64,000 bases of DNA from Lutibacter oceani (GTDB lineage: Bacteria > Bacteroidota > Bacteroidia > Flavobacteriales > Flavobacteriaceae), in contig NZ_QTTQ01000010.1 of NCBI RefSeq assembly GCF_003384935.1, forward strand, positions 124,001 to 188,000, written 5' to 3'. The translations under genes and the position numbers were made by a program. This document shows positions 1-64,000 of the stretch, one piece after another; within the stretch, counting starts at the first letter, position 1; every line of letters begins with the position of its first letter. The notes beneath the pieces are model-generated. The model was not told the DNA's origin. It did no database searches and saw nothing but the letters and a program-made list of their open reading frames with translations.

Positions 1-52
1 TTCCACTTTCAGCGCTTATTCCTGCTCCGGTAAGTATTACAATCCTTTTCAT
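1..52 (-). CDS. cobB: Sir2-family NAD-dependent deacylase, N-terminal fragment
   Basis: Only the first 17 codons lie in the window; the gene runs off the left edge. They read MKRIVILTGAGISAESG, which contains the GAGISAESG NAD-binding signature that opens the catalytic domain of bacterial sirtuins (CobB/SIR2 class III). Family knowledge: these enzymes remove acyl groups from protein lysines using NAD. The ATG is at 52-50 on the minus strand, with an A/T-rich leader that diverges from trmH. The motif is distinctive, but so short a stretch cannot give the subclass. Confidence 0.8.
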   Translation of the reverse strand, partial: MKRIVILTGAGISAESG

Positions 53-161
53 TTAGATATATTTTCACCAACCTGTTTTTTTTAATTATTCATTTCGGTT
101 GGAAGTATTTAATTTTTAAGAAATGCCCATTATATGCATTCATTAATCAAAAGTAAAATTT

Positions 162-169
162 TATCTTTG
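162..169 (+). promoter_or_regulatory. Putative -7 box (TAnnTTTG) of trmH
   Basis: TATCTTTG matches the Bacteroidetes sigma-A -7 consensus TAnnTTTG and lies 16 bases before the trmH ATG. I see no clear -33 TTG at the right spacing, so support is moderate. Confidence 0.4.
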
Positions 170-185
170 AAAAAATACAATTTAA

Positions 186-863
186 ATGGTTGATCAAAAA
201 TATATTGAATTTTTAGAACAATTTGTAACTGAAAAAAGAAGAAATTTATTTCAAGAAGTTTTGGAAAATAGGACTAGACATTTTACGGTAGCAATAGAAG
301 ATATTTTTCAACCACATAATGCAAGTGCCATTGTAAGAAGTTGTGATGTGTTTGGTTTACAAGATTTACATGTTATTGAAAGTAAATATGAATTTTACGC
401 TTCAAGGTTAGTTGCAAAAGGAGCTCAAAAATGGATAGATTTTAACATGTACAATCAAAAAGATACAAATAACACATTAAATTGTATAGATAATTTACGG
501 TCAAAAGGGTATAAAATTATTGCGACAACACCACACAACGATTCTTGTTTGTTACAAGATTTTGATATTTCTCAAAAATCAGCTTTCTTTTTTGGAGTTG
601 AAAAACAAGGACTTTCAAAAGATGTTATGGATAATGCAGATGGTTTTTTAAAAATTCCAATGGTTGGTTTTACTGAAAGTTTAAATATTTCAGTTGCCGC
701 GGCAATTATTCTTCAAAATATGAATGAAAAGCTTAAAAAATCAGCTATAGATTGGAAACTTACAGAATATGAGCGAACTGAAAAATATCAGGAATGGCTA
801 GAAAAATCAATAAAAAGTATCAAAAAAATTAAAGCAAAATATTATTACGAAATTTCTAGTTAA
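186..863 (+). CDS. trmH: tRNA (guanosine-18-2'-O)-methyltransferase TrmH
   Basis: SPOUT-fold 2'-O-methyltransferase that would methylate G18 in the tRNA D-loop using S-adenosylmethionine. All three SpoU motifs are visible. Motif 1 is NASAIVRSCDVFG (45-57, catalytic Arg51), motif 2 is FFGVEKQGLS (135-144) and motif 3 is IPMVGFTESLNISVAAAI (157-174), which forms the trefoil-knot cofactor site. The N-terminal 30 and C-terminal 40 residues, rich in Lys and Glu, resemble the TrmH-specific extensions. At 225 residues the length is normal for TrmH. The 3' end overlaps the convergent gene by 8 bases. A second, RlmB-like SpoU enzyme lies at 23.9-24.7 kb. Confidence 0.9.
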   Translation: MVDQKYIEFLEQFVTEKRRNLFQEVLENRTRHFTVAIEDIFQPHNASAIVRSCDVFGLQDLHVIESKYEFYASRLVAKGAQKWIDFNMYNQKDTNNTLNCIDNLRSKGYKIIATTPHNDSCLLQDFDISQKSAFFFGVEKQGLSKDVMDNADGFLKIPMVGFTESLNISVAAAIILQNMNEKLKKSAIDWKLTEYERTEKYQEWLEKSIKSIKKIKAKYYYEISS

Positions 864-1230
864 TACTTATACTTTTAATTATTGCTGAAGAATTACAGTT
901 AATTACTGTTAAAGTAATGTTTTTTAATTCCTTTTTTCCTTTTATATTATATTGGTATAAACAACTATCCAATTTTATTTTATTCATTAAATCTACATTT
1001 CCATTCTTAAGAATTTGTGAAATAATAACTGTATCAATTTCTGAAGAAGTATTTAAAATTTTAAGAGCATCTTCGGAGAAGATTCTTTCTTTAACTCTAA
1101 GGGTTTTTAGTACGCGAGCATTTGGACCATAATCAAAAGAAGTATTTTTTTTACCAAATACAAATATTACAATAATAATTCCAATAGTTAATCCGCCTAA
1201 AAAAAAAGGTAATCGTTGTTTAAAAGTCAT
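856..1230 (-). CDS. Small membrane-anchored protein, DUF4258-like
   Basis: A protein of 124 residues with a short cytoplasmic start (MTFKQRLPF), one hydrophobic helix (about 9-26, ending in FGKK) and a soluble domain of about 95 residues. It resembles the small DUF4258 proteins that flavobacteria carry next to alanine dehydrogenase, but this is from memory of the family and the domain call is uncertain. The stretch VLKTLRVKERIFSEDA fits that reading. It lies 1 base downstream of the ald stop codon on the same strand, so it is probably the last gene of the porX-tsaE-ald operon. Function unknown. Confidence 0.6.
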   Translation of the reverse strand: MTFKQRLPFFLGGLTIGIIIVIFVFGKKNTSFDYGPNARVLKTLRVKERIFSEDALKILNTSSEIDTVIISQILKNGNVDLMNKIKLDSCLYQYNIKGKKELKNITLTVINCNSSAIIKSISIN

Positions 1231-1231
1231 A

Positions 1232-2434
1232 TTACAAAAATAGTAAATTTATATCTCTAAATGGGATATTAAACCAGTCTGCAACTGTTTTATTAGTTAA
1301 AATTCCGTGGTAAAAATACATTCCTTTTTGCAAACTTTTGTCAAAACGCACAGCATTTTCAAATCCACCTTCTTCAGCTATATTTGAAAGGTAAGGAGTA
1401 AAAATATTACTTATTGATACAGAGGCAGTTCTGGAATATCTAGATGGTATATTTGGAACACAATAATGAATAACTCCATATTTTTCAATAGTTGGATTTT
1501 TATGTGTTGTAACTTCAGAAGTTTCAAAGCATCCACCTCTATCAATACTTACGTCAACAATTACGGATCCTGTTTTCATTTGTTCAACCATTTCTTCAGT
1601 AACAAGAACTGGGGAGCGAGAGTTTCCTCTTACAGCTCCAATAGCTATATCGCACCTCATTAATGCTTTTTGCAGGGTTTTAGGCTGTATTGTTGAAGTG
1701 TAAATTGGTCGCCCTAAATTATGTTGTAAACTTCTTAGTTTGGTTAAAGAGTTGTCGAAAACTTTTACATTTGCACCTAATCCAATTGCTGAACGAGCTG
1801 CAAACTCAGCAACAGTACCAGCGCCTAGAATTACAACTTCAGTAGGAGGAACCCCACTAATATTCCCTAATAGCAATCCATTTCCTGCATTATCTTTACT
1901 CATCATTTCTGCGGCAATTAAAATTGATGCAGTTCCGGCTATTTCACTTAAAGATTTTACAACTGAATAAATACCGTGTTCATCTCTAATATAATCAAAC
2001 GCAACAGCTGTAATACGTTTGCTAGCAAGTGCTTCAAAATATTTTTTTGATTGTGTTTTTAGTTGAAGCGCTGAAAACAGTATACTTTGTGGATTTATTA
2101 ATTTAATTTCATCTAAAGATGGCGGTTCTACTTTTAAAATAATATGGCATGCAAAGACTTCTTTAACATCATAAGAGATTTTTGCACCAGCTTCTGAATA
2201 TTCATTATCAGAAAAATTTGCCCCTTCACCTGCACCAGTTTCTATAATAAATTTATGACCTTGATTGGTTAAAGCAGCAACTGCATCCGGAGTTAAACAA
2301 ACTCGTTTTTCCTGATAATGTGTTTCTTTGGGTATACCAATAACAAGTTCTCCTTTTTGTTTAATAACTTCTAAGGTTTCCTCTTGTGGTATTAGCTCAT
2401 GTTTGCTAAATGGTGAAGTAATTTTTTTACTCAT
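1232..2434 (-). CDS. ald: Alanine dehydrogenase family protein
   Basis: NAD-dependent oxidoreductase of the alanine dehydrogenase/transhydrogenase-alpha family; it would interconvert L-alanine and pyruvate plus ammonia. The N-terminal signature GIPKETHYQEKRVCLTPDAV (about 33-52) contains the substrate-binding Arg and the family's KE motif. A Rossmann motif VVILGAGTVAEFAARSA (about 200-216) binds NAD, and VDVSIDRGGCFETS (about 293-306) is the conserved second-domain loop. The length (400) is somewhat above the usual 370 because of an N-terminal extension of about 30 residues, typical of Bacteroidetes members. The ATG overlaps the end of tsaE by 8 bases, which suggests translational coupling. 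Confidence 0.85.
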   Translation of the reverse strand: MSKKITSPFSKHELIPQEETLEVIKQKGELVIGIPKETHYQEKRVCLTPDAVAALTNQGHKFIIETGAGEGANFSDNEYSEAGAKISYDVKEVFACHIILKVEPPSLDEIKLINPQSILFSALQLKTQSKKYFEALASKRITAVAFDYIRDEHGIYSVVKSLSEIAGTASILIAAEMMSKDNAGNGLLLGNISGVPPTEVVILGAGTVAEFAARSAIGLGANVKVFDNSLTKLRSLQHNLGRPIYTSTIQPKTLQKALMRCDIAIGAVRGNSRSPVLVTEEMVEQMKTGSVIVDVSIDRGGCFETSEVTTHKNPTIEKYGVIHYCVPNIPSRYSRTASVSISNIFTPYLSNIAEEGGFENAVRFDKSLQKGMYFYHGILTNKTVADWFNIPFRDINLLFL

Positions 2435-2843
2435 TATTTATAACCTCTATAGTTCTTAGTTGATTGCTATTTTGTGTAATTGTAATATTTACTGACTTTA
2501 AAGGTACTAAATTTTCAACTTTATTTGGCCATTCTACTAAACACCAGTTATTACTATAAAAGTATTCTTCAATTCCCATATCCAAAGCCTCTTCTTCATT
2601 TTCAATTCTGTAAAAATCGAAATGAAATATTTTTTTATTTTCTGTAGTACAATATTCATTAACCAAAGAAAAAGTGGGTGAGCTAACGTTATCTAATACT
2701 CCTAACTGTTTAACTATTTCTTTAATAAGGGTGGTTTTTCCAACTCCCATTTCTCCATAAAAAAGCAATACTTTATGTTTTGAATAATTTATAACCTCTT
2801 TAGCAATTTCGGGTAATTGTTGTAAAGTGTAGTTTTTAATCAT
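2427..2843 (-). CDS. tsaE: tRNA threonylcarbamoyladenosine biosynthesis ATPase TsaE
   Basis: P-loop ATPase that works with TsaB and TsaD to make the t6A modification at tRNA position 37. The Walker A motif GEMGVGKTTL is near the N terminus, followed by SSPTFSLVNEY (switch-like), HFDFYRI and the C-terminal EWP motif, all diagnostic of TsaE. I start it at MIKNYTLQQ (ATG 2843-2841). An upstream in-frame ATG would add ten residues that overlap the porX end and match nothing in the family. The result is 138 residues, normal for TsaE. It sits between porX and ald on one strand. Confidence 0.88.
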   Translation of the reverse strand: MIKNYTLQQLPEIAKEVINYSKHKVLLFYGEMGVGKTTLIKEIVKQLGVLDNVSSPTFSLVNEYCTTENKKIFHFDFYRIENEEEALDMGIEEYFYSNNWCLVEWPNKVENLVPLKSVNITITQNSNQLRTIEVINNE

Positions 2844-2850
2844 AAATAAA

Positions 2851-4401
2851 CTATTTTGGTACAAATATAGCACAAGGAATTATCATTTCCTCTAAAGAAA
2901 TACCACCATGTTGGTAGGTGTTTCTATAATATTTTACAAAATGATTATAATTATTAGGATATGCAAAAAAGTAATCTTCTTTTGCAAAAATAAAAGAACT
3001 ATTCATATGCAGTGAAGGAAGTAAAATATCTTTTGGATTTTTAACTGCATATACTTCTTTTTCTTCAAACGAAAGGCTTTTACCTGTTTTGTATCTTAAA
3101 TTTGAACTGATATTTTTGTCTCCAATTACTTTTGAAGGTGTTTTTGAATTAATGGTACCGTGGTCTGTTGTTATAATTAATTTTAAACCTAATTTTTGTG
3201 ATTTTTGAATCATTTCTAATAAAGGTGAGTTTAAAAACCAACTATTTGTTAAAGATCTGTATGCTTTATCATCACTTGCTAATTCTTTAATAACTTCCAT
3301 TTCTGTTTTTGCATGAGAAATCATATCAACAAAATTATAAACAATAACAGTTAAATCATTTTCTTTAATTGAATTGAAATTATCTGATAATTGTTTACCG
3401 GATTTTAAATTGGTAATTTTGTAATATTCAAATTTAAGAGGCTCTCTAAGTCGTTGTAATTGAGCTTCTAAAAATTCTTTTTCATATAAATTCTTACCAC
3501 CTTCATCGGTATCATTTTTCCATAAATCAGGATGTTTTTGCTCCATTTCCAAAGGCATTAATCCAGAAAAAATTGAGTTTCTTGCATATTGGGTTGCAGT
3601 TGGTAAAATAGATAAATAAGGAACTTCAACTTGCTTTTTGTAATATTTATCAATGGTTTTTTCTATAATATTATATTGATCATAGCGTAAGTTATCAATT
3701 ACAACTAAAAGTGTTCCTTTTGAATTTTTAACTTCAGGTAAAATTATTTCTTTAAATAAATTATTTGATAATACAGGAGCATCTTCAGCATTATGTATCC
3801 AATCTTGATAGTTCTTTTTAATGAATTTAAAAAACAGTGAATTTGCTTCTTGTTTTTGACTTTCAAGAATTTCAATCATTCCAGAGTCATTTATATTCTC
3901 AAGTTCCAACTCCCAGTATACAAGCTTTTTATAAATATCAATCCATTCTTCATAAGAATTTACCATTGCTAAATCCATAGCAATTTTTCTAAATTCCTGT
4001 TGATAATTTGAAGTTGTTTTTTCGGATACTAAACGAGAATGATCTAAATTCTTTTTTAAACTTAGTAAAATTTGATTCGGATTAACAGGTTTAATCAAGT
4101 AATCTGCTATTTTATTTCCAATAGCATCTTCCATAATATATTCTTCTTCACTTTTAGTAATCATAACAACTGGAAGATTTGCATGTTTACTTTTGATTTC
4201 AGATAATGTTTCTAAGCCACTTAAACCTGGCATATTTTCGTCTAAAAAAACAATATCATAATTATTTTCGTTACATAAATCAATAGCATCAGCGCCATTA
4301 TTGCATTTTGTAACTGCATATCCTTTTTTTTCTAAAAATAAAATATGTGGTTTTAGTAAATCAATTTCATCATCCACCCATAAAATACTTATTTCACTCA
4401 T
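2851..4401 (-). CDS. porX: PorX-type response regulator with PglZ phosphatase domain
   Basis: Two-component response regulator which, with PorY, controls the type IX secretion system in Bacteroidetes. A receiver domain occupies about 5-120: acidic pair D10/D11, phospho-acceptor Asp54 in IVFLDENMPGLSG, and Lys103 in LIKP. A helical linker follows, then a PglZ/alkaline-phosphatase-like domain from about 225 to the end with VVIDNLRYDQ, PTATQYARN (the family's catalytic Thr region) and IITTDHGT, which look like metal ligands. The length of 516 is standard for PorX. Its partner PorY is not in the window. It heads the minus-strand operon porX-tsaE-ald. Confidence 0.92.
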   Translation of the reverse strand: MSEISILWVDDEIDLLKPHILFLEKKGYAVTKCNNGADAIDLCNENNYDIVFLDENMPGLSGLETLSEIKSKHANLPVVMITKSEEEYIMEDAIGNKIADYLIKPVNPNQILLSLKKNLDHSRLVSEKTTSNYQQEFRKIAMDLAMVNSYEEWIDIYKKLVYWELELENINDSGMIEILESQKQEANSLFFKFIKKNYQDWIHNAEDAPVLSNNLFKEIILPEVKNSKGTLLVVIDNLRYDQYNIIEKTIDKYYKKQVEVPYLSILPTATQYARNSIFSGLMPLEMEQKHPDLWKNDTDEGGKNLYEKEFLEAQLQRLREPLKFEYYKITNLKSGKQLSDNFNSIKENDLTVIVYNFVDMISHAKTEMEVIKELASDDKAYRSLTNSWFLNSPLLEMIQKSQKLGLKLIITTDHGTINSKTPSKVIGDKNISSNLRYKTGKSLSFEEKEVYAVKNPKDILLPSLHMNSSFIFAKEDYFFAYPNNYNHFVKYYRNTYQHGGISLEEMIIPCAIFVPK

Positions 4402-4443
4402 ATTGTTTGTTATCTTTGTAATACTATTAATAAATAAATTGTT

Positions 4444-5673
4444 TTGAACGAAAAAAAAACGAACAAACTTAAAATATTAAACGATCCAATCTACGGATTT
4501 ATTTTGATTCCTAATGCTTTAATATTTGACTTGATTCAACATTCTTATTTTCAGCGTTTAAGAAGGATTTCACAAATGGGATTATCACATTTAGTATATC
4601 CAGGAGCGCATCATACAAGGTTTCATCATGCACTAGGATGTATGCATTTAATGCAAAAAGCAGTACGAATATTAAAATTTAAAGGTGTTGAAATTTCTGA
4701 TGAAGAGGCAAATGCACTTTATATAGCCATTTTATTACATGATATTGGGCATGGACCGTTTTCACATGCATTAGAACAAAGTATTGCTACTGGAATTCAT
4801 CATGAAGCTATTTCTTTGAAATTTATGGAGGCTTTAAACGAGGAATTTAAAGGTGAATTATCTTTAGCAATTACTATTTTTAAAGGTGAATATCATCGTA
4901 AGTTTTTATATCAATTAATTGCTAGTCAGTTAGATATGGATAGGTTAGATTATTTAAAGCGGGATAGTTTTTATACTGGAGTTTCTGAAGGAAATATTAA
5001 TTCTGAACGTTTAATTACCATGTTAAATGTTGCGAATGATTATTTGGTTGTTGAAGAAAAAGGTATTTATTCAGTAGAAAAATTTATTGTAGCTCGTCGT
5101 TTAATGTATTGGCAGGTTTATTTACATAAAACAGGATTAGGTGCTGAAAAATTATTAGAAAAAGTGTTGGTTCGTGCAAAAGAATTAGTATTAAAAGGTA
5201 CCAAATTACCAGTAAGCAAAGCCTTTGAATATTTTTTAACTAACCAGATAAATGAAGAGAATTTTACAGATAAAACATTAAAAATGTTTTCAAAGTTGGA
5301 TGATTATGATGTTTTGGGCTCAATTAAGGAATGGATTTCAAATGATGATTTTATTCTCTCTACACTTTCTGAAAGTTTAATAAATAGAAAATTACCAAAA
5401 GTAGAATTACAAAATGAACCCTATTCAAAAGACGAAGTTTTAGCAATAAAAGAGGAAGTTAAAAAAAGGTTTAAGTTAAATAATTCAGAAGTTAATTACT
5501 TAGTTTATAATGGTAAAATTAGTAATCAAGCTTACGATTCAACACAAAATACTATAAAGTTGTTATTTAAAAACGGTGAAGTAAAAGATGTTATTAAAGC
5601 TTCTGATCACTTAAATATACAAGCACTTTCTAAACCTGTATATAAGTATTATATGTGTTATCCTAAGAAATAG
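4444..5673 (+). CDS. HD-domain phosphohydrolase
   Basis: Metal-dependent HD-superfamily hydrolase of the dGTPase-like (YdhJ/SAMHD1-related) group; the substrate is not known. The HD ligands are visible: HTRFHHALG (57-65), LLHDIGHGPFSHALE (98-112, His99-Asp100) and a later Asp in SQLDMDRLDY (about 166). The start is TTG at 4444, because no in-frame ATG precedes the conserved N-terminal region LNDPIYGFI. The family commonly begins this way. It lies directly upstream of lpxD but has its own spacing of 33 bases and a separate promoter for lpxD. The length of 409 is normal. Confidence 0.85.
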   Translation: MNEKKTNKLKILNDPIYGFILIPNALIFDLIQHSYFQRLRRISQMGLSHLVYPGAHHTRFHHALGCMHLMQKAVRILKFKGVEISDEEANALYIAILLHDIGHGPFSHALEQSIATGIHHEAISLKFMEALNEEFKGELSLAITIFKGEYHRKFLYQLIASQLDMDRLDYLKRDSFYTGVSEGNINSERLITMLNVANDYLVVEEKGIYSVEKFIVARRLMYWQVYLHKTGLGAEKLLEKVLVRAKELVLKGTKLPVSKAFEYFLTNQINEENFTDKTLKMFSKLDDYDVLGSIKEWISNDDFILSTLSESLINRKLPKVELQNEPYSKDEVLAIKEEVKKRFKLNNSEVNYLVYNGKISNQAYDSTQNTIKLLFKNGEVKDVIKASDHLNIQALSKPVYKYYMCYPKK

Positions 5674-5693
5674 GTATAGTTATTCTTTTTTTT

Positions 5694-5701
5694 TACTTTT
5701 G
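5694..5701 (+). promoter_or_regulatory. Putative -7 box of the lpxD operon; leaderless-like spacing
   Basis: TACTTTTG matches TAnnTTTG and ends only 5 bases before the lpxD ATG. Transcription would begin at or next to the start codon, giving a nearly leaderless mRNA. No convincing -33 TTG was found. Confidence 0.45.
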
Positions 5702-5706
5702 CAACA

Positions 5707-6750
5707 ATGAAATTTACAGCAAATCAAATAGCGAAAATTTTAGATGGTGATATAGTTGGTAATGCAGATGTGGAAGTTTATAAACTTTCTAAAATTGAAG
5801 AAGGAGAACAAGGTTCTTTAACTTTCTTATCTAATCCAAAGTATACACCATATATATATTCTACAAAGGCTTCTATTGCAATTGTAGGCAAAAATTTTAT
5901 TCCCGAAAAGGAATTTAATACAACACTAATTAAAGTTGATGATGCATATCAATCTTTTGCTTTATTATTAGAATATTATAATCAAGCAAAATCACAAAAA
6001 AATGGTATTGAAGAGCCTTCATATATTTCTGAAACCAGTGTAACTGGAGATGCAATTTATATTGGTGCTTTTGCTTATATTGGAGCGCAATCAATTATTG
6101 GAAATAATGTAAAAATATACCCCAATGTTTATATTGGAGATAATGTAAAAATTGGAGATAATACCATTATTTTTTCTGGAGCAAAGATATACTCTGAAAC
6201 CGAAATTGGAGAAAATTGTGTAATAAATTCAGGTGCTATTATTGGTGCTGATGGTTTTGGTTTTGCACCTAGTGAAGATGGAACTTATGGAAAAGTTCCT
6301 CAAATAGGGAATGTAATTATTGAAGATTTTGTTGATATAGGAGCAGCCACAACAATTGATAGAGCTACGTTAGGATCAACAATAATAAGAAAGGGCGTAA
6401 AATTAGATAATCAAATTCAAGTTGCTCATAATGTTGAAATAGGAAAAAATACAGTAATTGCAGCTCAAACGGGAATTGCAGGTTCATCTAAAATTGGTGA
6501 AAACTGTATGATTGGTGGTCAAGTTGGGGTTGCAGGGCATTTAACTATTGGAAATAATGTTAGAATACAAGCGCAATCTGGTATTGCTAAAAATATAAAA
6601 GATGATGAAATTATTCAGGGAACGCCAGCATTTGGATATACCGATTTTAATAAATCATATGTATATTTTAAAAAATTACCTAGCCTAATGGCTACAATAA
6701 ATATGTTAGAAAAAGAAGTTAAAGCTTTAAAGGAAAAATATGAGTACTAA
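5707..6750 (+). CDS. lpxD: UDP-3-O-acylglucosamine N-acyltransferase LpxD
   Basis: Third enzyme of lipid A synthesis; it adds a 3-hydroxyacyl chain from acyl-ACP to UDP-3-O-acylglucosamine in the cytoplasm. An N-terminal uridine-binding domain (1-100) precedes a left-handed beta helix of hexapeptide repeats (about 105-310) and a C-terminal helix. His241 in VAHNVEIG and His278 in VAGHLTIG match the two functional histidines known from E. coli LpxD (239 and 276). The length of 347 is normal. It overlaps lpxC by 11 bases. A second, divergent copy lies four genes downstream. Confidence 0.95.
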
Positions 6751-8137
6751 ACAAAAAACAATTAAGAATGAAGTAACCCTTTCTGGTGTTGGTTTACATA
6801 CCGGAAATAAAGTTACTATGACTTTTAAACCTGCACCAATTAATCATGGGTATGCTTTTGTTAGAATTGATTTAGAAGGAGAACCTATAATTGAAGCAAG
6901 TGCTGAATACGTTGTAAACACCCAGCGAGGTACAAATTTAGAAAAAAGAGGTGTTTTTGTAAATACATCTGAGCACGTTTTGGCAGCAGTTGTTGCTTTA
7001 GATATTGATAATATTTGTATTGAAATTAATAGCGCAGAACCTCCAATAATGGATGGTTCATCTAAGCATTTTGTTGAGGCACTTGAAAAAGCAGGTATAA
7101 AAGAGCAAGATGCAGAAAGAGAAGAATATGTAGTAAAAGAAATTATTTCTTACAAAGATGAAGAAACAGGAAGTGAAATTATTTTAATGCCTTCAACTGA
7201 ATACCAAATTACTGCAATGGTAGATTTTGGCACTAAAGTTTTAGGTACTCAAAATGCAACTTTAAATTCACTTAAAGATTTTAAAGATGAAATTTCTGAT
7301 GCACGTACCTTTAGTTTTTTGCATGAATTAGAAATGTTGCTAGACAATAATTTAATAAAAGGTGGAGATCTAAATAATGCTATAGTTTATGTAGATAAGG
7401 AAATTTCTGAAGAAACTATGAACAAATTAAAGAAAGCTTTTAATAAAGATTCTTTAACAGTTAAACCAAATGGTATTTTAGATAATTTAACATTACGTTG
7501 GGCAAATGAAGCTGCAAGGCATAAATTGTTAGATGTAATAGGTGATTTAGCTTTAGTTGGCACAAGAATTAGAGGTAAGGTAATTGCTAATAAACCTGGA
7601 CATTTGGTGAATACAGTTTTTGCAAAAAAACTTCAAAAAATAATAAAACAAGAGAAAAGAAACAAAGTACCTTCTTTTGATTTAAATCAGCCGCCATTAA
7701 TGGATATTCATGAAATAATGAGTATTTTACCACACAGACCTCCATTCTTATTAATTGATAGAATTATTGAGCTTTCTGATAAGCATGTAGTTGGAATGAA
7801 AAATGTAACCATGAATGAAGACTTTTTTGTAGGACATTTTCCTGGTGCACCTGTAATGCCAGGTGTTTTACAAGTAGAAGCTATGGCGCAATGTGGTGGT
7901 GTTTTAGTGCTGAGTACTGTACCAGATCCAGAAAATTACCTGACATATTTTATGAAAATGGACAATGTTAAGTTTAAACAAAAAGTATTACCAGGCGATA
8001 CACTTATTTTTAAAGCTGAATTAATATCTCCTATTAGAAGAGGAATTTGTCATATGCAATCTTATGGATATGCAAATGGAAAATTAGTAGTTGAAGCAGA
8101 ATTAATGGCGCAAATAGCAAAAAAACCTAAAGAATAA
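6740..8137 (+). CDS. lpxC/fabZ: Bifunctional LpxC deacetylase / FabZ dehydratase
   Basis: Fusion protein characteristic of Bacteroidetes. The N-terminal part (1-305) is the zinc deacetylase committing UDP-acyl-GlcNAc to lipid A; its zinc ligands are His79 (SEHVLAA) and His261/Asp265 ([10 protein letters not shown]). The C-terminal part (about 318-465) is beta-hydroxyacyl-ACP dehydratase with [12 protein letters not shown] (active-site His332) and [16 protein letters not shown] (365-380, Glu380). Joining the two puts fatty-acid elongation and lipid A commitment in one polypeptide. The stop codon overlaps the lpxA ATG (TAATG), which suggests tight co-translation. Confidence 0.96.
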
Positions 8138-8919
8138 TGAATCAACCTTTAGCTTATATTCATCCCGGGGCAAAAATAGCTACCAATGTAGTTGTAGAAC
8201 CTTTTACAACAATACATAATAATGTAATAATTGGTTCTGGAACCTGGATAGGTTCAAATGTAACAATTATGGAAGGCGCTAGAATTGGAAAAAATTGTAG
8301 AATTTTTCCAGGTGCTGTAATTTCAGCAATTCCGCAAGATTTAAAATTTGATGGAGAAGATTCTTTAGCAGTTATTGGAGACAATACTACTATTAGAGAA
8401 TGTTGTACCATTAACAGAGGTACTAAAGCATTGGGTAAAACTCAAATTGGAGACAATTGCTTAATTATGGCAACATCGCATATTGCACATGATTGTATTA
8501 TTGGTGATAACTGTATTTTGGCTAATGGATCTGTTATTGCAGGACATGTTACAGTTGGTGATTTTGCAATTTTAAGCGGATTGGTTGCCGTGCATCAATT
8601 TATTCATATTGGAGAACATGCAATGGTTTCAGGTGGTTCTTTGGTAAGAAAAGATGTACCTCCTTATGCAAAGGCTGGTAAAGAACCACTTTCATATATT
8701 GGTATTAACTCAATTGGATTAAGAAGAAGAGGGTTTGATACTGAAAAAATTAGAGAAATTCAGAACATTTTTAGAATATTATATCAAAAAAATTACAATA
8801 CCACTCAGGCTTTAGAAAAAATTGAAGCTGAAATGGAGGCTACAAAAGAAAGAGATCAAATTATTCTTTTCATTAAAAATTCTCAGCGTGGAATTATGAA
8901 AGGATATCAAACAAGTTAA
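8137..8919 (+). CDS. lpxA: UDP-N-acetylglucosamine acyltransferase LpxA
   Basis: First enzyme of lipid A synthesis; it transfers a 3-hydroxyacyl chain to the 3-OH of UDP-GlcNAc. It has a left-handed beta helix from the N terminus to about residue 190 and a C-terminal helical domain. The catalytic histidine lies in SHIAHDC (His118, equivalent to His125 of E. coli), and GAVISAIPQDLKFDGE is the conserved substrate loop. The length of 260 is typical. It starts within the lpxC-fabZ stop codon and is followed after 13 bases by efp. Confidence 0.95.
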   Translation: MNQPLAYIHPGAKIATNVVVEPFTTIHNNVIIGSGTWIGSNVTIMEGARIGKNCRIFPGAVISAIPQDLKFDGEDSLAVIGDNTTIRECCTINRGTKALGKTQIGDNCLIMATSHIAHDCIIGDNCILANGSVIAGHVTVGDFAILSGLVAVHQFIHIGEHAMVSGGSLVRKDVPPYAKAGKEPLSYIGINSIGLRRRGFDTEKIREIQNIFRILYQKNYNTTQALEKIEAEMEATKERDQIILFIKNSQRGIMKGYQTS

Positions 8920-8932
8920 TTAAACAAATTTT

Positions 8933-9499
8933 ATGGCAACAACATCAGATATTAGAAACGGATTATGTATTAAACATAATAATGATATTTTTAAAGTAGT
9001 AGAATTTTTACACGTAAAACCTGGTAAAGGTCCTGCATTTGTGAGAACAAAACTAAAAAGTTTATCAACAGGAAAAGTACTTGATAATACATTTCCTGCA
9101 GGTAGAAAAATTGAAGATATTAGAGTTGAAACAAGAAAGTATCAATTTTTATATCCAGAAGGTGATATGTTTCACTTTATGAATACAGATGATTATAATC
9201 AAATTACCTTAAACAAGGAAACACTTGATACACCAGAACTTTTAAAGGAAGGAGAAATAGTAACGGTTATATTTAATACTGAAGATAGTATGCCTTTATC
9301 TGTTGATATGCCAACAAGTGTTATTTTAGAAGTAACACATACTGAACCTGGAGTTAAAGGTAATACAGCAACAAATGCAACCAAACCTGCAACAGTTGAA
9401 ACAGGTGCACAAATTAATGTGCCTTTGTTTATTAATGAAGGAGACAAAATTAAAATTGACACTTCAAAAAGCTCTTATTTAGAACGAGTTAAAGAATAA
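8933..9499 (+). CDS. efp: Translation elongation factor P
   Basis: EF-P relieves ribosome stalling at polyproline stretches by binding between the P and E sites. It has the three-domain OB-fold layout at the standard length of 188. The tip loop HVKPGKGPAFVRTK carries Lys32, the position that is modified in many bacteria. I see no epmA/epmB or other modification gene in the window. It is embedded between lpxA and a second lpxD, an arrangement common in flavobacteria, with spacings of 13 and 4 bases that imply one transcript. Confidence 0.96.
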   Translation: MATTSDIRNGLCIKHNNDIFKVVEFLHVKPGKGPAFVRTKLKSLSTGKVLDNTFPAGRKIEDIRVETRKYQFLYPEGDMFHFMNTDDYNQITLNKETLDTPELLKEGEIVTVIFNTEDSMPLSVDMPTSVILEVTHTEPGVKGNTATNATKPATVETGAQINVPLFINEGDKIKIDTSKSSYLERVKE

Positions 9500-9503
9500 T
9501 GTT

Positions 9504-10427
9504 ATGAAATTTCCCCGTAAATTCAGTTTACTAGAAATTGCAAAATTATTGGAAGTTGAGTATGTAGGATCAGAAAATTTTCCAATTTTAGGTTGTAATG
9601 AAATTCACGTTGTTGAAGAAGGAGATATCGTTTTTGTAGATCATCCAAAATATTATGATAAAGCTTTAAAATCTAAAGCTTCTGTAGTTTTAATCAATAA
9701 AAAAGTAGAATGTCCTGCTGGTAAAGCATTATTAATTTCAAAAGATCCTTTCACTGATTTTAATAAACTTACAACTCATTTCAATCCATTTAAGCAATCT
9801 AATTTATTAATTTCAGAATCAGCAAAAATTGGAAAGAATTGTATTATTCAACCTAATGTTTTTATTGGCAATAATGTTTCTATTGGTGAAAATTGTGTAA
9901 TTCACCCAAATGTTACTATTTATGATGATTGTAAAATTGGCAATAATGTAACCATACATGCGGGTACAATTTTAGGAGCTGATGCTTTTTACTATAAAAA
10001 GCGCGATACAGGCTATGATAAATTATTATCTGGCGGAGGCATTATAATTAAAGATAATGTTGATATAGGTGCTTTATGTACAATTGATAGAGGTGTTTCT
10101 GGAAATACTACAATTAATAAAGGAACAAAAATTGACAATCAAGTTCAAATAGGCCATGATACTATTATTGGTAAAAATTGTTTAATTGCTTCTCAAACAG
10201 GTATAGCTGGTTGTGTAGTTGTGGAAGATAATGTTACAATTTGGGGACAAGTAGGTACTAATAGTGGAATTACTATTGGTGAAAAGGCAGTAATATTAGG
10301 TCAAACTGGTGTAACAAAATCAGTTAAAGGCGGTCATACTTATTTTGGAACACCTGTTGAAGAGTCTAGAAAAAAGTTAAAGGAAATGGCAGAAATTAAA
10401 CAGCTTTTAAAAAATAAAAAAAAGTGA
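9504..10427 (+). CDS. LpxD-like acyltransferase, second copy
   Basis: Paralogue of the LpxD at 5.7 kb, 307 residues, with a shorter N-terminal domain and the same hexapeptide beta helix (about 103-290). His218 in VQIGHDTIIG matches the main catalytic His of LpxD. The second conserved His is replaced: the aligned segment reads QVGTNSGITIG where LpxD has [11 protein letters not shown]. It may have a different acceptor or acyl donor, or may act on another sugar nucleotide. It is the last gene of the lipid A operon; sucD follows after 74 bases with its own promoter. Confidence 0.8.
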   Translation: MKFPRKFSLLEIAKLLEVEYVGSENFPILGCNEIHVVEEGDIVFVDHPKYYDKALKSKASVVLINKKVECPAGKALLISKDPFTDFNKLTTHFNPFKQSNLLISESAKIGKNCIIQPNVFIGNNVSIGENCVIHPNVTIYDDCKIGNNVTIHAGTILGADAFYYKKRDTGYDKLLSGGGIIIKDNVDIGALCTIDRGVSGNTTINKGTKIDNQVQIGHDTIIGKNCLIASQTGIAGCVVVEDNVTIWGQVGTNSGITIGEKAVILGQTGVTKSVKGGHTYFGTPVEESRKKLKEMAEIKQLLKNKKK

Positions 10428-10457
10428 GTTTTTTTAATTTCAAACTTAGAAAAAAAT

Positions 10458-10465
10458 TACTTTTG
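10458..10465 (+). promoter_or_regulatory. Putative -7 box of sucD
   Basis: TACTTTTG fits TAnnTTTG and lies 36 bases before the sucD ATG, in the gap after the lipid A operon. The -33 element is not clear. Confidence 0.4.
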
Positions 10466-10501
10466 TAATAATTAAAGTCTTTAATATAAAAACATATATA
10501 A

Positions 10502-11374
10502 ATGAGCGTATTAGTAAATAAAAATTCAAATATTATTGTACAGGGTTTTACAGGTAGTGAAGGTACTTTTCATGCTACTCAAATGATAGATTATGGCACC
10601 AATATAGTTGGTGGTGTTACTCCGGGTAAAGGAGGTCATTTTCATTTGGATAAGCCAGTTTTTAATACGGTTCAAGAAGCTGTTGATAAAGTATCAGCAG
10701 ATACTTCAATTATATTTGTACCACCAGCATTTGCTGCAGATGCAATTATGGAAGCTGCCTCTGCTGGAATTAAAGTAATAATATGTATTACTGAAGGAAT
10801 TCCAGTTGCAGATATGGTGAAAGTAAAAGCTTATATTGCAAATAAAGATTGTAGACTTGTAGGTCCAAATTGTCCTGGTGTTATTACTCCAGAAGAAGCT
10901 AAAGTAGGAATTATGCCAGGTTTTATTTTTAGAAAAGGAAATGTTGGTATTGTTTCAAAATCTGGAACTTTAACGTATGAGGCTGCCGACCAGGTAGTTA
11001 AAAAAGGTTATGGAATTACTACTGCAATTGGTATTGGTGGAGATCCAATTATAGGAACAACTACCAAAGATGCTGTTGAATTACTTATGAATGACGATGA
11101 AACTGAATGTATAGTTATGATTGGTGAAATTGGTGGTCAGTTAGAGGCAGAAGCAGCGCAATGGGTAAAAGCAACTGGGAATAAAAAACCAGTAATTGGT
11201 TTTATTGCTGGTCAAACAGCTCCAAAAGGTAGAACAATGGGACATGCAGGAGCTATTGTTGGAGGTAAAGATGATACTGCTCAAGCTAAAATGGCCATAT
11301 TAAGAGAAAATGGAATTTATGTTGTTGAATCACCTGCAAAAATTGGAGATAAAGTTGCGGAAATTTTAGGCTAA
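10502..11374 (+). CDS. sucD: Succinyl-CoA ligase (ADP-forming) subunit alpha
   Basis: TCA-cycle enzyme subunit carrying the CoA site and the phosphohistidine. An N-terminal Rossmann-like CoA domain has [16 protein letters not shown] (13-28) and GVTPGKGG (38-45). The active-site His248 lies in GHAGAIVGG, equivalent to His246 of the E. coli subunit. The length of 290 is normal. The beta subunit (sucC) is not in the window, so the two genes are unlinked here. A strong intrinsic terminator follows 37 bases after the stop codon. Confidence 0.96.
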
Positions 11375-11411
11375 TTAATAGTATAAAAAAAATTATTAGA
11401 TAATATTATTT

Positions 11412-11441
11412 AGAGCCTTTGATTTTAAAGGCTCTTTTTTT
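11412..11441 (+). terminator. Intrinsic terminator after sucD
   Basis: A perfect 9-bp stem, AGAGCCTTT (11412-11420) with AAAGGCTCT (11427-11435), a 6-base loop and a run of T residues. Confidence 0.92.
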
Positions 11442-11497
11442 ATTTTTAAATTGTAAGTAAAAGGAGTTATAAACAACTATTTCTTAAAAATAACATA

Positions 11498-12055
11498 ATG
11501 AATTTAAAACTAAATAGAAAATCCATTTCAAATATTGTATTTGTAATAGCAGTAGTCGTATTATTATACCCACCATCTCGAGAATGGTTTATGCGTCAAA
11601 TTGCTTTTGCTCCTTCAATTGAAAATTTGGAAAATTCAGAAAAAATTAATTCTTACAATTGGCAATTAAGAGGTTTAAATACTGAAAATATTAATTTTAA
11701 TGAACTTGAAAATAAAGTAGTTTTTGTAAACTTTTGGGCAACTTGGTGTCCACCTTGCAGAGCCGAAATGCCAATGATTCAAGAATTATATAATGATTAT
11801 AAAGATAAAATTGAATTCGTATTTGTTACAAGTGAAAGTTGGGAAACTGTAGAAAAGTTCTATGTAAAAAATAATTACAATTTGCCTAGCTATAATTCTA
11901 TAAGTTTGCCTCCAGAAAAGTTTACAGAAACAAATAGTATCCCCGCAAGCTATTTAATTGACAAAAAAGGAAATATTTTAATCTCTAAAACAGGTTCAGC
12001 AAATTGGAACAGTGATAAAGTTAGAGATTTATTGGATGAATTAATTCTTAAATAA
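11498..12055 (+). CDS. Membrane-anchored TlpA-like thioredoxin
   Basis: Thioredoxin-fold protein tethered by one N-terminal helix (about 12-24) with the redox domain outside the inner membrane. The active site is FWATWCPPCRAEMP (79-92, Cys84 and Cys87), the WCxxC motif of TlpA/ResA reductases used in cytochrome c or envelope thiol-disulfide chemistry. IPASYLIDKKGNIL holds the conserved cis-Pro region. The length of 185 is usual. It stands alone between the sucD terminator and the ECF-controlled operon. Confidence 0.85.
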   Translation: MNLKLNRKSISNIVFVIAVVVLLYPPSREWFMRQIAFAPSIENLENSEKINSYNWQLRGLNTENINFNELENKVVFVNFWATWCPPCRAEMPMIQELYNDYKDKIEFVFVTSESWETVEKFYVKNNYNLPSYNSISLPPEKFTETNSIPASYLIDKKGNILISKTGSANWNSDKVRDLLDELILK

Positions 12056-12073
12056 TTACATTTTAAATTTTAA

Positions 12074-12100
12074 TGTAGCGTTTTAAATTGTTTATACGTA
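12074..12100 (+). promoter_or_regulatory. Putative ECF sigma promoter, copy A
   Basis: TGTAGCG, then 16 bases, then CGTA, followed by ATAGGGTTAATAGCTTA. The same two blocks at the same spacing recur at 15133-15159 just after the operon's last gene. The layout (GTAGC-like -35, CGT -10) fits ECF sigma promoters in general, and the first ATG follows about 59 bases downstream. The sites are read directly; the assignment to the ECF factor encoded in this operon is inferred. Confidence 0.55.
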
Positions 12101-12158
12101 TTGAAATTAGAATAGGGTTAATAGCTTATTTAATTTAATAATAAATAAAACGTTTAAA

Positions 12159-12599
12159 ATGAAAAAAAATACATTATTACTTTTAATATTAATTTTTACA
12201 ATTTCCTGTAATTTAAGTAATGACTGTGGAGAATGCTTTACACCTCCAAGACAATTTAATTTTGATTTTGTTGATAAGGATACAGAAGAAAATTTGTTTG
12301 TAAATGATACTTTTGACAAGGATGCTGTAACTGTTTTTGATGAGAATGATGAAGATGTAAATTTTCAAATGGTATTTTATAACGAAAAATATATTTTATC
12401 CATTGCTGAAATAGGCTGGAACACAGAGCCTAAAACTTATACAATTAAATTAAGTGATGATGTGCTAATTGTGTTTGAATTAGATATGAGTACAGTTAGT
12501 TCAGATTGTTGCACTTATTTTGAAGTGGAAAATTTTACACTTCAAACTTATGAACATACAGAATCACCAACTACTGGAATTATTCAGGTTAAGATTTAG
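12159..12599 (+). CDS. Hypothetical lipoprotein
   Basis: Of unknown function, 146 residues. A short lipoprotein signal (MKKNTLLLLILIFT) ends in a lipobox with Cys17 (ISC), so it should be lipidated and carried to an envelope membrane. The mature part has several cysteines (CGECF near 23-27 and CC near 114) and a beta-rich, acidic composition, with FDFVDKDTEENLF resembling the small Ig-like lipoproteins of flavobacteria. It is the first gene after ECF-type promoter A and overlaps the next gene region closely. Possibly a cell-envelope stress sensor or target. Confidence 0.6.
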   Translation: MKKNTLLLLILIFTISCNLSNDCGECFTPPRQFNFDFVDKDTEENLFVNDTFDKDAVTVFDENDEDVNFQMVFYNEKYILSIAEIGWNTEPKTYTIKLSDDVLIVFELDMSTVSSDCCTYFEVENFTLQTYEHTESPTTGIIQVKI

Positions 12600-12604
12600 T
12601 GAAA

Positions 12605-13138
12605 ATGAAAAAAATATTTTATACACTTTTATTACCAATTTTAATACTGCTTTTTAATGTATCATGCTCAAATGGTGGTGATAGTGTTGATGCATATCAA
12701 TCACCAGGAGATCTTTTTTTAAACGATGCGCTTTCTGGTTCATCAACCTCAAATGCGGTATTAAGAATTAATAAAGATGTATTTGATACAATAAACAGTA
12801 ATCGCTTAAATAATTTAAATGAAGGTGATTTTTACACAATAAATGAAGTAAATCGAGAGGGTGATTTTATTCAAATTAATTTATCCTATGCTGGGGGTTG
12901 TGAGCAACATGATTTTCAAATTATTTGGGATGGGATAGTATATACGGATAATCCTTGCCATATGAATTTATTATTAATTCATAATGCTAATAATGATTAT
13001 TGTGAGGCTTTAATTACTCAGACTGTTTATATTAATTTAAAAGAATTGGTAGGCGAGGTTTCTTATAAAGATAGTTGTGCATATTATATTTTCAGCACTT
13101 TTAATTCAAGTGAAGAAGCGGACGCTATAATTAACTAA
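12605..13138 (+). CDS. Hypothetical lipoprotein
   Basis: Of unknown function. I start it at ATG 12605; a GTG six bases earlier would add only two residues ahead of the Lys-rich signal start. The signal MKKIFYTLLLPILILLFNVS is followed by Cys21 (lipobox), so this is a lipoprotein of 177 residues. Cysteine pairs later in the chain (GGCEQHD, NPCHMN, DYCEA, DSCAY) suggest a disulfide-bonded beta domain, and it shares small-lipoprotein features with its upstream neighbour. It lies in the putative ECF operon, 53 bases before the sigma gene. Confidence 0.6.
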   Translation: MKKIFYTLLLPILILLFNVSCSNGGDSVDAYQSPGDLFLNDALSGSSTSNAVLRINKDVFDTINSNRLNNLNEGDFYTINEVNREGDFIQINLSYAGGCEQHDFQIIWDGIVYTDNPCHMNLLLIHNANNDYCEALITQTVYINLKELVGEVSYKDSCAYYIFSTFNSSEEADAIIN

Positions 13139-13190
13139 TTATATGTTTAATTAAAATATTAAGTATGTATTTAGGTGAACCAAATTTAAT

Positions 13191-13745
13191 TTGGAACGGG
13201 AGATAGATAAAAAAATAAATATTGAAAACCTTATAACCCAATGTAAAAAAGGTAATGTATTGCATCAAGAAATGTTATACAAGCATTTTTATGGCTATGC
13301 CTTAAGTATTTGCAGGTTATATACATATTCTAATGATGATGCTGTTAGTATTTTAAACGATAGTTTTTTAAAAGTTTTTTCTTCAATTGAAAAAAATGGA
13401 TACAATAATTCAATACCATTTAAAAATTGGCTAAGAAGAATATTAATTAATACTGCAATTGATAATTATCGTAAAAATTCTAAACATTTATATCATTTGG
13501 AAATTGAAGAAACAAATAGTATTCAAGTAAATATAAATGCAATAGATAATTTAAATGCAGAAGATATTTTAAAACTATTAGATTTTTTACCTGAAATGCA
13601 TCGATTTGTATTTAACTTATATGAAATTCAGGGTTTTAATCATAAAGAAATTTCTTTAAAATTAAATATAAGTGAAAGCACATCTCGCGTATTTTTAACA
13701 AGAGCAAAAAAGAAATTAAGAGTTTTATTTAATAAAAACTTTTAG
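13191..13745 (+). CDS. ECF sigma-70 family RNA polymerase sigma factor
   Basis: Alternative sigma factor of 184 residues. Region 2 (about 25-95) has LSICRLYTYSNDDAVSILNDSF and FKNWLRRILINTAIDNYR; region 4 (about 125-180) has LKLLDFLPEMHRFVFNL and a helix-turn-helix in HKEISLKLNISESTSR. The start is taken as TTG at 13191, since no in-frame ATG precedes the conserved first helix. The next gene begins 5 bases after the stop and encodes a protein whose short cytoplasmic N terminus and single membrane helix suit an anti-sigma factor. Confidence 0.88.
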   Translation: MEREIDKKINIENLITQCKKGNVLHQEMLYKHFYGYALSICRLYTYSNDDAVSILNDSFLKVFSSIEKNGYNNSIPFKNWLRRILINTAIDNYRKNSKHLYHLEIEETNSIQVNINAIDNLNAEDILKLLDFLPEMHRFVFNLYEIQGFNHKEISLKLNISESTSRVFLTRAKKKLRVLFNKNF

Positions 13746-13750
13746 GAGAT

Positions 13751-15124
13751 ATGGAAGATAAGTTTGATAAAATATTTAGTGCGAAGGTTAAGGAGGTAAC
13801 TGAAAATAATGAGGCTCCTTACAATCCTGAACATTGGAATTTGCTATTAGCTAAAAAGAAGAAAAATAAGAGAAGAGTGCTGTTTTATTGGCCAGTAGCA
13901 GCCTTTTTAATAATTGCAGTTTTAGGTGGTTTAGGGAAATATTTCTTTAGTAATTCGGATTTAAAACAACAAATTAATCCAAAAATTATTTTAGATAGTA
14001 AAAATGATTCTTTGAGAATAGATTCTTTAAAAAATAATGATAAAATTTATATTTCATCAAGTGAATTTGATAGCCTAAATAATTCCAATACAATAATTAG
14101 TGAAATTGATACTGTAAATGCATATAGCAAGAATAAATCTACTAAAAACGGATATTCTAAGGCAAAGGAAGTAATTGTTTCTAATGAAATTAAAACCAAA
14201 GATGCTATTATTTTAAAAGATAAAATTTCAAAAAAAATAAACGATTCGGTAAATGTGGATATTCATAAAATTTTCAATAATCTAAATAATGAGAATAAAC
14301 AAATAACTCAAATTATTGACAAAGAGTTGAATAATGATTCAATTACAAATAATAATGCTATTGTAATTACCAATCAAAAATTAAAAAAAGATTCATTAAA
14401 CCTTAAAAAAGATATTTCATTACTTGAAGATAATGAGGTTATAACCGAAGCTAATAGTAAAAAACCTATTAAATTAGGTGTTGATTTAGCACCATCATAC
14501 AATTATAATCAGGAAAGTGAAAGTTCTAATGTTGGGTTTGTTGGTGGTATTACCGTTGATATTCCAATTTCAAATAAGTTTGATATTAATACAGGTATAC
14601 TTTATGCAGATCAAACAATTAATTTAAATAAACCAGCAAGTAATTTGTCTGATATTGTGAGTTCTAAAAGTTCCAGCCAAATAATTGAAAAACAAGCAAT
14701 TATTAAGGGGATTGAAATACCATTTAATTTAAAATATAACTTTTCAATTGATAAAAAAGATTTATTTATAGCTGCAGGAATAACTTCAACTACCTATATT
14801 AAAGATAATATTGAAGAAATATATTTAGTTAATAATAGAGCTGAATCAAGCAGCTTAGATGCTTATGGAAATAATATTGTTAGGTATGAATTAATACAAA
14901 CAAACAATAAAGTTGTTACACCAAATGATTCAAATAATTTTAATATTGCAAATATTCTAAATTTTTCTTTTGGTATAGAACTTCCAGTAAATATGAAACA
15001 GCAATCCATTATAATTGAGCCATATTTTAAATATTCATTAATGCCAGTTACAAAGCAAAATCTTGATTTTTCTAGTGTTGGTGTTCATTTACGTTATAAT
15101 TTTAGTTTAAAAAATAAAAACTAA
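13751..15124 (+). CDS. Membrane-anchored protein with C-terminal beta-barrel domain, probable anti-sigma partner
   Basis: A mosaic protein of 457 residues. Residues 1-43 form a charged cytoplasmic segment ending in KKKKNKRR, 44-62 a hydrophobic helix (WPVAAFLIIAVLGGLG), about 65-235 an Asn/Lys/Asp-rich low-complexity spacer, and about 236-457 a domain resembling the flavobacterial outer-membrane beta-barrel family (LGVDLAPSYNYN, then alternating strands ending in GVHLRYNFSLK). An AGGAG sequence sits 5 bases before the ATG, a rare Shine-Dalgarno for this genome. Its place after the ECF gene suggests it holds the sigma factor at the membrane. How one chain with an inner-membrane helix could carry a barrel is unclear. 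Confidence 0.6.
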   Translation: MEDKFDKIFSAKVKEVTENNEAPYNPEHWNLLLAKKKKNKRRVLFYWPVAAFLIIAVLGGLGKYFFSNSDLKQQINPKIILDSKNDSLRIDSLKNNDKIYISSSEFDSLNNSNTIISEIDTVNAYSKNKSTKNGYSKAKEVIVSNEIKTKDAIILKDKISKKINDSVNVDIHKIFNNLNNENKQITQIIDKELNNDSITNNNAIVITNQKLKKDSLNLKKDISLLEDNEVITEANSKKPIKLGVDLAPSYNYNQESESSNVGFVGGITVDIPISNKFDINTGILYADQTINLNKPASNLSDIVSSKSSSQIIEKQAIIKGIEIPFNLKYNFSIDKKDLFIAAGITSTTYIKDNIEEIYLVNNRAESSSLDAYGNNIVRYELIQTNNKVVTPNDSNNFNIANILNFSFGIELPVNMKQQSIIIEPYFKYSLMPVTKQNLDFSSVGVHLRYNFSLKNKN

Positions 15125-15132
15125 AATAAAAG

Positions 15133-15159
15133 TGTAGCGTTTTTTTAAGTTGTTACGTA
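15133..15159 (+). promoter_or_regulatory. Putative ECF sigma promoter, copy B
   Basis: TGTAGCG, 16 bases, CGTA, then AGAGGGTAATAGGTTA. This matches copy A in both blocks, in spacing and in the bases after the -10. It lies 9 bases after the beta-barrel gene and points into a gap with no plus-strand gene, only a hairpin. Confidence 0.5.
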
Positions 15160-15164
15160 TAGAG

Positions 15165-15262
15165 GGTAATAGGTTATAATTTAAATTTACAATTTAATTG
15201 CATGTTATAAAATCTCACTGCTTATCTTGAAAAGGATAGGCAGCGGTTTTATAAATTTTTAT
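15165..15262 (+). ncRNA. Candidate small RNA under ECF control
   Basis: Predicted transcript from promoter B to the hairpin terminator at 15207-15260, about 95 nucleotides with no open reading frame longer than a few codons. The terminator stem carries two G-U pairs that exist only on the plus strand, so the RNA would be read rightwards. The start is inferred from the usual distance after a CGT -10 element. The same hairpin could simply terminate the sigma operon. Confidence 0.35.
15207..15260 (+). terminator. Stem-loop terminator downstream of the sigma operon
   Basis: An 11-bp stem, CTGCTTATCTT (15218-15228) with AAGGATAGGCAG, has a GAAA loop and two G-U pairs. An outer ATAAAA/TTTTAT pairing surrounds a small internal loop, and AAATTTTT follows. 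Confidence 0.65.
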
Positions 15263-15328
15263 CAATATATTTCTTGTAGCTAAAGATGCATAAACTGAAA
15301 TGGCTATATAATGAAACTTGGTAAAAGT

Positions 15329-15358
15329 AAAAAACCTATAGAATTTTTTCTATAGGTT
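15329..15358 (-). terminator. Intrinsic terminator of the 40-residue gene
   Basis: A perfect 9-bp stem, AACCTATAG with CTATAGGTT, and an 8-base loop. Read on the minus strand it is followed by six T residues (A residues at 15329-15334). It lies 35 bases past the small gene's stop codon. Confidence 0.75.
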
Positions 15359-15392
15359 ATAATTAAGTTTTCATAAGTGTAAATTTGATTTT

Positions 15393-15515
15393 TTAATAAG
15401 CGTATAATCCGTATCTTCTAAATCTGTCCCATTGTATTCTTTTTGTGTTTGTATAATTTACAATATGAGTTTTTTTCTTTTTTTGTTCTGGTGATGTTAA
15501 GTTTAAAGTTTTCAT
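15393..15515 (-). CDS. Small basic protein of 40 residues, unknown
   Basis: An open frame from ATG at 15515-15513 to TAA at 15395-15393 encodes 40 residues. It begins MKTLNLTSPEQKKKKTH and ends RIQWDRFRRYGLYAY. It has about a dozen Lys and Arg and an aromatic, Arg-rich C terminus, with no membrane segment. It stands as its own transcription unit: an ECF-like promoter about 37 bases upstream and a perfect intrinsic terminator just after the stop codon. The next gene leftwards is convergent. I do not recognise the sequence. A nucleic-acid-binding or ribosome-associated micro-protein is possible but not shown. Confidence 0.5.
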   Translation of the reverse strand: MKTLNLTSPEQKKKKTHIVNYTNTKRIQWDRFRRYGLYAY

Positions 15516-15551
15516 AATATTTGTTTTTAATTAGTTACTGTACACTTAAAT

Positions 15552-15576
15552 GACGTCTATATTTAAGTTTTGTTAC
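15552..15576 (-). promoter_or_regulatory. Possible ECF-type promoter of the 40-residue gene
   Basis: On the minus strand GTAAC is followed by 16 bases and CGTC, the general ECF layout. The -35 differs from that of copies A and B by one base and the spacing by one. The start codon follows about 37 bases later. Confidence 0.3.
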
Positions 15577-15670
15577 GCTATTGTGCATAACATAGTACTA
15601 TATTAACAGATATTTAACAAATTGCTAGTAACTTTTTGTGCTTTTGTTAATAGAAAGTTAAGGTAAGTGG

Positions 15671-16858
15671 TTAGTAATCAGCTAAAACTTCGTTAAGTGA
15701 TTCAATAATTATATTACAGCCTTTATAAAGTTCGTTATCAGAAATGGTTAGGGGAGGTGTTATTCTAATAGCTCTTCCTTCAAATAATAGCCAAAAAAGT
15801 AATAAACCTTTATTTAAACATTTTAAAATCACTTTAGAAGCAATTTCAGTAGTTTCAACTATAGCAGCTAACATTAAACCTTTTCCTCTAATTTCAGAAA
15901 CTAATGGATGAATAAGTAATTTTCTAATTAATTTTTCTTTGGCTAAAGAGTCTTTAATTAAATTTGAATTCAATAACTCCTCTAAAGTAGCTTTTCCAGC
16001 AGCAGCAATTACTGGATGTCCGCCAAAGGTTGTTATATGACCTAATTTAGGATGTTTGGTTAAGCAGCTCATTATTTCAAAAGAAGCAATAAAAGCTCCT
16101 ATAGGCATACCACCGCCTAAACCTTTTCCGGTAACAATAATATGAGGCACTACGTTGTAATTTTCAAAACCAAATAATTTTCCAGTTCTACCAATTCCAG
16201 ATTGTATTTCGTCTAAAATTAGTAAAGCTCCAACAGCATCACATTTTTCCTTTACTTTTTTTAAATAATCATTTTTAGGTTCAATAAAACCAGCACCGCC
16301 TTGTATAGTTTCTAAAATAACTCCAGCAGTTTTGGTAGTAATTTTATCAATATCTACAAAATTATTGTATTCAATAAATTTTATTCCAGGAATTAAGGGT
16401 CTAAATGCACTATTCTGTACTTCAGCACCACAAACACTCATAGCGCCTTGTGTATTACCGTGATATCCATTTTTAGCAGCAATTATTTCACTTCTGCCAG
16501 TAAAACGTTTAGCTAATTTTAAAGCACCTTCTGTAGCTTCAGTTCCGGAGTTAGTTAAATAAACAGTTTTTAAATTTTCAGGTAAATTATCAGCAAGTAT
16601 TTTGCAAAGCTCCAATTGTGGTTGTTGTATAAATTCTCCATACACCATTACATGTGTATATTTATCAACCTGATTTTTAATGGCTTGAGAAATTGTTGGA
16701 TGATTATGCCCAAGTGTGTTGGCTGAAACTCCAGCAATAAAATCTAAATAAGCTTTTTTATTTGAATCGTACACATAAGAACCATTTGCATGTGAAATTT
16801 CTATTGCTAATGGGTATGGACTTGTTTGTGCTTGGTATTTAAAAAAATCTTCTTTCAA
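15671..16858 (-). CDS. Class III aminotransferase (acetylornithine/ornithine-type)
   Basis: PLP-dependent aminotransferase of 395 residues. It shows NSGTEATEGALKLAKR (103-118, phosphate binding), LDEIQSGIGRTG (215-226, the Asp that contacts the PLP nitrogen) and VTGKGLGGGMP (242-252, Schiff-base Lys245). It groups by eye with acetylornithine/ornithine and 4-aminobutyrate aminotransferases; the true substrate cannot be read from the sequence. It lies 8 bases downstream of the OstA-like gene on the same strand, probably in one transcript, although the functions are unrelated. The length is normal. Confidence 0.85.
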   Translation of the reverse strand: MKEDFFKYQAQTSPYPLAIEISHANGSYVYDSNKKAYLDFIAGVSANTLGHNHPTISQAIKNQVDKYTHVMVYGEFIQQPQLELCKILADNLPENLKTVYLTNSGTEATEGALKLAKRFTGRSEIIAAKNGYHGNTQGAMSVCGAEVQNSAFRPLIPGIKFIEYNNFVDIDKITTKTAGVILETIQGGAGFIEPKNDYLKKVKEKCDAVGALLILDEIQSGIGRTGKLFGFENYNVVPHIIVTGKGLGGGMPIGAFIASFEIMSCLTKHPKLGHITTFGGHPVIAAAGKATLEELLNSNLIKDSLAKEKLIRKLLIHPLVSEIRGKGLMLAAIVETTEIASKVILKCLNKGLLLFWLLFEGRAIRITPPLTISDNELYKGCNIIIESLNEVLADY

Positions 16859-16865
16859 GTTAATT

Positions 16866-18479
16866 TTATTCTTTCTTTGGAATGATTTGTTTAGGTACTT
16901 TTTTTGAAATTGAATCAGTTCCTTTTAAAACTTCTTTTGAAGCTGTTTCTTTTATTTCTGAGGAAACTAATTCTTCGTCTTTAATAAAAATATCATCTTT
17001 AGTTAAAGGTCTTTCATCTTCTCGCCAAACAAATCCCTTTAAAGTTTTTTCGTTTTCTTTTAATTTTTCAAACTCAGAAGGTGGATATGTTTTTCCAGTT
17101 ATCATATTATAATAATCGATGCTTTTTACATCGTTATTTTCTAAAAGGATTAAAATATGATCACTACATTGTTTTTTATCAATTCCAAAAAGTTTTTGTT
17201 TTTCATCTCTTAAGAAGAATAGCGTTTCACTATTTCCAATTGCATCTAAAGATTCTAAATTATTATTTTTAAACTTTCCATACATGTTTTTACCTTTTAA
17301 TTGACTATAACCTGCAGAATCTTTTTGAACCATTAAACCATCATTCAAAATTTTTAAAGAATCAAGTTGTTCTGTTTCTGTATTTGATAAAAAATGTATT
17401 GTATCACCAGTAATTTGGTTTCCTTCAGCCCAAAGTACAGGATTTGTAAATAATTTAGTAAGTCCAGTTTTTTCTTCGGTTACCAAAGAATCACATTTTC
17501 CTTGTAAATCAGATTTAAAAATTTTCACACGTTTAAATGCTTTAATAATTCTTTCTTCTGGTTTACCTGTTACCATTAATTTATCGCCGTGAACATATAT
17601 AGAATCATTTTCCATTTTTGAAATAGCAACAGCTCTATCTGTTATATATACAGAATCTTTTAATTTAAAATATTCTGCAAAGCCTCCTTTTATTACAGAT
17701 TCGTTTACCGTATCTAAAACTATAATATTTCCTGTAGCAGCTGCATATTCAATATTTTTATTGTAATACAAGCTATCACCTTTAATAGTTCTATCACCAT
17801 AATATATTTTTGAGTTTTTTAGAAAATGAGAAATATTAGTTTTAGAATTATGGTGACCTTTTTCGGTATAAATTGAATTTTCAGCACTAGTAATAGTTGA
17901 AGGTCCAAATAATTCGGCAATTCCTGTACTTGTATAATAATCTAAATGATCTGAAACTAATTTGCTATCCTTATTTACTACATCTACTTTATTAAAAGCT
18001 TGAAATTTATTTGTACGCAGGTAGTAATTACCTACTTTACTTTTAAGTAAATTTGTTGTGTCTTTAATTGTTCCCCAGCTTTTATAAAATAAATGTTGAT
18101 TTTCTCTATCAAAATATAAAGTATCAGTTCTTAGGGTCATTAATTCATCCTTTAAAACGACATCACCCCAAGAAGTTGCTAATTTTTTTTCACCATCATA
18201 ATCAACATATTTACTATATTGAATAATGGTATCACCTTGATTGATAATAACATTACCCATTGCTTTAATCATTTTAGTTTCTTGATAAATATATGCTTTA
18301 TTACATCTTAAAGTGGCACCTTCATGTTCTACAAAAACATTTCCTAAAACAATTGTTGCACCTGGATATTCTTGTGGTTTTACAAATGTATTGTCAGCTT
18401 TTAAGATTTTAATTTTTTTTGATTGTGAAAACCCTAGAAGACTAAATAGTACAATTATTACAAATAAAGTATTTTTCAA
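16866..18479 (-). CDS. OstA-like / LptA-domain outer-membrane biogenesis protein
   Basis: Secreted protein of 537 residues with a signal peptide (about 1-18, ending FSQS). The next 250 residues carry repeating OstA/LptA-type beta strands such as ATIVLGNVFVEHEGATLRC and YIYQETKMIKAMGNVII, the fold that binds LPS acyl chains in the periplasmic bridge. The C-terminal half is a further set of beta repeats and a Lys/Glu/Ser-rich tail. Flavobacteria carry this long form instead of the short proteobacterial LptA. It probably takes part in LPS transport, consistent with the lpx genes nearby. Confidence 0.75.
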   Translation of the reverse strand: MKNTLFVIIVLFSLLGFSQSKKIKILKADNTFVKPQEYPGATIVLGNVFVEHEGATLRCNKAYIYQETKMIKAMGNVIINQGDTIIQYSKYVDYDGEKKLATSWGDVVLKDELMTLRTDTLYFDRENQHLFYKSWGTIKDTTNLLKSKVGNYYLRTNKFQAFNKVDVVNKDSKLVSDHLDYYTSTGIAELFGPSTITSAENSIYTEKGHHNSKTNISHFLKNSKIYYGDRTIKGDSLYYNKNIEYAAATGNIIVLDTVNESVIKGGFAEYFKLKDSVYITDRAVAISKMENDSIYVHGDKLMVTGKPEERIIKAFKRVKIFKSDLQGKCDSLVTEEKTGLTKLFTNPVLWAEGNQITGDTIHFLSNTETEQLDSLKILNDGLMVQKDSAGYSQLKGKNMYGKFKNNNLESLDAIGNSETLFFLRDEKQKLFGIDKKQCSDHILILLENNDVKSIDYYNMITGKTYPPSEFEKLKENEKTLKGFVWREDERPLTKDDIFIKDEELVSSEIKETASKEVLKGTDSISKKVPKQIIPKKE

Positions 18480-18542
18480 GATTTATAAATTTAAACACAA
18501 AACTAACTAAAATGTAGTTTGTAAATTATAATATAGTGTTAA

Positions 18543-18571
18543 AAAAAAGCTTCAAATATTGAAGCTTTTTT
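18543..18571 (-). terminator. Bidirectional intrinsic terminator between purA and the OstA-like gene
   Basis: AAGCTTCAA (18547-18555) pairs with TTGAAGCTT (18559-18567) around a 3-base loop, with A and T runs on both sides. On the minus strand it ends the fur-purA transcript. Confidence 0.85.
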
Positions 18572-18575
18572 AATG

Positions 18576-19847
18576 TTATCTCATTATTGTTTGTTTCCTA
18601 TCAGGACCTACTGAAACAATTTTCACAGGTACTTCAACAAAGTCTTCAATAAATTTAATATAATCAGATAATTCTTTAGGTAATGTAGCTTCACTTGTCA
18701 TAGTTGTTAAATCTTCTTTCCAACCTTTAAACTCAGTGTAAACAGGAGTTACATTATGTTCTTCAATATTATATGGTAAATGCTTAACTTCAGTTCCTTT
18801 ATATATATATGAAGTACAAGCTTTTAAAGTATCAAATCCAGATAAAACATCTCCTTTCATCATCATTAATTGAGTTACACCATTAATATCAACAGCATAT
18901 TTTAAAGCAACCAAATCTAACCAGCCACATCTTCTTGGTCTTCCTGTTGTTGCTCCAAATTCATGACCAACTTTAGACATTGTTTCACCATCTTCATCAA
19001 ATAATTCAGTAGGGAATGGTCCAGATCCAACACGAGTTGTATATGCTTTAAAAATTCCAAAAACATCTCCTATTTTGTTTGGTGCTACACCTAAACCTGT
19101 ACAAGCACCAGCTGCAGTAGTATTGGATGAAGTTACAAAAGGATAAGTTCCAAAATCAATATCTAATAATGAACCTTGTGCACCCTCTGCTAAAATAGTT
19201 TTACCATTTCTCATGGCATTGTTTAAATATTCTTCACTATCTATAAAAGTAAGTGCTTTTAATTCATCAATAGCTTCACAGAATTCAGCCTCCAATTCTT
19301 TTAAATCATATTCAATATCAACATCAAAAAAGTCAATCATTTTAATATGCTTTTCAGTTAAAGCTGCGTAACGTTCTTTCCAATCTTCAAGTTCTAAATC
19401 ACCTACACGCATACCATTTCTACCAGTTTTATCCATATATGTAGGCCCAATTCCTTTTAATGTAGAACCGATTTTAGCTTTTCCTTTAGATGCTTCACTT
19501 GCAGCATCTAATAATCTATGGGTTGGTAAAATTAAATGTGCTTTTCTGGAAATCAATAATTTTGATTTAAAATCTAAGTTGAAATCTGCTAAATTATCTA
19601 ATTCTTTTTTGAAAATAACAGGGTCAATTACAACACCATTACCAACTACATTTACAGCATTTTTATGAAAAATACCAGAAGGAATAGTATGTAATACATG
19701 TTTACGTCCATCAAAAATTAATGTATGCCCAGCGTTTGGTCCTCCTTGAAAACGAGCAATTATATCATAATTAGAGGTAAGAACGTCTACAATTTTACCT
19801 TTACCTTCGTCTCCCCATTGTAGTCCTAATAATAAATTTACAGCCAT
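18576..19847 (-). CDS. purA: Adenylosuccinate synthetase
   Basis: Purine biosynthesis enzyme joining IMP and aspartate with GTP. The N-terminal signature LGLQWGDEGKGKIVD (7-21) carries the catalytic Asp and P-loop Lys, AGHTLIFDGRKHVLHTIPSG (about 40-59) the IMP-binding histidine, and KGIGPTYMDKTGR the conserved Arg/Thr loop. The length of 423 is normal. It lies 22 bases after fur on the same strand, so they are likely one operon, and the terminator at 18.54-18.57 kb follows its stop codon. Only the weak neighbouring link to iron regulation is odd; this order recurs in related genomes. Confidence 0.97.
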   Translation of the reverse strand: MAVNLLLGLQWGDEGKGKIVDVLTSNYDIIARFQGGPNAGHTLIFDGRKHVLHTIPSGIFHKNAVNVVGNGVVIDPVIFKKELDNLADFNLDFKSKLLISRKAHLILPTHRLLDAASEASKGKAKIGSTLKGIGPTYMDKTGRNGMRVGDLELEDWKERYAALTEKHIKMIDFFDVDIEYDLKELEAEFCEAIDELKALTFIDSEEYLNNAMRNGKTILAEGAQGSLLDIDFGTYPFVTSSNTTAAGACTGLGVAPNKIGDVFGIFKAYTTRVGSGPFPTELFDEDGETMSKVGHEFGATTGRPRRCGWLDLVALKYAVDINGVTQLMMMKGDVLSGFDTLKACTSYIYKGTEVKHLPYNIEEHNVTPVYTEFKGWKEDLTTMTSEATLPKELSDYIKFIEDFVEVPVKIVSVGPDRKQTIMR

Positions 19848-19869
19848 GTTGTATTGCTTAATAATTTTG

Positions 19870-20313
19870 TTAGTTGTTTTTTTGTTTTTTTATTCCGTAG
19901 AAATATAGTGAGTGATTTTGAATATCTATATTAAAAGTATCCTCAATCGTTTTTTTAATTATTTGAATTCGCGGATCACAAAACTCTATAACTTCACCTG
20001 TGTCAGTTAAAATTACGTGATCGTGTTGTTTGTCGAAGTAAGATTTTTCGTAATGTGCCTGACTTTGACCAAATTGATGTTTTCTAACTAATCCACATTC
20101 TAAAAGTAATTCTATAGTGTTATAAAGCGTTGCTCTACTTACTCTATAATTTTTATTTTTCATTTGTATATAAAGTGATTCTATATCAAAATGTTCATTT
20201 AAATCATAGATTTCTTGAAGAATTGCAAAACGTTCTGGTGTTTTTCTATGACTATTTGTTTCTAGAAATTTAACAAAAACGCTTTTTACAATTTTTTGAT
20301 TTTCATTACTCAT
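19870..20313 (-). CDS. fur: Fur-family transcriptional regulator
   Basis: Metal-responsive repressor of 147 residues. A winged helix occupies about 15-90, with a recognition helix around [18 protein letters not shown], and the dimerisation domain has [18 protein letters not shown] and HSLYFYG. These give the His/Asp/Glu ligands of the regulatory site. The CxxC zinc-knuckle pairs of E. coli Fur are absent (LTDTG instead of a Cys pair), as in many Bacteroidetes members. Fur, Zur and PerR cannot be separated from the sequence. It is probably co-transcribed with purA. Confidence 0.85.
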
Positions 20314-20344
20314 AAAAATGCTTATTTTAATAAAAAATTAAACA

Positions 20345-20352
20345 ACAAAGTT
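20345..20352 (-). promoter_or_regulatory. Putative -7 box of the fur-purA operon
   Basis: On the minus strand this reads TAACTTTG, matching TAnnTTTG, and lies about 31 bases before the fur ATG. Confidence 0.4.
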
Positions 20353-20415
20353 AACTCTATTTTTTTTTAAAAATACTGGATATATTTATATTTATTAACT
20401 TTAATTGTGAATAAA

Positions 20416-22635
20416 CTAGTGTTTGTATATTCTGTCAACTTTATCAATTCCTTCTATTTTTTTTATGCTGTCACTTAATTTATCAAGTTGAGTTTTATTT
20501 TTAACGCTTACTGTAATTTTACCTTCAAAAATTCCATCATTTCCTGAAATATTTAAAGTATGAATATTTACACTCATATTTTTTGAAATAACTTGTGTAA
20601 TTTCATTTACTAAACCAACATGATCAACTCCATGAAGTTTTAAAATTGCTTTAAATTCTTGATTTGTAGAATCAATCCATTTTGCACTTAAAATTCGATA
20701 CGCATAATTAGCTTGAAGACTTATTGCATTCGGACAATCTTTTTTATGCACTTTTATACCATCATTTATTGTTACAAAGCCAAATACTTTATCACCGGGA
20801 ATAGGATTGCAACATTGCGACATTTTAAAATCCAAACGTTCTTCTTCAATTCCAAATACTAAGGAATCGTAGTTAGCAATTACTTCATCTTTATCTATGT
20901 TTTCTTGTTTATTAGCGCTTCTTTTAATTCTATTTTTAAAGAAACTAACAAAGGCGTTATTTCGTTGTGATACAAACTCTTTAAGCTGATTATTTTCTAT
21001 AGAACCATTACCCATTCTAAAAAATAAATCTAAACTTGTTTTAAGTTTAAAAAAGACAACTAATTCATTTACAACTTTTTCGTTTAATGTAATTTTTAAA
21101 TGTTTTAACTTTCTAGTTAAAACTTCTTTACCTTCTTCAGCAATTTTCTTTTGGTCTTCTTTTAAAGCGTTTTTAATACGTGTTCTTGCTCTTGAAGTAA
21201 TTACAAAATCTAACCAGCCAATATTTGGTTTTTGGTTTTTTGCAGTAATAATTTCAACCTGATCACCACTAAATAATTCCTGACTGATAGGTTTTAATTT
21301 TCCATTAATTTTTGCACCTCTACAATTCATTCCTACTTGTGTATGAATTGAAAATGCAAAATCTAAGGCAGTAGCATTTTTAGGAAGTGCTTTTAAATCG
21401 CCATTTGGTGTAAAAATAAATATTTCTTTTGCATAGAGATTCAATTTAAAATCCTCAACAAAATCAATTGCATTTGCATCAGGATTTTCAAGTGATTCTT
21501 TTATTTTATTTAACCAATCATCTAATCCTGTTTCTCTCTCATTTTGGTTTTTATATCTGTAATGTGCAGCATATCCTTTTTCAGCAATTTCATCCATTCT
21601 TTCAGAACGAATTTGAACTTCTACCCATTTTCCTTTTGGTCCCATAACAGTAATATGGAGCGATTCGTATCCTGTAGATTTAGGTTGACTTATCCAATCT
21701 CGCAGTCTACTTGGGTTTGGTCTAAAATGATCTGTTACAATGGAATAGATTTTCCAGGCATCAAATTTTTCGTTTTTTAGTGTAGATTTATAAATAATTC
21801 TAATAGCAAACTTATCGTAAATTTCATCATAGGTAACACCTTGTGAAAGCATTTTTTTTCGAATAGAATAAATAGATTTTCTTCGACCTTTAATGTTATA
21901 AACAAAACCTTCTTTATCTAATGATTCGCGTATGATATTAGAAAAGGTTTCAATATAAATATTTTGCTCTTCTTTACTCTGAGTAATTTTATCTAAAATA
22001 TCATTATAAACTTCAGGTTCGGTGTACTTTAATCCTAAGTTTTCAAGTTCAGATTTAATATTATAAAGCCCTAATCTATGTGCTAATGGAGCATAAATAT
22101 ATAAGGTTTCAGATGAAATTTTAATTTGTTTATCGTGCGGCATTGCATCCATAGTTTGCATATTATGCAACCTGTCAGCAATTTTTATCAAAATAACTCG
22201 TACATCATCATTTAAAGTTAATAACATTTTTCTAAAATTCTCAGCTTGCACCGAGGCATCCTGATCTTTTTTTAAGTGAGATATTTTAGTTAATCCATTT
22301 ACAATTCGAGCTACGTTTTCACCAAATAAACGTTCTATATCCTCTAAAGTATAATCAGTATCTTCAACAACGTCATGTAATAATGCGGCAATAATAGAAG
22401 TAGTATCCAGCCCAATTTCATATGCAACAATTTTTGCAACAGCAATTGGATGAAATATATAAGGTTCTCCAGTTTTTCTTCTTTGAGAGCTGTGTGCTTC
22501 TAAGGCAATATCAAATGCTTTTCTAATTTCTTTTTTATCTGCATCTGTAAATGATTGGTACGCACCTTTTAGCAAACCTTTATATCGTTTTGCTATTTCT
22601 TTATTTTCTTCTTCTATGCTTAAATTATATGTCAT
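20416..22635 (-). CDS. relA/spoT: Bifunctional (p)ppGpp synthetase/hydrolase, RelA/SpoT
   Basis: Stringent-response enzyme of 739 residues. The order is: HD hydrolase (about 50-200; RRKTGEPYIFHPIAVA and LLHDVVEDTDY, IKIADRLHNMQT); synthetase (about 250-370; RRKSIYSIRKKM, SQPKSTGYESLHIT, EVQIRSERMDEIAEKG); TGS domain (about 405-470; FIFTPNGDLKALPKNATA); zinc-finger-like region and C-terminal ACT domain. The intact HD catalytic residues suggest the bifunctional Rel type usual in Bacteroidetes, which often have a single long enzyme. It stands alone on the minus strand with 45 bases before the next upstream gene. Confidence 0.95.
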   Translation of the reverse strand: MTYNLSIEEENKEIAKRYKGLLKGAYQSFTDADKKEIRKAFDIALEAHSSQRRKTGEPYIFHPIAVAKIVAYEIGLDTTSIIAALLHDVVEDTDYTLEDIERLFGENVARIVNGLTKISHLKKDQDASVQAENFRKMLLTLNDDVRVILIKIADRLHNMQTMDAMPHDKQIKISSETLYIYAPLAHRLGLYNIKSELENLGLKYTEPEVYNDILDKITQSKEEQNIYIETFSNIIRESLDKEGFVYNIKGRRKSIYSIRKKMLSQGVTYDEIYDKFAIRIIYKSTLKNEKFDAWKIYSIVTDHFRPNPSRLRDWISQPKSTGYESLHITVMGPKGKWVEVQIRSERMDEIAEKGYAAHYRYKNQNERETGLDDWLNKIKESLENPDANAIDFVEDFKLNLYAKEIFIFTPNGDLKALPKNATALDFAFSIHTQVGMNCRGAKINGKLKPISQELFSGDQVEIITAKNQKPNIGWLDFVITSRARTRIKNALKEDQKKIAEEGKEVLTRKLKHLKITLNEKVVNELVVFFKLKTSLDLFFRMGNGSIENNQLKEFVSQRNNAFVSFFKNRIKRSANKQENIDKDEVIANYDSLVFGIEEERLDFKMSQCCNPIPGDKVFGFVTINDGIKVHKKDCPNAISLQANYAYRILSAKWIDSTNQEFKAILKLHGVDHVGLVNEITQVISKNMSVNIHTLNISGNDGIFEGKITVSVKNKTQLDKLSDSIKKIEGIDKVDRIYKH

Positions 22636-22680
22636 CGCTTAAAAATAGTACTTTTAAATTGACTAAACAATGGATAAAGT

Positions 22681-23913
22681 TTATTTTTTTAGGTTTAAAA
22701 TTCGTTGTAATAAAGTAGGGTGAGAGTAGTGAAATTTAACATATAAACTACTTGGTGTTAAGTTACTTAAGCTGTTTTTAGATAATTTTTTTAATGAAGT
22801 GATTAATGCATCTGCATTAAAATTATGTTTGGCATAATCATCGGCCTGATATTCAAATTTTCTAGATACTATATTCATAAGTATACTTGTTATTTCTGAA
22901 ATAGGGCTGTATAAAATTCCGAAAGCTATTAAACCAATATGAAAACTTGTTATATTAACGCTTAATGCTTCTGAAAGTAAATTGTTACCAATTAATAATG
23001 ATAAAATATAAAATGTAAAGCCAGTTAAACCTAAAGACATTATTAAATTGTAGATAATATGTTTTTTCTTATAATGTCCTATTTCGTGAGCTAAAACAGC
23101 TACAATTTCATCGGTTTCTAAATCATTAATTAGTGTGTCATATAAAGTAACTCTTTTTTGAGAACCGAATCCTGAAAAATACGCATTTGCTTTTGTAGAA
23201 CGTTTTGAACCATCAATTATGTAAATATTATCTAATTTAAAACCTACTTTTTTCCCAAATGAATCTATTGCTGTTTTTAATTCTCCTTCTTCAAGTGGAG
23301 TCTGTTTATTAAATATTGGAACTATTAATTTTGAGTAAAATAGGTTCATAAATACTGTAAAAAAGGCAATTAACCCCCAAGCATATAACCAAAATTTAGT
23401 AGTTGTTAATTGATAAAACCAAGCTAATAAAGCTAATATTCCGCCTCCAATTATAAGCATCATTAGCCAACCTTTAACTTTATCAAAAATAAATGTTTTT
23501 ACAGTTGATTTGTTAAAACCGTATTTATCTTCAATTACAAATGTTTTATAATAAGAGAATGGTAAGGTTAGTAAATCACTTGCAAATAAAATAATTCCAA
23601 AGAAAATCAAGGTAATTATTATTTCGTTGTTTGAAATATTTCTAGCAATCTGATCAACAAAAGCAAATCCTTCAAAAAGGAAAAACAAAATGGTTAGTAA
23701 AACCGAAAATGAACTGGTTAAAAGTGAAAATTTATAATTTTCTTTTTTGTATTCTTGAGATTTTTGATATTCTTCTTCATTATAAATGCCATTTAATTCT
23801 TTAGGAATTTTATCATTAAAATGTTTTGCATTATTGGCATCTAAAATTGTATCAAAAATAAATTTTGCAACAATTATTCCAATCAATAAATAAAATAGGA
23901 TTTGTGGTGTCAT
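22681..23913 (-). CDS. M48-family membrane metallopeptidase (Ste24/CAAX protease type)
   Basis: Integral-membrane zinc protease of 410 residues with an N-terminal helix (4-24), further helices at about 63-84, 98-118, 150-168, 174-194 and 300-330. The catalytic motif is AHEIGH at 275-280, and a third ligand Glu is likely in FEYQADDYA (about 349-357). Ste24-like bacterial proteins degrade misfolded membrane proteins or cleave leader peptides; the CAAX label comes from yeast. It starts 9 bases after the SpoU methyltransferase stop codon on the same strand, so they form an operon. Confidence 0.9.
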   Translation of the reverse strand: MTPQILFYLLIGIIVAKFIFDTILDANNAKHFNDKIPKELNGIYNEEEYQKSQEYKKENYKFSLLTSSFSVLLTILFFLFEGFAFVDQIARNISNNEIIITLIFFGIILFASDLLTLPFSYYKTFVIEDKYGFNKSTVKTFIFDKVKGWLMMLIIGGGILALLAWFYQLTTTKFWLYAWGLIAFFTVFMNLFYSKLIVPIFNKQTPLEEGELKTAIDSFGKKVGFKLDNIYIIDGSKRSTKANAYFSGFGSQKRVTLYDTLINDLETDEIVAVLAHEIGHYKKKHIIYNLIMSLGLTGFTFYILSLLIGNNLLSEALSVNITSFHIGLIAFGILYSPISEITSILMNIVSRKFEYQADDYAKHNFNADALITSLKKLSKNSLSNLTPSSLYVKFHYSHPTLLQRILNLKK

Positions 23914-23922
23914 TTTTAAAAT

Positions 23923-24726
23923 TTAGAGGTTTCTTTGTCTTACAGCTTCAAAAAGTATAATGGCGGCACTTACGGAAACATTCATACTATCTATGGCACC
24001 GCGCATAGGAATAATTATATTTTTTGTGGTATTTTTTAACCATTCATCTGTTAACCCTGTTGCTTCTGTACCAACAATAATAGCGCTTGGTTGTTTATAA
24101 TTTATTGTTTGATACTCAACTGAAGCAGTTAAAGCAGCTCCATAAATTTGAATATTTTTTTCCTTTAAAAAAGAAATTATCTCGGAAGTTGTACCGGTAG
24201 CAATAGTTGTAGTAAATAAACACCCAACACTAGATCTTATAATATTCGGATTGTAAAGATCTGTTTTTGGATTTGCAATAAAAACGGCATCAATTCCAGC
24301 AGCATCAGCTGTTCTTAACAAAGCGCCAATATTACCAGGCTTTTCCGGCGCTTCAGCAACTAAAATTAATGGATTCTCAGTTTTAAAATCAATGGATTCT
24401 AATGATAAATCCTTGGAGTTTGCAACTGCCAAAATCCCTTCGGTACTTTCTCTAATTGCCAGTTTTTTATATACATTATTCGAAATTTTAATAACTTCTA
24501 TTTCTGATTTTGAAGATGTTAGTAAGCTTTCTATTTCAAGTTCTGTTATTTTTGAAAAATCAACTAAAATTGTTTTAATAGTATAATTGCCTGCAATTGC
24601 TAATGAAATTTCACGCAAACCTTCAATTAAAAAAGTATGAGTGCTTTTTCTAATCCGTGATTTTTCCTTTAACTGAAAAAGTTCTTTGATAAAGCTATTG
24701 CTGGGACTGGTAATTTCTTTGTACAT
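23923..24726 (-). CDS. SpoU-family RNA 2'-O-methyltransferase (RlmB-like)
   Basis: SPOUT methyltransferase of 267 residues. The N-terminal SpoU_sub_bind-type domain holds SRIRKSTHTFLIEGLREI (about 20-37). The catalytic domain has EKPGNIGALLRTADAAG, GTEATGLTDEW and IPMRGAIDSMNVSVSAA, the three motifs carrying the active-site Arg and the knot. It probably methylates 23S rRNA or tRNA; the exact nucleotide cannot be told. Its promoter is a clear TATCTTTG 18 bases upstream. It shares its transcript with the membrane protease downstream. Confidence 0.88.
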   Translation of the reverse strand: MYKEITSPSNSFIKELFQLKEKSRIRKSTHTFLIEGLREISLAIAGNYTIKTILVDFSKITELEIESLLTSSKSEIEVIKISNNVYKKLAIRESTEGILAVANSKDLSLESIDFKTENPLILVAEAPEKPGNIGALLRTADAAGIDAVFIANPKTDLYNPNIIRSSVGCLFTTTIATGTTSEIISFLKEKNIQIYGAALTASVEYQTINYKQPSAIIVGTEATGLTDEWLKNTTKNIIIPMRGAIDSMNVSVSAAIILFEAVRQRNL

Positions 24727-24743
24727 TTTTTAAAAATAAACCA

Positions 24744-24751
24744 CAAAGATA
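24744..24751 (-). promoter_or_regulatory. Putative -7 box of the SpoU/M48 operon
   Basis: On the minus strand this reads TATCTTTG, a TAnnTTTG match, 17 bases before the ATG. Confidence 0.4.
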
Positions 24752-24792
24752 GTGATTAATAAAATCTTAAAAAACGTGAATTTTTCATGGAA

Positions 24793-24922
24793 AAGCTGTC
24801 TAAAAAGTATTGAAATCCTTCAACCTGAACTTGTTTCGGTTCCTTATACTAATTGATTATCAGTATGGTGAGATTCTGAAACTAGTTCAGAATGACAAAG
24901 ATTTTATTTTTTAGACAGCCTT
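24793..24922. repeat. Palindromic MITE/REP-like element with 13-16 bp inverted ends
   Basis: An element of about 130 bp. Its ends are inverted repeats: AAGCTGTCTAAAAA (24793-24806) and TTTTTTAGACAGCCTT (24907-24922), with one mismatch. Nested inside are CTGAACTTGTTTCGG and CTGAAACTAGTTCAG, which are also nearly inverted, so the whole folds as one long hairpin. I recall this Gln/Ser-like CTGAAACAAGTTCAG type of palindrome as common between genes in flavobacteria, but I cannot search for copies. It lies between the amidohydrolase stop codon and the SpoU promoter and may also end the amidohydrolase transcript. Confidence 0.65.
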
Positions 24923-24930
24923 ATGTAAAT

Positions 24931-26217
24931 TTAGTTGTTTTTGTATTTTTCAGAATACCGTTTCCATAATTCCGTTTGATGCGTTTCTAAGCTAATCATT
25001 CTTCCATCTATAAAAGCATGGGTTAATTTATTAGTTCTCATGTCTAAAGCATCTCCTTCTGAAATAAATAAGGTTGCACTTTTACCAACTTCTAAGGTTC
25101 CGTAATTTGCATCTATTCCTAAGATTTTTGCTGTATTTGAAGTTATTAATTCCAGTGCTTTTTCTTTATCCAGACCTTGTCCAACAACCTGACCTGCATA
25201 AAATGGTAAATTTCTTGCCTGAAAATCAGAATTTGATCCATTTTGAATTCCAACTAAAACTCCGGCATCAACTAATAATTTTGCTAATTTATATGGAAAA
25301 TCGTAATCATCGTCATTACTTGAAGGTAAACTTTGGGTGTGATTTACCAAAACAGGAATTTCTTGTTTTATTAACAAATCGGTAATTTTATTGGCCTGAT
25401 AACCACCAACTATTACCATTTCTTTAATGGAATTATTCACTTTAAAATTAATAGCATCTATCATTCCTTTTTCATCATTCACATGTACATATAATTTTTT
25501 GGAACCATCAAAAAGACCAGTCATTGCTTCAAAAGGTAAATTTTTAATTGTCTTGTTTCCATAGTTATAAGCTTTAGATTCATTAATAAATAAATTAATT
25601 TTATCAATTTCTTCAGCATATTTTTTATTCACTTCTGTTGTTCCTGCTCTCCAATTTCTAGAAAAAGCATTTGGCCAATTTAAATGGATTCCATCATCAA
25701 CTTTCACTGCAGCATCTTCCCAATTCCAAGCATCAAATTGAACAATACTTGAAGTACCAGAAATAACACCTCCTTTTGGTGAAATTTGGCCTAAAAGTAC
25801 ACCATTTGGTCTCATAGATTCCACTACTTTAGATTCAGCATTATATGCTATTAAACTTCTAACATGTGGAATCATATCTCCAATTTCGTCTTTGTCATCA
25901 CTTGCTCTAACCGCTTCAATTTCAACCAAACCCATTGATGAATTTGTTGCAATAATCCCTGGGTACACATGTTTTCCTTCAGCATTGATAATTGTTCCCT
26001 TTAAAGAATTTGAATTGTTTGAATTTGAAATGCTTGTAATTTTTCCATTTTCAAAAATAATAGTGCAATTTGAGATCACTTCACCGTTACCAATATGGGC
26101 TGTTACTCCAGTTATTGTAATAGTTTCACTTTGTTTTGAAGCTGGTGTTTGTTGTGCTAAAATGGTTCCGAAAAAACATAAAAGCAGTACTGTTATTTTA
26201 TATTTAACTATTTTCAT
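24931..26217 (-). CDS. Secreted amidohydrolase-like protein, degenerate metal site
   Basis: Secreted protein of 428 residues when started at ATG 26217; an in-frame ATG 30 bases earlier would overlap the previous gene and precede the signal peptide. The signal is MKIVKYKITVLLLCFFGTILAQ. The fold follows the amidohydrolase superfamily (beta sandwich with ITGVTAHIGNGEVIS, then VYPGIIATNSSMG, and a C-terminal ILGIDANYGTLEVGKSA return strand). The HxH metal motif expected after the first strand is missing: the aligned place reads IIATNSSMG. It is likely not a classical metallohydrolase, or binds differently. It lies 13 bases after the larger amidohydrolase and is probably co-expressed. Confidence 0.75.
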   Translation of the reverse strand: MKIVKYKITVLLLCFFGTILAQQTPASKQSETITITGVTAHIGNGEVISNCTIIFENGKITSISNSNNSNSLKGTIINAEGKHVYPGIIATNSSMGLVEIEAVRASDDKDEIGDMIPHVRSLIAYNAESKVVESMRPNGVLLGQISPKGGVISGTSSIVQFDAWNWEDAAVKVDDGIHLNWPNAFSRNWRAGTTEVNKKYAEEIDKINLFINESKAYNYGNKTIKNLPFEAMTGLFDGSKKLYVHVNDEKGMIDAINFKVNNSIKEMVIVGGYQANKITDLLIKQEIPVLVNHTQSLPSSNDDDYDFPYKLAKLLVDAGVLVGIQNGSNSDFQARNLPFYAGQVVGQGLDKEKALELITSNTAKILGIDANYGTLEVGKSATLFISEGDALDMRTNKLTHAFIDGRMISLETHQTELWKRYSEKYKNN

Positions 26218-26230
26218 AAGTTCAAGTTTA

Positions 26231-29188
26231 TTAGTATAAGGTATCACAATGCAAAGCTTCTTTTACTCGTTTTTTAGCCGATTGTGTAGGAGCTCCATTC
26301 TTTTTTTCGTTTAACATCATATTCACTAATTCTGTTCGTTCCTTTTTTATAGAATTTCTCATTTCTAAGTCTTTTTCTAAATCAAAATAAACTTTACCTT
26401 CAATTAATGTTTTTTCTGCTTTCGCATAAACGGATAAAGGATGATTGTTCCATAAAACCAAATCGGCATCTTTTCCAACTTTAACGCTTCCTACTTTATC
26501 ATCAATATGCAATAATTTTGCAGGATTTAAAGTAACAAACTTCCAGGCTTCTTCTTCAGAAACATCGCCATATTTAACGGTTTTTCCAGCTTCCTGATTT
26601 AACCTCCTGGACATTTCTCTGTCATCAGAATTTATAGCTACGGTAATACCAACATTGTGCATAATTGACGCATTGTACGGTATTGCATCATTAACTTCAA
26701 ATTTATAAGCCCACCAATCGGAAAAAGTAGAACCTCCAACGCCGTGTTCCAACATTTTATCAGCTACTTTATAACCTTCTAAAATATGTGTAAAAGTGTT
26801 GATTCTAAAATTGAATTTATCAGCCACTTTCATTAACATATTTATTTCACTTTGAACGTAAGAATGACAACTGATAAAACGCTCTTTGTTTAAAATTTCA
26901 GCCAATGTTTCTAATTCTAAATCTTTTCTATAGGGCTTTCCACTTTTTTTAAGAATGTCATATTCTTTTGCTCTTTGAAAATAATCCGTAAAAACCTGTT
27001 CAACTCCCATTCTGGATTGTGGAAATCTGACTTTTTCAGCAGCTCCCCAATTAGATTGTTTTACATTTTCTCCTAAAGCGAATTTTATAAATTTTGGAGA
27101 ATTTTTATAAATCATTTCCGGTCCAATCTCTCCCCATTTTAACTTAATTATTGCCGATCTACCACCAATAGGGTTTGCAGATCCGTGTAATATTTGCATA
27201 ATGGTAACACCACCGGCTAAATTTCTATACAAGTTTATATCTTCATAATCTATGGTATCTTCCATTGTAACTTCTGCAGTAGAATTTTGCCCTACTTCAT
27301 TTGAAGAAGTTGCAGCAATATGAGAATGTTCATCTATAATACCAGATGTTAAATGTTTTCCTGTGGCATCTATAACCGTTGCATTTCTATCTGATAAATT
27401 AGTTCCTATTTTTGCTATTTTACCATCTTTTACAAGTACATCTGTATTTGTTAAAATCCCTTCTCTTTCATTTGTCCAAACTGTGGCATTTTTAAATAGA
27501 ATTGTTTCTTGATCTGGCTTTTCCTTAAATCCGTATCCAACGTTTGGAAACGTAAGCGGAACTATATTAAGCGCCGAAATTTCCTTGGCATCAGATTTGT
27601 CTTCATCCTTTTTTGGTTCCTCCTTTTTCTTGGCAGACCAATTTGCAAAATTTCCATCAGCAATAATGGCATTTCCACTTAAATTATCAGAATCATTTAA
27701 AATTCTTCCTTTTAATTTATACACACTATCAGATTCATTTATTATAATTCCAATCCAATTATCAGCATATTTAATTGAACCGGACAACTTTAAAGAGTCT
27801 TTTTTAACAACAATTTTATGTTTGCTAGGTTCTCCGGTAATTTCCATTGAAAATTGTTGATCTGCAATGGTTAATTCATAATTTCCTTTTAAATCTTTAA
27901 CATTCATGTCTTCAATCACATTTTTTGTTCCCTGAACCCAGTTTTCAAAAAGTGTTGTTTTTTTATCAAAAATATCTCCTGAAGTTATTAAAAAGTTAGC
28001 TTGTTTCCCTTTTGATAATGTTCCAATTTCCGATTCTTTTCCTAAAATTTTAGCAGGAATAGTTGTAAGCGCCTCCAAGGCTTTTGTTTTGTCTAAGCCA
28101 TATTTAATTGACTTTAAAACATTAGTTTTAAATGTTGACAGGGATTTTAATCCATAAGGTGTTAGTGAAAACTGAATCCCATTTTTGACTAAAACTCCTG
28201 GATTAGAAGGTGCTTGGTTCCAATATCTCATATCTTCCAAGCTAACATAATCAGCTTGAAAAGGGTTTTCAACATCAAAAGCTGCCGGGAAATTTATTGG
28301 AATAATTAAAGTAGCATTTGTTTTCTTTATTTCTGAAACCAGCTCATATTCATTTCCTCCACCAACAATGGTATATTGAATGTTAAATTCATCTCCAATT
28401 CTATCAGCTCTTAAAATATTTAATTTATCACCGGCATAAAAGAGTTGCTTTAAGTTTATATTATTGTTTAAAGCTTCCAGCGATAAATCTTTGTTTTCAG
28501 TAGCACCAGTTTTATACCAATTAGCATCTAAATAAACCTGTCTTAATAAAGCCATTGAACCCATTAATGAACTTGGATACACCTGATTTGATTTTGCGCT
28601 TTTTGAAAAAGATAGGTATTGCCCAGATTTGTCATTAAGCAATCTTTCAGAATTATTTCCTTTGGAATTTAATGCAACCAAAATTCCGGTTCCTCTCATA
28701 ATTCCATCTTCTATATGAGTATTAACAACTCCAAATCCAGCTTTTCTTAATTCTGATGCTTTTTTCTCGTCAAATTTAAATTCATTTAAAGCATTGTTTT
28801 CAGGCATTATATGATCGTTCCAATAATAGCCTTCGCGTTTAGAATCGTATTGTGGACTCGCTGAACGTCTATTTGTTCTTTTTGGAGTTTCTATTCCAAA
28901 GTTAGAATAAGCATCTATAAAAGAAGGGTAGATACTTTTACCAGATAAATTAATGATGGTAACATTTTTTGGGATAGTTATTTTAGTTCCAACATCAATA
29001 ATTTTTCCGTTTTTAATTAACAAAGTTCCGTTGTTAATTGTTTCAGTTGGACTTACAATTATTTTAGCGTTTTTAAAAGCTAAATAATTGGTATTTGTAG
29101 TTTTAACTCCAGTACTCACAGGAAAATATTCCTGTGAATAAATTGATATAGAGCATAATAAAACTAATGAAAGCAGTGTTTTTCTCAT
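26231..29188 (-). CDS. Secreted double amidohydrolase-domain protein
   Basis: 985 residues with a signal peptide (MRKTLLSLVLLCSISIYSQE). Two amidohydrolase-like halves: the N-terminal half (about 25-430) ends with ILGKESEIGTLSKGKQA, and the C-terminal half (about 540-960) has a complete-looking HSH motif (IIDEHSHIAATSS), a further His in SCHSYVQSE and Asp in INSDDREMSR. The N-terminal half lacks HxH (YPSFIDAYSNFG), so only the C-terminal half looks catalytic, perhaps on imidazolone-like or dipeptide substrates. Between them lies a beta-rich linker of about 100 residues. It forms a pair with the next, also degenerate, amidohydrolase. Confidence 0.8.
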   Translation of the reverse strand: MRKTLLSLVLLCSISIYSQEYFPVSTGVKTTNTNYLAFKNAKIIVSPTETINNGTLLIKNGKIIDVGTKITIPKNVTIINLSGKSIYPSFIDAYSNFGIETPKRTNRRSASPQYDSKREGYYWNDHIMPENNALNEFKFDEKKASELRKAGFGVVNTHIEDGIMRGTGILVALNSKGNNSERLLNDKSGQYLSFSKSAKSNQVYPSSLMGSMALLRQVYLDANWYKTGATENKDLSLEALNNNINLKQLFYAGDKLNILRADRIGDEFNIQYTIVGGGNEYELVSEIKKTNATLIIPINFPAAFDVENPFQADYVSLEDMRYWNQAPSNPGVLVKNGIQFSLTPYGLKSLSTFKTNVLKSIKYGLDKTKALEALTTIPAKILGKESEIGTLSKGKQANFLITSGDIFDKKTTLFENWVQGTKNVIEDMNVKDLKGNYELTIADQQFSMEITGEPSKHKIVVKKDSLKLSGSIKYADNWIGIIINESDSVYKLKGRILNDSDNLSGNAIIADGNFANWSAKKKEEPKKDEDKSDAKEISALNIVPLTFPNVGYGFKEKPDQETILFKNATVWTNEREGILTNTDVLVKDGKIAKIGTNLSDRNATVIDATGKHLTSGIIDEHSHIAATSSNEVGQNSTAEVTMEDTIDYEDINLYRNLAGGVTIMQILHGSANPIGGRSAIIKLKWGEIGPEMIYKNSPKFIKFALGENVKQSNWGAAEKVRFPQSRMGVEQVFTDYFQRAKEYDILKKSGKPYRKDLELETLAEILNKERFISCHSYVQSEINMLMKVADKFNFRINTFTHILEGYKVADKMLEHGVGGSTFSDWWAYKFEVNDAIPYNASIMHNVGITVAINSDDREMSRRLNQEAGKTVKYGDVSEEEAWKFVTLNPAKLLHIDDKVGSVKVGKDADLVLWNNHPLSVYAKAEKTLIEGKVYFDLEKDLEMRNSIKKERTELVNMMLNEKKNGAPTQSAKKRVKEALHCDTLY

Positions 29189-29330
29189 ATTTTGTTAGTT
29201 AAATTAGTAAAAAACAAGTCAATTAAAATTGAATTATTTTTCTAAAAATAGTAATTAAAATGAAAATTTTTAAAAAAGTGTTAAATAAAACCCGAAATAA
29301 GATATTTTAGAAGAGGAAATAGTTAAAAAA

Positions 29331-30404
29331 TTATAATTTTTCTGTTTTATAGTAATTTATTAATAGGGTAACCATTTTACTATAACCTTGAATACCATCT
29401 TGCTGTTTATTTGCTTTTAAATAGTTATCATAAAATGTTTTAAAGTATATTTCGGTCCAATTATTATAAGATTCCCAAAAATCCTGACTTTGCTGCATAT
29501 CTTTTAAAATTCCTTTATTAATCATTTTTTTAAGTGCTTCAAATTGTTTTGGATCTTTTCTGTAAACTTCCGAAATACAATAGCGCAATGCCATTAAATA
29601 GCCTGAATAATTAAAATATTGATCTTTTGAATTTATGGATGCTAAAAAACCTACAAAATTGGCTTCACTTTCCGAAGCAATTCCAACCTGATGCGCAATT
29701 TCGTGACATACTGTTGCAGCATAATTATTTTTCGGAATTAATGAATTTACCTGTGCTTCATTTGTAATAGGGTTTAAATAACCCGCAAAACCCATAAATG
29801 TTAATGGTGTACTAAAAATTGAATATTTAACTTTTGGGTTTTTATAAGCAAATTGAGGATATTTTAGTTGTAATTGTTCATAAGCCAAGTGAGAGTCAGC
29901 ATTAATTTCTTTTTTACTTAAGGGATTTTCAACTATTAAAGTGTCGTTTTTAGTAATTGAAGTTTGAGTTTCATTTGTTTTATAAATTAGTTTTTTAGTA
30001 AAATTTATAAGTTCATCATTTGTATAATTTTTATTTTTAATATTTAAAGTTTTGTATAAAGGCACTCTAAAATAATTTAGTCCCCAATTAAAATGGAAAA
30101 AGAAAAAAACTATAGAAATTATTCCTGCAATTTTAAAAATGGTGTTTTTTAGATTCAATTTTCTTTCTTTAAAAAACTTAAATATTGAGACAAGTATTAA
30201 TACTATTAAAAAAATATATAAAATATCACCCATTGAAAAAGGAATCCAACCAAGTGTAATTCTCAAAAATCGTGAAACATACAAATACAATCCTTTTGAG
30301 TAGTAGGTTTCTATAAAGTTTGGATATTGGGCAATAATTTGTATAAATGCCCATTGCATTAGCAATAGAAGCGTAAGGATTTTATATGTTTTTTTTGTAT
30401 TCAT
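29331..30404 (-). CDS. DUF3810 membrane protein with HExxH motif
   Basis: 357 residues with three N-terminal hydrophobic segments (about 9-26, 58-76, 92-104) and a long domain outside. The extracytoplasmic domain contains VCHEIAHQVG (HEIAH 234-238), a zinc-protease signature, with ESEANF about eight residues further on providing a plausible third ligand. The DUF3810 family is widespread in flavobacteria and its substrate is unknown. It has a gap of 142 bases downstream and 247 upstream, so it is a single-gene unit. A role in envelope proteolysis is an inference from the motif only. Confidence 0.78.
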   Translation of the reverse strand: MNTKKTYKILTLLLLMQWAFIQIIAQYPNFIETYYSKGLYLYVSRFLRITLGWIPFSMGDILYIFLIVLILVSIFKFFKERKLNLKNTIFKIAGIISIVFFFFHFNWGLNYFRVPLYKTLNIKNKNYTNDELINFTKKLIYKTNETQTSITKNDTLIVENPLSKKEINADSHLAYEQLQLKYPQFAYKNPKVKYSIFSTPLTFMGFAGYLNPITNEAQVNSLIPKNNYAATVCHEIAHQVGIASESEANFVGFLASINSKDQYFNYSGYLMALRYCISEVYRKDPKQFEALKKMINKGILKDMQQSQDFWESYNNWTEIYFKTFYDNYLKANKQQDGIQGYSKMVTLLINYYKTEKL

Positions 30405-30651
30405 TCATCAAAAATATAAAATAAATAAGCAAAAATGATGCTAAAAAAAAGTTGTTAACAAGGTTTGGTTTATTTTTAACAAAATTTTGTTCAAAAAATA
30501 AATTTAAAATTTACATTATACTTTGTCTATTAAAAATTACATTTGCTTTTATCAAAAAAATAATCAAAATTTCATAATTTTATTTTATTAAAAATAGTTT
30601 TTTGAAATTTTAAGATTGTATATTTAAATCAATAAAATTACCTATAGTCCT

Positions 30652-32169
30652 GTGAAAAATTTACAACCAGTACCAGCTAAAAAATTTAAAAAAAGTGCAG
30701 TAATAAGTCTTGAAAAAGGTAAGTTACCACCGCAAGCACTTGATTTAGAGGAAGCTGTATTAGGAGCTATGATGATAGATAAAAAAGGTGTTGATGATGT
30801 AATTGACATTTTGCATCCAGAAGTTTTTTATAAAGAAACACATCAACATATTTATGAAGCTATTTATACATTGTTTCAAAATTCAGAACCAACAGATTTA
30901 TTAACAGTTGCAAATCAATTACGTAAAACTGGTAATTTAGAATTAGTAGGTGGTGATTTTTATTTGGTAGGTTTAACACAGAAAGTATCTTCTTCAGCGC
31001 ATATAGAATTTCACGCACGTATTATTCTTCAAAAATATATTCAACGTAAATTAATTTCAATTTCTGCAGAAATTATTGAAGAAGCTTATGATGAAACCGT
31101 TGATGTATTTGATTTGTTAGATGATGCTGAAACAAAACTTTTTGAAGTAACTCAAGGAAACCTTAAAAAAGGGTCTGAAGACGCCCAAGGGCTTGTTAGT
31201 CAGGCAATAAAAAAAATTCAGGAAATATCCAACAAACAGGGGATGAGTGGTGTTGCAACAGGTTTTAATCGTTTAGATGAGTTAACATCTGGATGGCAAC
31301 CATCAGATTTAGTGATTTTAGCTGCGCGTCCTGGTATGGGAAAAACAGCATTTGTAATGTCTATGGCAAAAAATATGGCTATTGATTTTGATACGCCTGT
31401 TGCCATATTTTCATTAGAAATGTCATCAGTTCAGTTAATTACGCGTATGATTTCCAGTGAAACTGGAATTTCTTCTGGGAAGTTAAGAAAAGGAAATTTA
31501 GAACCACACGAATGGGAACAACTTAACGTTAAGGTAAAAAACTTATCAAAAGCACCTATTTTTATTGATGATACACCATCATTATCAATTTTTGATTTAC
31601 GTGCAAAAGCGCGCCGTTTAGCATCGCAACACGGTATAAAAGTTATTGTAATTGATTATTTACAATTAATGACTGCTGGTAGTTCTTCTGGAGGAAATCG
31701 TGAACAAGAAATTTCAACCATTTCACGTAACTTAAAAGCACTCGCAAAAGAATTGGCTATTCCGGTTATTGCACTTTCTCAGTTATCCAGGGCAGTTGAA
31801 ACGCGTGGTGGAAGTAAACGTCCATTATTATCCGATTTACGTGAATCTGGTGCAATTGAACAAGATGCTGACATTGTTTCCTTTATTTTTAGACCGGAAT
31901 ACTATGGTTTAACTGAATGGGATGATGAAGAAAGAACACCTTGTGAAGGACAAGCCGAATTTATTGTTGCAAAACATAGAAATGGTGGTTTAGAAAATAT
32001 CAGGTTAAAATTTACTGGTCATTTAGCACAATTCAGCAATTTAGATGAGGATTTTGGAAACGAATTCCATTCTAAAATGAACAGTGCAATTTCTGCAGGA
32101 AATATGACCAGCCCACAAGATGCTTTTGGTGCACCAGATAATTTAGATGATGGTGATGTACCATTCTAA
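30652..32169 (+). CDS. dnaB: Replicative DNA helicase DnaB
   Basis: Hexameric helicase of the replication fork, 505 residues. The N-terminal domain (about 25-130) has PPQALDLEEAVLGAMM. The RecA-like ATPase (about 195-460) shows Walker A ARPGMGKT (225-232), ViDYLQLM (Walker B) and the H4-like ALSQLSRAVETR. The start is GTG at 30652; the first in-frame ATG lies within the conserved N-terminal helix. The C-terminal 40 residues are an acidic, unstructured tail. It has its own promoter region upstream with long A/T tracts. The 12 bases to the next gene suggest possible read-through. Confidence 0.96.
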   Translation: MKNLQPVPAKKFKKSAVISLEKGKLPPQALDLEEAVLGAMMIDKKGVDDVIDILHPEVFYKETHQHIYEAIYTLFQNSEPTDLLTVANQLRKTGNLELVGGDFYLVGLTQKVSSSAHIEFHARIILQKYIQRKLISISAEIIEEAYDETVDVFDLLDDAETKLFEVTQGNLKKGSEDAQGLVSQAIKKIQEISNKQGMSGVATGFNRLDELTSGWQPSDLVILAARPGMGKTAFVMSMAKNMAIDFDTPVAIFSLEMSSVQLITRMISSETGISSGKLRKGNLEPHEWEQLNVKVKNLSKAPIFIDDTPSLSIFDLRAKARRLASQHGIKVIVIDYLQLMTAGSSSGGNREQEISTISRNLKALAKELAIPVIALSQLSRAVETRGGSKRPLLSDLRESGAIEQDADIVSFIFRPEYYGLTEWDDEERTPCEGQAEFIVAKHRNGGLENIRLKFTGHLAQFSNLDEDFGNEFHSKMNSAISAGNMTSPQDAFGAPDNLDDGDVPF

Positions 32170-32181
32170 AACTTATAATAT

Positions 32182-33465
32182 TTGAGAAAATTAAACGTAT
32201 ACATTTTCAAAAAAATAATAGTAATAATTGTATTGCTATGTACATCTTCAATATATGCATCTTTTATATTGATTCCTATGGATGCAATTACCCAAACAAA
32301 TCATTTAAAAGCTTATGGAATAACCTATTGGTCACTTCAAAAAGGAAATACAGCAAAATGGTTATTAAATTATGAAGGTGGTTCTTTTTTATTGGAAGAT
32401 AATGAAGCAACCAGAAATGAATGTAAAATTAGAGGTGTTACATACCAGGTAATTTCAGATACGCAAGCGGAAATTATTTTAGAAGAAATTAGTAGCCCTT
32501 CAAAAAATATGGAAGCTGTTTTACTTGAAAAAGCTCCAAAAATTGCAGTTTATTCACCAAAAGATAAAATGCCTTGGGATGATGCCGTAACAATGGTTTT
32601 AACTTATGCGGAAATTCCTTTTGATGTAGTTTATGATGAAGAAGTATTGGATGAAAAGCTATTGTTGTATGAGTGGTTACATTTACATCATGAAGATTTT
32701 ACAGGGCAGTTTGGTAAATTTTATGGTTCATACCGAACAGCACCTTGGTATATTGAACAAAAAAAATCGGCTGAACAACTAGCAACCAAATTGGGCTACT
32801 CAAAAGTATCACAAGAAAAATTAGCAGTTTCATTAAAAATTAGAGACTTTGTAATTGGAGGAGGATTTATGTTTGCAATGTGCTCAGCTACGGATAGTTT
32901 TGATATTGCCTTAGCCGCTGAAGGAGTGGATATTTGTGAATCAATGTTTGATGGTGATCCTTCGGAAATTGATTATCAAAATAAAATAGATTTTAATAAA
33001 ACCTTTGCTTTTAAAGATTTTACTCTAGTTAGAAATCCTGTAGAATATGAGTTTTCTTCAATTGATATGACTAGAAAAAGGCAACAAATTAAGCGTACAG
33101 CAGATTATTTTTCATTGAAAGAATATTCAGCAAAATGGGATCCAATTCCAACAATGTTATGTCAAAACCACACCCAATTGGTAAAGGGTTTCATGGGGCA
33201 AACAACCTCTTTTGATAGAGATGAAGTAAAGTCTAATGTGCTGGTAATGGGAGAGGTAACAGCTAACAGGGAAGCGCGTTATATCCACGGAGTAAAAGGA
33301 AAAGGAATGTTTACTTTTTACGGGGGTCACGATCCTGAAGATTATCAGCATAGAGTAGGTGACCCAAAAACAGAATTGGATTTACACCCAAATTCTCCAG
33401 GATACCGTTTAATATTAAATAATGTATTATTTCCTGCAGCAAAAAAGAAAAAACAAAAAACATAA
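32182..33465 (+). CDS. Secreted protein labelled 'asparagine synthetase B' in flavobacteria; function unknown
   Basis: 427 residues with a signal peptide (about 10-28, ending SIYAS). I start it at TTG 32182, 12 bases after dnaB. Related flavobacterial proteins are often labelled asparagine synthetase B, but this sequence begins with a signal peptide instead of the Cys2 nucleophile of that enzyme's glutaminase domain and has no ATP pyrophosphatase motif that I can see. The core has KIAVYSPKDKMPWDDAVTMV and a GGGFMFAMCSATDSFD stretch that recall a glutamine-amidotransferase-like or Rossmann fold. The real role is open. Confidence 0.6.
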   Translation: MRKLNVYIFKKIIVIIVLLCTSSIYASFILIPMDAITQTNHLKAYGITYWSLQKGNTAKWLLNYEGGSFLLEDNEATRNECKIRGVTYQVISDTQAEIILEEISSPSKNMEAVLLEKAPKIAVYSPKDKMPWDDAVTMVLTYAEIPFDVVYDEEVLDEKLLLYEWLHLHHEDFTGQFGKFYGSYRTAPWYIEQKKSAEQLATKLGYSKVSQEKLAVSLKIRDFVIGGGFMFAMCSATDSFDIALAAEGVDICESMFDGDPSEIDYQNKIDFNKTFAFKDFTLVRNPVEYEFSSIDMTRKRQQIKRTADYFSLKEYSAKWDPIPTMLCQNHTQLVKGFMGQTTSFDRDEVKSNVLVMGEVTANREARYIHGVKGKGMFTFYGGHDPEDYQHRVGDPKTELDLHPNSPGYRLILNNVLFPAAKKKKQKT

Positions 33466-33507
33466 TAGTTGTTAATAACACACTAAAAACTTTATTAAAA
33501 AAAGTTA

Positions 33508-33537
33508 TTGTTCCATAGCTCTAAAGTAGTATTTTTG
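33508..33537 (+). promoter_or_regulatory. Promoter of the transketolase gene
   Basis: TTG at 33508-33510 and TATTTTTG at 33530-33537 are separated by 19 bases, the textbook Bacteroidetes -33/-7 layout. The ATG follows 26 bases later. Confidence 0.6.
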
Positions 33538-33562
33538 CCCTTTAAATAAATAAATAATTAAG

Positions 33563-34408
33563 ATGTCAACTACACAACAACTGCAAGATTTTGCACAACA
33601 AGTAAGAAGAGATATAGTTAGAATGGTACATGCTGTAAAATCTGGACATCCAGGTGGTTCTTTAGGATGTAATGAATTTTTAACTGTTCTGTTTCAAGAG
33701 GTAATGGAATATTCTACAGATTTTAAAATGGATGGAATTAATGAAGATTTGTTCTTTTTATCAAACGGACATATTTCACCAGTATATTATAGTGTTTTGG
33801 CAAGAAGTGGATATTTTCCAGTAAAGGAGCTAGCTACTTTTAGAATCTTAAATACTCGTTTACAAGGGCATCCAACTACACACGAAGGCTTACCTGGTGT
33901 TAGAATTGCTTCTGGATCTTTAGGTCAAGGTATGAGTGTTGCTTTAGGAGCAGCACAAGCTAAAAAATTAAACGGCGATACTAAATTAGTTTATTCTTTA
34001 CACGGTGATGGTGAATTACAAGAAGGACAAAATTGGGAAGCTATAATGTATGCTGCTGGTAAAAATGTTGATAATTATATTGCTACTATTGATTATAATG
34101 GACAACAAATTGATGGTTCAACCGATCAGGTAATGCCAATGGGAGATTTAAAAGCTAAATTTGAAGCTTTTGGATGGATTGTTTTAGATATTGAAAAGGG
34201 AAATGACATTGAAAGTATTAAAAATGGATTAGCAGAAGCTAAATCTCTTACCGGACAAGGAAAACCTGTTTGTATTTTATTACACTCTGAAATGGGTAAT
34301 GGTATAGATTTTATGATGCACACACACGCTTGGCATGGTAAAGCTCCAAGTGACGAACAATTAGAAGAAGCGCTTAGACAAAACCCTGAAACTTTAGGAG
34401 ATTATTAA
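33563..34408 (+). CDS. Transketolase, N-terminal subunit
   Basis: Thiamine-diphosphate half of a split transketolase, 281 residues. SGHPGGSLGC (27-36) and GHPTTHEGLPG are the cofactor-side motifs, and HGDGELQEGQNWEA (147-160) is the ThDP/metal motif. The chain ends at a normal position (LGDY). Split transketolases need a C-terminal subunit, which is usually the next gene; here an intrinsic terminator and bshA follow instead, so the partner must be elsewhere in the genome. It has a well-formed promoter. Confidence 0.93.
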   Translation: MSTTQQLQDFAQQVRRDIVRMVHAVKSGHPGGSLGCNEFLTVLFQEVMEYSTDFKMDGINEDLFFLSNGHISPVYYSVLARSGYFPVKELATFRILNTRLQGHPTTHEGLPGVRIASGSLGQGMSVALGAAQAKKLNGDTKLVYSLHGDGELQEGQNWEAIMYAAGKNVDNYIATIDYNGQQIDGSTDQVMPMGDLKAKFEAFGWIVLDIEKGNDIESIKNGLAEAKSLTGQGKPVCILLHSEMGNGIDFMMHTHAWHGKAPSDEQLEEALRQNPETLGDY

Positions 34409-34473
34409 TAATTAATGTTTATTATTTATTTAAACGTCTAATTGTTAGCTAGTTTAGTTTATAAAAAGATTTG

Positions 34474-34509
34474 AAAACCTCTTTCTTAAAATTTGAAAGA
34501 GGTTTTTTT
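34474..34509 (+). terminator. Intrinsic terminator after the transketolase gene
   Basis: AAAACCTCTTTC (34474-34485) pairs perfectly with GAAAGAGGTTTT (34495-34506), then T residues. Confidence 0.92.
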
Positions 34510-34596
34510 ATGATATATTTATAATTTTCAGTTCAGTTTATTGTAAGATTACTTTTATATTTACGTCTGTTCAATTATACATTTTAAAATTATTAA

Positions 34597-35730
34597 ATGA
34601 AAATAGGAATTGTTTGTTATCCAACTTTTGGGGGAAGTGGAGTAGTAGCTACTGAATTAGGAATGGCATTGGCTCAAAAAGGGCATCACGTACATTTTAT
34701 AACGTATAAACAGCCCGTTCGATTGGATTTTATTTCAAACGATATTCATTTTCATGAAGTTTTTGTAGAAGAATATCCTTTATTTCAATTTCAACCTTAT
34801 GAATTAGCTTTATCAAGTAAAATGGTTGAAGTTGTTCAAATGTACAATTTAGAGATTTTACATGTTCATTATGCAATTCCACACGCATATGCTGCCTATA
34901 TGGCAAAACAAATGCTGAAAGAAAAAGGGATTGACATTAAGGTTGTTACAACTTTACACGGAACAGATATCACGTTGGTTGGAAGTCATCCAAACTATAA
35001 AACAGCCGTTGAATTTAGCATTAATAATTCTGATGTAGTTACAACTGTTTCTGAAAGTTTAAAAAAGGATACCTTACGCTTATTTAATATTAGAAAAGAA
35101 ATTCATGTAATTCATAATTTTATTGATTTTGAAAAATATCCACAAATAGAAGCACCTGAATGTCAAAGAAGTTCAATTGCAAAGGAGAATGAACGGATAA
35201 TTACTCATGTTAGTAATTTACGCCCTGTTAAAAGAGCAGCTGATGTAATTGATATTTTTTATAAAATTCAAAAAAAAATACCATCAAAGTTGTTATTAGT
35301 TGGTGAAGGTCCAGATAGAGAACATATTGAGTGTCAGGCAAAAGATTTAGGAATATTAGATAAAATTCTTTTTTTAGGAAATAGCAATGAAGTTAATAAA
35401 CTACTGTGTTATTCCGATTTATTTTTGTTGCCTTCAGAAACCGAAAGTTTTGGATTGGCCGCATTGGAAGCAATGGCTGCAAGAACTCCTGTTATATCAA
35501 CAAATTCAGGTGGTTTACCAGAAGTTAATATAAATGGTGTTACTGGATTTTTAAGCAATGTTGGTGACACCGATGATATGGCTAAAAACGCAATTTATAT
35601 TTTAGAAAGTGACGAACGGTTGCAGCAATTTAAAGAAAATGCGTTAAACCAAGCAAAACAGTTTAGTTTACAAAATGTGTTACCTGCATATAAAGAAGTA
35701 TATAAAGAAGTTTTAGTAGGTTGTTGTTAA
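34597..35730 (+). CDS. bshA: N-acetyl-alpha-D-glucosaminyl L-malate synthase BshA
   Basis: GT4 glycosyltransferase making the first intermediate of bacillithiol from UDP-GlcNAc and L-malate. The N-terminal motif MKIGIVCYPTFGGSGVVATE is typical of BshA. LHGTDITLVG lies in the first domain, and the second Rossmann domain has HVSNLRPVKR and the GT4 signature SETESFGLAALEAMA (Glu residues contacting the donor). The length of 377 matches the family. The 3' end overlaps the convergent aroB by 4 bases. BshB and BshC are not in the window. Confidence 0.95.
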   Translation: MKIGIVCYPTFGGSGVVATELGMALAQKGHHVHFITYKQPVRLDFISNDIHFHEVFVEEYPLFQFQPYELALSSKMVEVVQMYNLEILHVHYAIPHAYAAYMAKQMLKEKGIDIKVVTTLHGTDITLVGSHPNYKTAVEFSINNSDVVTTVSESLKKDTLRLFNIRKEIHVIHNFIDFEKYPQIEAPECQRSSIAKENERIITHVSNLRPVKRAADVIDIFYKIQKKIPSKLLLVGEGPDREHIECQAKDLGILDKILFLGNSNEVNKLLCYSDLFLLPSETESFGLAALEAMAARTPVISTNSGGLPEVNINGVTGFLSNVGDTDDMAKNAIYILESDERLQQFKENALNQAKQFSLQNVLPAYKEVYKEVLVGCC

Positions 35731-36794
35731 GAGTTATAAAAGTTTAAAGCTTCAATAAGTAAGTCTTTTTCAACTTTGCAATCTAATTTAAACATTTCAA
35801 AATCAGTTAGTAAAACAAAATTTACACGTCCGCCTACATTTTTTTTATCGTGAATTAATAATTCTATAATTGGGTTGTAATCAGATGTCTCAATCAACGT
35901 TTTACCGTATATTTCAATAATAAGTTTTTTAATTTCTTTTAACTTTTCAGAAGGAAAATTCAATAGTTTTTCTGAAATATAAGTTTCAGTAATCATTCCT
36001 ATTGCAATGGCTTCACCATGAGTTAAATTTTCTTTGGAATCAGATTCTAAAAAATACGATTCAATTGCATGTCCTAAAGTATGTCCGAAGTTCAAAATTT
36101 TTCTTAATCCGTTTTCTTTAGGATCTTCAGTAACAACTTCATTTTTTATTTCAATTGATCTATGAATTAATGAACTTATATTTTTGGTATTAAGCTCATT
36201 AAAGCTGTTTATGTTATCCCATAGTTTAATGTCGTAAGATAAACCGTATTTAATAATTTCAGCCAATCCTGAACGAATTTCACGTTCAGTTACTGTATCT
36301 AAATAATGTGTATCAATAAGTACCATTTCAGGATCAGAAAACAATCCAATTTGATTTTTTAAAACTCCTAAATCAACTCCTGTTTTTCCGCCTACAGAAG
36401 CATCAACCATACTTAATAAAGTGGTAGGAATATTTATAAAAGCAATACCACGCTTAAAACAAGAAGCAACAAAACCTCCTAAATCGGTAATAACACCACC
36501 ACCTAAATTAATGAGTAAACTTTTTCTATCAGCACCTAATTCTGTAAGCGCATGCCAAACGCCTGAACAAGTATCTAAATTTTTATTTTCCTCACCAGAT
36601 TCAATTTCAATAATTTCAATATCTACAGTAGTTTCAAGAGTTTCCATTAAAATTGGTAAACAATGTTCATGGGTGTTTTCATCAACCAATACAAAAATCT
36701 TAGAAGGTGTATTTGAAGCTATGTATTCGTTCAATTTTGAATAAGCATCTTCTTGAAAGTTTACGTAGTAATTATTGGATAATATAGGTGTCAT
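35727..36794 (-). CDS. aroB: 3-Dehydroquinate synthase
   Basis: Shikimate-pathway enzyme that cyclises DAHP to 3-dehydroquinate using NAD and a divalent metal. GGGVITDLGGFVASCFKRG holds the NAD-binding loop; the metal site includes the Glu in LAEIIKYGL and His in NFGHTLGHAIE and THGEAIAIGM. The start is ATG 36794; an in-frame ATG at 36827 would sit on top of the promoter -7 box, so transcripts would begin inside it. This gives 355 residues, normal for AroB. Confidence 0.95.
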   Translation of the reverse strand: MTPILSNNYYVNFQEDAYSKLNEYIASNTPSKIFVLVDENTHEHCLPILMETLETTVDIEIIEIESGEENKNLDTCSGVWHALTELGADRKSLLINLGGGVITDLGGFVASCFKRGIAFINIPTTLLSMVDASVGGKTGVDLGVLKNQIGLFSDPEMVLIDTHYLDTVTEREIRSGLAEIIKYGLSYDIKLWDNINSFNELNTKNISSLIHRSIEIKNEVVTEDPKENGLRKILNFGHTLGHAIESYFLESDSKENLTHGEAIAIGMITETYISEKLLNFPSEKLKEIKKLIIEIYGKTLIETSDYNPIIELLIHDKKNVGGRVNFVLLTDFEMFKLDCKVEKDLLIEALNFYNS

Positions 36795-36824
36795 TTTGGA
36801 TAATATTTTTGTGCAAATTAAAGG

Positions 36825-36832
36825 CAAAAATA
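36825..36832 (-). promoter_or_regulatory. Putative -7 box of aroB
   Basis: On the minus strand this reads TATTTTTG, a TAnnTTTG match, 30 bases before the ATG at 36794. It excludes the upstream ATG as a start. Confidence 0.45.
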
Positions 36833-36855
36833 TGAGAAAATAAACTGTTTGTAAT

Positions 36856-36863
36856 TATCTTTG
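36856..36863 (+). promoter_or_regulatory. Putative -7 box of the proline dehydrogenase gene
   Basis: TATCTTTG, 17 bases before the ATG at 36881 and divergent from the aroB promoter. Confidence 0.4.
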
Positions 36864-36880
36864 ATTAAATATATTGTACA

Positions 36881-38047
36881 ATGGAAAATTTATTTGATAA
36901 TACAGAAGTTGCTTTTGCAATTAAATCAAATTCAGAACTAGATAGAGCGTATTATTTGTTTGAAATGATAAAGCGCGAACCACTTGTTAAAATTGGTACA
37001 GCAGTTACCAAATTTGCCTTAAAAACACATTTACCTGTAGAAGGAATTATTAGAGCAACTGTTTTTGATCATTTTTGTGGTGGAGTAACAGAAAAAGATT
37101 GTATGCCTGTAATAGATAAAATGTATACCAAAAATGTACATTCCGTTTTAGACTATTCCGCTGAAGGAAAAGAAATTGAAGAGCAGTTTGATTTAGCAAT
37201 GGAAAAAACATTAAACACCATTAAATTTGGTACTGAAAAGCCTAGTATTCCGTTTGCAGTATTTAAACCAACTGGTTTTGGTAAATTTAAAATATATCAA
37301 AAAGTTACAGAGGGTAAAAAATTAGATGCTCATGAAGAAGTAGAGTGGAAACGCATTAAAGAAAGGTATGACATTGTTAGTAAAGCTGCTTTTGACAGAA
37401 ACGTACCCTTATTAATTGATGCTGAAGAAACTTGGATGCAAGAGGCCGCGGATGATTTAATTGAAGATATGATGCGTAAATACAATACAAAAAAAGTAAT
37501 TGTATTTGGAACTTTACAGCTATACAGATGGGATAGATTGGATTATCTTAAAAAATTACACGAACGTGCTAAAAAAGAAGGCTTTAAAGTTGGTATGAAA
37601 TTGGTGCGTGGTGCATATATGGAAAAAGAAAGAGAGCGTGCTAAGGAAAAAGGGTATAAAGATCCTATTTGTGTAGATAAAAAAGCTACCGATAAAATGT
37701 TTGATGATGTATTGAGATATATGTTTAAAAATATTGATGATATGGCTATTTTTGCAGGAACACATAACGAAGAAAGTAGTTATTTATTAATGGATTTAAT
37801 TGCAAAATCAGGATTGGATAAAAATGATAAAAGATTGTGGTTTGGTCAACTTTATGGTATGAGTGATCATATAAGCTACAATTTGGCAAAATCTGGCTAT
37901 AATGTTGCCAAATATTTACCATTTGGACCTGTACGTGATGTAATGCCTTATTTAATTAGACGTGCAGAGGAAAACACTTCAGTAGCAGGACAAACAAGCA
38001 GAGAACTAAGGTTATTAAAAGAAGAAAGAGAAAGACGAAAAGTATAA
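36881..38047 (+). CDS. Proline dehydrogenase
   Basis: FAD-linked oxidation of proline to pyrroline-5-carboxylate. A TIM barrel of 388 residues without the fused P5C dehydrogenase or DNA-binding parts of PutA. The conserved signature motifs are visible: GMKLVRGAYMEKERERA (catalytic and FAD region) and AGTHNEESSYLLMDLI, plus QLYGMSDHI near the C terminus and the RRAEEN tail that binds proline carboxylate. It has its own promoter and a bidirectional terminator after it. The P5C dehydrogenase is not in the window. Confidence 0.93.
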   Translation: MENLFDNTEVAFAIKSNSELDRAYYLFEMIKREPLVKIGTAVTKFALKTHLPVEGIIRATVFDHFCGGVTEKDCMPVIDKMYTKNVHSVLDYSAEGKEIEEQFDLAMEKTLNTIKFGTEKPSIPFAVFKPTGFGKFKIYQKVTEGKKLDAHEEVEWKRIKERYDIVSKAAFDRNVPLLIDAEETWMQEAADDLIEDMMRKYNTKKVIVFGTLQLYRWDRLDYLKKLHERAKKEGFKVGMKLVRGAYMEKERERAKEKGYKDPICVDKKATDKMFDDVLRYMFKNIDDMAIFAGTHNEESSYLLMDLIAKSGLDKNDKRLWFGQLYGMSDHISYNLAKSGYNVAKYLPFGPVRDVMPYLIRRAEENTSVAGQTSRELRLLKEERERRKV

Positions 38048-38074
38048 TTTCTATTATTCTTAAATATAATGAAT

Positions 38075-38107
38075 AAAAAAATCTAGGCTTTAACCTAGAT
38101 TTTTTTT
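38075..38107. terminator. Bidirectional terminator between convergent genes
   Basis: ATCTAGG (38081-38087) pairs with CCTAGAT (38094-38100), extended by A/T tracts on both sides. It serves both the proline dehydrogenase and the convergent dehydrogenase gene. Confidence 0.9.
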
Positions 38108-38130
38108 ATTTTTATAAGACTACTTCTTAG

Positions 38131-39012
38131 TTATCGTTTTGCAACTTTTTCAGCTTTTTTACTTTCAGAATAATCATAAAAACCTTCACCTGTTTTTACA
38201 CCAAGTTTGCCAGCTTTTACCATATTTACCAATAAAGGACAAGGAGCGTATTTAGGGTTTTTAAATCCGTCATACATCACATTTAAAATAGAAAGGCAAA
38301 CATCTAAACCAATAAAATCTGCTAATTGAAGTGGCCCCATTGGATGTGCCATGCCTAATTTCATAACTGTATCTATTTCATAAACTCCGGCAACACCATT
38401 ATAAAGTGTTTCTATAGCTTCATTTAGCATTGGCATTAAAATTCTGTTTGCTACAAAGCCAGGATAATCATTTACTTCTACAGGAACTTTTTTTAAGTTT
38501 TCTGAAAGTTTCATAATTGTTTTGGTAACTTCATCAGAAGTATTAAAACCTCTAATAATTTCAACTAGTTTCATTATTGGAACAGGATTCATAAAATGCA
38601 TTCCAATAATTTTATCAGGTCTTTTGGTTACAGCAGCAATTTCAGTTATTGAAATTGAGGAAGTATTTGATGCTAAAATTGCCTTATCGGGAGCAGCGTC
38701 ATCCAATTGCTTAAAAATTTTTAATTTTAAATCTACATTTTCAGTAGCAGCTTCAACCACCAAATCCACATTTTTAACACCTAAAGCAATGGATGTAAAA
38801 GTGTTAATATTATTTAATGTTTGTATTTTTATTTCGTCTGTAATTTTTTCCTTAACTAAAAGTCTGTCTAAGTTTTTAGTTATTGTCGCTAATCCTTTTT
38901 CTAGGGCTTCTTGCGAAATATCAATTAAATTTACATTATAATTGTTTTGTGCAAATACATGTGCAATACCATTTCCCATGGTTCCTGCTCCAATAACAGC
39001 TATATTTTTCAT
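38131..39012 (-). CDS. 3-Hydroxybutyryl-CoA dehydrogenase
   Basis: NAD-dependent short-chain 3-hydroxyacyl-CoA dehydrogenase, 293 residues, which oxidises or reduces the beta-hydroxy group in fatty-acid or butanoate metabolism. The Rossmann motif is VIGAGTMGNGIAHVFA (4-19), and the family signature contains the catalytic His in GMHFMNPVPIMKLVEI, with Asn and Glu in the C-terminal domain (DYPGFVANRI). The length is typical. It lies in a minus-strand group with PhzF and Gfo/Idh, separated by 11 bases and 1 base, so the three are probably co-transcribed. Confidence 0.92.
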   Translation of the reverse strand: MKNIAVIGAGTMGNGIAHVFAQNNYNVNLIDISQEALEKGLATITKNLDRLLVKEKITDEIKIQTLNNINTFTSIALGVKNVDLVVEAATENVDLKLKIFKQLDDAAPDKAILASNTSSISITEIAAVTKRPDKIIGMHFMNPVPIMKLVEIIRGFNTSDEVTKTIMKLSENLKKVPVEVNDYPGFVANRILMPMLNEAIETLYNGVAGVYEIDTVMKLGMAHPMGPLQLADFIGLDVCLSILNVMYDGFKNPKYAPCPLLVNMVKAGKLGVKTGEGFYDYSESKKAEKVAKR

Positions 39013-39023
39013 AATTAATTGTT

Positions 39024-39800
39024 TTATATAATTATTTTACCTTTTAAATAAGTTTTTGCCTGTCCACTCATTTCAACACGTTCATTTAAATAGGTGCACT
39101 TTAAAAAGCCACTTCTTTTTGAAAGTTGAATAGCTTCTAAGCTGTTTTTAACTAGCTTTTTAGCCCAGAAAGGAATTAATAAGGTATGTGCCGAACCTGT
39201 TACTGGATCTTCATTAATACCAATTTTAGGTGCAAAAAAGCGTGAAACAAAATCTGTTTTTGTTCCTTTTGAAGTTACAATAATACCAGGAGCTTCAAGT
39301 TCGGTTAATTTTGAAAAATTTGGTGTTAAATTTTTTACAACTTCTTCATTTTCCAATAAAACTAACAATTTCCATTTTCCTTTAAATGTTTTTAAAATAG
39401 AAACATTTAAGGCGTCTTTTAAAATTTGTGGTGTGATAATTTCTTTAATTTCTTCTGAAGGGAAGTTTAAGGTGTACCAATCTACATTTTTTTCAACAGT
39501 TAAAATACCGCTTTTTGAACTGAATGTTAAGGTTTTTTCTTTATAATTCAATTCAGTAAAAATTATATGAGCAGCTGCAAGTGTAGCGTGGCCGCACAAA
39601 TCTATTTCACATGAGGGAGTAAACCATCGAATTTCGAATTGACTTTTATTATTTACAAAAAAAACAGTTTCAGATAAATTATTTTCTTCGGCAATAGCTT
39701 GCATTAAATCTTCAGAAATCCATTTTTTTAAAGGGCAAACGGCTGCTGGGTTTCCTTTAAATATTTCATTCGTAAAAGCATCAACCTGGTAAAGTTTCAT
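39024..39800 (-). CDS. PhzF-family isomerase-like protein
   Basis: 258 residues with the two-lobed PhzF/diaminopimelate-epimerase-like fold. The first lobe has DAFTNEIFKGNPAAVC (about 7-22) and SETVFFVNN with the conserved Glu; WFTPSCEIDLCGHATLA (about 59-75) is the second family signature. The substrate is unknown; most bacteria carrying PhzF homologues make no phenazines. It starts 1 base from the Gfo/Idh gene and lies upstream of the 3-hydroxybutyryl-CoA dehydrogenase. The link of these three genes is not explained by a known pathway. Confidence 0.85.
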   Translation of the reverse strand: MKLYQVDAFTNEIFKGNPAAVCPLKKWISEDLMQAIAEENNLSETVFFVNNKSQFEIRWFTPSCEIDLCGHATLAAAHIIFTELNYKEKTLTFSSKSGILTVEKNVDWYTLNFPSEEIKEIITPQILKDALNVSILKTFKGKWKLLVLLENEEVVKNLTPNFSKLTELEAPGIIVTSKGTKTDFVSRFFAPKIGINEDPVTGSAHTLLIPFWAKKLVKNSLEAIQLSKRSGFLKCTYLNERVEMSGQAKTYLKGKIII

Positions 39801-39801
39801 T

Positions 39802-40764
39802 TTAAAAATCGTTTATTATCATATGTGCAACACGCAATGCTTCAGTTCCTTGTTCAAGGGTTACAATTGGCGTTGTATTATTTACAATTGCATCGGCAAA
39901 TGTTTCTAATTCATCTAAAATAGCATTATTAGCTTCAATTTTAGGGTTTTCAAAATAAATCTGTTTTTTTACACCTTCAGCATTTTGTAAAATCATATCA
40001 AAATCTCCAGGAGTTTTTGGAGCATCTTTCATTTTTACCACTTCAGTTGCTTTTTCAAAAAAGTCCACAGCTATATAAGCATCTTTTTGAAAGAAACGAG
40101 ATTTACGCATATTTTTTAATGAAATTCTACTTGCGGTTAAATTGGCTACACAACCGTTTTCAAATTCAATACGGGCATTTGCAATGTCTGGAGTATCACT
40201 AATTACTGATACACCACTTGCGTGAACACTTTTTACTTTTGAATTTACGACACTTAATATAACATCAATATCATGAATCATTAAATCTAATACAACAGGG
40301 ACATCAGTTCCTCGAGGATTAAATTCAGCTAACCTGTGTGCTTCAATAAACATTGGAGTTTTTATAGAATTTTTAACAGCAGTAAAAGCTGGATTAAAAC
40401 GTTCTACATGTCCAACTTGTCCTTTTACATTATGTTTTTTGGCTAATTTTATAATTGTTTCGGCTTCTTCAACTGTTTTTGTAATTGGTTTTTCAATAAA
40501 AATATGTTTGCCTTTTTCAATGGCTTCTTTTGCACAATCAAAATGAGAAAGAGTTGGTGTAACAATATCAATAACATCAACAGCATTAATTAATTCTTGT
40601 ACTGAATTAAACTTTTTATATCCAAATTCTTCAGAAACTTTATTTGCGTTTTCTTCAATAGGATCAAAAAAACCTACTAATTCATATTTGTCTGATTGAT
40701 TTAATAATTTTAAGTGAATTTTGCCAAGGTGACCGGCTCCTAATACTCCTGCTTTTAGCATCAT
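39802..40764 (-). CDS. Gfo/Idh/MocA-family oxidoreductase
   Basis: NAD(P)-dependent oxidoreductase of 320 residues. The Rossmann motif GVLGAGHLGKIHLKLL is at about 6-21. The conserved EKPITKTVEEAE (about 92-103) holds the catalytic Lys-Pro of the family, and HVERFNPAF and DLMIHDIDVILSV mark the C-terminal domain. Substrates are usually sugars or polyols; I cannot tell which. It has two adjacent ATG codons at the start. It leads the minus-strand group with PhzF and 3-hydroxybutyryl-CoA dehydrogenase. Confidence 0.88.
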   Translation of the reverse strand: MMLKAGVLGAGHLGKIHLKLLNQSDKYELVGFFDPIEENANKVSEEFGYKKFNSVQELINAVDVIDIVTPTLSHFDCAKEAIEKGKHIFIEKPITKTVEEAETIIKLAKKHNVKGQVGHVERFNPAFTAVKNSIKTPMFIEAHRLAEFNPRGTDVPVVLDLMIHDIDVILSVVNSKVKSVHASGVSVISDTPDIANARIEFENGCVANLTASRISLKNMRKSRFFQKDAYIAVDFFEKATEVVKMKDAPKTPGDFDMILQNAEGVKKQIYFENPKIEANNAILDELETFADAIVNNTTPIVTLEQGTEALRVAHMIINDF

Positions 40765-40787
40765 AAGAAAGTTTATTTTTATGTAAA

Positions 40788-40795
40788 CAAAAGTA
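40788..40795 (-). promoter_or_regulatory. Putative -7 box of the Gfo/Idh operon
   Basis: On the minus strand this reads TACTTTTG, 23 bases before the start codon. It is the only promoter seen for the three-gene unit. Confidence 0.4.
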
Positions 40796-40847
40796 ACAAT
40801 CTTTATGCATTTATTCCTATTTTTAGCATCTCAAATTTAAATTATTA

Positions 40848-41489
40848 GTGAAAGATACGCACAAACATCAAGGACTTAGAAATCAGTTAGTAAATATAAT
40901 TGTAAAAAAAGGGATTAAAGATAAAAATGTATTAAAAGCTATTTCAGCAGTACCAAGACACTTATTTATGGATTCAGGTTTTGTTGATTTTGCGTATCAA
41001 GACAAAGCTTTTCCAATAGCAGCAGACCAAACAATTTCTCAACCTTATACAGTTGCTTTTCAAACGGAATTATTAGAGGTTAAACCCAACGATTCAATTT
41101 TAGAAATTGGTACAGGTTCCGGTTACCAAACAGCTGTATTACTTGAAATGGGAGCTAAAGTTTATACTATTGAACGTCAAAAAGAACTATTTAAAAAAAC
41201 TAAATTATTTTTACCAAAATTAAATTACAAACCAAAGAAAATTATTTTTGGTGATGGTTATAAAGGGTTGCCTGAAAATGCTCCTTTTAATGGTATTATT
41301 GTAACTGCAGGTGCGCCTTTTGTTCCAAAACCATTGTTGGCACAATTAAAAGTAGGAGGGAGATTGGTAATTCCAATTGGTGATGAATTGCAAACAATGA
41401 CGTTGTTTGTTAGAACAAGTGAAAAAGATTTTGAAAAACATGAATTGGGTGATTTTAAGTTTGTACCTATGTTAAAAGAGCGTAATTAA
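40848..41489 (+). CDS. pcm: Protein-L-isoaspartate O-methyltransferase
   Basis: SAM-dependent repair enzyme that methylates isoaspartyl residues in damaged proteins. The SAM motif is ILEIGTGSGYQTAVL (about 84-98); SQPYTVAFQTELL (about 64-76) is the family-specific motif before it, and GAPFVPKPLLAQLKVGGRLV is the C-terminal signature. The start is GTG at 40848, with no better ATG in frame; the length is 213, normal. Three bases separate it from the outer-membrane lipid A deacylase gene, so they form an operon. Confidence 0.93.
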   Translation: MKDTHKHQGLRNQLVNIIVKKGIKDKNVLKAISAVPRHLFMDSGFVDFAYQDKAFPIAADQTISQPYTVAFQTELLEVKPNDSILEIGTGSGYQTAVLLEMGAKVYTIERQKELFKKTKLFLPKLNYKPKKIIFGDGYKGLPENAPFNGIIVTAGAPFVPKPLLAQLKVGGRLVIPIGDELQTMTLFVRTSEKDFEKHELGDFKFVPMLKERN

Positions 41490-41492
41490 AAA

Positions 41493-42659
41493 ATGAAAAA
41501 AATCCTCATATTTTTCTTTTTAAGTTCGTTCTGTTTTGCTCAAAATAATGAAAAATATGATGCTTTAAATTTTAGTCCTGAATTATTTTTCGGACAAACT
41601 TTTCAACCAAACAGCTGGTTTCCAAAATTGAAAAGTCATTATATGTTAGGGTTTAGTTTTGAGAAAAATAATAATATCTTTAAAAATAAGTGGAGTAATA
41701 CTATAAATTTATCATCTACGGGAGTTGGTTTATATTTTTCCAGTTTAGGAAATCAAGAAGTTGTTGGAAATGCCATTTCTATACTTCCATTTGTTGAAAT
41801 AAATTTAAACAAAAAAGAATCATTTTCTACCAAATTTGGATTGGGAACATCTTACTTTACTACTCAATACCATCCTGAAAACAACCCGTTAAATACAGCT
41901 GTTAGCACCAAACTTACTTGGGCTTTTCAAACTTTTGTTTATTATAAATTTCACTTAAAGAATAAACGAACATTAAAAATTGGTGCAGGATATTTTCATC
42001 ATTCTAATGGTCATACTCAACTTCCTAATTCAGGTTTAAATACAGCATTAGCAAGTGTTTCTACTAGTTTTAAATTGAATAAAAAGCAATTTAAAGAGAA
42101 TCATAATTTAACTACTGATTTTAAAAAATACAAGGCATTTTATGCTTTTAGATATGGACAAGGAATCCAAAAATTTATAGACCATGAAAGTACTGTAAAA
42201 GCTATTAATGCAATTGAATTTAAAGGAGGTTTTTTTTATAAAGATATATTAAAGTTTAGTGCGGGTATAACATATAATTTTTACCGTCATTACTATGATT
42301 ATATTAAAGAAAATGAAGTAGATCCCTATTTTGAAAGACCTATTTTAAATGCTTCAAATATTTATTTATCAATTGGTGTGGAAGCCTTGTTTGGAAATAT
42401 TGGTATAGATTGGGAGGGTGGTTTAAATGTTTATAAACCATTTTATAAAGAGCATTACATTTTACAAGATGAAACATTAAATAATATTTACAAGTTAAAA
42501 AAGTTATTTTTAGGGAGGTTAGGTTTAAAATTATACGTGATAAACACTTTAAAAAAACCTAAAAACAATTTTTATATTGGTGCACATATAAAATCTAATT
42601 TAAGCCAGGCAGATTTTACTGAATTAAGTATTGGATTTGTGCATAGAATTTTTAAATAG
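41493..42659 (+). CDS. PagL-like outer-membrane lipid A 3-O-deacylase
   Basis: 388 residues with a signal peptide (MKKILIFFFLSSFCFAQ) and a C-terminal beta-barrel pattern ending GFVHRIFK, as outer-membrane proteins do (Phe/Lys last). The catalytic HxSN-type motif HHSNGH is at 169-174, the His-Ser pair of PagL. Family knowledge: PagL removes the 3-O acyl chain of lipid A. The barrel is longer than proteobacterial PagL (about 170 residues), with a C-terminal half of unknown purpose. It is co-transcribed with pcm and would act on the LPS made by the lpx genes at 5.7-10.4 kb. Confidence 0.78.
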   Translation: MKKILIFFFLSSFCFAQNNEKYDALNFSPELFFGQTFQPNSWFPKLKSHYMLGFSFEKNNNIFKNKWSNTINLSSTGVGLYFSSLGNQEVVGNAISILPFVEINLNKKESFSTKFGLGTSYFTTQYHPENNPLNTAVSTKLTWAFQTFVYYKFHLKNKRTLKIGAGYFHHSNGHTQLPNSGLNTALASVSTSFKLNKKQFKENHNLTTDFKKYKAFYAFRYGQGIQKFIDHESTVKAINAIEFKGGFFYKDILKFSAGITYNFYRHYYDYIKENEVDPYFERPILNASNIYLSIGVEALFGNIGIDWEGGLNVYKPFYKEHYILQDETLNNIYKLKKLFLGRLGLKLYVINTLKKPKNNFYIGAHIKSNLSQADFTELSIGFVHRIFK

Positions 42660-42669
42660 TTAACAGCAG

Positions 42670-43206
42670 TTAATCATATTTAGCATCAAATTGGCTGTTC
42701 CATTTACCTTGAACTTTTAATACTTGCTCAATTACATCACGAACACAACCAAGTCCACCTTTTTTTTGTGAAATATATAAAGAAATATTCTGAATTTCGG
42801 AAACAGCATCTTTAGGGCAAGCAGGTAAACCAACCTTTTTCATTACCTGATAATCTGGAATATCATCACCCATAAATAAAATATTTTCAGGGTTTAGATT
42901 ATTTTCGGCCACATATTCCTCAAATTGTTCCATTTTATTGTGCGTTCCTAAATAAATATCTGTAACTCCTAAATTTTTTAATCTAACACGCACACCTTCA
43001 TTACTTCCTCCAGAAATTACACATACCTTAAATCCTTGGTTTATGGCCGTTTTAAGAGCGTAACCATCTTTAATATTCATTACTCTTAGTAGTTCACCAG
43101 TAGTTGTAATAGTTATGTTTCCATTTGTTAAAACCCCATCTACATCAAACATAAACGTGGTTATTTGTGGCATAATTTCTTTATAGCTTTTTTCCATAGG
43201 TGGCAT
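42670..43206 (-). CDS. HAD-family phosphatase, KdsC-like
   Basis: Haloacid dehalogenase-like phosphatase of 178 residues. The nucleophile motif is FDVDGVLTNG (20-29, Asp21 and Asp23), motif II lies in CVISGGSNEG, and motif III in FMGDDIPDY. The length and motif spacing match KdsC, which makes 3-deoxy-D-manno-octulosonate for the LPS core. The start may be at the fourth codon (MEKSYK), as in relatives. It overlaps the DUF2520 gene by 26 bases on the same strand, so they are translated together. A role in KDO supply would fit the other lipid A genes. Confidence 0.82.
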   Translation of the reverse strand: MPPMEKSYKEIMPQITTFMFDVDGVLTNGNITITTTGELLRVMNIKDGYALKTAINQGFKVCVISGGSNEGVRVRLKNLGVTDIYLGTHNKMEQFEEYVAENNLNPENILFMGDDIPDYQVMKKVGLPACPKDAVSEIQNISLYISQKKGGLGCVRDVIEQVLKVQGKWNSQFDAKYD

Positions 43207-43942
43207 AAATTGATTTTGTTAGCAATGTATAAATTTCTTTTTGATGCTTAGTTAAAATTGTTTTATGATTTTTTATTGTTTTTAAATCGTTTCTTTTTGC
43301 AGGTCCTGTTTGAGCTTCAAAAGGAGATAAGGATTCAATTTTAACAGCTGTTTCTTTAATTATAGGTAATAATATTTCGAATGGAATATTATTTTTATCA
43401 CAAATTTCATTTCCTATATAATATAAATGATTTACAAAATTATTTACAAATACGGCAGCTACATGTAATTTTTTACGTTGTTCAGAATTAATGTAATAGC
43501 AACTTTTTGAAATAGTTTTTGCAAGTTTTTCTAATAAAAGTAAGTTGCTTTTTGAATCAGCTTCAATACAAATTGGAATGCTAGAAAAATCTATTTTTTT
43601 ATCTTTTGAAAATGTTTGTAAAGGGTAAAAAACACCTTTATATGATATAGATTTTAGTTCGTTTAAATTTGCAGCTCCAGAAGTGTGTACAACTAATTTG
43701 TTTTTTACATTTAATTGAGCAGAAATTTTAGAAATTGCATCGTCAGAAACAGCAATAATATAAATATCAGCTTCTTTTAACTCTTCTAAATTGTTTGTAA
43801 TTAAAGTTTTACTTTTCAAATACTCAATTTTAGTAATACTTCTATTATAAACTTGAACCAATTGAATATTTTTAGTATCTAACAAACAATTTGTTAAATG
43901 AAATGCCAAATTACCTCCACCAAGCAGTATAACTTTTATCAT
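43181..43942 (-). CDS. Rossmann-fold protein with DUF2520 domain
   Basis: 253 residues: an N-terminal NAD(P)-like fold (LLGGGNLAFHLTNCLL, about 5-20) and VSDDAISKISAQL, followed by a helical C-terminal DUF2520 domain with HVAAVFVNNFVNHLYYI. Related proteins resemble 6-phosphogluconate or ketopantoate reductases, but the substrate is unknown. It lies upstream of the KdsC-like gene. The -10 region close to the ATG reads TATCTTCG, one base off the TAnnTTTG box, which would give a short leader. Confidence 0.75.
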   Translation of the reverse strand: MIKVILLGGGNLAFHLTNCLLDTKNIQLVQVYNRSITKIEYLKSKTLITNNLEELKEADIYIIAVSDDAISKISAQLNVKNKLVVHTSGAANLNELKSISYKGVFYPLQTFSKDKKIDFSSIPICIEADSKSNLLLLEKLAKTISKSCYYINSEQRKKLHVAAVFVNNFVNHLYYIGNEICDKNNIPFEILLPIIKETAVKIESLSPFEAQTGPAKRNDLKTIKNHKTILTKHQKEIYTLLTKSIYATYGKKL

Positions 43943-43971
43943 AATGCGAAGATACTTTAATTGATGTATAT

Positions 43972-44002
43972 AAAAAACCCATCTTTTTAAAAAGATGGGT
44001 TT
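43972..44002 (-). terminator. Intrinsic terminator of ppdK
   Basis: AAACCCATCTTTTT (43975-43988) pairs with AAAAAGATGGGTTT (43989-44002), with A residues on the left that become U residues on the minus strand. Confidence 0.85.
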
Positions 44003-44024
44003 AAATACTAATTAAAAAAACTAT

Positions 44025-46754
44025 TTATGCTTGATTTTTAATTGATGCTTGAGCAGATGCTATACGTGCAATTGGAACTCTAAATGGAGAACAACTTACA
44101 TAATTCATTCCGGTATTATAACAAAACTCTACTGAACTTGGCTCACCTCCATGTTCACCACAGATACCAACTTTTAAATTTGGTTTTGTACTTCTACCTT
44201 TTTCTGTACCCATTTTTACTAACTGGCCAACACCTTCTTGATCTAATACTTCAAAAGGATCTACTTTTAAAATACCTTTTTCAATATAAATTGGTAAGAA
44301 TTTACCAGCATCATCTCTAGAATAACCAAATGCCATTTGAGTTAAATCATTTGTTCCAAATGAAAAGAATTCAGCTTTAGCAGCTATTAAATCTGCAGTT
44401 AAAGCAGCTCTAGGAATTTCAATCATTGTACCTACTAAATATTCAACAGAATCATTGTATTCTTCAAAAACCTTATTTGCAGTATCTCTAATTATTTTTT
44501 CTTGCATTTCAAATTCTTGAACTGTACCAATTAAAGGAACCATAATTTCTGGTTTCGCTTCAATTCCTCTTTTCTTTAAGTTTAATGCAGCTTCAATAAT
44601 TGCTCTTGCTTGCATTTCAGTAATTTCAGGATATGTATTTCCTAATCTACAACCTCTATGGCCAAGCATTGGATTAAATTCTTCTAATTCAACAATTTTA
44701 CTTTTAACAGCGTCTAAAGAAATATGCATTTCTTCTGCCAATTCTTTTTGTTGTGCTAAAGCGTGAGGTACAAACTCATGTAAAGGTGGATCTAATAAAC
44801 GAACTGTAACTGGTAGGCCAGCCATTGCTTCAAAAATTCCTTCAAAATCTTCACGTTGCATTGGTAATAATTGATCTAATGCTTGTTTTCTACCTTTTAC
44901 AGTATCAGATAAAATCATTTCACGCATTGCTTTAATACGATCAACTTCAAAGAACATATGTTCAGTTCTTGTTAAACCAATACCTTGCGCTCCAAAACTA
45001 CGAGCTACTTTGGCATCTTTTGGAGAATCAGCATTTGTTCTAACTTGCATAGTTGCATATTTGTCTGACAACTCCATTATTTCGGCAAATTCACCGCTTA
45101 ATTCTGGTTCAATAGTTGCAACTTTTCCTTCAATAATATTTCCTGTAGAACCGTTTAATGAAATCCAGTCACCTTCATGATATTCGTGACCATCAACAGT
45201 TAAAGTTCTATTTTTATAGTTGATTTTTAATGCACCAGCTCCAGAAACACAACATTTACCCATACCTCTAGCAACAACAGCTGCGTGAGAAGTCATACCA
45301 CCACGAGCAGTTAAAATACCTTTAGCGATATTCATACCTTCTAAATCTTCAGGAGAAGTTTCTATACGAACTAAAATACTACTTTTGAATTTTGAAGCCT
45401 CATCAGCAAAAAATACAATTTGACCTGTTGCAGCACCAGGAGATGCAGGTAAACCTTGAGCTATTACATTTGAAGTTTTTAATGCTTTAGGGTCAAAAAC
45501 AGGGTGTAATAATTCATCTAATTTATTTGGTTCAATACGTAGTATTGCTTCTTTTTCATCGATAGAACCTTCTTTTAATTTGTCCATTGCAATTTTAACC
45601 ATTGCAGAACCAGTACGTTTACCATTTCTAGTTTGTAAAATCCAAAGTTTACCATCTTGCATAGTAAACTCCATATCTTGCATATCTTTATAATGATTTT
45701 CTAATTTTTGTTGGTAATCATTTAATTCATTATAAATAGCAGGCATTAATTCTTCAAGTGAAGGATAATTTGCCAACCTGTCTTCTTCTTCAACTTTAGC
45801 TAACTCAGCCCAACGTAAAGAACCAATTTTAGTAATTTGTTGTGGAGTTCTTGTTCCAGCAACAACATCTTCACCTTGTGCATTGATTAAATATTCTCCA
45901 TTAAATAGGTTTTCTCCAGTTCCGGCATCACGCGTAAAACAAACTCCTGTTCCAGAATTGTCACCCATATTTCCATAAACCATAGCTTGAACGTTTACAG
46001 CAGTTCCCCATTCAGCAGGATACCCGTTCATATTACGATAATAAATTGCTCTTTCGCTATTCCAACTATTGAAAACTGCTACAACAGCACCCCAAAGTTG
46101 ATCCCAAGGATTTGTTGGAAAATCATGTCCTGTTCTTTTTTTAACAGCATCTTTAAAATCGTACACTAAATCTTTTAAATCTTGAATTGTAAATTCTGTA
46201 TCTAATTCAATATTTCTTTTATGTTTAAGAGCCTCCATTATTTCTTCAAATGGATCAATATCTTCTTTAGATTCTGGTTTCATGCCTAAAACAACATCTC
46301 CATACATTTGAATAAATCTTCTGTATGAATCCCAAGCAAAACGTTCGTTACCTGTTTTAGCTGCTAAACCTTCAACAACTTCGTCATTTAAACCTAAGTT
46401 TAAAACTGTATCCATCATACCTGGCATAGAAACTCTTGCTCCTGAACGAACAGATACTAATAATGGGTTTTCTTTGTCGCCAAATCCTGCGCCCATTATA
46501 CTTTCAATATTTTCAATAGCTTGTTCTACTTCAGGAACTATCATACCAACTACGGCATCTTTTCCAAGTAAATTATATTCTGTACATACTTCTGTAGTAA
46601 TTGTGAAGCCAGGAGGAACCGGGATTCCTATTAAACTCATTTCTGCTAAATTAGCACCTTTACCTCCTAAAAGGTTTTTCATTTTGCTATTACCATCCGC
46701 TGTTTTATTACCGAATTTGTAAACTCTGGTTTTGACTTCTTGTATCGTCTCCAT
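44025..46754 (-). CDS. ppdK: Pyruvate, phosphate dikinase
   Basis: Converts pyruvate, ATP and phosphate to PEP, AMP and diphosphate in gluconeogenesis or as a reversible glycolytic step. Three parts are visible over 909 residues: N-terminal ATP-grasp domain (KNLLGGKGANLAEMSLIG, SVRSGARVSMPGMMDTVLNL), swivelling phosphohistidine domain (GGMTSHAAVVARGMGKC with the transferable His), and C-terminal PEP-utilising barrel (TRTEHMFF, EIPRAALTADLIA, FSFGTNDLTQM). The length is about usual. It is a single-gene unit with its own terminator and is divergent from the ABC permeases. Confidence 0.96.
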   Translation of the reverse strand: METIQEVKTRVYKFGNKTADGNSKMKNLLGGKGANLAEMSLIGIPVPPGFTITTEVCTEYNLLGKDAVVGMIVPEVEQAIENIESIMGAGFGDKENPLLVSVRSGARVSMPGMMDTVLNLGLNDEVVEGLAAKTGNERFAWDSYRRFIQMYGDVVLGMKPESKEDIDPFEEIMEALKHKRNIELDTEFTIQDLKDLVYDFKDAVKKRTGHDFPTNPWDQLWGAVVAVFNSWNSERAIYYRNMNGYPAEWGTAVNVQAMVYGNMGDNSGTGVCFTRDAGTGENLFNGEYLINAQGEDVVAGTRTPQQITKIGSLRWAELAKVEEEDRLANYPSLEELMPAIYNELNDYQQKLENHYKDMQDMEFTMQDGKLWILQTRNGKRTGSAMVKIAMDKLKEGSIDEKEAILRIEPNKLDELLHPVFDPKALKTSNVIAQGLPASPGAATGQIVFFADEASKFKSSILVRIETSPEDLEGMNIAKGILTARGGMTSHAAVVARGMGKCCVSGAGALKINYKNRTLTVDGHEYHEGDWISLNGSTGNIIEGKVATIEPELSGEFAEIMELSDKYATMQVRTNADSPKDAKVARSFGAQGIGLTRTEHMFFEVDRIKAMREMILSDTVKGRKQALDQLLPMQREDFEGIFEAMAGLPVTVRLLDPPLHEFVPHALAQQKELAEEMHISLDAVKSKIVELEEFNPMLGHRGCRLGNTYPEITEMQARAIIEAALNLKKRGIEAKPEIMVPLIGTVQEFEMQEKIIRDTANKVFEEYNDSVEYLVGTMIEIPRAALTADLIAAKAEFFSFGTNDLTQMAFGYSRDDAGKFLPIYIEKGILKVDPFEVLDQEGVGQLVKMGTEKGRSTKPNLKVGICGEHGGEPSSVEFCYNTGMNYVSCSPFRVPIARIASAQASIKNQA

Positions 46755-46971
46755 CTTAATTAAATAATTTATTGTTTATCTTTAGTTTTAATGACAACAA
46801 ATTTAAGTACAGTAATTTAAGTTTATTATGATTTTTGTCATTGAAATAGGCTATTTTTATAAAATGTAATTTTTGTTACTTAAAAAAATAATTTAATTCT
46901 ATTTGTAACAATTTGTATATTTAGAAGTCTATTAATAAAAGTCTACACAATTTTTAAAACACTAATTTTAA

Positions 46972-48216
46972 ATGTTTGATTTAGATCGCTGGCAAGAAAT
47001 ATTTGAAACTATTAGAAAAAATAAGCTTCGTACATTTCTAACAAGTATTTCTGTGGCATCTGGTATTTTTATTTTAGTTATTTTATTGGGTTTTGGTCAA
47101 GGAATGCAAAATGGTATTCAAAAAGAGTTTGAGGCTGATGCAACAAACCGTATTTGGGTTTGGAGTGAAGTTACAACAAAGGAATATAAAGGACTAAACC
47201 CTGGTAGAAGAATTCAATTTAGAAATGAAGATTATAATAATTTAACTTCAATATATAATAAGGAGATAGAGTATAAATCTGATTTATTTAGAGTTTTTGG
47301 GGTAACTATAAATTATAAAGAGGAAGTTGTTTCTTACGGAATTCAAGGGATTAGCCCAAATTATCAACAAATTGAAAATCAAAAAATAGTTTTAGGCCGT
47401 TATATTAATTATGCCGATTTAGAATCTAAAAATAAAGTAATTGTAATTAGTAATAAAATTAAAAATGAATTACTAAAAGGCGTTGAGAATCCATTAGAAG
47501 AATACCTGCAGCTATCAGGAATAAACTTTAAAATTATTGGAGTATATACGGATGAAGGTGGAGATCGTGAAGAAGATAGGGTGTTTATTCCAATAAGTAC
47601 TGCTCAAAATATATTTAATGGCTCAAACAGAATTGCAAACTTGGCTTTTACATTAAAACCTGAAAAAGATTTTGAAACAGCTTTAGCAGTATCGAAGCAA
47701 TTTACCGAAGAAATAAAACAATATTTAAAACAAGTACATACTGTTGCTCCAGATGATAGTGCTGTTAATGCATTTAATGTTATGGAAGAAGCCAAACGCT
47801 ATTATACATTAACTAGTAATATTGCATTTTTTTTCTGGTTTGTTGGTATTTGTACCATTATTGCTGGTGTAGTTGGAGTTAGTAATATTATGCTAATAAT
47901 AGTAAAAGAACGTACTCGCGAAATTGGCATACGAAAAGCCCTAGGAGCAAAACCTTGGTCTATAATTTGGATGATTATGCAAGAATCTATTTTTGTTACC
48001 TCTGTTGCTGGTTTTGCTGGCTTAATTTTAAGTATGGCATTATTAGAAGTTGTAGGGCCTAATATTGAAGTGGATTATGTATTAAACCCTTCAGTTAATT
48101 TTTCAATGGCAATTACTATGGTAATTGTTTTAATTGTAGCTGGAGCTTTGGCAGGTTTTTTCCCGGCTTGGAAAGCGGCAACAATTCAACCAATAAAAGC
48201 ATTAAGTCACGAATAA
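46972..48216 (+). CDS. ABC exporter permease, MacB/FtsX type
   Basis: 414 residues. The first helix (about 19-42) is followed by a periplasmic MacB_PCD-like domain (45-280) and three helices (about 283-310, 330-355, 375-400). The FtsX signature VGVSNIMLIIVKERTREIGI (about 303-322) and IRKALGA are conserved. Such permeases with an ATPase export peptides, lipoproteins or drugs. It is the first of three genes, 8 bases before a paralogous permease. No ATPase gene is seen. Confidence 0.9.
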   Translation: MFDLDRWQEIFETIRKNKLRTFLTSISVASGIFILVILLGFGQGMQNGIQKEFEADATNRIWVWSEVTTKEYKGLNPGRRIQFRNEDYNNLTSIYNKEIEYKSDLFRVFGVTINYKEEVVSYGIQGISPNYQQIENQKIVLGRYINYADLESKNKVIVISNKIKNELLKGVENPLEEYLQLSGINFKIIGVYTDEGGDREEDRVFIPISTAQNIFNGSNRIANLAFTLKPEKDFETALAVSKQFTEEIKQYLKQVHTVAPDDSAVNAFNVMEEAKRYYTLTSNIAFFFWFVGICTIIAGVVGVSNIMLIIVKERTREIGIRKALGAKPWSIIWMIMQESIFVTSVAGFAGLILSMALLEVVGPNIEVDYVLNPSVNFSMAITMVIVLIVAGALAGFFPAWKAATIQPIKALSHE

Positions 48217-48224
48217 TATAATAT

Positions 48225-49484
48225 ATGTTTAGCAGAGACCGTTGGAACGAAATTTTAGAAGTACTCTCCAGTAATTGGGTGAGAACTGTATTAACGGCTT
48301 TTGGTGTATTTTGGGGAATATTTATTTTAATTTTATTACTTGCTGCTGGAAAAGGATTAGAAAATGGTATAAAACAAGATTTTGGTGATATTGCTACCAA
48401 TACGATGTTTATGTGGACTCAAACTGTTACTAAATCTTATGAAGGTATGGTAAAAGGTAGGCGTTTTAGTTATGATTTAGATGATGTTGAGGACATACGA
48501 GAAAATGTCCCAAATTTAAGATTTGTTTCACCACGCAACCAGTTAGGTGGATTTAGAGGCGCAAACAATGTAGTGAGAGGTTTAAATGTAGGTGCTTTTA
48601 ATGTTTATGGAGATTATCCTGAAATTATTAAACAAGAACCAATGGATATAACATCCGGTAGGTTTATTAATTATGCAGATATAAATGAGAAAAGAAAAGT
48701 AGCAATTATAGGAGAGGGAGTAAAAAGTAGTTTGTATAATATAGGTGAAGAAGTTATTGGAACTTATATAAAAATACAAGGTGTTAATTTTATGGTAATT
48801 GGAACCTATAAGAAAAAAACTACTGGCGGTGATGGTGAAGAAGATCAAAAACAAATTTATGTTCCATTTACTTCATTTTCACAGGCATTTAATAGAGGAG
48901 AACGTGTTGGTTGGATGGCAATTACAGCAAATGATGGAACTCCAATAACAGCCATTAAGAATGATATTTTTAATATTGTTAAAAAGAACCATAAAATTCA
49001 CCCAGATGATACCAGGGCAGTAGGTCATTTCGATTTGTTTCAACAATACAACAGGGTGGAGTCGTTATTTATGGCGCTTAAAGTAATTGCTTATTTTGTT
49101 GGAACTTTGGTGTTGTTATCAGGAATAATTGGAGTTAGTAATATTATGCTAATAGTTGTAAAAGAACGTACAAAAGAAATTGGAATTAGAAGGGCTTTAG
49201 GTGCTTCACCAGGAAATATTAGGGGGCAAATTCTTACAGAATCAGTATTTTTAACAATTATATCAGGAATGGCAGGAATCGTTTTTGGTGCTTTATTTAT
49301 ATACCTTATTAATTACATAATTGTATTATCCGGGCCAATAGATATGTTTGCAAACCCTAGCGTTAATTTAGGAGTAATAATAACAGCATTAACAATATTA
49401 ATAGTTTCAGGTTTGATGGCGGGCTTAATTCCAGCGCAAAATGCTATTAAATTAAAACCTGTTGAAGCTTTACGAAATGAATAA
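48225..49484 (+). CDS. ABC exporter permease, MacB/FtsX type, paralogue
   Basis: 419 residues, clearly homologous to the upstream permease: same N-terminal DRWNEILEVLSSNWVRT helix, periplasmic domain, and C-terminal IGVSNIMLIVVKERTKEIGIR signature (about 305-325). The pair may form a heterodimeric permease. Like its neighbour it lacks an ATP-binding domain, so it depends on an ATPase encoded elsewhere. It is 27 bases from the periplasmic adaptor gene. Confidence 0.9.
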   Translation: MFSRDRWNEILEVLSSNWVRTVLTAFGVFWGIFILILLLAAGKGLENGIKQDFGDIATNTMFMWTQTVTKSYEGMVKGRRFSYDLDDVEDIRENVPNLRFVSPRNQLGGFRGANNVVRGLNVGAFNVYGDYPEIIKQEPMDITSGRFINYADINEKRKVAIIGEGVKSSLYNIGEEVIGTYIKIQGVNFMVIGTYKKKTTGGDGEEDQKQIYVPFTSFSQAFNRGERVGWMAITANDGTPITAIKNDIFNIVKKNHKIHPDDTRAVGHFDLFQQYNRVESLFMALKVIAYFVGTLVLLSGIIGVSNIMLIVVKERTKEIGIRRALGASPGNIRGQILTESVFLTIISGMAGIVFGALFIYLINYIIVLSGPIDMFANPSVNLGVIITALTILIVSGLMAGLIPAQNAIKLKPVEALRNE

Positions 49485-49511
49485 ATATCAATTTAACAAT
49501 ACAAAAAATCA

Positions 49512-50621
49512 ATGAAAAAATCAGTAACAATTTTTGTTTTAGTTTTTATAGTAATCACTTTTAGTGCTGCTATGTATTATTTATATCAAAAAAATGCAGA
49601 AGATCCAGTTGTTTATAAAACTGAAAAGGCTTCCTTTCAAAATATTGTTAAAAAAACAGTAGCTACTGGAAGTATTTTACCATTGGAAGAAGTGTTGATA
49701 AAACCTAATATTTCTGGAGTTATTGAGGAAATTTACGTAGAGGGTGGTGATCTATTAAAAGCAAATGATTTGATTGCTAAAATTAAAATAATTCCAAATT
49801 TATCTTCATTAAATAATGCTAAAAATGCCATTCAAACGGCAAAAATTTCTTTAGATAATGAAACACAAAATTACAATCGTCAGAAAGGGTTATTTGATAA
49901 AGGAGTTATATCAAAACAAGCTTTGGAAAGGGTAGAAGTTACTTACAATCAGGCAAAACAAACTTTTAAAGCTGCAAATCAAAATTACGATATTGTAAAA
50001 ACAGGTTCAACAAGTGGTTTGGGGAATTCAGCAAATACATTAATTCGTTCAACAGTTTCAGGAATGGTTTTAGAAATGCCTGTTGAAGTTGGGAATCAAG
50101 TTATTGAAAGCAATAATTTTAATGAAGGAACTACAATTGCTGCATTGGCTGATGTTAATAAAATGATTTTTGAAGGAAAAGTTGATGAATCTGAAATTGG
50201 TAAAATTAAAGAAGGTTTACCATTAGAAATTACTGTTGGAGCTATTGAAAACACAAAATTTGATGCTGTTTTAGATTATATAGCTCCAAAGGGAAAATTA
50301 GAAAACGGTGCTGTTCAGTTTGAAATTAAAGGTACTTTAAGTAAAGAAGACACTACGTTTATTAGAGCTGGTTTAAGTGCAAACGCTTCTATAATTTTAG
50401 CAAAAGCAGATAGTGTATTGGCTATTAAAGAAGCTTTGGTACAGTTTGATCCGGAAACTAAAAACCCTTTTGTAGAAATAAAAAAAGGTGAAAAAGATTT
50501 TGAACGAAAAGATATTAAAACAGGTATAAGCAACGGAATTTATGTGCAAATAATTGAAGGAATTTCTTTAGAAGATGAAATAAAAGTTTGGAATGCAATT
50601 AAACCTCAAGGAGCTAATTAA
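49512..50621 (+). CDS. Periplasmic adaptor (membrane fusion) protein, HlyD/MacA type
   Basis: 369 residues with an N-terminal membrane helix (about 5-23). After it come a barrel-sandwich half (LPLEEVLIKPNISGVIEEI), a coiled-coil hairpin (about 100-160, LNNAKNAIQTAKISLDNE) and the return strand (TVSGMVLEMPVEVGNQV), then beta-barrel and MP domains. It would bridge the permeases to an outer-membrane factor. The TolC partner and the ATPase are not in the window. The gene ends 37 bases before the convergent glycosylase. Confidence 0.9.
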   Translation: MKKSVTIFVLVFIVITFSAAMYYLYQKNAEDPVVYKTEKASFQNIVKKTVATGSILPLEEVLIKPNISGVIEEIYVEGGDLLKANDLIAKIKIIPNLSSLNNAKNAIQTAKISLDNETQNYNRQKGLFDKGVISKQALERVEVTYNQAKQTFKAANQNYDIVKTGSTSGLGNSANTLIRSTVSGMVLEMPVEVGNQVIESNNFNEGTTIAALADVNKMIFEGKVDESEIGKIKEGLPLEITVGAIENTKFDAVLDYIAPKGKLENGAVQFEIKGTLSKEDTTFIRAGLSANASIILAKADSVLAIKEALVQFDPETKNPFVEIKKGEKDFERKDIKTGISNGIYVQIIEGISLEDEIKVWNAIKPQGAN

Positions 50622-50658
50622 AAATTAGTAATTTATTCACTAATAACTTAGGAATTGT

Positions 50659-51321
50659 TTATAATTTACTATAAAAAAAGCAACTTTTTGATAATATACA
50701 GCTAGAACACTTGGAGTTTTTAGACAAACACACTTTTGCATCGAAATCCAAAATTCCCCAGTTAATCTTTTTAATAGCAGTATGATTAACAACTTTTTTT
50801 GATAGTTCTTGTAAATAAGAATCACGCCTTATTTCCAATTTTTTTCTAGGACCAAAATACCTTTCTAAAACTCGCGCCATATTTACATCTAAAAGAGGCT
50901 TCGGTTTTTTAAAAATAAAAAGCTCTATAGCATTCGAAATATAGTTCCCTATTGCAGGTAATTTTTCAATTTCCGAACGATCTTTTGGAAATCTACCGTG
51001 AAGTTTATTCATTTCTTGTGCCAATTTATGCAATCCTGTTCCTCTTTGTTTATATAAGCCCAAAGGTTTTAAACAGTTTTGTAATTCTTGCTCTGTTGCA
51101 TTTCCTAGCTGCTTCCAAGAAGGGTACTTTTTAATGAATGCATTGAAGAATTTTGATACTGTTTCAGCTTTAGTTCTTTGAAGTAAAATTTCAACAATTA
51201 TAAGTTCGTAATTAGTTGCCGATTTCTTTCTCCAAGGAAAATACCTGCCATTTTCTTTATACCATTTCAATATTTTATTTTGAAATCTTTTTATTTCTTT
51301 ATTTGAAATTTCAGTAGGCAT
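50659..51321 (-). CDS. HhH-GPD DNA glycosylase, MutY/MIG-like
   Basis: 220 residues, base-excision glycosylase of the HhH-GPD superfamily without the C-terminal MutT-like domain of true MutY. FPWR (28-31), Glu44 in VEILLQRT, HhH motif LPAIGNYISNAI (121-132) and catalytic Asp145 in LLDVNMARVLERYFG. A [4Fe-4S] site C-x6-C-x2-C-x5-C is at Cys198, 205, 208 and 214. Position 127 is Tyr; from memory this is the residue seen in the archaeal G:T mismatch enzyme MIG, while MutY has Ser and endonuclease III Lys. So a thymine-specific mismatch activity is plausible. It is divergent from the NTPase gene. Confidence 0.72.
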   Translation of the reverse strand: MPTEISNKEIKRFQNKILKWYKENGRYFPWRKKSATNYELIIVEILLQRTKAETVSKFFNAFIKKYPSWKQLGNATEQELQNCLKPLGLYKQRGTGLHKLAQEMNKLHGRFPKDRSEIEKLPAIGNYISNAIELFIFKKPKPLLDVNMARVLERYFGPRKKLEIRRDSYLQELSKKVVNHTAIKKINWGILDFDAKVCLSKNSKCSSCILSKSCFFYSKL

Positions 51322-51643
51322 ATTACAAAGTTACTATAAACGGTCTAATAAATTTTTGTTAATATTAAAGTGTAACTTTTATTAAAATGAAAACTTTATA
51401 CTAAAAAGTTACTTCTACAATGTTAATGAAATCGACTTTAGGAGATTCACAAGTACTTATTTAAAAAATAATAGAGTAGCGAGTAAACACTTTTTATGCG
51501 AAGCGACGTAGGAGGGAAGTGTAATGTGTGTGGAATGGATTTTATATTAACACTTATTCTACTTAGTAACAATAAAATGTTAAAAACTAATTCGTTAAAA
51601 GGTTAATTAATCTTTTTTAGTATTCTAAATTTGAAATAAAAAA
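51322..51643. other. Non-coding gap upstream of the NTPase gene
   Basis: No gene of convincing length. It contains a word GCGAGTAAAC (51480-51489), a G-rich stretch CGACGTAGGAGGGAAGTG, and at its right end the -7 box of the NTPase gene. Base composition is more G-rich here than in ordinary gaps of this window. Confidence 0.4.
51626..51633 (+). promoter_or_regulatory. Putative -7 box of the NTPase gene
   Basis: TAAATTTG, a TAnnTTTG match, 10 bases before the ATG; no clear -33 TTG. Confidence 0.4.
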
Positions 51644-54600
51644 ATGAAAAAAAATAAACAAAACATTATTTCGACTTCTCCCTCTGAAAAAGATTCATTC
51701 ATAAAAAGCTTTTTTTCTAAATTAAAAAGACTTCAATATAGTTTTGTACAAATATTTTTTAAAGAAAAAGAGAAACCTGAACAAATTTCTTCTTTAGCTG
51801 CAAAAGTTCTTAAATCTAAAAAAGAAATAGATAAAATTAGACCTTACCTAAATAGACTCAATAGTGCGCTTTCAAGCGAAGGTATAACAAACATTGCACT
51901 TACAGGAACATATGGCTCTGGTAAGAGCACGGTAATTAGGACTTTTCAAGATATACACAAGGCAGAAGACCCAAATAATGATTTTGATTATTTAAACATT
52001 TCTTTAGCGTCGTTTAAGGACGAAATAATAGACGAGGAGGAAAGTAAATCACAAGGAAATAACAATATTCATTTTCAACAAAGTCAAGATAACTTTGAAA
52101 GATTGTTAGAGGTTAGTATTCTACAACAAATGATTTATCATGTAAAACCGTCTAGAATTCCTGATTCTCGTTTTAAGAGAATAATAAATTTAACAAACAA
52201 AAAATTAATAGTTACTGCACTCGGTTTTGTTATATGGCTTATTTCTGCTTTATCTATGTGGAAATTTGGTGTTTTTAGTAAAATAAACCCTTTAACATGG
52301 ACATTTTCGTTTAAAGACTTAGACTTTACTTCATTTCTAATAATTGGTATTTTTCTTAGTGGATTGGCTAATATTATTTTTAGGTTTATAAGAACGTTTG
52401 GTAATTCACGTATAAGTAAAATAAATATTAAGGGAGAGCTGGAACTTGGTGAAAATGTGGACAAGTCCATACTAAACCAACATCTAGACGAAATTATTTA
52501 TTTCTTTCAAAAGACGAAATTTAATGTAGTAGTTATTGAGGACTTAGATAGATTTAGAAGTACGGAAATTTTCACCAAATTAAGGGAAATCAATTTGCTG
52601 TTAAATAATAGTGAGCTTATTCAAAGAAAAATTGTTTTTGTTTATGCTATCAGAGACGACATGTTTCAAGGGAAAGAAAGAATTAAATTCTTTGATTATA
52701 TAATACCTATTATTCCATTCATCAATCCTTCTAACGCAAACGATAAACTTACGGAACTGCTTGAGGAAGAGGGTTTAATTAGTGTCTTTTCACAAAGTTT
52801 CATTGATGACGTTGTTACATTTATTGATGACATTGATATGCGTTTGCTAACAAATATCTTCCAAGAATATTTAGTTTATAAAGAAAGTCTTCAACATGAG
52901 CTTACTCAGGACAATCTACTTGCAATAGTTATTTACAAGAACATTTATCCAAGAGATTTTGCAAGATTACATAAAAATGAAGGAGACTTGTATAATTTTA
53001 TAGCTAATAAAGACGTATTTATTAAAGACTTTATTTCAAAATTGGATGAAGAAATTGCTCTAAATCAAACAGTCATTACAAACATTGAAAAAGACAAAAT
53101 AGATAATGAAAAAGAGTTAAGAGATGTTTATATATTCGCCCTATTAAGTAAGCTAAATAATCCTTATAACGTTCTTATCGAAGGTAAAGATGTTACTTTA
53201 GATAAGCTTTCTGAGGAAGATAATTTTAATGCCTTAATGGATGAACAAGATATTAAATATAACTCATTCGTTTATAATAGTTCTTATAGAATGTATAATC
53301 CGACTAAAACGTCTTTAGGTAAGTCATTTTCTGATGTTGAAAAAGAGATAAATAATCGTCACACTTTTAGCGAAAGAATCGAACTAATAAATAATCTTAA
53401 TGACGGTTATTTAGAGGAATTGAAACAACAAAATGAAATACTTGATGAACGAAAAGAAGAGATAAAAAGATGGGACATAAAGCGAATTTTTCAGAATCAA
53501 GACGTTAGTAATTATCTAGGGGAATTTGAACATAGTCTATTAATGAGAAGTTTATTGGTTAATGGGTATGTTAATGAAAATTACTTAGATTATATTTCTC
53601 TTTTTCATGAAGTAAGTATTACAAAAGGAGATTATACTTTTATTAGAAACGTTAAAACTGGTTCAAGTTTAGATTTCGATTATAAGCTTGAAAAGTTAGA
53701 GAATGTAATAAAAAAAATTAATGAAAATCATTTTGAAAAAGTCGCTATTCTAAATTATCAAATTGTAGAGTATATTTTAAATAATAAAAATCAATACGAA
53801 ACTAGATATAAGTCTCTAAAAAAACTTCTTAAATCTGAGCACAAAATAGTTATTGAGTTCATTGATAGTTATAAAAGAAGTAATCAAACAGATAATAGTA
53901 TTTTATTTACAGAAATACCTAAGATATGGCAAGGATTTTGGAATTTCATTGTTAAAAAAAGTAATAAATTCTCAGAGAAAAAAATTAACGAATATTTTCA
54001 ACTTATTCTTACTCATTCGACTTTACCAGATATAAATAAATTAAACAATATAGAATCTTTCAAGCAGCATTTTTCTGTATTATCCAACCTTGGCGATTTA
54101 ATTAAGGATAAAAATAATACAGCAAAATTAAAATCCATTATAAATAGCTTTAACACCAAGTTTAATGACATATCTGAATTACATTATAATAGTGAAGAGC
54201 TATATGACTTAGTATTAAGTAATGACTATTACGAAATTAATACTACTAATTTATTAGCTATTGCGACCCACGAATCTGTAAGCGAAAATAAATTTAATAG
54301 TTCAAATTACACTACCATAAGGAATTTGGATAACGAATTCACAATAGCTTATATTGATAAAAAAATTGAAATTTATGTAACATCTGTTTTATTAGCTTTA
54401 GAAGAGAATACTTCAGAATCGGCCAAATCGCTTATATTGCTTTTGAATAATTCTGACTTGACTGTTATGACAAAAAAGTTAATTTTAGAATCGACTTTGC
54501 CCGTTTTCCAGTATCTATCTGAATTTGATGAAATTGAAATAAAAGAAGAAATTTTAAATCAATTTGCAATTACACCGAGTTGGGAAAATGTAATGGATTA

Positions 54601-55432
54601 TTTTAATAGTTACGAGAATGAAAATTTAGATAGTATTTTAATCAACTATTTAAATAATAAAGATGTTTTTAAAGAATTAACTAAGAGTAATTTATCATCG
54701 TTAAAAGATGATGATGAAACTAAGAAGAAACTTGCTTTGGCAATAATCTATTGTGACGATTTAGACTTAGAAAGTCATAAATCCCTAAGAAAATGTTATC
54801 ATAGCTCATGGAGTAAACTATTAGCGTTTGAAAAGCTTTCTTATGAGAAGGTAGAGTCCATGATTGAATCTAAGTTTATTACCTTATCTGTAAATCACTA
54901 TGATAAGACAAAAGATAATTTTTCTGACCTGCATATTAAGTTTATCGAAAGAAGTTTTTCAACTTATATAAAAGCGTATGATGAATATGAAATGGATGAA
55001 GAAGACCATTCATCTATCTTACAGTCTACAATTTTAATTGATGCACAAAAAAAACAATTTTTAGATACTTTGGCTGAAAATGATATAATAGAGAATACTG
55101 TAATTGCTACTTCAGCGACTAAAGTATATGTAAATGAAAAAGTTAGCGGTTTAAGTTATAGTCTTCTGTATGGTTTATTTACTAAAAGTAATTCTAATGA
55201 ATATAGAATACAATTATTTAATTTGAATGCAAATAGCCTAGATAGGAGTGAAGCTAAGAACTTAATAGGCCAATTAGGTTATCCATATAATAGACTCATA
55301 AAGTCTAGGAAACAGGCTAAGATTAGTAGTAATCCTATTAACTTAGAATTCACAAATATCTTATTAAGTTTAGGAATAATAACATCTAATAGAGAAGTTA
55401 AAGGTATGATTAAAGCTGTTGCAACTGCTTAA
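51644..55432 (+). CDS. Large membrane-embedded P-loop NTPase, KAP/YobI-like
   Basis: 1262 residues. Walker A GTYGSGKST is at 88-96 and Walker B VVVIEDLDRF at 295-304. Two hydrophobic helices (about 188-208 and 230-249) are inserted between them, the arrangement of KAP-family and YobI-like NTPases that anchors the ATPase on the inner membrane. An AAA-like sensor follows in VFVYAIRDDMF (331-341). The remaining 900 residues are predicted helical, with no recognised domain. KAP proteins include PifA, the phage T7 exclusion protein. Asp is coded more often by GAC than in neighbouring genes. A phage-defence role is an inference from family and context. Confidence 0.72.
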   Translation: MKKNKQNIISTSPSEKDSFIKSFFSKLKRLQYSFVQIFFKEKEKPEQISSLAAKVLKSKKEIDKIRPYLNRLNSALSSEGITNIALTGTYGSGKSTVIRTFQDIHKAEDPNNDFDYLNISLASFKDEIIDEEESKSQGNNNIHFQQSQDNFERLLEVSILQQMIYHVKPSRIPDSRFKRIINLTNKKLIVTALGFVIWLISALSMWKFGVFSKINPLTWTFSFKDLDFTSFLIIGIFLSGLANIIFRFIRTFGNSRISKINIKGELELGENVDKSILNQHLDEIIYFFQKTKFNVVVIEDLDRFRSTEIFTKLREINLLLNNSELIQRKIVFVYAIRDDMFQGKERIKFFDYIIPIIPFINPSNANDKLTELLEEEGLISVFSQSFIDDVVTFIDDIDMRLLTNIFQEYLVYKESLQHELTQDNLLAIVIYKNIYPRDFARLHKNEGDLYNFIANKDVFIKDFISKLDEEIALNQTVITNIEKDKIDNEKELRDVYIFALLSKLNNPYNVLIEGKDVTLDKLSEEDNFNALMDEQDIKYNSFVYNSSYRMYNPTKTSLGKSFSDVEKEINNRHTFSERIELINNLNDGYLEELKQQNEILDERKEEIKRWDIKRIFQNQDVSNYLGEFEHSLLMRSLLVNGYVNENYLDYISLFHEVSITKGDYTFIRNVKTGSSLDFDYKLEKLENVIKKINENHFEKVAILNYQIVEYILNNKNQYETRYKSLKKLLKSEHKIVIEFIDSYKRSNQTDNSILFTEIPKIWQGFWNFIVKKSNKFSEKKINEYFQLILTHSTLPDINKLNNIESFKQHFSVLSNLGDLIKDKNNTAKLKSIINSFNTKFNDISELHYNSEELYDLVLSNDYYEINTTNLLAIATHESVSENKFNSSNYTTIRNLDNEFTIAYIDKKIEIYVTSVLLALEENTSESAKSLILLLNNSDLTVMTKKLILESTLPVFQYLSEFDEIEIKEEILNQFAITPSWENVMDYFNSYENENLDSILINYLNNKDVFKELTKSNLSSLKDDDETKKKLALAIIYCDDLDLESHKSLRKCYHSSWSKLLAFEKLSYEKVESMIESKFITLSVNHYDKTKDNFSDLHIKFIERSFSTYIKAYDEYEMDEEDHSSILQSTILIDAQKKQFLDTLAENDIIENTVIATSATKVYVNEKVSGLSYSLLYGLFTKSNSNEYRIQLFNLNANSLDRSEAKNLIGQLGYPYNRLIKSRKQAKISSNPINLEFTNILLSLGIITSNREVKGMIKAVATA

Positions 55433-56241
55433 TACGAGATGTTCCATTGTAATCTAAATCAAGTTAAGAGATTTTATTATGTAAAATACTTGGCCTCATA
55501 AAACTTTGGCTAAAACAATAGGCGAGTGAGCGTACATATTTTAGGGATTTAGTAATGCATATTGTTGGTTATTAGAATTTTACAGCTAGTTTAAAATAAA
55601 ATTAGGTATTCAAATGTTTCCTAAAATATAGCGAGTAAGCCGTTAATTGTTTCCAAAGTTTTATGCAGCCTTGATTTTTTTGTTTCTTTTTTTATCAAGA
55701 AAAAAAGATAGGCATAATGAAAGAAGCTTGTTTGGAACTAAATTTAAGCAAGTGTTTAGAAATTATCTGGCACAGTAATTTTAAACTGTTGCGCCAACAA
55801 AACTAAAAACATTCTGAAAACTTTTAGAACGAGAATATTCAATTTTAATCAGAGCGTAATTATAAAACTAAAAGTATTGCTTTTTTTGGCGTTGGCAAGC
55901 GGCTGCAAATTGTGTGTAAAATAAATTGTGATAACAATTTGGTTTTACAAAACAATAAAGTGATTGACAGCGGCAATTTAGCATAATGGCAAATTATAAT
56001 TACAAATTGAGTTAAAATGCTACTATCCTTAGAATCACGTATTTGAAATTTTCTTTACTCAAGTACTGAATATCGTAAAGAAATAAGAAGCTTCTGGGAT
56101 ATTTAACATAATATTCAATTATAACTTACAAATGGCTAAACCACTGTATAAATGAAAATGTCATAATTTGTATTATAATTTATATTATGTTAAATAGAGT
56201 TTTTATATTATTAACCTACTATTATAATATAAACTCAACTT
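55433..56241. other. Non-coding accessory stretch downstream of the NTPase
   Basis: About 809 bases without a convincing gene on either strand. It contains GCGAGTGAGC (55524-55533) and GCGAGTAAGC (55631-55640), a hairpin at 55670-55708, and a segment rich in GGC/GCG around 55890-55980 (TTGGCAAGCGGCTGC, GACAGCGGCAA). It resembles recurrent non-coding filler that I associate with accessory loci in flavobacteria, which is recollection rather than measurement. No tRNA, recombinase or attachment site was found. Confidence 0.4.
55670..55708. repeat. Nested inverted repeat with two alternative hairpins
   Basis: CTTGAT (55670-55675) can pair with ATCAAG (55694-55699), or TCTTTTTTT (55685-55693) can pair with AAAAAAAGA (55700-55708) using ATCAAG as loop. 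The two are mutually exclusive. Confidence 0.45.
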
Positions 56242-56571
56242 CTAACTTTCTGAATCGTAAATTAAAACCCGCTCCCATAAATTAGAAGCTTCCGAAATAA
56301 ATAATTTATGTGCTGGTTCAACTTGGTATAAATCGTGTTCTTCCAAATTATTAAAAGTAACTTTTAAACAATATGTATAACTGTTATCAATAACTGGTCT
56401 GTTGGTATTGGCTGGTTTTCCAAAATGTTTGTTTTTTGCATAAACTGAAGAATTTAAAAACTTATTCATAGAATTTTCAAATTCCTTTCTATCATTCTCA
56501 TCGTTTGGGTTTTTCAGCCAAAAGAAAACTACGTGAATAAATTTTTCTTCAATTGTATTCGTTGATTTCAT
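56242..56571 (-). CDS. Dabb-family (stress-responsive alpha/beta barrel) protein
   Basis: A small protein of 109 residues when started at the ATG at 56571 (MKSTNTIEEKFIHVVFFWL); a longer frame would add 13 Lys-rich residues. The Dabb/ferredoxin-like pattern is visible: FIHVVFFWLKNP for the first strand, a helix with DENDRKEFENSMNKF, then CLKVTFNNLEEHDLYQVEPAHKLFI with the conserved Tyr-x-x-His-Pro-like stretch. The family has mixed functions and no clear substrate. It diverges from the MFS transporter gene and probably shares its promoter region. Confidence 0.75.
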   Translation of the reverse strand: MKSTNTIEEKFIHVVFFWLKNPNDENDRKEFENSMNKFLNSSVYAKNKHFGKPANTNRPVIDNSYTYCLKVTFNNLEEHDLYQVEPAHKLFISEASNLWERVLIYDSES

Positions 56572-56694
56572 AAAGTATTTATTTTTCTTTTTTAGTAAGT
56601 TAATAACCACACTTTTATATTTGCAAATTACAAATTCTTATTGAACTATCATTTTTAACAATAAAAAAATACATTCGTTAAAACACATTTAATG

Positions 56695-56702
56695 TACATT
56701 TG
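56695..56702 (+). promoter_or_regulatory. Putative -7 box of the MFS transporter gene, leaderless-like
   Basis: TACATTTG ends 4 bases before the ATG at 56707, so the transcript would start at the coding sequence. It rules out the upstream in-frame ATG at 56692 as a start. Confidence 0.45.
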
Positions 56703-56706
56703 CAAA

Positions 56707-57930
56707 ATGTTAAAAAAGAATCCTTCCCAATTAGAATTTATTGCATTAATGGCCTCTTTAATGTCCGTTGTGGCTTTAGCCATAGACGCTTTATTACCAG
56801 CACTGGATTTAATTGGAATCTCAATTGGTACTGTTAATGTAGTTGATAATCAGCTATTAATAACTATGATTTTTTTAGGACTTGGACTTGGGCCATTAGT
56901 TTTTGGTCCTATTTCAGATAGTTTAGGTAGAAAACCCATTGTTTATATGGGGTTTGGTATTTTTATTATCGCCAGTTTTATTTGTGTTTTTTCAGAAAGT
57001 TTAGAAATGATGGTTGCTGGAAGAATTTTACAAGGAATTGGACTTTCTGCACCAAGAACTATTAGTATTGCAATGGTACGTGATACTTATAACGGAGATT
57101 ATATGGCACGAATTATGTCGTTTATAACTGTAGTTTTTCTATTAATACCTATCATTGCCCCTGCCATGGGAAAATTTGTACTTGATCATTATAATTGGCA
57201 AGCAATATTTTATATTCAGCTGATATTTAGTGCTTTAGTTTCTTTTTGGTTTTGGAAAAGACAACCGGAAACTTTACATATTGAGCAACGGATAAAATTT
57301 ACAAGTCATATTTTTGTTAACGGTTTAAAGGAAATTTTAAAATCTAAAGCAACTGTTGGATATACCATTATTTCTGGGTTTATTACAGGTTCTTTTATGG
57401 TGTATTTAAGTACAGCACAACAAGTTTTTCAAATTCAATACGATTTAAAAGAGCAATTTCCATATATATTTGCTGGGATTGCAATTTCCATAGGAACTGC
57501 TACTTTTTTAAATGGAACCCTTGTTTTAAAATTTGGAATGGAAAAAATGGTAATCTATTCACTTATTGCATTTTTTGGTTTGTCTTTAATTTATAGCGTT
57601 TTATTTTATAGTACTCCTAATCCGAGCATCGTTATTTTATTAACCTTTTTAGGGTTGCAATTTTTTGCTATTGGTTTTTTGTTTGGGAATTTAAGAGCAC
57701 TGGCAATGCAGCCTATTGGACATATTGCCGGAATTGGAGCCGCAATTACAGGGTTTATTTCAACAATAATGGCTGTTCCAATAAGCACCTTTATTGGCAG
57801 GTTTGTTTCAGGTACAGCTTTACCTCTATTTATGGGGTTCTTAATTTGTAGTGCTTTATCTATTGCTATACTTTTTTATTTAAGAACAGTTAAGGAACAA
57901 ACTAAAGCTATGGTTGAAAATACCAATTAA
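56707..57930 (+). CDS. MFS drug exporter, Bcr/CflA type
   Basis: 407 residues when started at 56707, with about 12 hydrophobic helices. FGPISDSLGRKPIVYMG (about 67-83) is the MFS A-like signature with Asp and Arg/Lys; GRILQGIGLSAPRTIS is the motif of the Bcr/CflA drug-resistance group. The C-terminal helices are complete. Substrates in relatives include bicyclomycin and chloramphenicol; none can be assigned here. The TAnnTTTG box directly before the start is strong for this position. Confidence 0.88.
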   Translation: MLKKNPSQLEFIALMASLMSVVALAIDALLPALDLIGISIGTVNVVDNQLLITMIFLGLGLGPLVFGPISDSLGRKPIVYMGFGIFIIASFICVFSESLEMMVAGRILQGIGLSAPRTISIAMVRDTYNGDYMARIMSFITVVFLLIPIIAPAMGKFVLDHYNWQAIFYIQLIFSALVSFWFWKRQPETLHIEQRIKFTSHIFVNGLKEILKSKATVGYTIISGFITGSFMVYLSTAQQVFQIQYDLKEQFPYIFAGIAISIGTATFLNGTLVLKFGMEKMVIYSLIAFFGLSLIYSVLFYSTPNPSIVILLTFLGLQFFAIGFLFGNLRALAMQPIGHIAGIGAAITGFISTIMAVPISTFIGRFVSGTALPLFMGFLICSALSIAILFYLRTVKEQTKAMVENTN

Positions 57931-57987
57931 TACCCCTCCTATTAATTTTTGTTTTGTAACTTTAAGTATTACTAAAAAAATACTAAA

Positions 57988-58284
57988 ATGAAAAAATCAT
58001 TCAATGATATTATCAATCAAAAAGTTCCTGTTTTAGTTGATTTTACAGCAGATTGGTGTGGACCTTGTAAATCTATGGCTCCTGTTTTAAAACAATTAAA
58101 GTCTGAACTAAAAGACAAGATTAGTATTATAAAAATTAATGTAGATGCAAATCAGGCTTTGGCAGCAAAATATCAGGTTCAGGGAGTTCCTACATTTATC
58201 GTTTTTAAACAGGGAAAACAAGTTTGGAGACAATCTGGAATGCAATCTGTTTCTCAATTAAAACAGGCTATTGGTATTCATTAA
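57988..58284 (+). CDS. trxA: Thioredoxin
   Basis: Small cytoplasmic thiol-disulfide protein of 98 residues. The active site is ADWCGPCK (21-28, Cys24 and Cys27), the classical WCGPC motif, with the cis-proline in VPTFIVF (about 76). The length is slightly short compared with the 105-108 of E. coli. There is no signal peptide, so it is cytosolic. It stands 57 bases after the transporter and may share its transcript. Confidence 0.93.
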   Translation: MKKSFNDIINQKVPVLVDFTADWCGPCKSMAPVLKQLKSELKDKISIIKINVDANQALAAKYQVQGVPTFIVFKQGKQVWRQSGMQSVSQLKQAIGIH

Positions 58285-58297
58285 TTTTACTGAAATA

Positions 58298-58480
58298 CTA
58301 TTGCTCTATACTATTAATTTCTAAATTAATGAGTTCTCCATTTTGAAAAAGAGGATTAATTTCAATAGGATTGCAGCAAACTTCGCAATCTTCAATATAT
58401 TGTTGATTTCTTATTGAAGTATCAAATAACATGGAAATTTCTTCCCAACAATACGGACATTGAAAAAAGTATTCTTCCAT
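58298..58480 (-). CDS. CPXCG-motif cysteine-rich protein
   Basis: A small protein of 60 residues with a zinc-ribbon-like pattern: Cys8-x2-Cys11 (CPYC) and Cys32-x2-Cys35 (CEVC). The family is small and of unknown function; it is present across bacteria. It is 11 bases downstream of the TauE gene on the same strand, so likely co-transcribed with it. Confidence 0.8.
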   Translation of the reverse strand: MEEYFFQCPYCWEEISMLFDTSIRNQQYIEDCEVCCNPIEINPLFQNGELINLEINSIEQ

Positions 58481-58491
58481 TTTAATTCAAT

Positions 58492-59262
58492 TTATTTAAA
58501 AAGAATTACGAGTGCTCCAACAGCAGTTACTATTAAAATAAATTTGCGGTATGCTTCATTATTAATTAATTTAACAAGTTTTACACCTGCAAAAAATCCT
58601 AAAATAATTCCTGGAATTAACAGTACATTTATTAATAAACTCTCTTTAGAAACCGTTTTCCAAATAAAAAAATGAAACGGTAATTTAAATACATTAATTA
58701 CAAAAAATAACCAGGCAGCCGTACCAATAAACTCATTTTTTGGTAAGCGCATTGCTAAAAAATAAATGTTTGAAAATGAACCCGCTAAATTTCCTATCAT
58801 TGAAGTAAAACCAGCTAAAAGCCCAATACTATTAGAAAAAAAACGATTTTGTGGCACCACATCAGATTTTTTTCGATCCATAAAAATCATTAAAATAACA
58901 ATACCTAGTATTAAAACAGCCATTAATTGTTTAAAAACAGCATCTGAAATATCGTTACCAAACCAAACACCTAATAATACACCTATTACCATTGTTGGTA
59001 ACAGTTTTACTAAATATTTCCATTGTGTATGCCTGTGATAATAAATTACAGCAAAAATATCAGCTAACACCATCATTGGAATTAATACACCTGTTGATGG
59101 TTTTCCACCAAAAACAATTGCCATTATAATAACAATAACCACTCCAATTCCTTTAATACCAGCCTTACCTACACCTAATAAAAATGCACCTAAAAATGCT
59201 AAAAATAACTCAAAATTGGACAATTGTATTGTGCTAAAATAGCTTAATATTTCTGCTGACAT
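58492..59262 (-). CDS. TauE/SafE-family membrane transporter
   Basis: 256 residues, about 7-8 hydrophobic helices. The family pattern of two similar halves is visible, with GKAGIKGIGVVIVIIMA (about 32-48) in the first and GLLAGFTSMIGNLAGSF (about 147-163) in the second, both containing the conserved Gly-rich turns. Members export sulfite, sulfonates or other anions; the substrate here is unknown. It precedes the CPXCG protein gene in a two-gene unit. Confidence 0.86.
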   Translation of the reverse strand: MSAEILSYFSTIQLSNFELFLAFLGAFLLGVGKAGIKGIGVVIVIIMAIVFGGKPSTGVLIPMMVLADIFAVIYYHRHTQWKYLVKLLPTMVIGVLLGVWFGNDISDAVFKQLMAVLILGIVILMIFMDRKKSDVVPQNRFFSNSIGLLAGFTSMIGNLAGSFSNIYFLAMRLPKNEFIGTAAWLFFVINVFKLPFHFFIWKTVSKESLLINVLLIPGIILGFFAGVKLVKLINNEAYRKFILIVTAVGALVILFK

Positions 59263-59371
59263 ATTTAAAGAAAGTATCGAAATTTAATTCAAAAAAAAAA
59301 TTGTTTAAAAAGTACTTTATCATATAAATGTTTAGTTACTTTAAAAACAACTTTTTCAGTAATCTATTTAA

Positions 59372-60082
59372 TTAGTTTGTACCTGCTTCTTTTTTAGCAT
59401 CTTCTTTCATTTTTTCGTTTGGTAAAATTGCAATATTTACCCTTCTGTTTTTAGAACGACCTTCAACAGTATTATTATCTGCGATTGGTTGTTCTTCACC
59501 AAACCAGTTTGTTGTAAATCTAGTTGCGGCTAATCCTTTAGTTTGTGTAAAATAATTGGTAACAGCAAATGCACGGTTTTTAGAAAGTGTCATATTGTAT
59601 TCATCAGCTCCTGTACTATCTGTATGGCCAACAACCAAAACGTTTGTATCTGGATACTCTAACAATATACCTGAAAGTTTATTTAATAATACTTCAGAAT
59701 TTGCATTAATATTGTATTTGTTTGTGTCAAAATAAACACCACTGTTTTCATCAAAAGTAATTACAATACCATCATCTATACGTTCAACCACTGCACCTGG
59801 AATTTCTTCTTCAATTTGTTGTGCCTGTTTATCCATTTTTTTTCCAATAAGGATACCGGCTCCTCCACCAACTACTCCACCAATTACAGCACCTAATTCT
59901 CCACCACTACCTTTTTTTCCAACATTGTTTCCAATTATAGCACCAAGAATAGCTCCTCCAGTAGCCCCAATTACACCACCTTTTTGAGTATTACTTGCGT
60001 TTTTTGTTGCTTCACAACTACTTAAATTTATCATTAAAAATAATGATAATGTGATACTTAATATATTTTTTATTGTTTTCAT
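59372..60082 (-). CDS. OmpA-family lipoprotein with glycine zipper
   Basis: 236 residues, envelope structural protein. The lipobox is LSSC with Cys23. A Gly-rich zipper (about 34-80, GGVIGATGGAILGAIIGNN and GAVIGGVVGGGAGILIGKK) may insert in a membrane. The C-terminal OmpA domain (about 105-225) binds peptidoglycan: VVGHTDSTGADEYNMTLSKN contains the conserved Asp and NRR lies in the last helix region. It starts next to the stop codon of the lipocalin lipoprotein gene, which implies co-translation. Confidence 0.88.
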   Translation of the reverse strand: MKTIKNILSITLSLFLMINLSSCEATKNASNTQKGGVIGATGGAILGAIIGNNVGKKGSGGELGAVIGGVVGGGAGILIGKKMDKQAQQIEEEIPGAVVERIDDGIVITFDENSGVYFDTNKYNINANSEVLLNKLSGILLEYPDTNVLVVGHTDSTGADEYNMTLSKNRAFAVTNYFTQTKGLAATRFTTNWFGEEQPIADNNTVEGRSKNRRVNIAILPNEKMKEDAKKEAGTN

Positions 60083-60561
60083 TATTCGCTTATTTTATTA
60101 AAATTCATATAAATTATAAATGGTTTTCCTGCTAACATAATAGTTTGTTCCCATTGCATTGTTGTATCTGATAATTGCGTTAAATTTAATCTAAACCCTT
60201 TATTGTCAGCAGATTTATTTTTTGAATCTGTAGGCTTTAATAAAAAATCATACAAACCAGTTTCTTTGTCAACTTCTTGAATTGTAAACACAAAATTACG
60301 ATCACCAATTAAACAAGTTTCGTTATTTATTGTATATAAACCCGTATTGTTATTTGGTATAAATCTCCAAGTACTTCCTTCAAAACAAGTAGATGAAGCA
60401 TCATTTAATAAGGAAACATTATAGTTTCCACTTTCACTGTATGAAATAGTGTTTAAAGACCAATAGCCCTTTATTACTTTTTTAGATTGAATTACTGTTT
60501 TTGGAGTTCCACAAGAAATAAGTGTGAAAACCATTACAGCAAATAGTACTGTTTTTTTCAT
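60082..60561 (-). CDS. Lipocalin-family lipoprotein
   Basis: 159 residues. The signal MKKTVLFAVMVFTLI ends with Cys17 (ISC lipobox). The mature part is a beta-rich fold with GYWSLNTISYS as the lipocalin GxW-like opener (about 32-42) and a later cysteine pair. Flavobacteria have many such proteins, probably binding small hydrophobic molecules in the periplasm. It is the first gene of the pair with the OmpA-like protein. Confidence 0.75.
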   Translation of the reverse strand: MKKTVLFAVMVFTLISCGTPKTVIQSKKVIKGYWSLNTISYSESGNYNVSLLNDASSTCFEGSTWRFIPNNNTGLYTINNETCLIGDRNFVFTIQEVDKETGLYDFLLKPTDSKNKSADNKGFRLNLTQLSDTTMQWEQTIMLAGKPFIIYMNFNKISE

Positions 60562-60680
60562 TTTCTTTTTTGTTAAGTTATTTTTTTTAGTTAAATACTT
60601 TTATCAAAGGTATACAATTCCTTAATTCATTTTATTTTTTGAATAAATTTTTTATGTTAAAATTCAACCTTTTGAAAGTG

Positions 60681-60688
60681 TATATTTG
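60681..60688 (+). promoter_or_regulatory. Putative -7 box of the pseudouridine synthase gene
   Basis: TATATTTG, 4 bases before the ATG at 60693, so the mRNA would be nearly leaderless. Confidence 0.4.
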
Positions 60689-60692
60689 CTGA

Positions 60693-61388
60693 ATGAAAAT
60701 TGAAATTCTTTTTGAAGATTCCTATATTATTATAGTAAATAAACCTAATAATGTTTTAATTCATAATTCATACTACGCTAGAAATATTAAAGATGATACT
60801 TTATTAAATTTACTAAAAAAACAGTTTGGAAATGACTTTTATCCTGTACATAGGCTGGATAGAAAAACTTCAGGTGTATTGGTTTTATCTAAGCAAAAAG
60901 AACATGTTTCCGTTTTTCAGGAATTGTTTAATTCAGATACTATTGAAAAAACCTATTTTGGCATTGTACGTGGTTTTTTTAAAGAAAATGTGTTGTTAAA
61001 TTCTCCTGTAAAAAATCCTGATACTAAACTTTATAAAGAAGCTGAAACATATTGTGAACCATTACAAAATATTGAACTTAAAATACCTGTACATCCGTAT
61101 AATAATTCCAGGTACAGCTTAGTTAAATTAAAACCTTCAACTGGAAGAATGCATCAACTAAGAATTCATATGAATAAAATTAGCCATCCTATTGTGGGAG
61201 ATTATAAATATGGTGATCGTTTTCATAACCGCATGTTTGAAAATGAATTTAATTGTTCAAATTTATTTTTACACGCTTTTGAAATAAAATTTGTGCATCC
61301 TTTTAATAAAAATGTAATTTTAATTAAGGCGAGTTTTCCTGATAATTGGAAATTTATTTTTGAAAAATTTAACTGGAAGGTTCATTAA
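60693..61388 (+). CDS. RluA-family pseudouridine synthase, TruC-like
   Basis: 231 residues, isomerises uridine in RNA. The catalytic motif HRLDRKTSG (53-61) contains Asp56; GRMHQLRIHMNKISHPIVGD (about 150-169) is the C-terminal family signature. It has no N-terminal S4 domain, which fits TruC (tRNA U65) among the RluA subfamilies, but the target nucleotide is not certain. It lies just before the tandem RNA repeats, which begin 4 bases after the stop codon. The mRNA would be almost leaderless. Confidence 0.85.
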   Translation: MKIEILFEDSYIIIVNKPNNVLIHNSYYARNIKDDTLLNLLKKQFGNDFYPVHRLDRKTSGVLVLSKQKEHVSVFQELFNSDTIEKTYFGIVRGFFKENVLLNSPVKNPDTKLYKEAETYCEPLQNIELKIPVHPYNNSRYSLVKLKPSTGRMHQLRIHMNKISHPIVGDYKYGDRFHNRMFENEFNCSNLFLHAFEIKFVHPFNKNVILIKASFPDNWKFIFEKFNWKVH

Positions 61389-61453
61389 AAAAAACCGTTT
61401 TTAAGTCTTTATCTGTTTATTAATTGATTGCTGAATTTTGTATAGTATCTACT

Positions 61454-61648
61454 AAATTTGTCAACTTTCACCCCAATAAATCAACAAATTTATTAGATTA
61501 AAATAAATAACTCACACATCTTTTAATTAAATATCACGTACATATTTAATTATTATTAAAGATTTGTTAATTTTTTATTATACAATTTCCCAAAGACCAA
61601 AAACCTAAAAACGGTACTATTAACTTTTATATTTTACTAAACCGTTTT
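61454..61648 (-). ncRNA. Candidate structured RNA, unit 1
   Basis: On the minus strand three hairpins form, in 5'-3' order: ACGGT/ACCGT (61608-61615 with 61641-61648); ATATTTAAT/ATTAAATAT with loop GTACGTG and an outer ATCTTT/AAAGAT (61518-61563); and a 14-bp stem at 61454-61491 with loop ATTGGGGTGA. The 14-bp stem is uninterrupted on the minus strand with three G-U pairs, but broken by A-C mismatches on the plus strand. No reading frame is conserved. No known RNA family is recognised. Confidence 0.5.
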
Positions 61649-61698
61649 CAAATTTTAATTTTATAATCAATAATTGAATTTCGTACAAAACATTTACT

Positions 61699-61889
61699 AA
61701 ATTAATTAATTTTCACCCCAATAAATTAATTAATTTAAAACGTTTAAATAAATAACCTACGCATCTTTTAATTAAATATCACGTACATATTTAATCATTA
61801 TAAAGACTTGTTAGTTTTTTATTACACAATACATCAAAGATCAAAACCTAAAAACGGTTATTTTACTTTTGTTTTTATTAAACCGTTTT
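61699..61889 (-). ncRNA. Candidate structured RNA, unit 2
   Basis: Same three hairpins as unit 1: ACGGTT/AACCGT (61851-61859 with 61881-61889), the GTACGTG loop hairpin (61763-61807, outer A-U of unit 1 replaced by G-U) and a perfect 14-bp stem 61699-61712/61723-61736 with the identical loop ATTGGGGTGA. Two stem positions changed on both sides together relative to unit 1 (T-A to A-T, and G-C to A-T). Confidence 0.5.
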
Positions 61890-62090
61890 CAAATTCTAAG
61901 ATCATTTTTATTATTTTCAAAATAAATATAAAAGACAATTATAAAAAATTTATTATCCCAATGTATTATCTTTTTATAATAATTATAACTCAAGTTTTTA
62001 TCATCATTCCCACCACTTTAAAAAGAAATATTTGAAGTAAATAACTGATTTTTTTATATTAATTTCAAAGAACTAAAATTTAAAAACGGC
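61890..62090. repeat. Degenerate third repeat unit
   Basis: It shares the unit start AACCGTTTTCAAATT, ATTTCAAAGAACTAAAATTTAAAAACGG at the end, and a TTCCCACCACTTTAAAA stretch in place of TTCACCCCAAT. The two main hairpins are not kept. The only reading frame here, 75 codons from 61808, spans the repeats and is judged spurious. Confidence 0.4.
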
Positions 62091-62111
62091 TAGCATATTA
62101 GTGCTATATTT

Positions 62112-62558
62112 TTATTTCATTAATAATTTTTGTTTTTTATCTAATTTCATTATAAACAAAACTAATTCAAATACTTGCTGTTTTATGTATTTAAAATTTT
62201 GTATATAATTTTTTACTTCATTTAATAAAAGTTCATGTGTTTTTCTAAAATCATTCTCTTTTTTTAAATAAATATTTTCAAGAAGCAAAGCTAAATTCAT
62301 TCTATGGTCTTTTATAGATTTTTTCAACTCACTTCCTAATTTACTTTCGTGAGCTATACCATTTAAAAACAGTTTTGCTTTATTAAAATTGTCAGTTTCA
62401 CATAAACCTATAATATAATCTGTAAGTAATTCATTTAAAAATTCTTGCTCTATTTTTATGAATTCAATTTCTGATAGCCAATCGTTTGTTTCATTTTGTA
62501 GCTGTTCAATACTACTATTGTAAAATGACTTGTTTTGTTTTGGGATAATTTGTTTCAT
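62112..62558 (-). CDS. Hypothetical helical protein
   Basis: 148 residues, no signal or membrane helix. The whole chain is rich in Leu, Lys, Glu and Ile with heptad-like spacing (EFIKIEQEFLNELLTDYIIG, then LALLLENIYLKKENDFRKTHELLLNEV) and is probably an antiparallel helical bundle. I do not recognise the family. It lies between the tandem RNA units and the response regulator-CRP fusion, all on the minus strand, which suggests a linked regulatory role but does not prove it. A 5' leader hairpin precedes it. Confidence 0.5.
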   Translation of the reverse strand: MKQIIPKQNKSFYNSSIEQLQNETNDWLSEIEFIKIEQEFLNELLTDYIIGLCETDNFNKAKLFLNGIAHESKLGSELKKSIKDHRMNLALLLENIYLKKENDFRKTHELLLNEVKNYIQNFKYIKQQVFELVLFIMKLDKKQKLLMK

Positions 62559-62964
62559 AATTCATTAATTTTAAGAGTTTAAAGAATCCGAAAGGTTTAT
62601 TTTCAGAACCCTTCGGATTCATTAAAGAAGATTAGTTAACTTGAATTACTTTTTTTGTGCCTTGTAGGTTTTCAAAACATTTAATCCAAAAACATCTAAA
62701 TTTTTTGAGATACACAATCAATTCTCCATATTCACTCTCACCCTAATGTTCCAACTAAAATAAATACTTTTTGGTAAAGTATTTATTACTAATGGAGTTT
62801 TAAAATTCGAGCTATAAAACCTTCTTCTTTTTCTTTTTACAAACCTTACTTAAGTAAAACCTATAATTGAACTTAATTTATGATACTAAAGTAGTTTAGC
62901 GAATAACTAATTGCAATGACCACAATCATTTTTTAGACTGATTGTAATCATATTTAATAAATAA
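62559..62964 (-). other. Long leader region with hairpins upstream of the helical protein gene
   Basis: About 406 bases without a gene. It holds three inverted repeats: GAATCCGAAAGGTT/AACCCTTCGGATTC at 62584-62620, AAATACTTT/AAAGTATTT at 62762-62784, and ACAATCA/TGATTGT at 62922-62945. The last has two G-U pairs only on the minus strand and lies 20 bases after the response regulator stop codon. A stretch ATTAGGGTGA (minus strand) resembles the ATTGGGGTGA loop of the tandem RNA units, without its stem. Confidence 0.4.
62584..62620 (-). promoter_or_regulatory. Leader hairpin upstream of the helical protein gene
   Basis: A 14-bp stem with a 9-base loop. The single non-pair on the plus strand (A with C) becomes G-U on the minus strand. 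It ends 26 bases before the start codon and has no U run, so attenuation or protein binding is more likely than termination. Confidence 0.4.
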
Positions 62965-63999
62965 TTATTGAATTTTTTGAAGCTTGTGCTTATTAATTAC
63001 TTTAATCGTTTTTGGAGTTATATCAATCAATTTTTCTTCTTTAAAATCAGATAGCGTTCTTATAAGTGTTTCTTTAGCTATACCTATGGAACTAGCTAAA
63101 TTACTGCGACTTATGGTTAGTTCGTTATCAAGTTTTAAAGGATATTTTTTTAATAAATCTAAAATTGTTGTAGCTGTTTTTTTTCTAACAGAATCATAAG
63201 CCAGTAATAAACATTTCTCATTTGCACCAATTAAATTTTCTGCCAGTAAATCAATAAAATTATAAATAACATGGGGATTGTTGTTTATTATAGCACTTAT
63301 TTCGTCTTTACTAATTTTGTATAATTGGGTACTAGTAATTGCTTTTGAATTTTCAAAGTGAGGCATTTTTTTAACAAAAGATAAATACCCAAAATACTGT
63401 TTATCTTTATAGTACCCGGTAATATATTCTTTTCCTAATTCATTTATTTTGTATGTTTTAACCGCACCTTTTTTAATTAAAAATATAAAGTTACTTTGGT
63501 TGTCTTCGCAATAAATGGTTTCGTTTATTTTATATTTAAATACTTTTTTTTGCTTTAAAAAAGTATCAAAGTTTTTAATATTTTTAAAAATTGGAGTTTG
63601 AGAGTTCAATTTTTCAGGTTCAAATTGTTTTTTGTTTTCAAACACTTCAACTCTTTTTATTCTACTTTCAATAGCTCTTAAAAGTTCAGATTCTTCAAAA
63701 GGTTTGCATATATAATCATCAGCTCCAAACTCCATTCCTTTTCTTAAATCGTCATGATGCGTTTTAGCTGTTAAAAAAATAAATGGGATTTGCTTTAGCT
63801 TTGGGTTTTTAGAAATAATTTGAAGTACTCCGTACCCATCTAAAACAGGCATTAAAATATCGCAAATAATAATATCAGGTAAAAAGGATGATGCCAAAGT
63901 AATTCCCTTTTTACCATTTTCTGCGGTTTTAACACGGTAATTTGCAAGTTCTAATATTTCAGCAGTATTTTCCCTTACAATTTTATCATCTTCAATTAA
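62965..63999 (-). CDS. Response regulator fused to CRP/FNR-type regulator, 5' end outside window
   Basis: The gene runs off the right edge. In frame beyond the TTG at 63897 the chain continues LIEDDKIVRENTAEILELAN, so the receiver domain is complete apart from its first few residues and the TTG is not the start. The phospho-acceptor Asp lies in IIICDILMPVLDG and Lys in YICKPFEE. A cNMP-binding-like beta roll and a Crp-type helix-turn-helix (TISRSNLASSIGIAKETLIR) follow. Signals probably come from a histidine kinase upstream. Three inverted repeats lie downstream, one of them TGATTGT-like and similar in length to CRP/FNR operators. Confidence 0.85.
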   Translation of the reverse strand, partial: LIEDDKIVRENTAEILELANYRVKTAENGKKGITLASSFLPDIIICDILMPVLDGYGVLQIISKNPKLKQIPFIFLTAKTHHDDLRKGMEFGADDYICKPFEESELLRAIESRIKRVEVFENKKQFEPEKLNSQTPIFKNIKNFDTFLKQKKVFKYKINETIYCEDNQSNFIFLIKKGAVKTYKINELGKEYITGYYKDKQYFGYLSFVKKMPHFENSKAITSTQLYKISKDEISAIINNNPHVIYNFIDLLAENLIGANEKCLLLAYDSVRKKTATTILDLLKKYPLKLDNELTISRSNLASSIGIAKETLIRTLSDFKEEKLIDITPKTIKVINKHKLQKIQ

Positions 64000-64000
64000 C

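Follow-up and report, generated by a model that had tools for sequence, protein, structure and literature searches.

Tandem structured RNA units behind a single gene: an undescribed RNA family of Lutibacter

In type III toxin-antitoxin systems (ToxI), tandem structured RNA units accompany one small gene, the RNA repeats lying upstream of the toxin gene; OLE RNA is a structured RNA tied to a protein partner and to stress. Structured RNAs located behind bacterial genes are known in few cases, and a 2010 survey describes control through a structured 3'-UTR domain as "highly unusual in bacteria" (PMC2864571). In position, the RNA described here comes closest to the L17 downstream element (RF01708), which the survey places behind a ribosomal protein gene in Lactobacillales and Listeria and proposes to act in the 3' UTR of its mRNA (PMC2864571). 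Structured RNAs of Bacteroidota include 6S-Flavo (RF01685) and Flavo-1 (RF01705), the latter tabled in the same survey as not cis-regulatory (PMC2864571).

How does the Lutibacter locus compare? We analyzed a window of 64,000 nt from Lutibacter oceani in which tandem structured units follow a gene for a 148-aa protein; they represent an undescribed, genus-level structured RNA family of Lutibacter, with an uncommon tandem arrangement at the 3' end. Like the L17 downstream element, this is a structured RNA behind one gene, but the phylum and the kind of gene differ and the Lutibacter RNA has no Rfam match. Like 6S-Flavo, it is a structured RNA of Bacteroidota; unlike 6S-Flavo, it has a three-way junction and does not match RF01685, the genome's one match to that family being at another locus (G000:C2:322827-322933, 102.7 bits). 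Flavo-1 gave no match at its gathering score and none in a permissive scan of 61300-62200, and OLE RNA, described as an RNA of ~600 nt from Bacillota, gave none in the Rfam scan. The contrast with ToxI is one of order and dependence: the Lutibacter units, ~220 nt each, lie downstream of the gene in all 30 loci that hold both, 3 of 33 loci have the gene but no units, and the 148-aa protein has no match in Pfam or NCBIfam. The preliminary description of this DNA had taken the RNA to be of no described family; in the whole window, no family of Rfam 15 reaches its gathering cut-off, and the permissive scan returned three matches to unrelated families (E 3.1-6.7). No paper on any Lutibacter RNA was found in the open literature searched.

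The array and its neighbors

About 700 bases of A+T-rich DNA separate the 148-aa gene from a pseudouridine synthase gene and contain three tandem units. The features are listed below with the bit scores of R1, a covariance model of 225 positions and 75 pairs built on the consensus fold of nine close type A units, and with the z-scores of the folding energies.

60693..61388, plus strand: RluA/TruC-like pseudouridine synthase gene, the convergent neighbor, outside the RNA
61387..61394, minus strand: terminator-like U-run of eight U, directly after U1
61395..61614, minus strand: RNA unit U1, last and 3'-most (R1 42.4 bits, E 7.2e-8; z -5.46)
61454..61491, minus strand: hairpin P4 of U1, loop AUUGGGGUGA (pairs checked letter by letter)
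61531..61545, minus strand: apical hairpin of P3 in U1, ACGUGA in the loop (from the fold and a helix of the sequence-only alignment)
61642..61857, minus strand: RNA unit U2, the middle one (R1 45.8 bits, E 1.1e-8; z -4.39)
61699..61736, minus strand: hairpin P4 of U2, loop AUUGGGGUGA (pairs checked letter by letter)
61776..61790, minus strand: apical hairpin of P3 in U2, ACGUGA in the loop (from the fold and a helix of the sequence-only alignment)
61883..62089, minus strand: degenerate RNA unit U3, first after the 148-aa gene (full-length R1 match, weak at 7.4 bits)
62112..62558, minus strand: 148-aa gene, upstream of the RNA; predicted three-helix bundle

Two tandem units of about 240 bp had been reported in the preliminary description. 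The direct repeats are there, spaced at 244-245 bp with spacers of 25 and 27 nt, and U1 and U2 are 80% identical; the two units seen were real, and what had been missed was the degenerate U3 and the link to the 148-aa gene. U3 retains mainly the terminal stem, has no exact loops and scores below the R1 matches listed in the window at E up to 1; it shares with the other units a 24-nt end (repeat family D3), and its position corresponds to that of unit c of L055, which R1 matches at 41.3 bits. At the other end of the array, the U-run overlaps the stop codon of the convergent synthase gene. The claim that no reading frame is conserved also stood: inspection of the sense ORFs of 28 units, the longest of which measure 8-46 aa and differ in their starts and ends, revealed no shared peptide, and the ORFs that cross the loop read FIWGE in several units and FIGVK in others, the loop shifting by one base.

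Fold, covariation and strand

Each unit is closed by a terminal stem of ~20 bp (P1); the consensus further comprises a junction stem (P2) in a three-way junction, hairpins P3 and P4 and a small P5, with ACGUGA in the loop of P3 and UUGGGGUGAAA in that of P4. For U1 and U2 alike, none of 200 dinucleotide shuffles folded as well as the unit; the fold of U3 is modest (z -2.29, matched by 5 of 200 shuffles). For some single units, e.g., both L055 units, the minimum-energy fold departs from the consensus within P1. In P4, the loop ATTGGGGTGA is the same in U1 and U2, and two stem pairs differ on both sides at once, U-A becoming A-U and G-C becoming A-U. All 14 pairs of the U2 stem are Watson-Crick; in U1 the minus strand forms 11 Watson-Crick and three G-U pairs, and the plus strand 11 pairs and three C-A/A-C mismatches. 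Checked letter by letter, P4 thus bears out what had been said of this hairpin: an unchanged loop, two compensatory changes, and three U1 mismatches that become G-U pairs on the minus strand.

Does the covariation extend beyond two copies? R1 finds both U1 and U2, neither of which was in its training set, at E 7.2e-8 and 1.1e-8 in 182 kb searched, and it weakly matches some type B units (L055 unit c, 41.3 bits; L066, 27.3; L069, 22.4), which is why types A and B are probably paralogues. When 21 R1 matches are aligned, 47 of the 75 pairs change on both sides (shuffle mean 23.6; 0 of 500 shuffles reach this count) and 90.4% of the cells can pair (shuffle mean 79.7%; again 0 of 500), whereas sliding the partner by 1-3 columns cuts pairing to 38-54%. 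This alignment (A5) is fitted to R1 and so favors the structure; two further checks were therefore made, one on non-training sequences and one on a sequence-only alignment. The 11 sequences left after removal of the nine training sequences and the near relative L095 have both-side changes in 45 of 75 pairs (shuffle mean 23.9, maximum 33) and 87.8% pairing against a shuffle mean of 73.0%. In an alignment of 28 units by MAFFT only, 11 of the 15 pairs of P1a and the P3 tip change on both sides, against a shuffle mean of 4.3, with 95.4% pairing against 87.8% in shuffles. From the same unfitted alignment RNAalifold predicts 17 pairs, 11 of them with both-side changes, covering P1a, the P3 tip and two pairs of P4 but neither P2 nor the remaining helices. 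All these shuffles keep relatedness in, so the covariation figures are not probabilities. Compensatory changes that exceed both shuffled and slid controls are what is expected of a structured non-coding RNA, and the proposal that structure is kept while sequence drifts holds outside the training set; homologues with covarying stems occur in most of the Lutibacter genomes examined.

The preliminary description had also assigned the RNA to the minus strand, and the RNA is the minus strand: folding energy, G-U pairs and the closing U-run all agree. Compared with its reverse complement, the minus-strand sense has the lower energy in all 28 type A units, each with a sense z-score of -3.4 or below (60 shuffles each), and in 11 of 12 type B units. 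In 12 non-training sequences, G-U cells outnumber A-C cells 107 to 11, a test biased by R1 itself allowing G-U. The R1 scores of U1 and U2 reach 42-46 bits on the minus strand, whereas no plus-strand score exceeds 9, and the 10 nt that follow the array hold on average 7.4 T, compared to 4.6 on the other side (27 loci). In other loci some units match R1 on their reverse strand too, at lower scores (L065, 28.5 vs 221.3 bits); the closest contest is the second unit of L057 (28.0 vs 38.6 bits).

Distribution within and beyond the genus

Of 60 related genomes, 21 were hit by blastn with U2, mostly over 24-50 bases; these short matches were treated as chance, and the good ones (L005, L006, L010 and L011) lie between the same two flanking genes. 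The search was then anchored on the 148-aa gene, which has a match at E <= 0.001 in 36 of the 38 genus genomes. With a cut-off of at least 49% identity, 34 genomes retain 35 places counted as orthologues, and the weaker matches are paralogues (G014 is counted twice, as L067 and L048, its listed contamination being 6% and two versions lying on two contigs). The downstream DNA can be read in 33 of the 35, G013 and G027 being cut by contig ends. In 30 of these 33 loci the RNA stands just behind the 148-aa gene on the same strand, the placement of a bacterial 3'-UTR element, with one to three tandem units (three in L. flavus, locus L033; L067 has an internal deletion, and L075 a type B unit only). 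The first unit starts 7-32 nt past the stop codon of the 148-aa gene in 25 of 27 loci, the exceptions being L075 (59 nt) and L079 (138 nt). Close relatives of the 148-aa protein with a source name are mostly from Lutibacter, and relatives at 25-37% occur in other Flavobacteriaceae.

The gene stands without the RNA in the remaining three loci (G018, G036 and G017; empty sites L071, L076 and L139), and in G018 and G036 the genes are just 25-28 nt apart. The orthologue is missing in four of the 38 genomes (G004, G005, G007 and G023), and of these only G023 has the RNA according to the model search. Because each occurs alone, neither the 148-aa gene nor the RNA strictly needs the other. At the G023 locus (L095, positions 1-343) the RNA lies beside the pseudouridine synthase, and its terminal stem has altered bases at the start; immediately before the RNA, an unrelated reading frame that may come from an insertion element seems to stop. 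A midpoint-rooted tree of the two flanking proteins, some deep branches of which are poorly supported, joins G018 and G036 as sisters and nests the pair next to the RNA-bearing G030; loss in this pair is therefore the simplest reading, simpler than the RNA being not yet gained. Arrays of two or three units occur in three separate clades. The RNA has thus been kept through the genus, with independent expansions and losses, tied to one gene in an apparent stress cassette.

Might the array instead be a decayed MITE-like mobile element with 20-bp terminal inverted repeats, duplicated in place? The terminal stem resembles inverted repeats, the copies are in tandem and three loci lack the RNA. Such an origin is scarcely credible, however: beyond the array, its own genome holds one match only (48 bases, 82%); R1 matches in 20 of the 38 genus genomes are every one at this locus (the whole-genome search scores at most 59 candidates per genome and missed the copy in G016, L081, 56.4 bits); the tree favors loss over not-yet-gained for G018 and G036; and the RNA has covariation and a strand bias. 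Of the functions floated in the preliminary description, the selfish repeat is accordingly disfavored, no dispersed copies having been seen and the place behind a single gene being constant; a regulator and a protein sponge are both candidates.

Searches beyond Lutibacter did not detect the RNA, although one of them, the whole-genome model search, overlooks genuine copies inside the genus as well. With that limit, R1 matched in 299 family genomes only the L. oceani genome itself and, at 26.2 bits, G105, where the stretch looks coding by eye and the match was judged spurious. A loop-and-end pattern has a match in 3 of 397 family genomes, those in G161 and G284 being chance by eye; a pattern scan of genome contigs gave 17 stretches, five of which are the RNA (L033, L035, L039, L044 and L048) and 12 chance, also by eye. 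In 28 loci of 148-aa relatives from other genera, no R1 match is better than E 1.2. The best eight pseudouridine-synthase loci of other genera gave six weak matches: the best, L151 (22.8 bits, 36 bases), lies away from the gene end; L150 (14.6 bits, 55 bases) is near the gene end on the wrong strand; and L148 (11.3 bits, 66 bases, E 0.26) has the expected place and strand and is insignificant. The whole array found no match in phage and plasmid collections, and viral contigs gave none to the loop-and-end pattern.

The neighbors vary. The pseudouridine synthase was not found downstream in L078 (within 900 nt), L081 (758 nt) or L138 (~1600 nt), and since the RNA is present in all three, it seems not to need the synthase. 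In L138 (G025), a gene that by eye resembles the MFS transporter of window positions 56692-57930 appears after the RNA in place of the synthase. Upstream, in-frame tblastn over 30 loci detected a full-length Hsp20 gene in 15, a partial one in three and none in 12, and a response regulator-CRP gene lies within the 1.5 kb upstream examined in 14 of 30. In the window, Hsp20 was not found upstream by in-frame tblastn; by eye, 62632-62900 resembles the end of an Hsp20 gene, at the place where a complete Hsp20 stands elsewhere, and we guess it to be a remnant. In two other genera (L146 and L148), what appears by eye to be an E1-beta dehydrogenase gene abuts the synthase, and in L005 such a gene appears upstream of the cassette; this suggests that the cassette was inserted in an ancestor of Lutibacter.

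A probable 3'-UTR RNA with conserved loops

What does the RNA do? We think it likely, on balance, that the Lutibacter family is a terminator-coupled 3' UTR of the 148-aa mRNA whose loops bind a partner. That the RNA is the 3' end of this mRNA is probable because it starts 7-32 nt after the stop codon and has no recognizable promoter: just upstream of the RNA, 27 loci score 6-8 against a general Bacteroidota promoter consensus, one taken from outside this data set, with a background of 5-9 inside the gene. Nor does any ordinary terminator lie in 60600-62700 to part the RNA from the gene. The units would be transcribed as the untranslated end of the 148-aa message, from an operon that may be of the stress type, Hsp20 being its frequent upstream neighbor; the terminal stem and U-run would end the transcript; the folded units would then stay on the mRNA as a 3' cap or be cut off as a stable small RNA; and one or two conserved loops per unit would bind a partner, protein or RNA, with unit number setting the dose as tandem copies multiply the sites. 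Counting against the stress link, a full-length Hsp20 stands upstream in just half of the loci (15 of 30), and the search did not detect it in the window. For work on the function, species whose arrays have three, two, one or no units provide a natural comparison.

The same promoter scores bear on a rival reading in which the RNA is a small-RNA gene in its own right, driven from a promoter in the 3' part of the 148-aa gene and working in trans through base pairing or by binding a protein. The structure and sequence of the RNA are conserved separately from the mRNA, it persists without the 148-aa gene in G023, and Flavobacterium psychrophilum has a small RNA, Rfp18, reported as conserved, likely strongly folded and needed for precise protease expression (PMC9723704). 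The promoter scores just before the RNA do not exceed those within the gene, however, albeit for a general consensus, and we hold a separate gene to be unlikely.

Termination is central to another reading, in which the RNA works solely in cis at the 3' end: an outsized terminator of the operon and barrier to its decay, its loops incidental, that would also keep the convergent gene free of antisense transcription. A U-run does follow the last unit, the convergent gene ends at that U-run, and no ordinary terminator was found in 60600-62700; the U-run is present, but the closing stem spans ~220 nt, which is not the form of an intrinsic terminator, a short G+C-rich hairpin followed by such a run. 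A mere barrier, however, needs neither a three-way junction, nor a kept P4 loop, nor tandem copies, and the RNA remains in the three loci where the convergent gene was not found adjacent. Both the barrier and the antisense role, taken as the whole function, strike us as rather unlikely.

The partner-binding 3'-UTR reading leans on the loops. Among 28 type A units the P4 loop is exactly TTGGGGTGAAA in 13 and has one change in 12, so that UUGGGGUGAAA is kept exactly or with one change in 25; L081 has two changes, L082 three, and in L074 the loop is degenerate and the best pattern match falls elsewhere. ACGUGA closes P3 in many, not all, units. The 5' arm of the terminal stem is overall at least as well conserved as its pairing partner, most of all around TTCTTTG, and may for this reason carry sequence information besides pairing. 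Counting against a bound partner, loop conservation could stem from folding needs alone.

A more specific idea, which we consider very improbable, is that the P4 loop might mimic a Shine-Dalgarno (SD) sequence. Against CACCUC in the canonical 3' tail of 16S rRNA, GGGGUG can form pairs throughout, one of them G-U, and the L079 variant GAGGUG pairs perfectly. In Bacteroidia, bS21, bS18 and bS6 are described as masking the anti-SD within the ribosome, and the absence of bS21 as exposing it (PMC9976891); if the mimicry were true, a stress mRNA tail with one to three such loops could seek bS21-free ribosomes or, alternatively, compete with rpsU mRNA for them. Against it, the variants GGGGUA, GGGGUU and UGGGUG exist, the L074 unit has lost the loop, and the L. 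oceani assembly yielded no 16S gene whose tail could be compared.

Arrays of two species split the loops between their units: in L057 (1104-1252) and L063 (2186-2336), the first unit has GGGGUG and the second the ACGUGA-like CGUGAC. In L079, a loop-like remnant, TTGGGGGTAAAA, lies between the 148-aa gene and the only full unit (1418-1482; R1 12.5 bits, E 0.85), perhaps a decayed unit.
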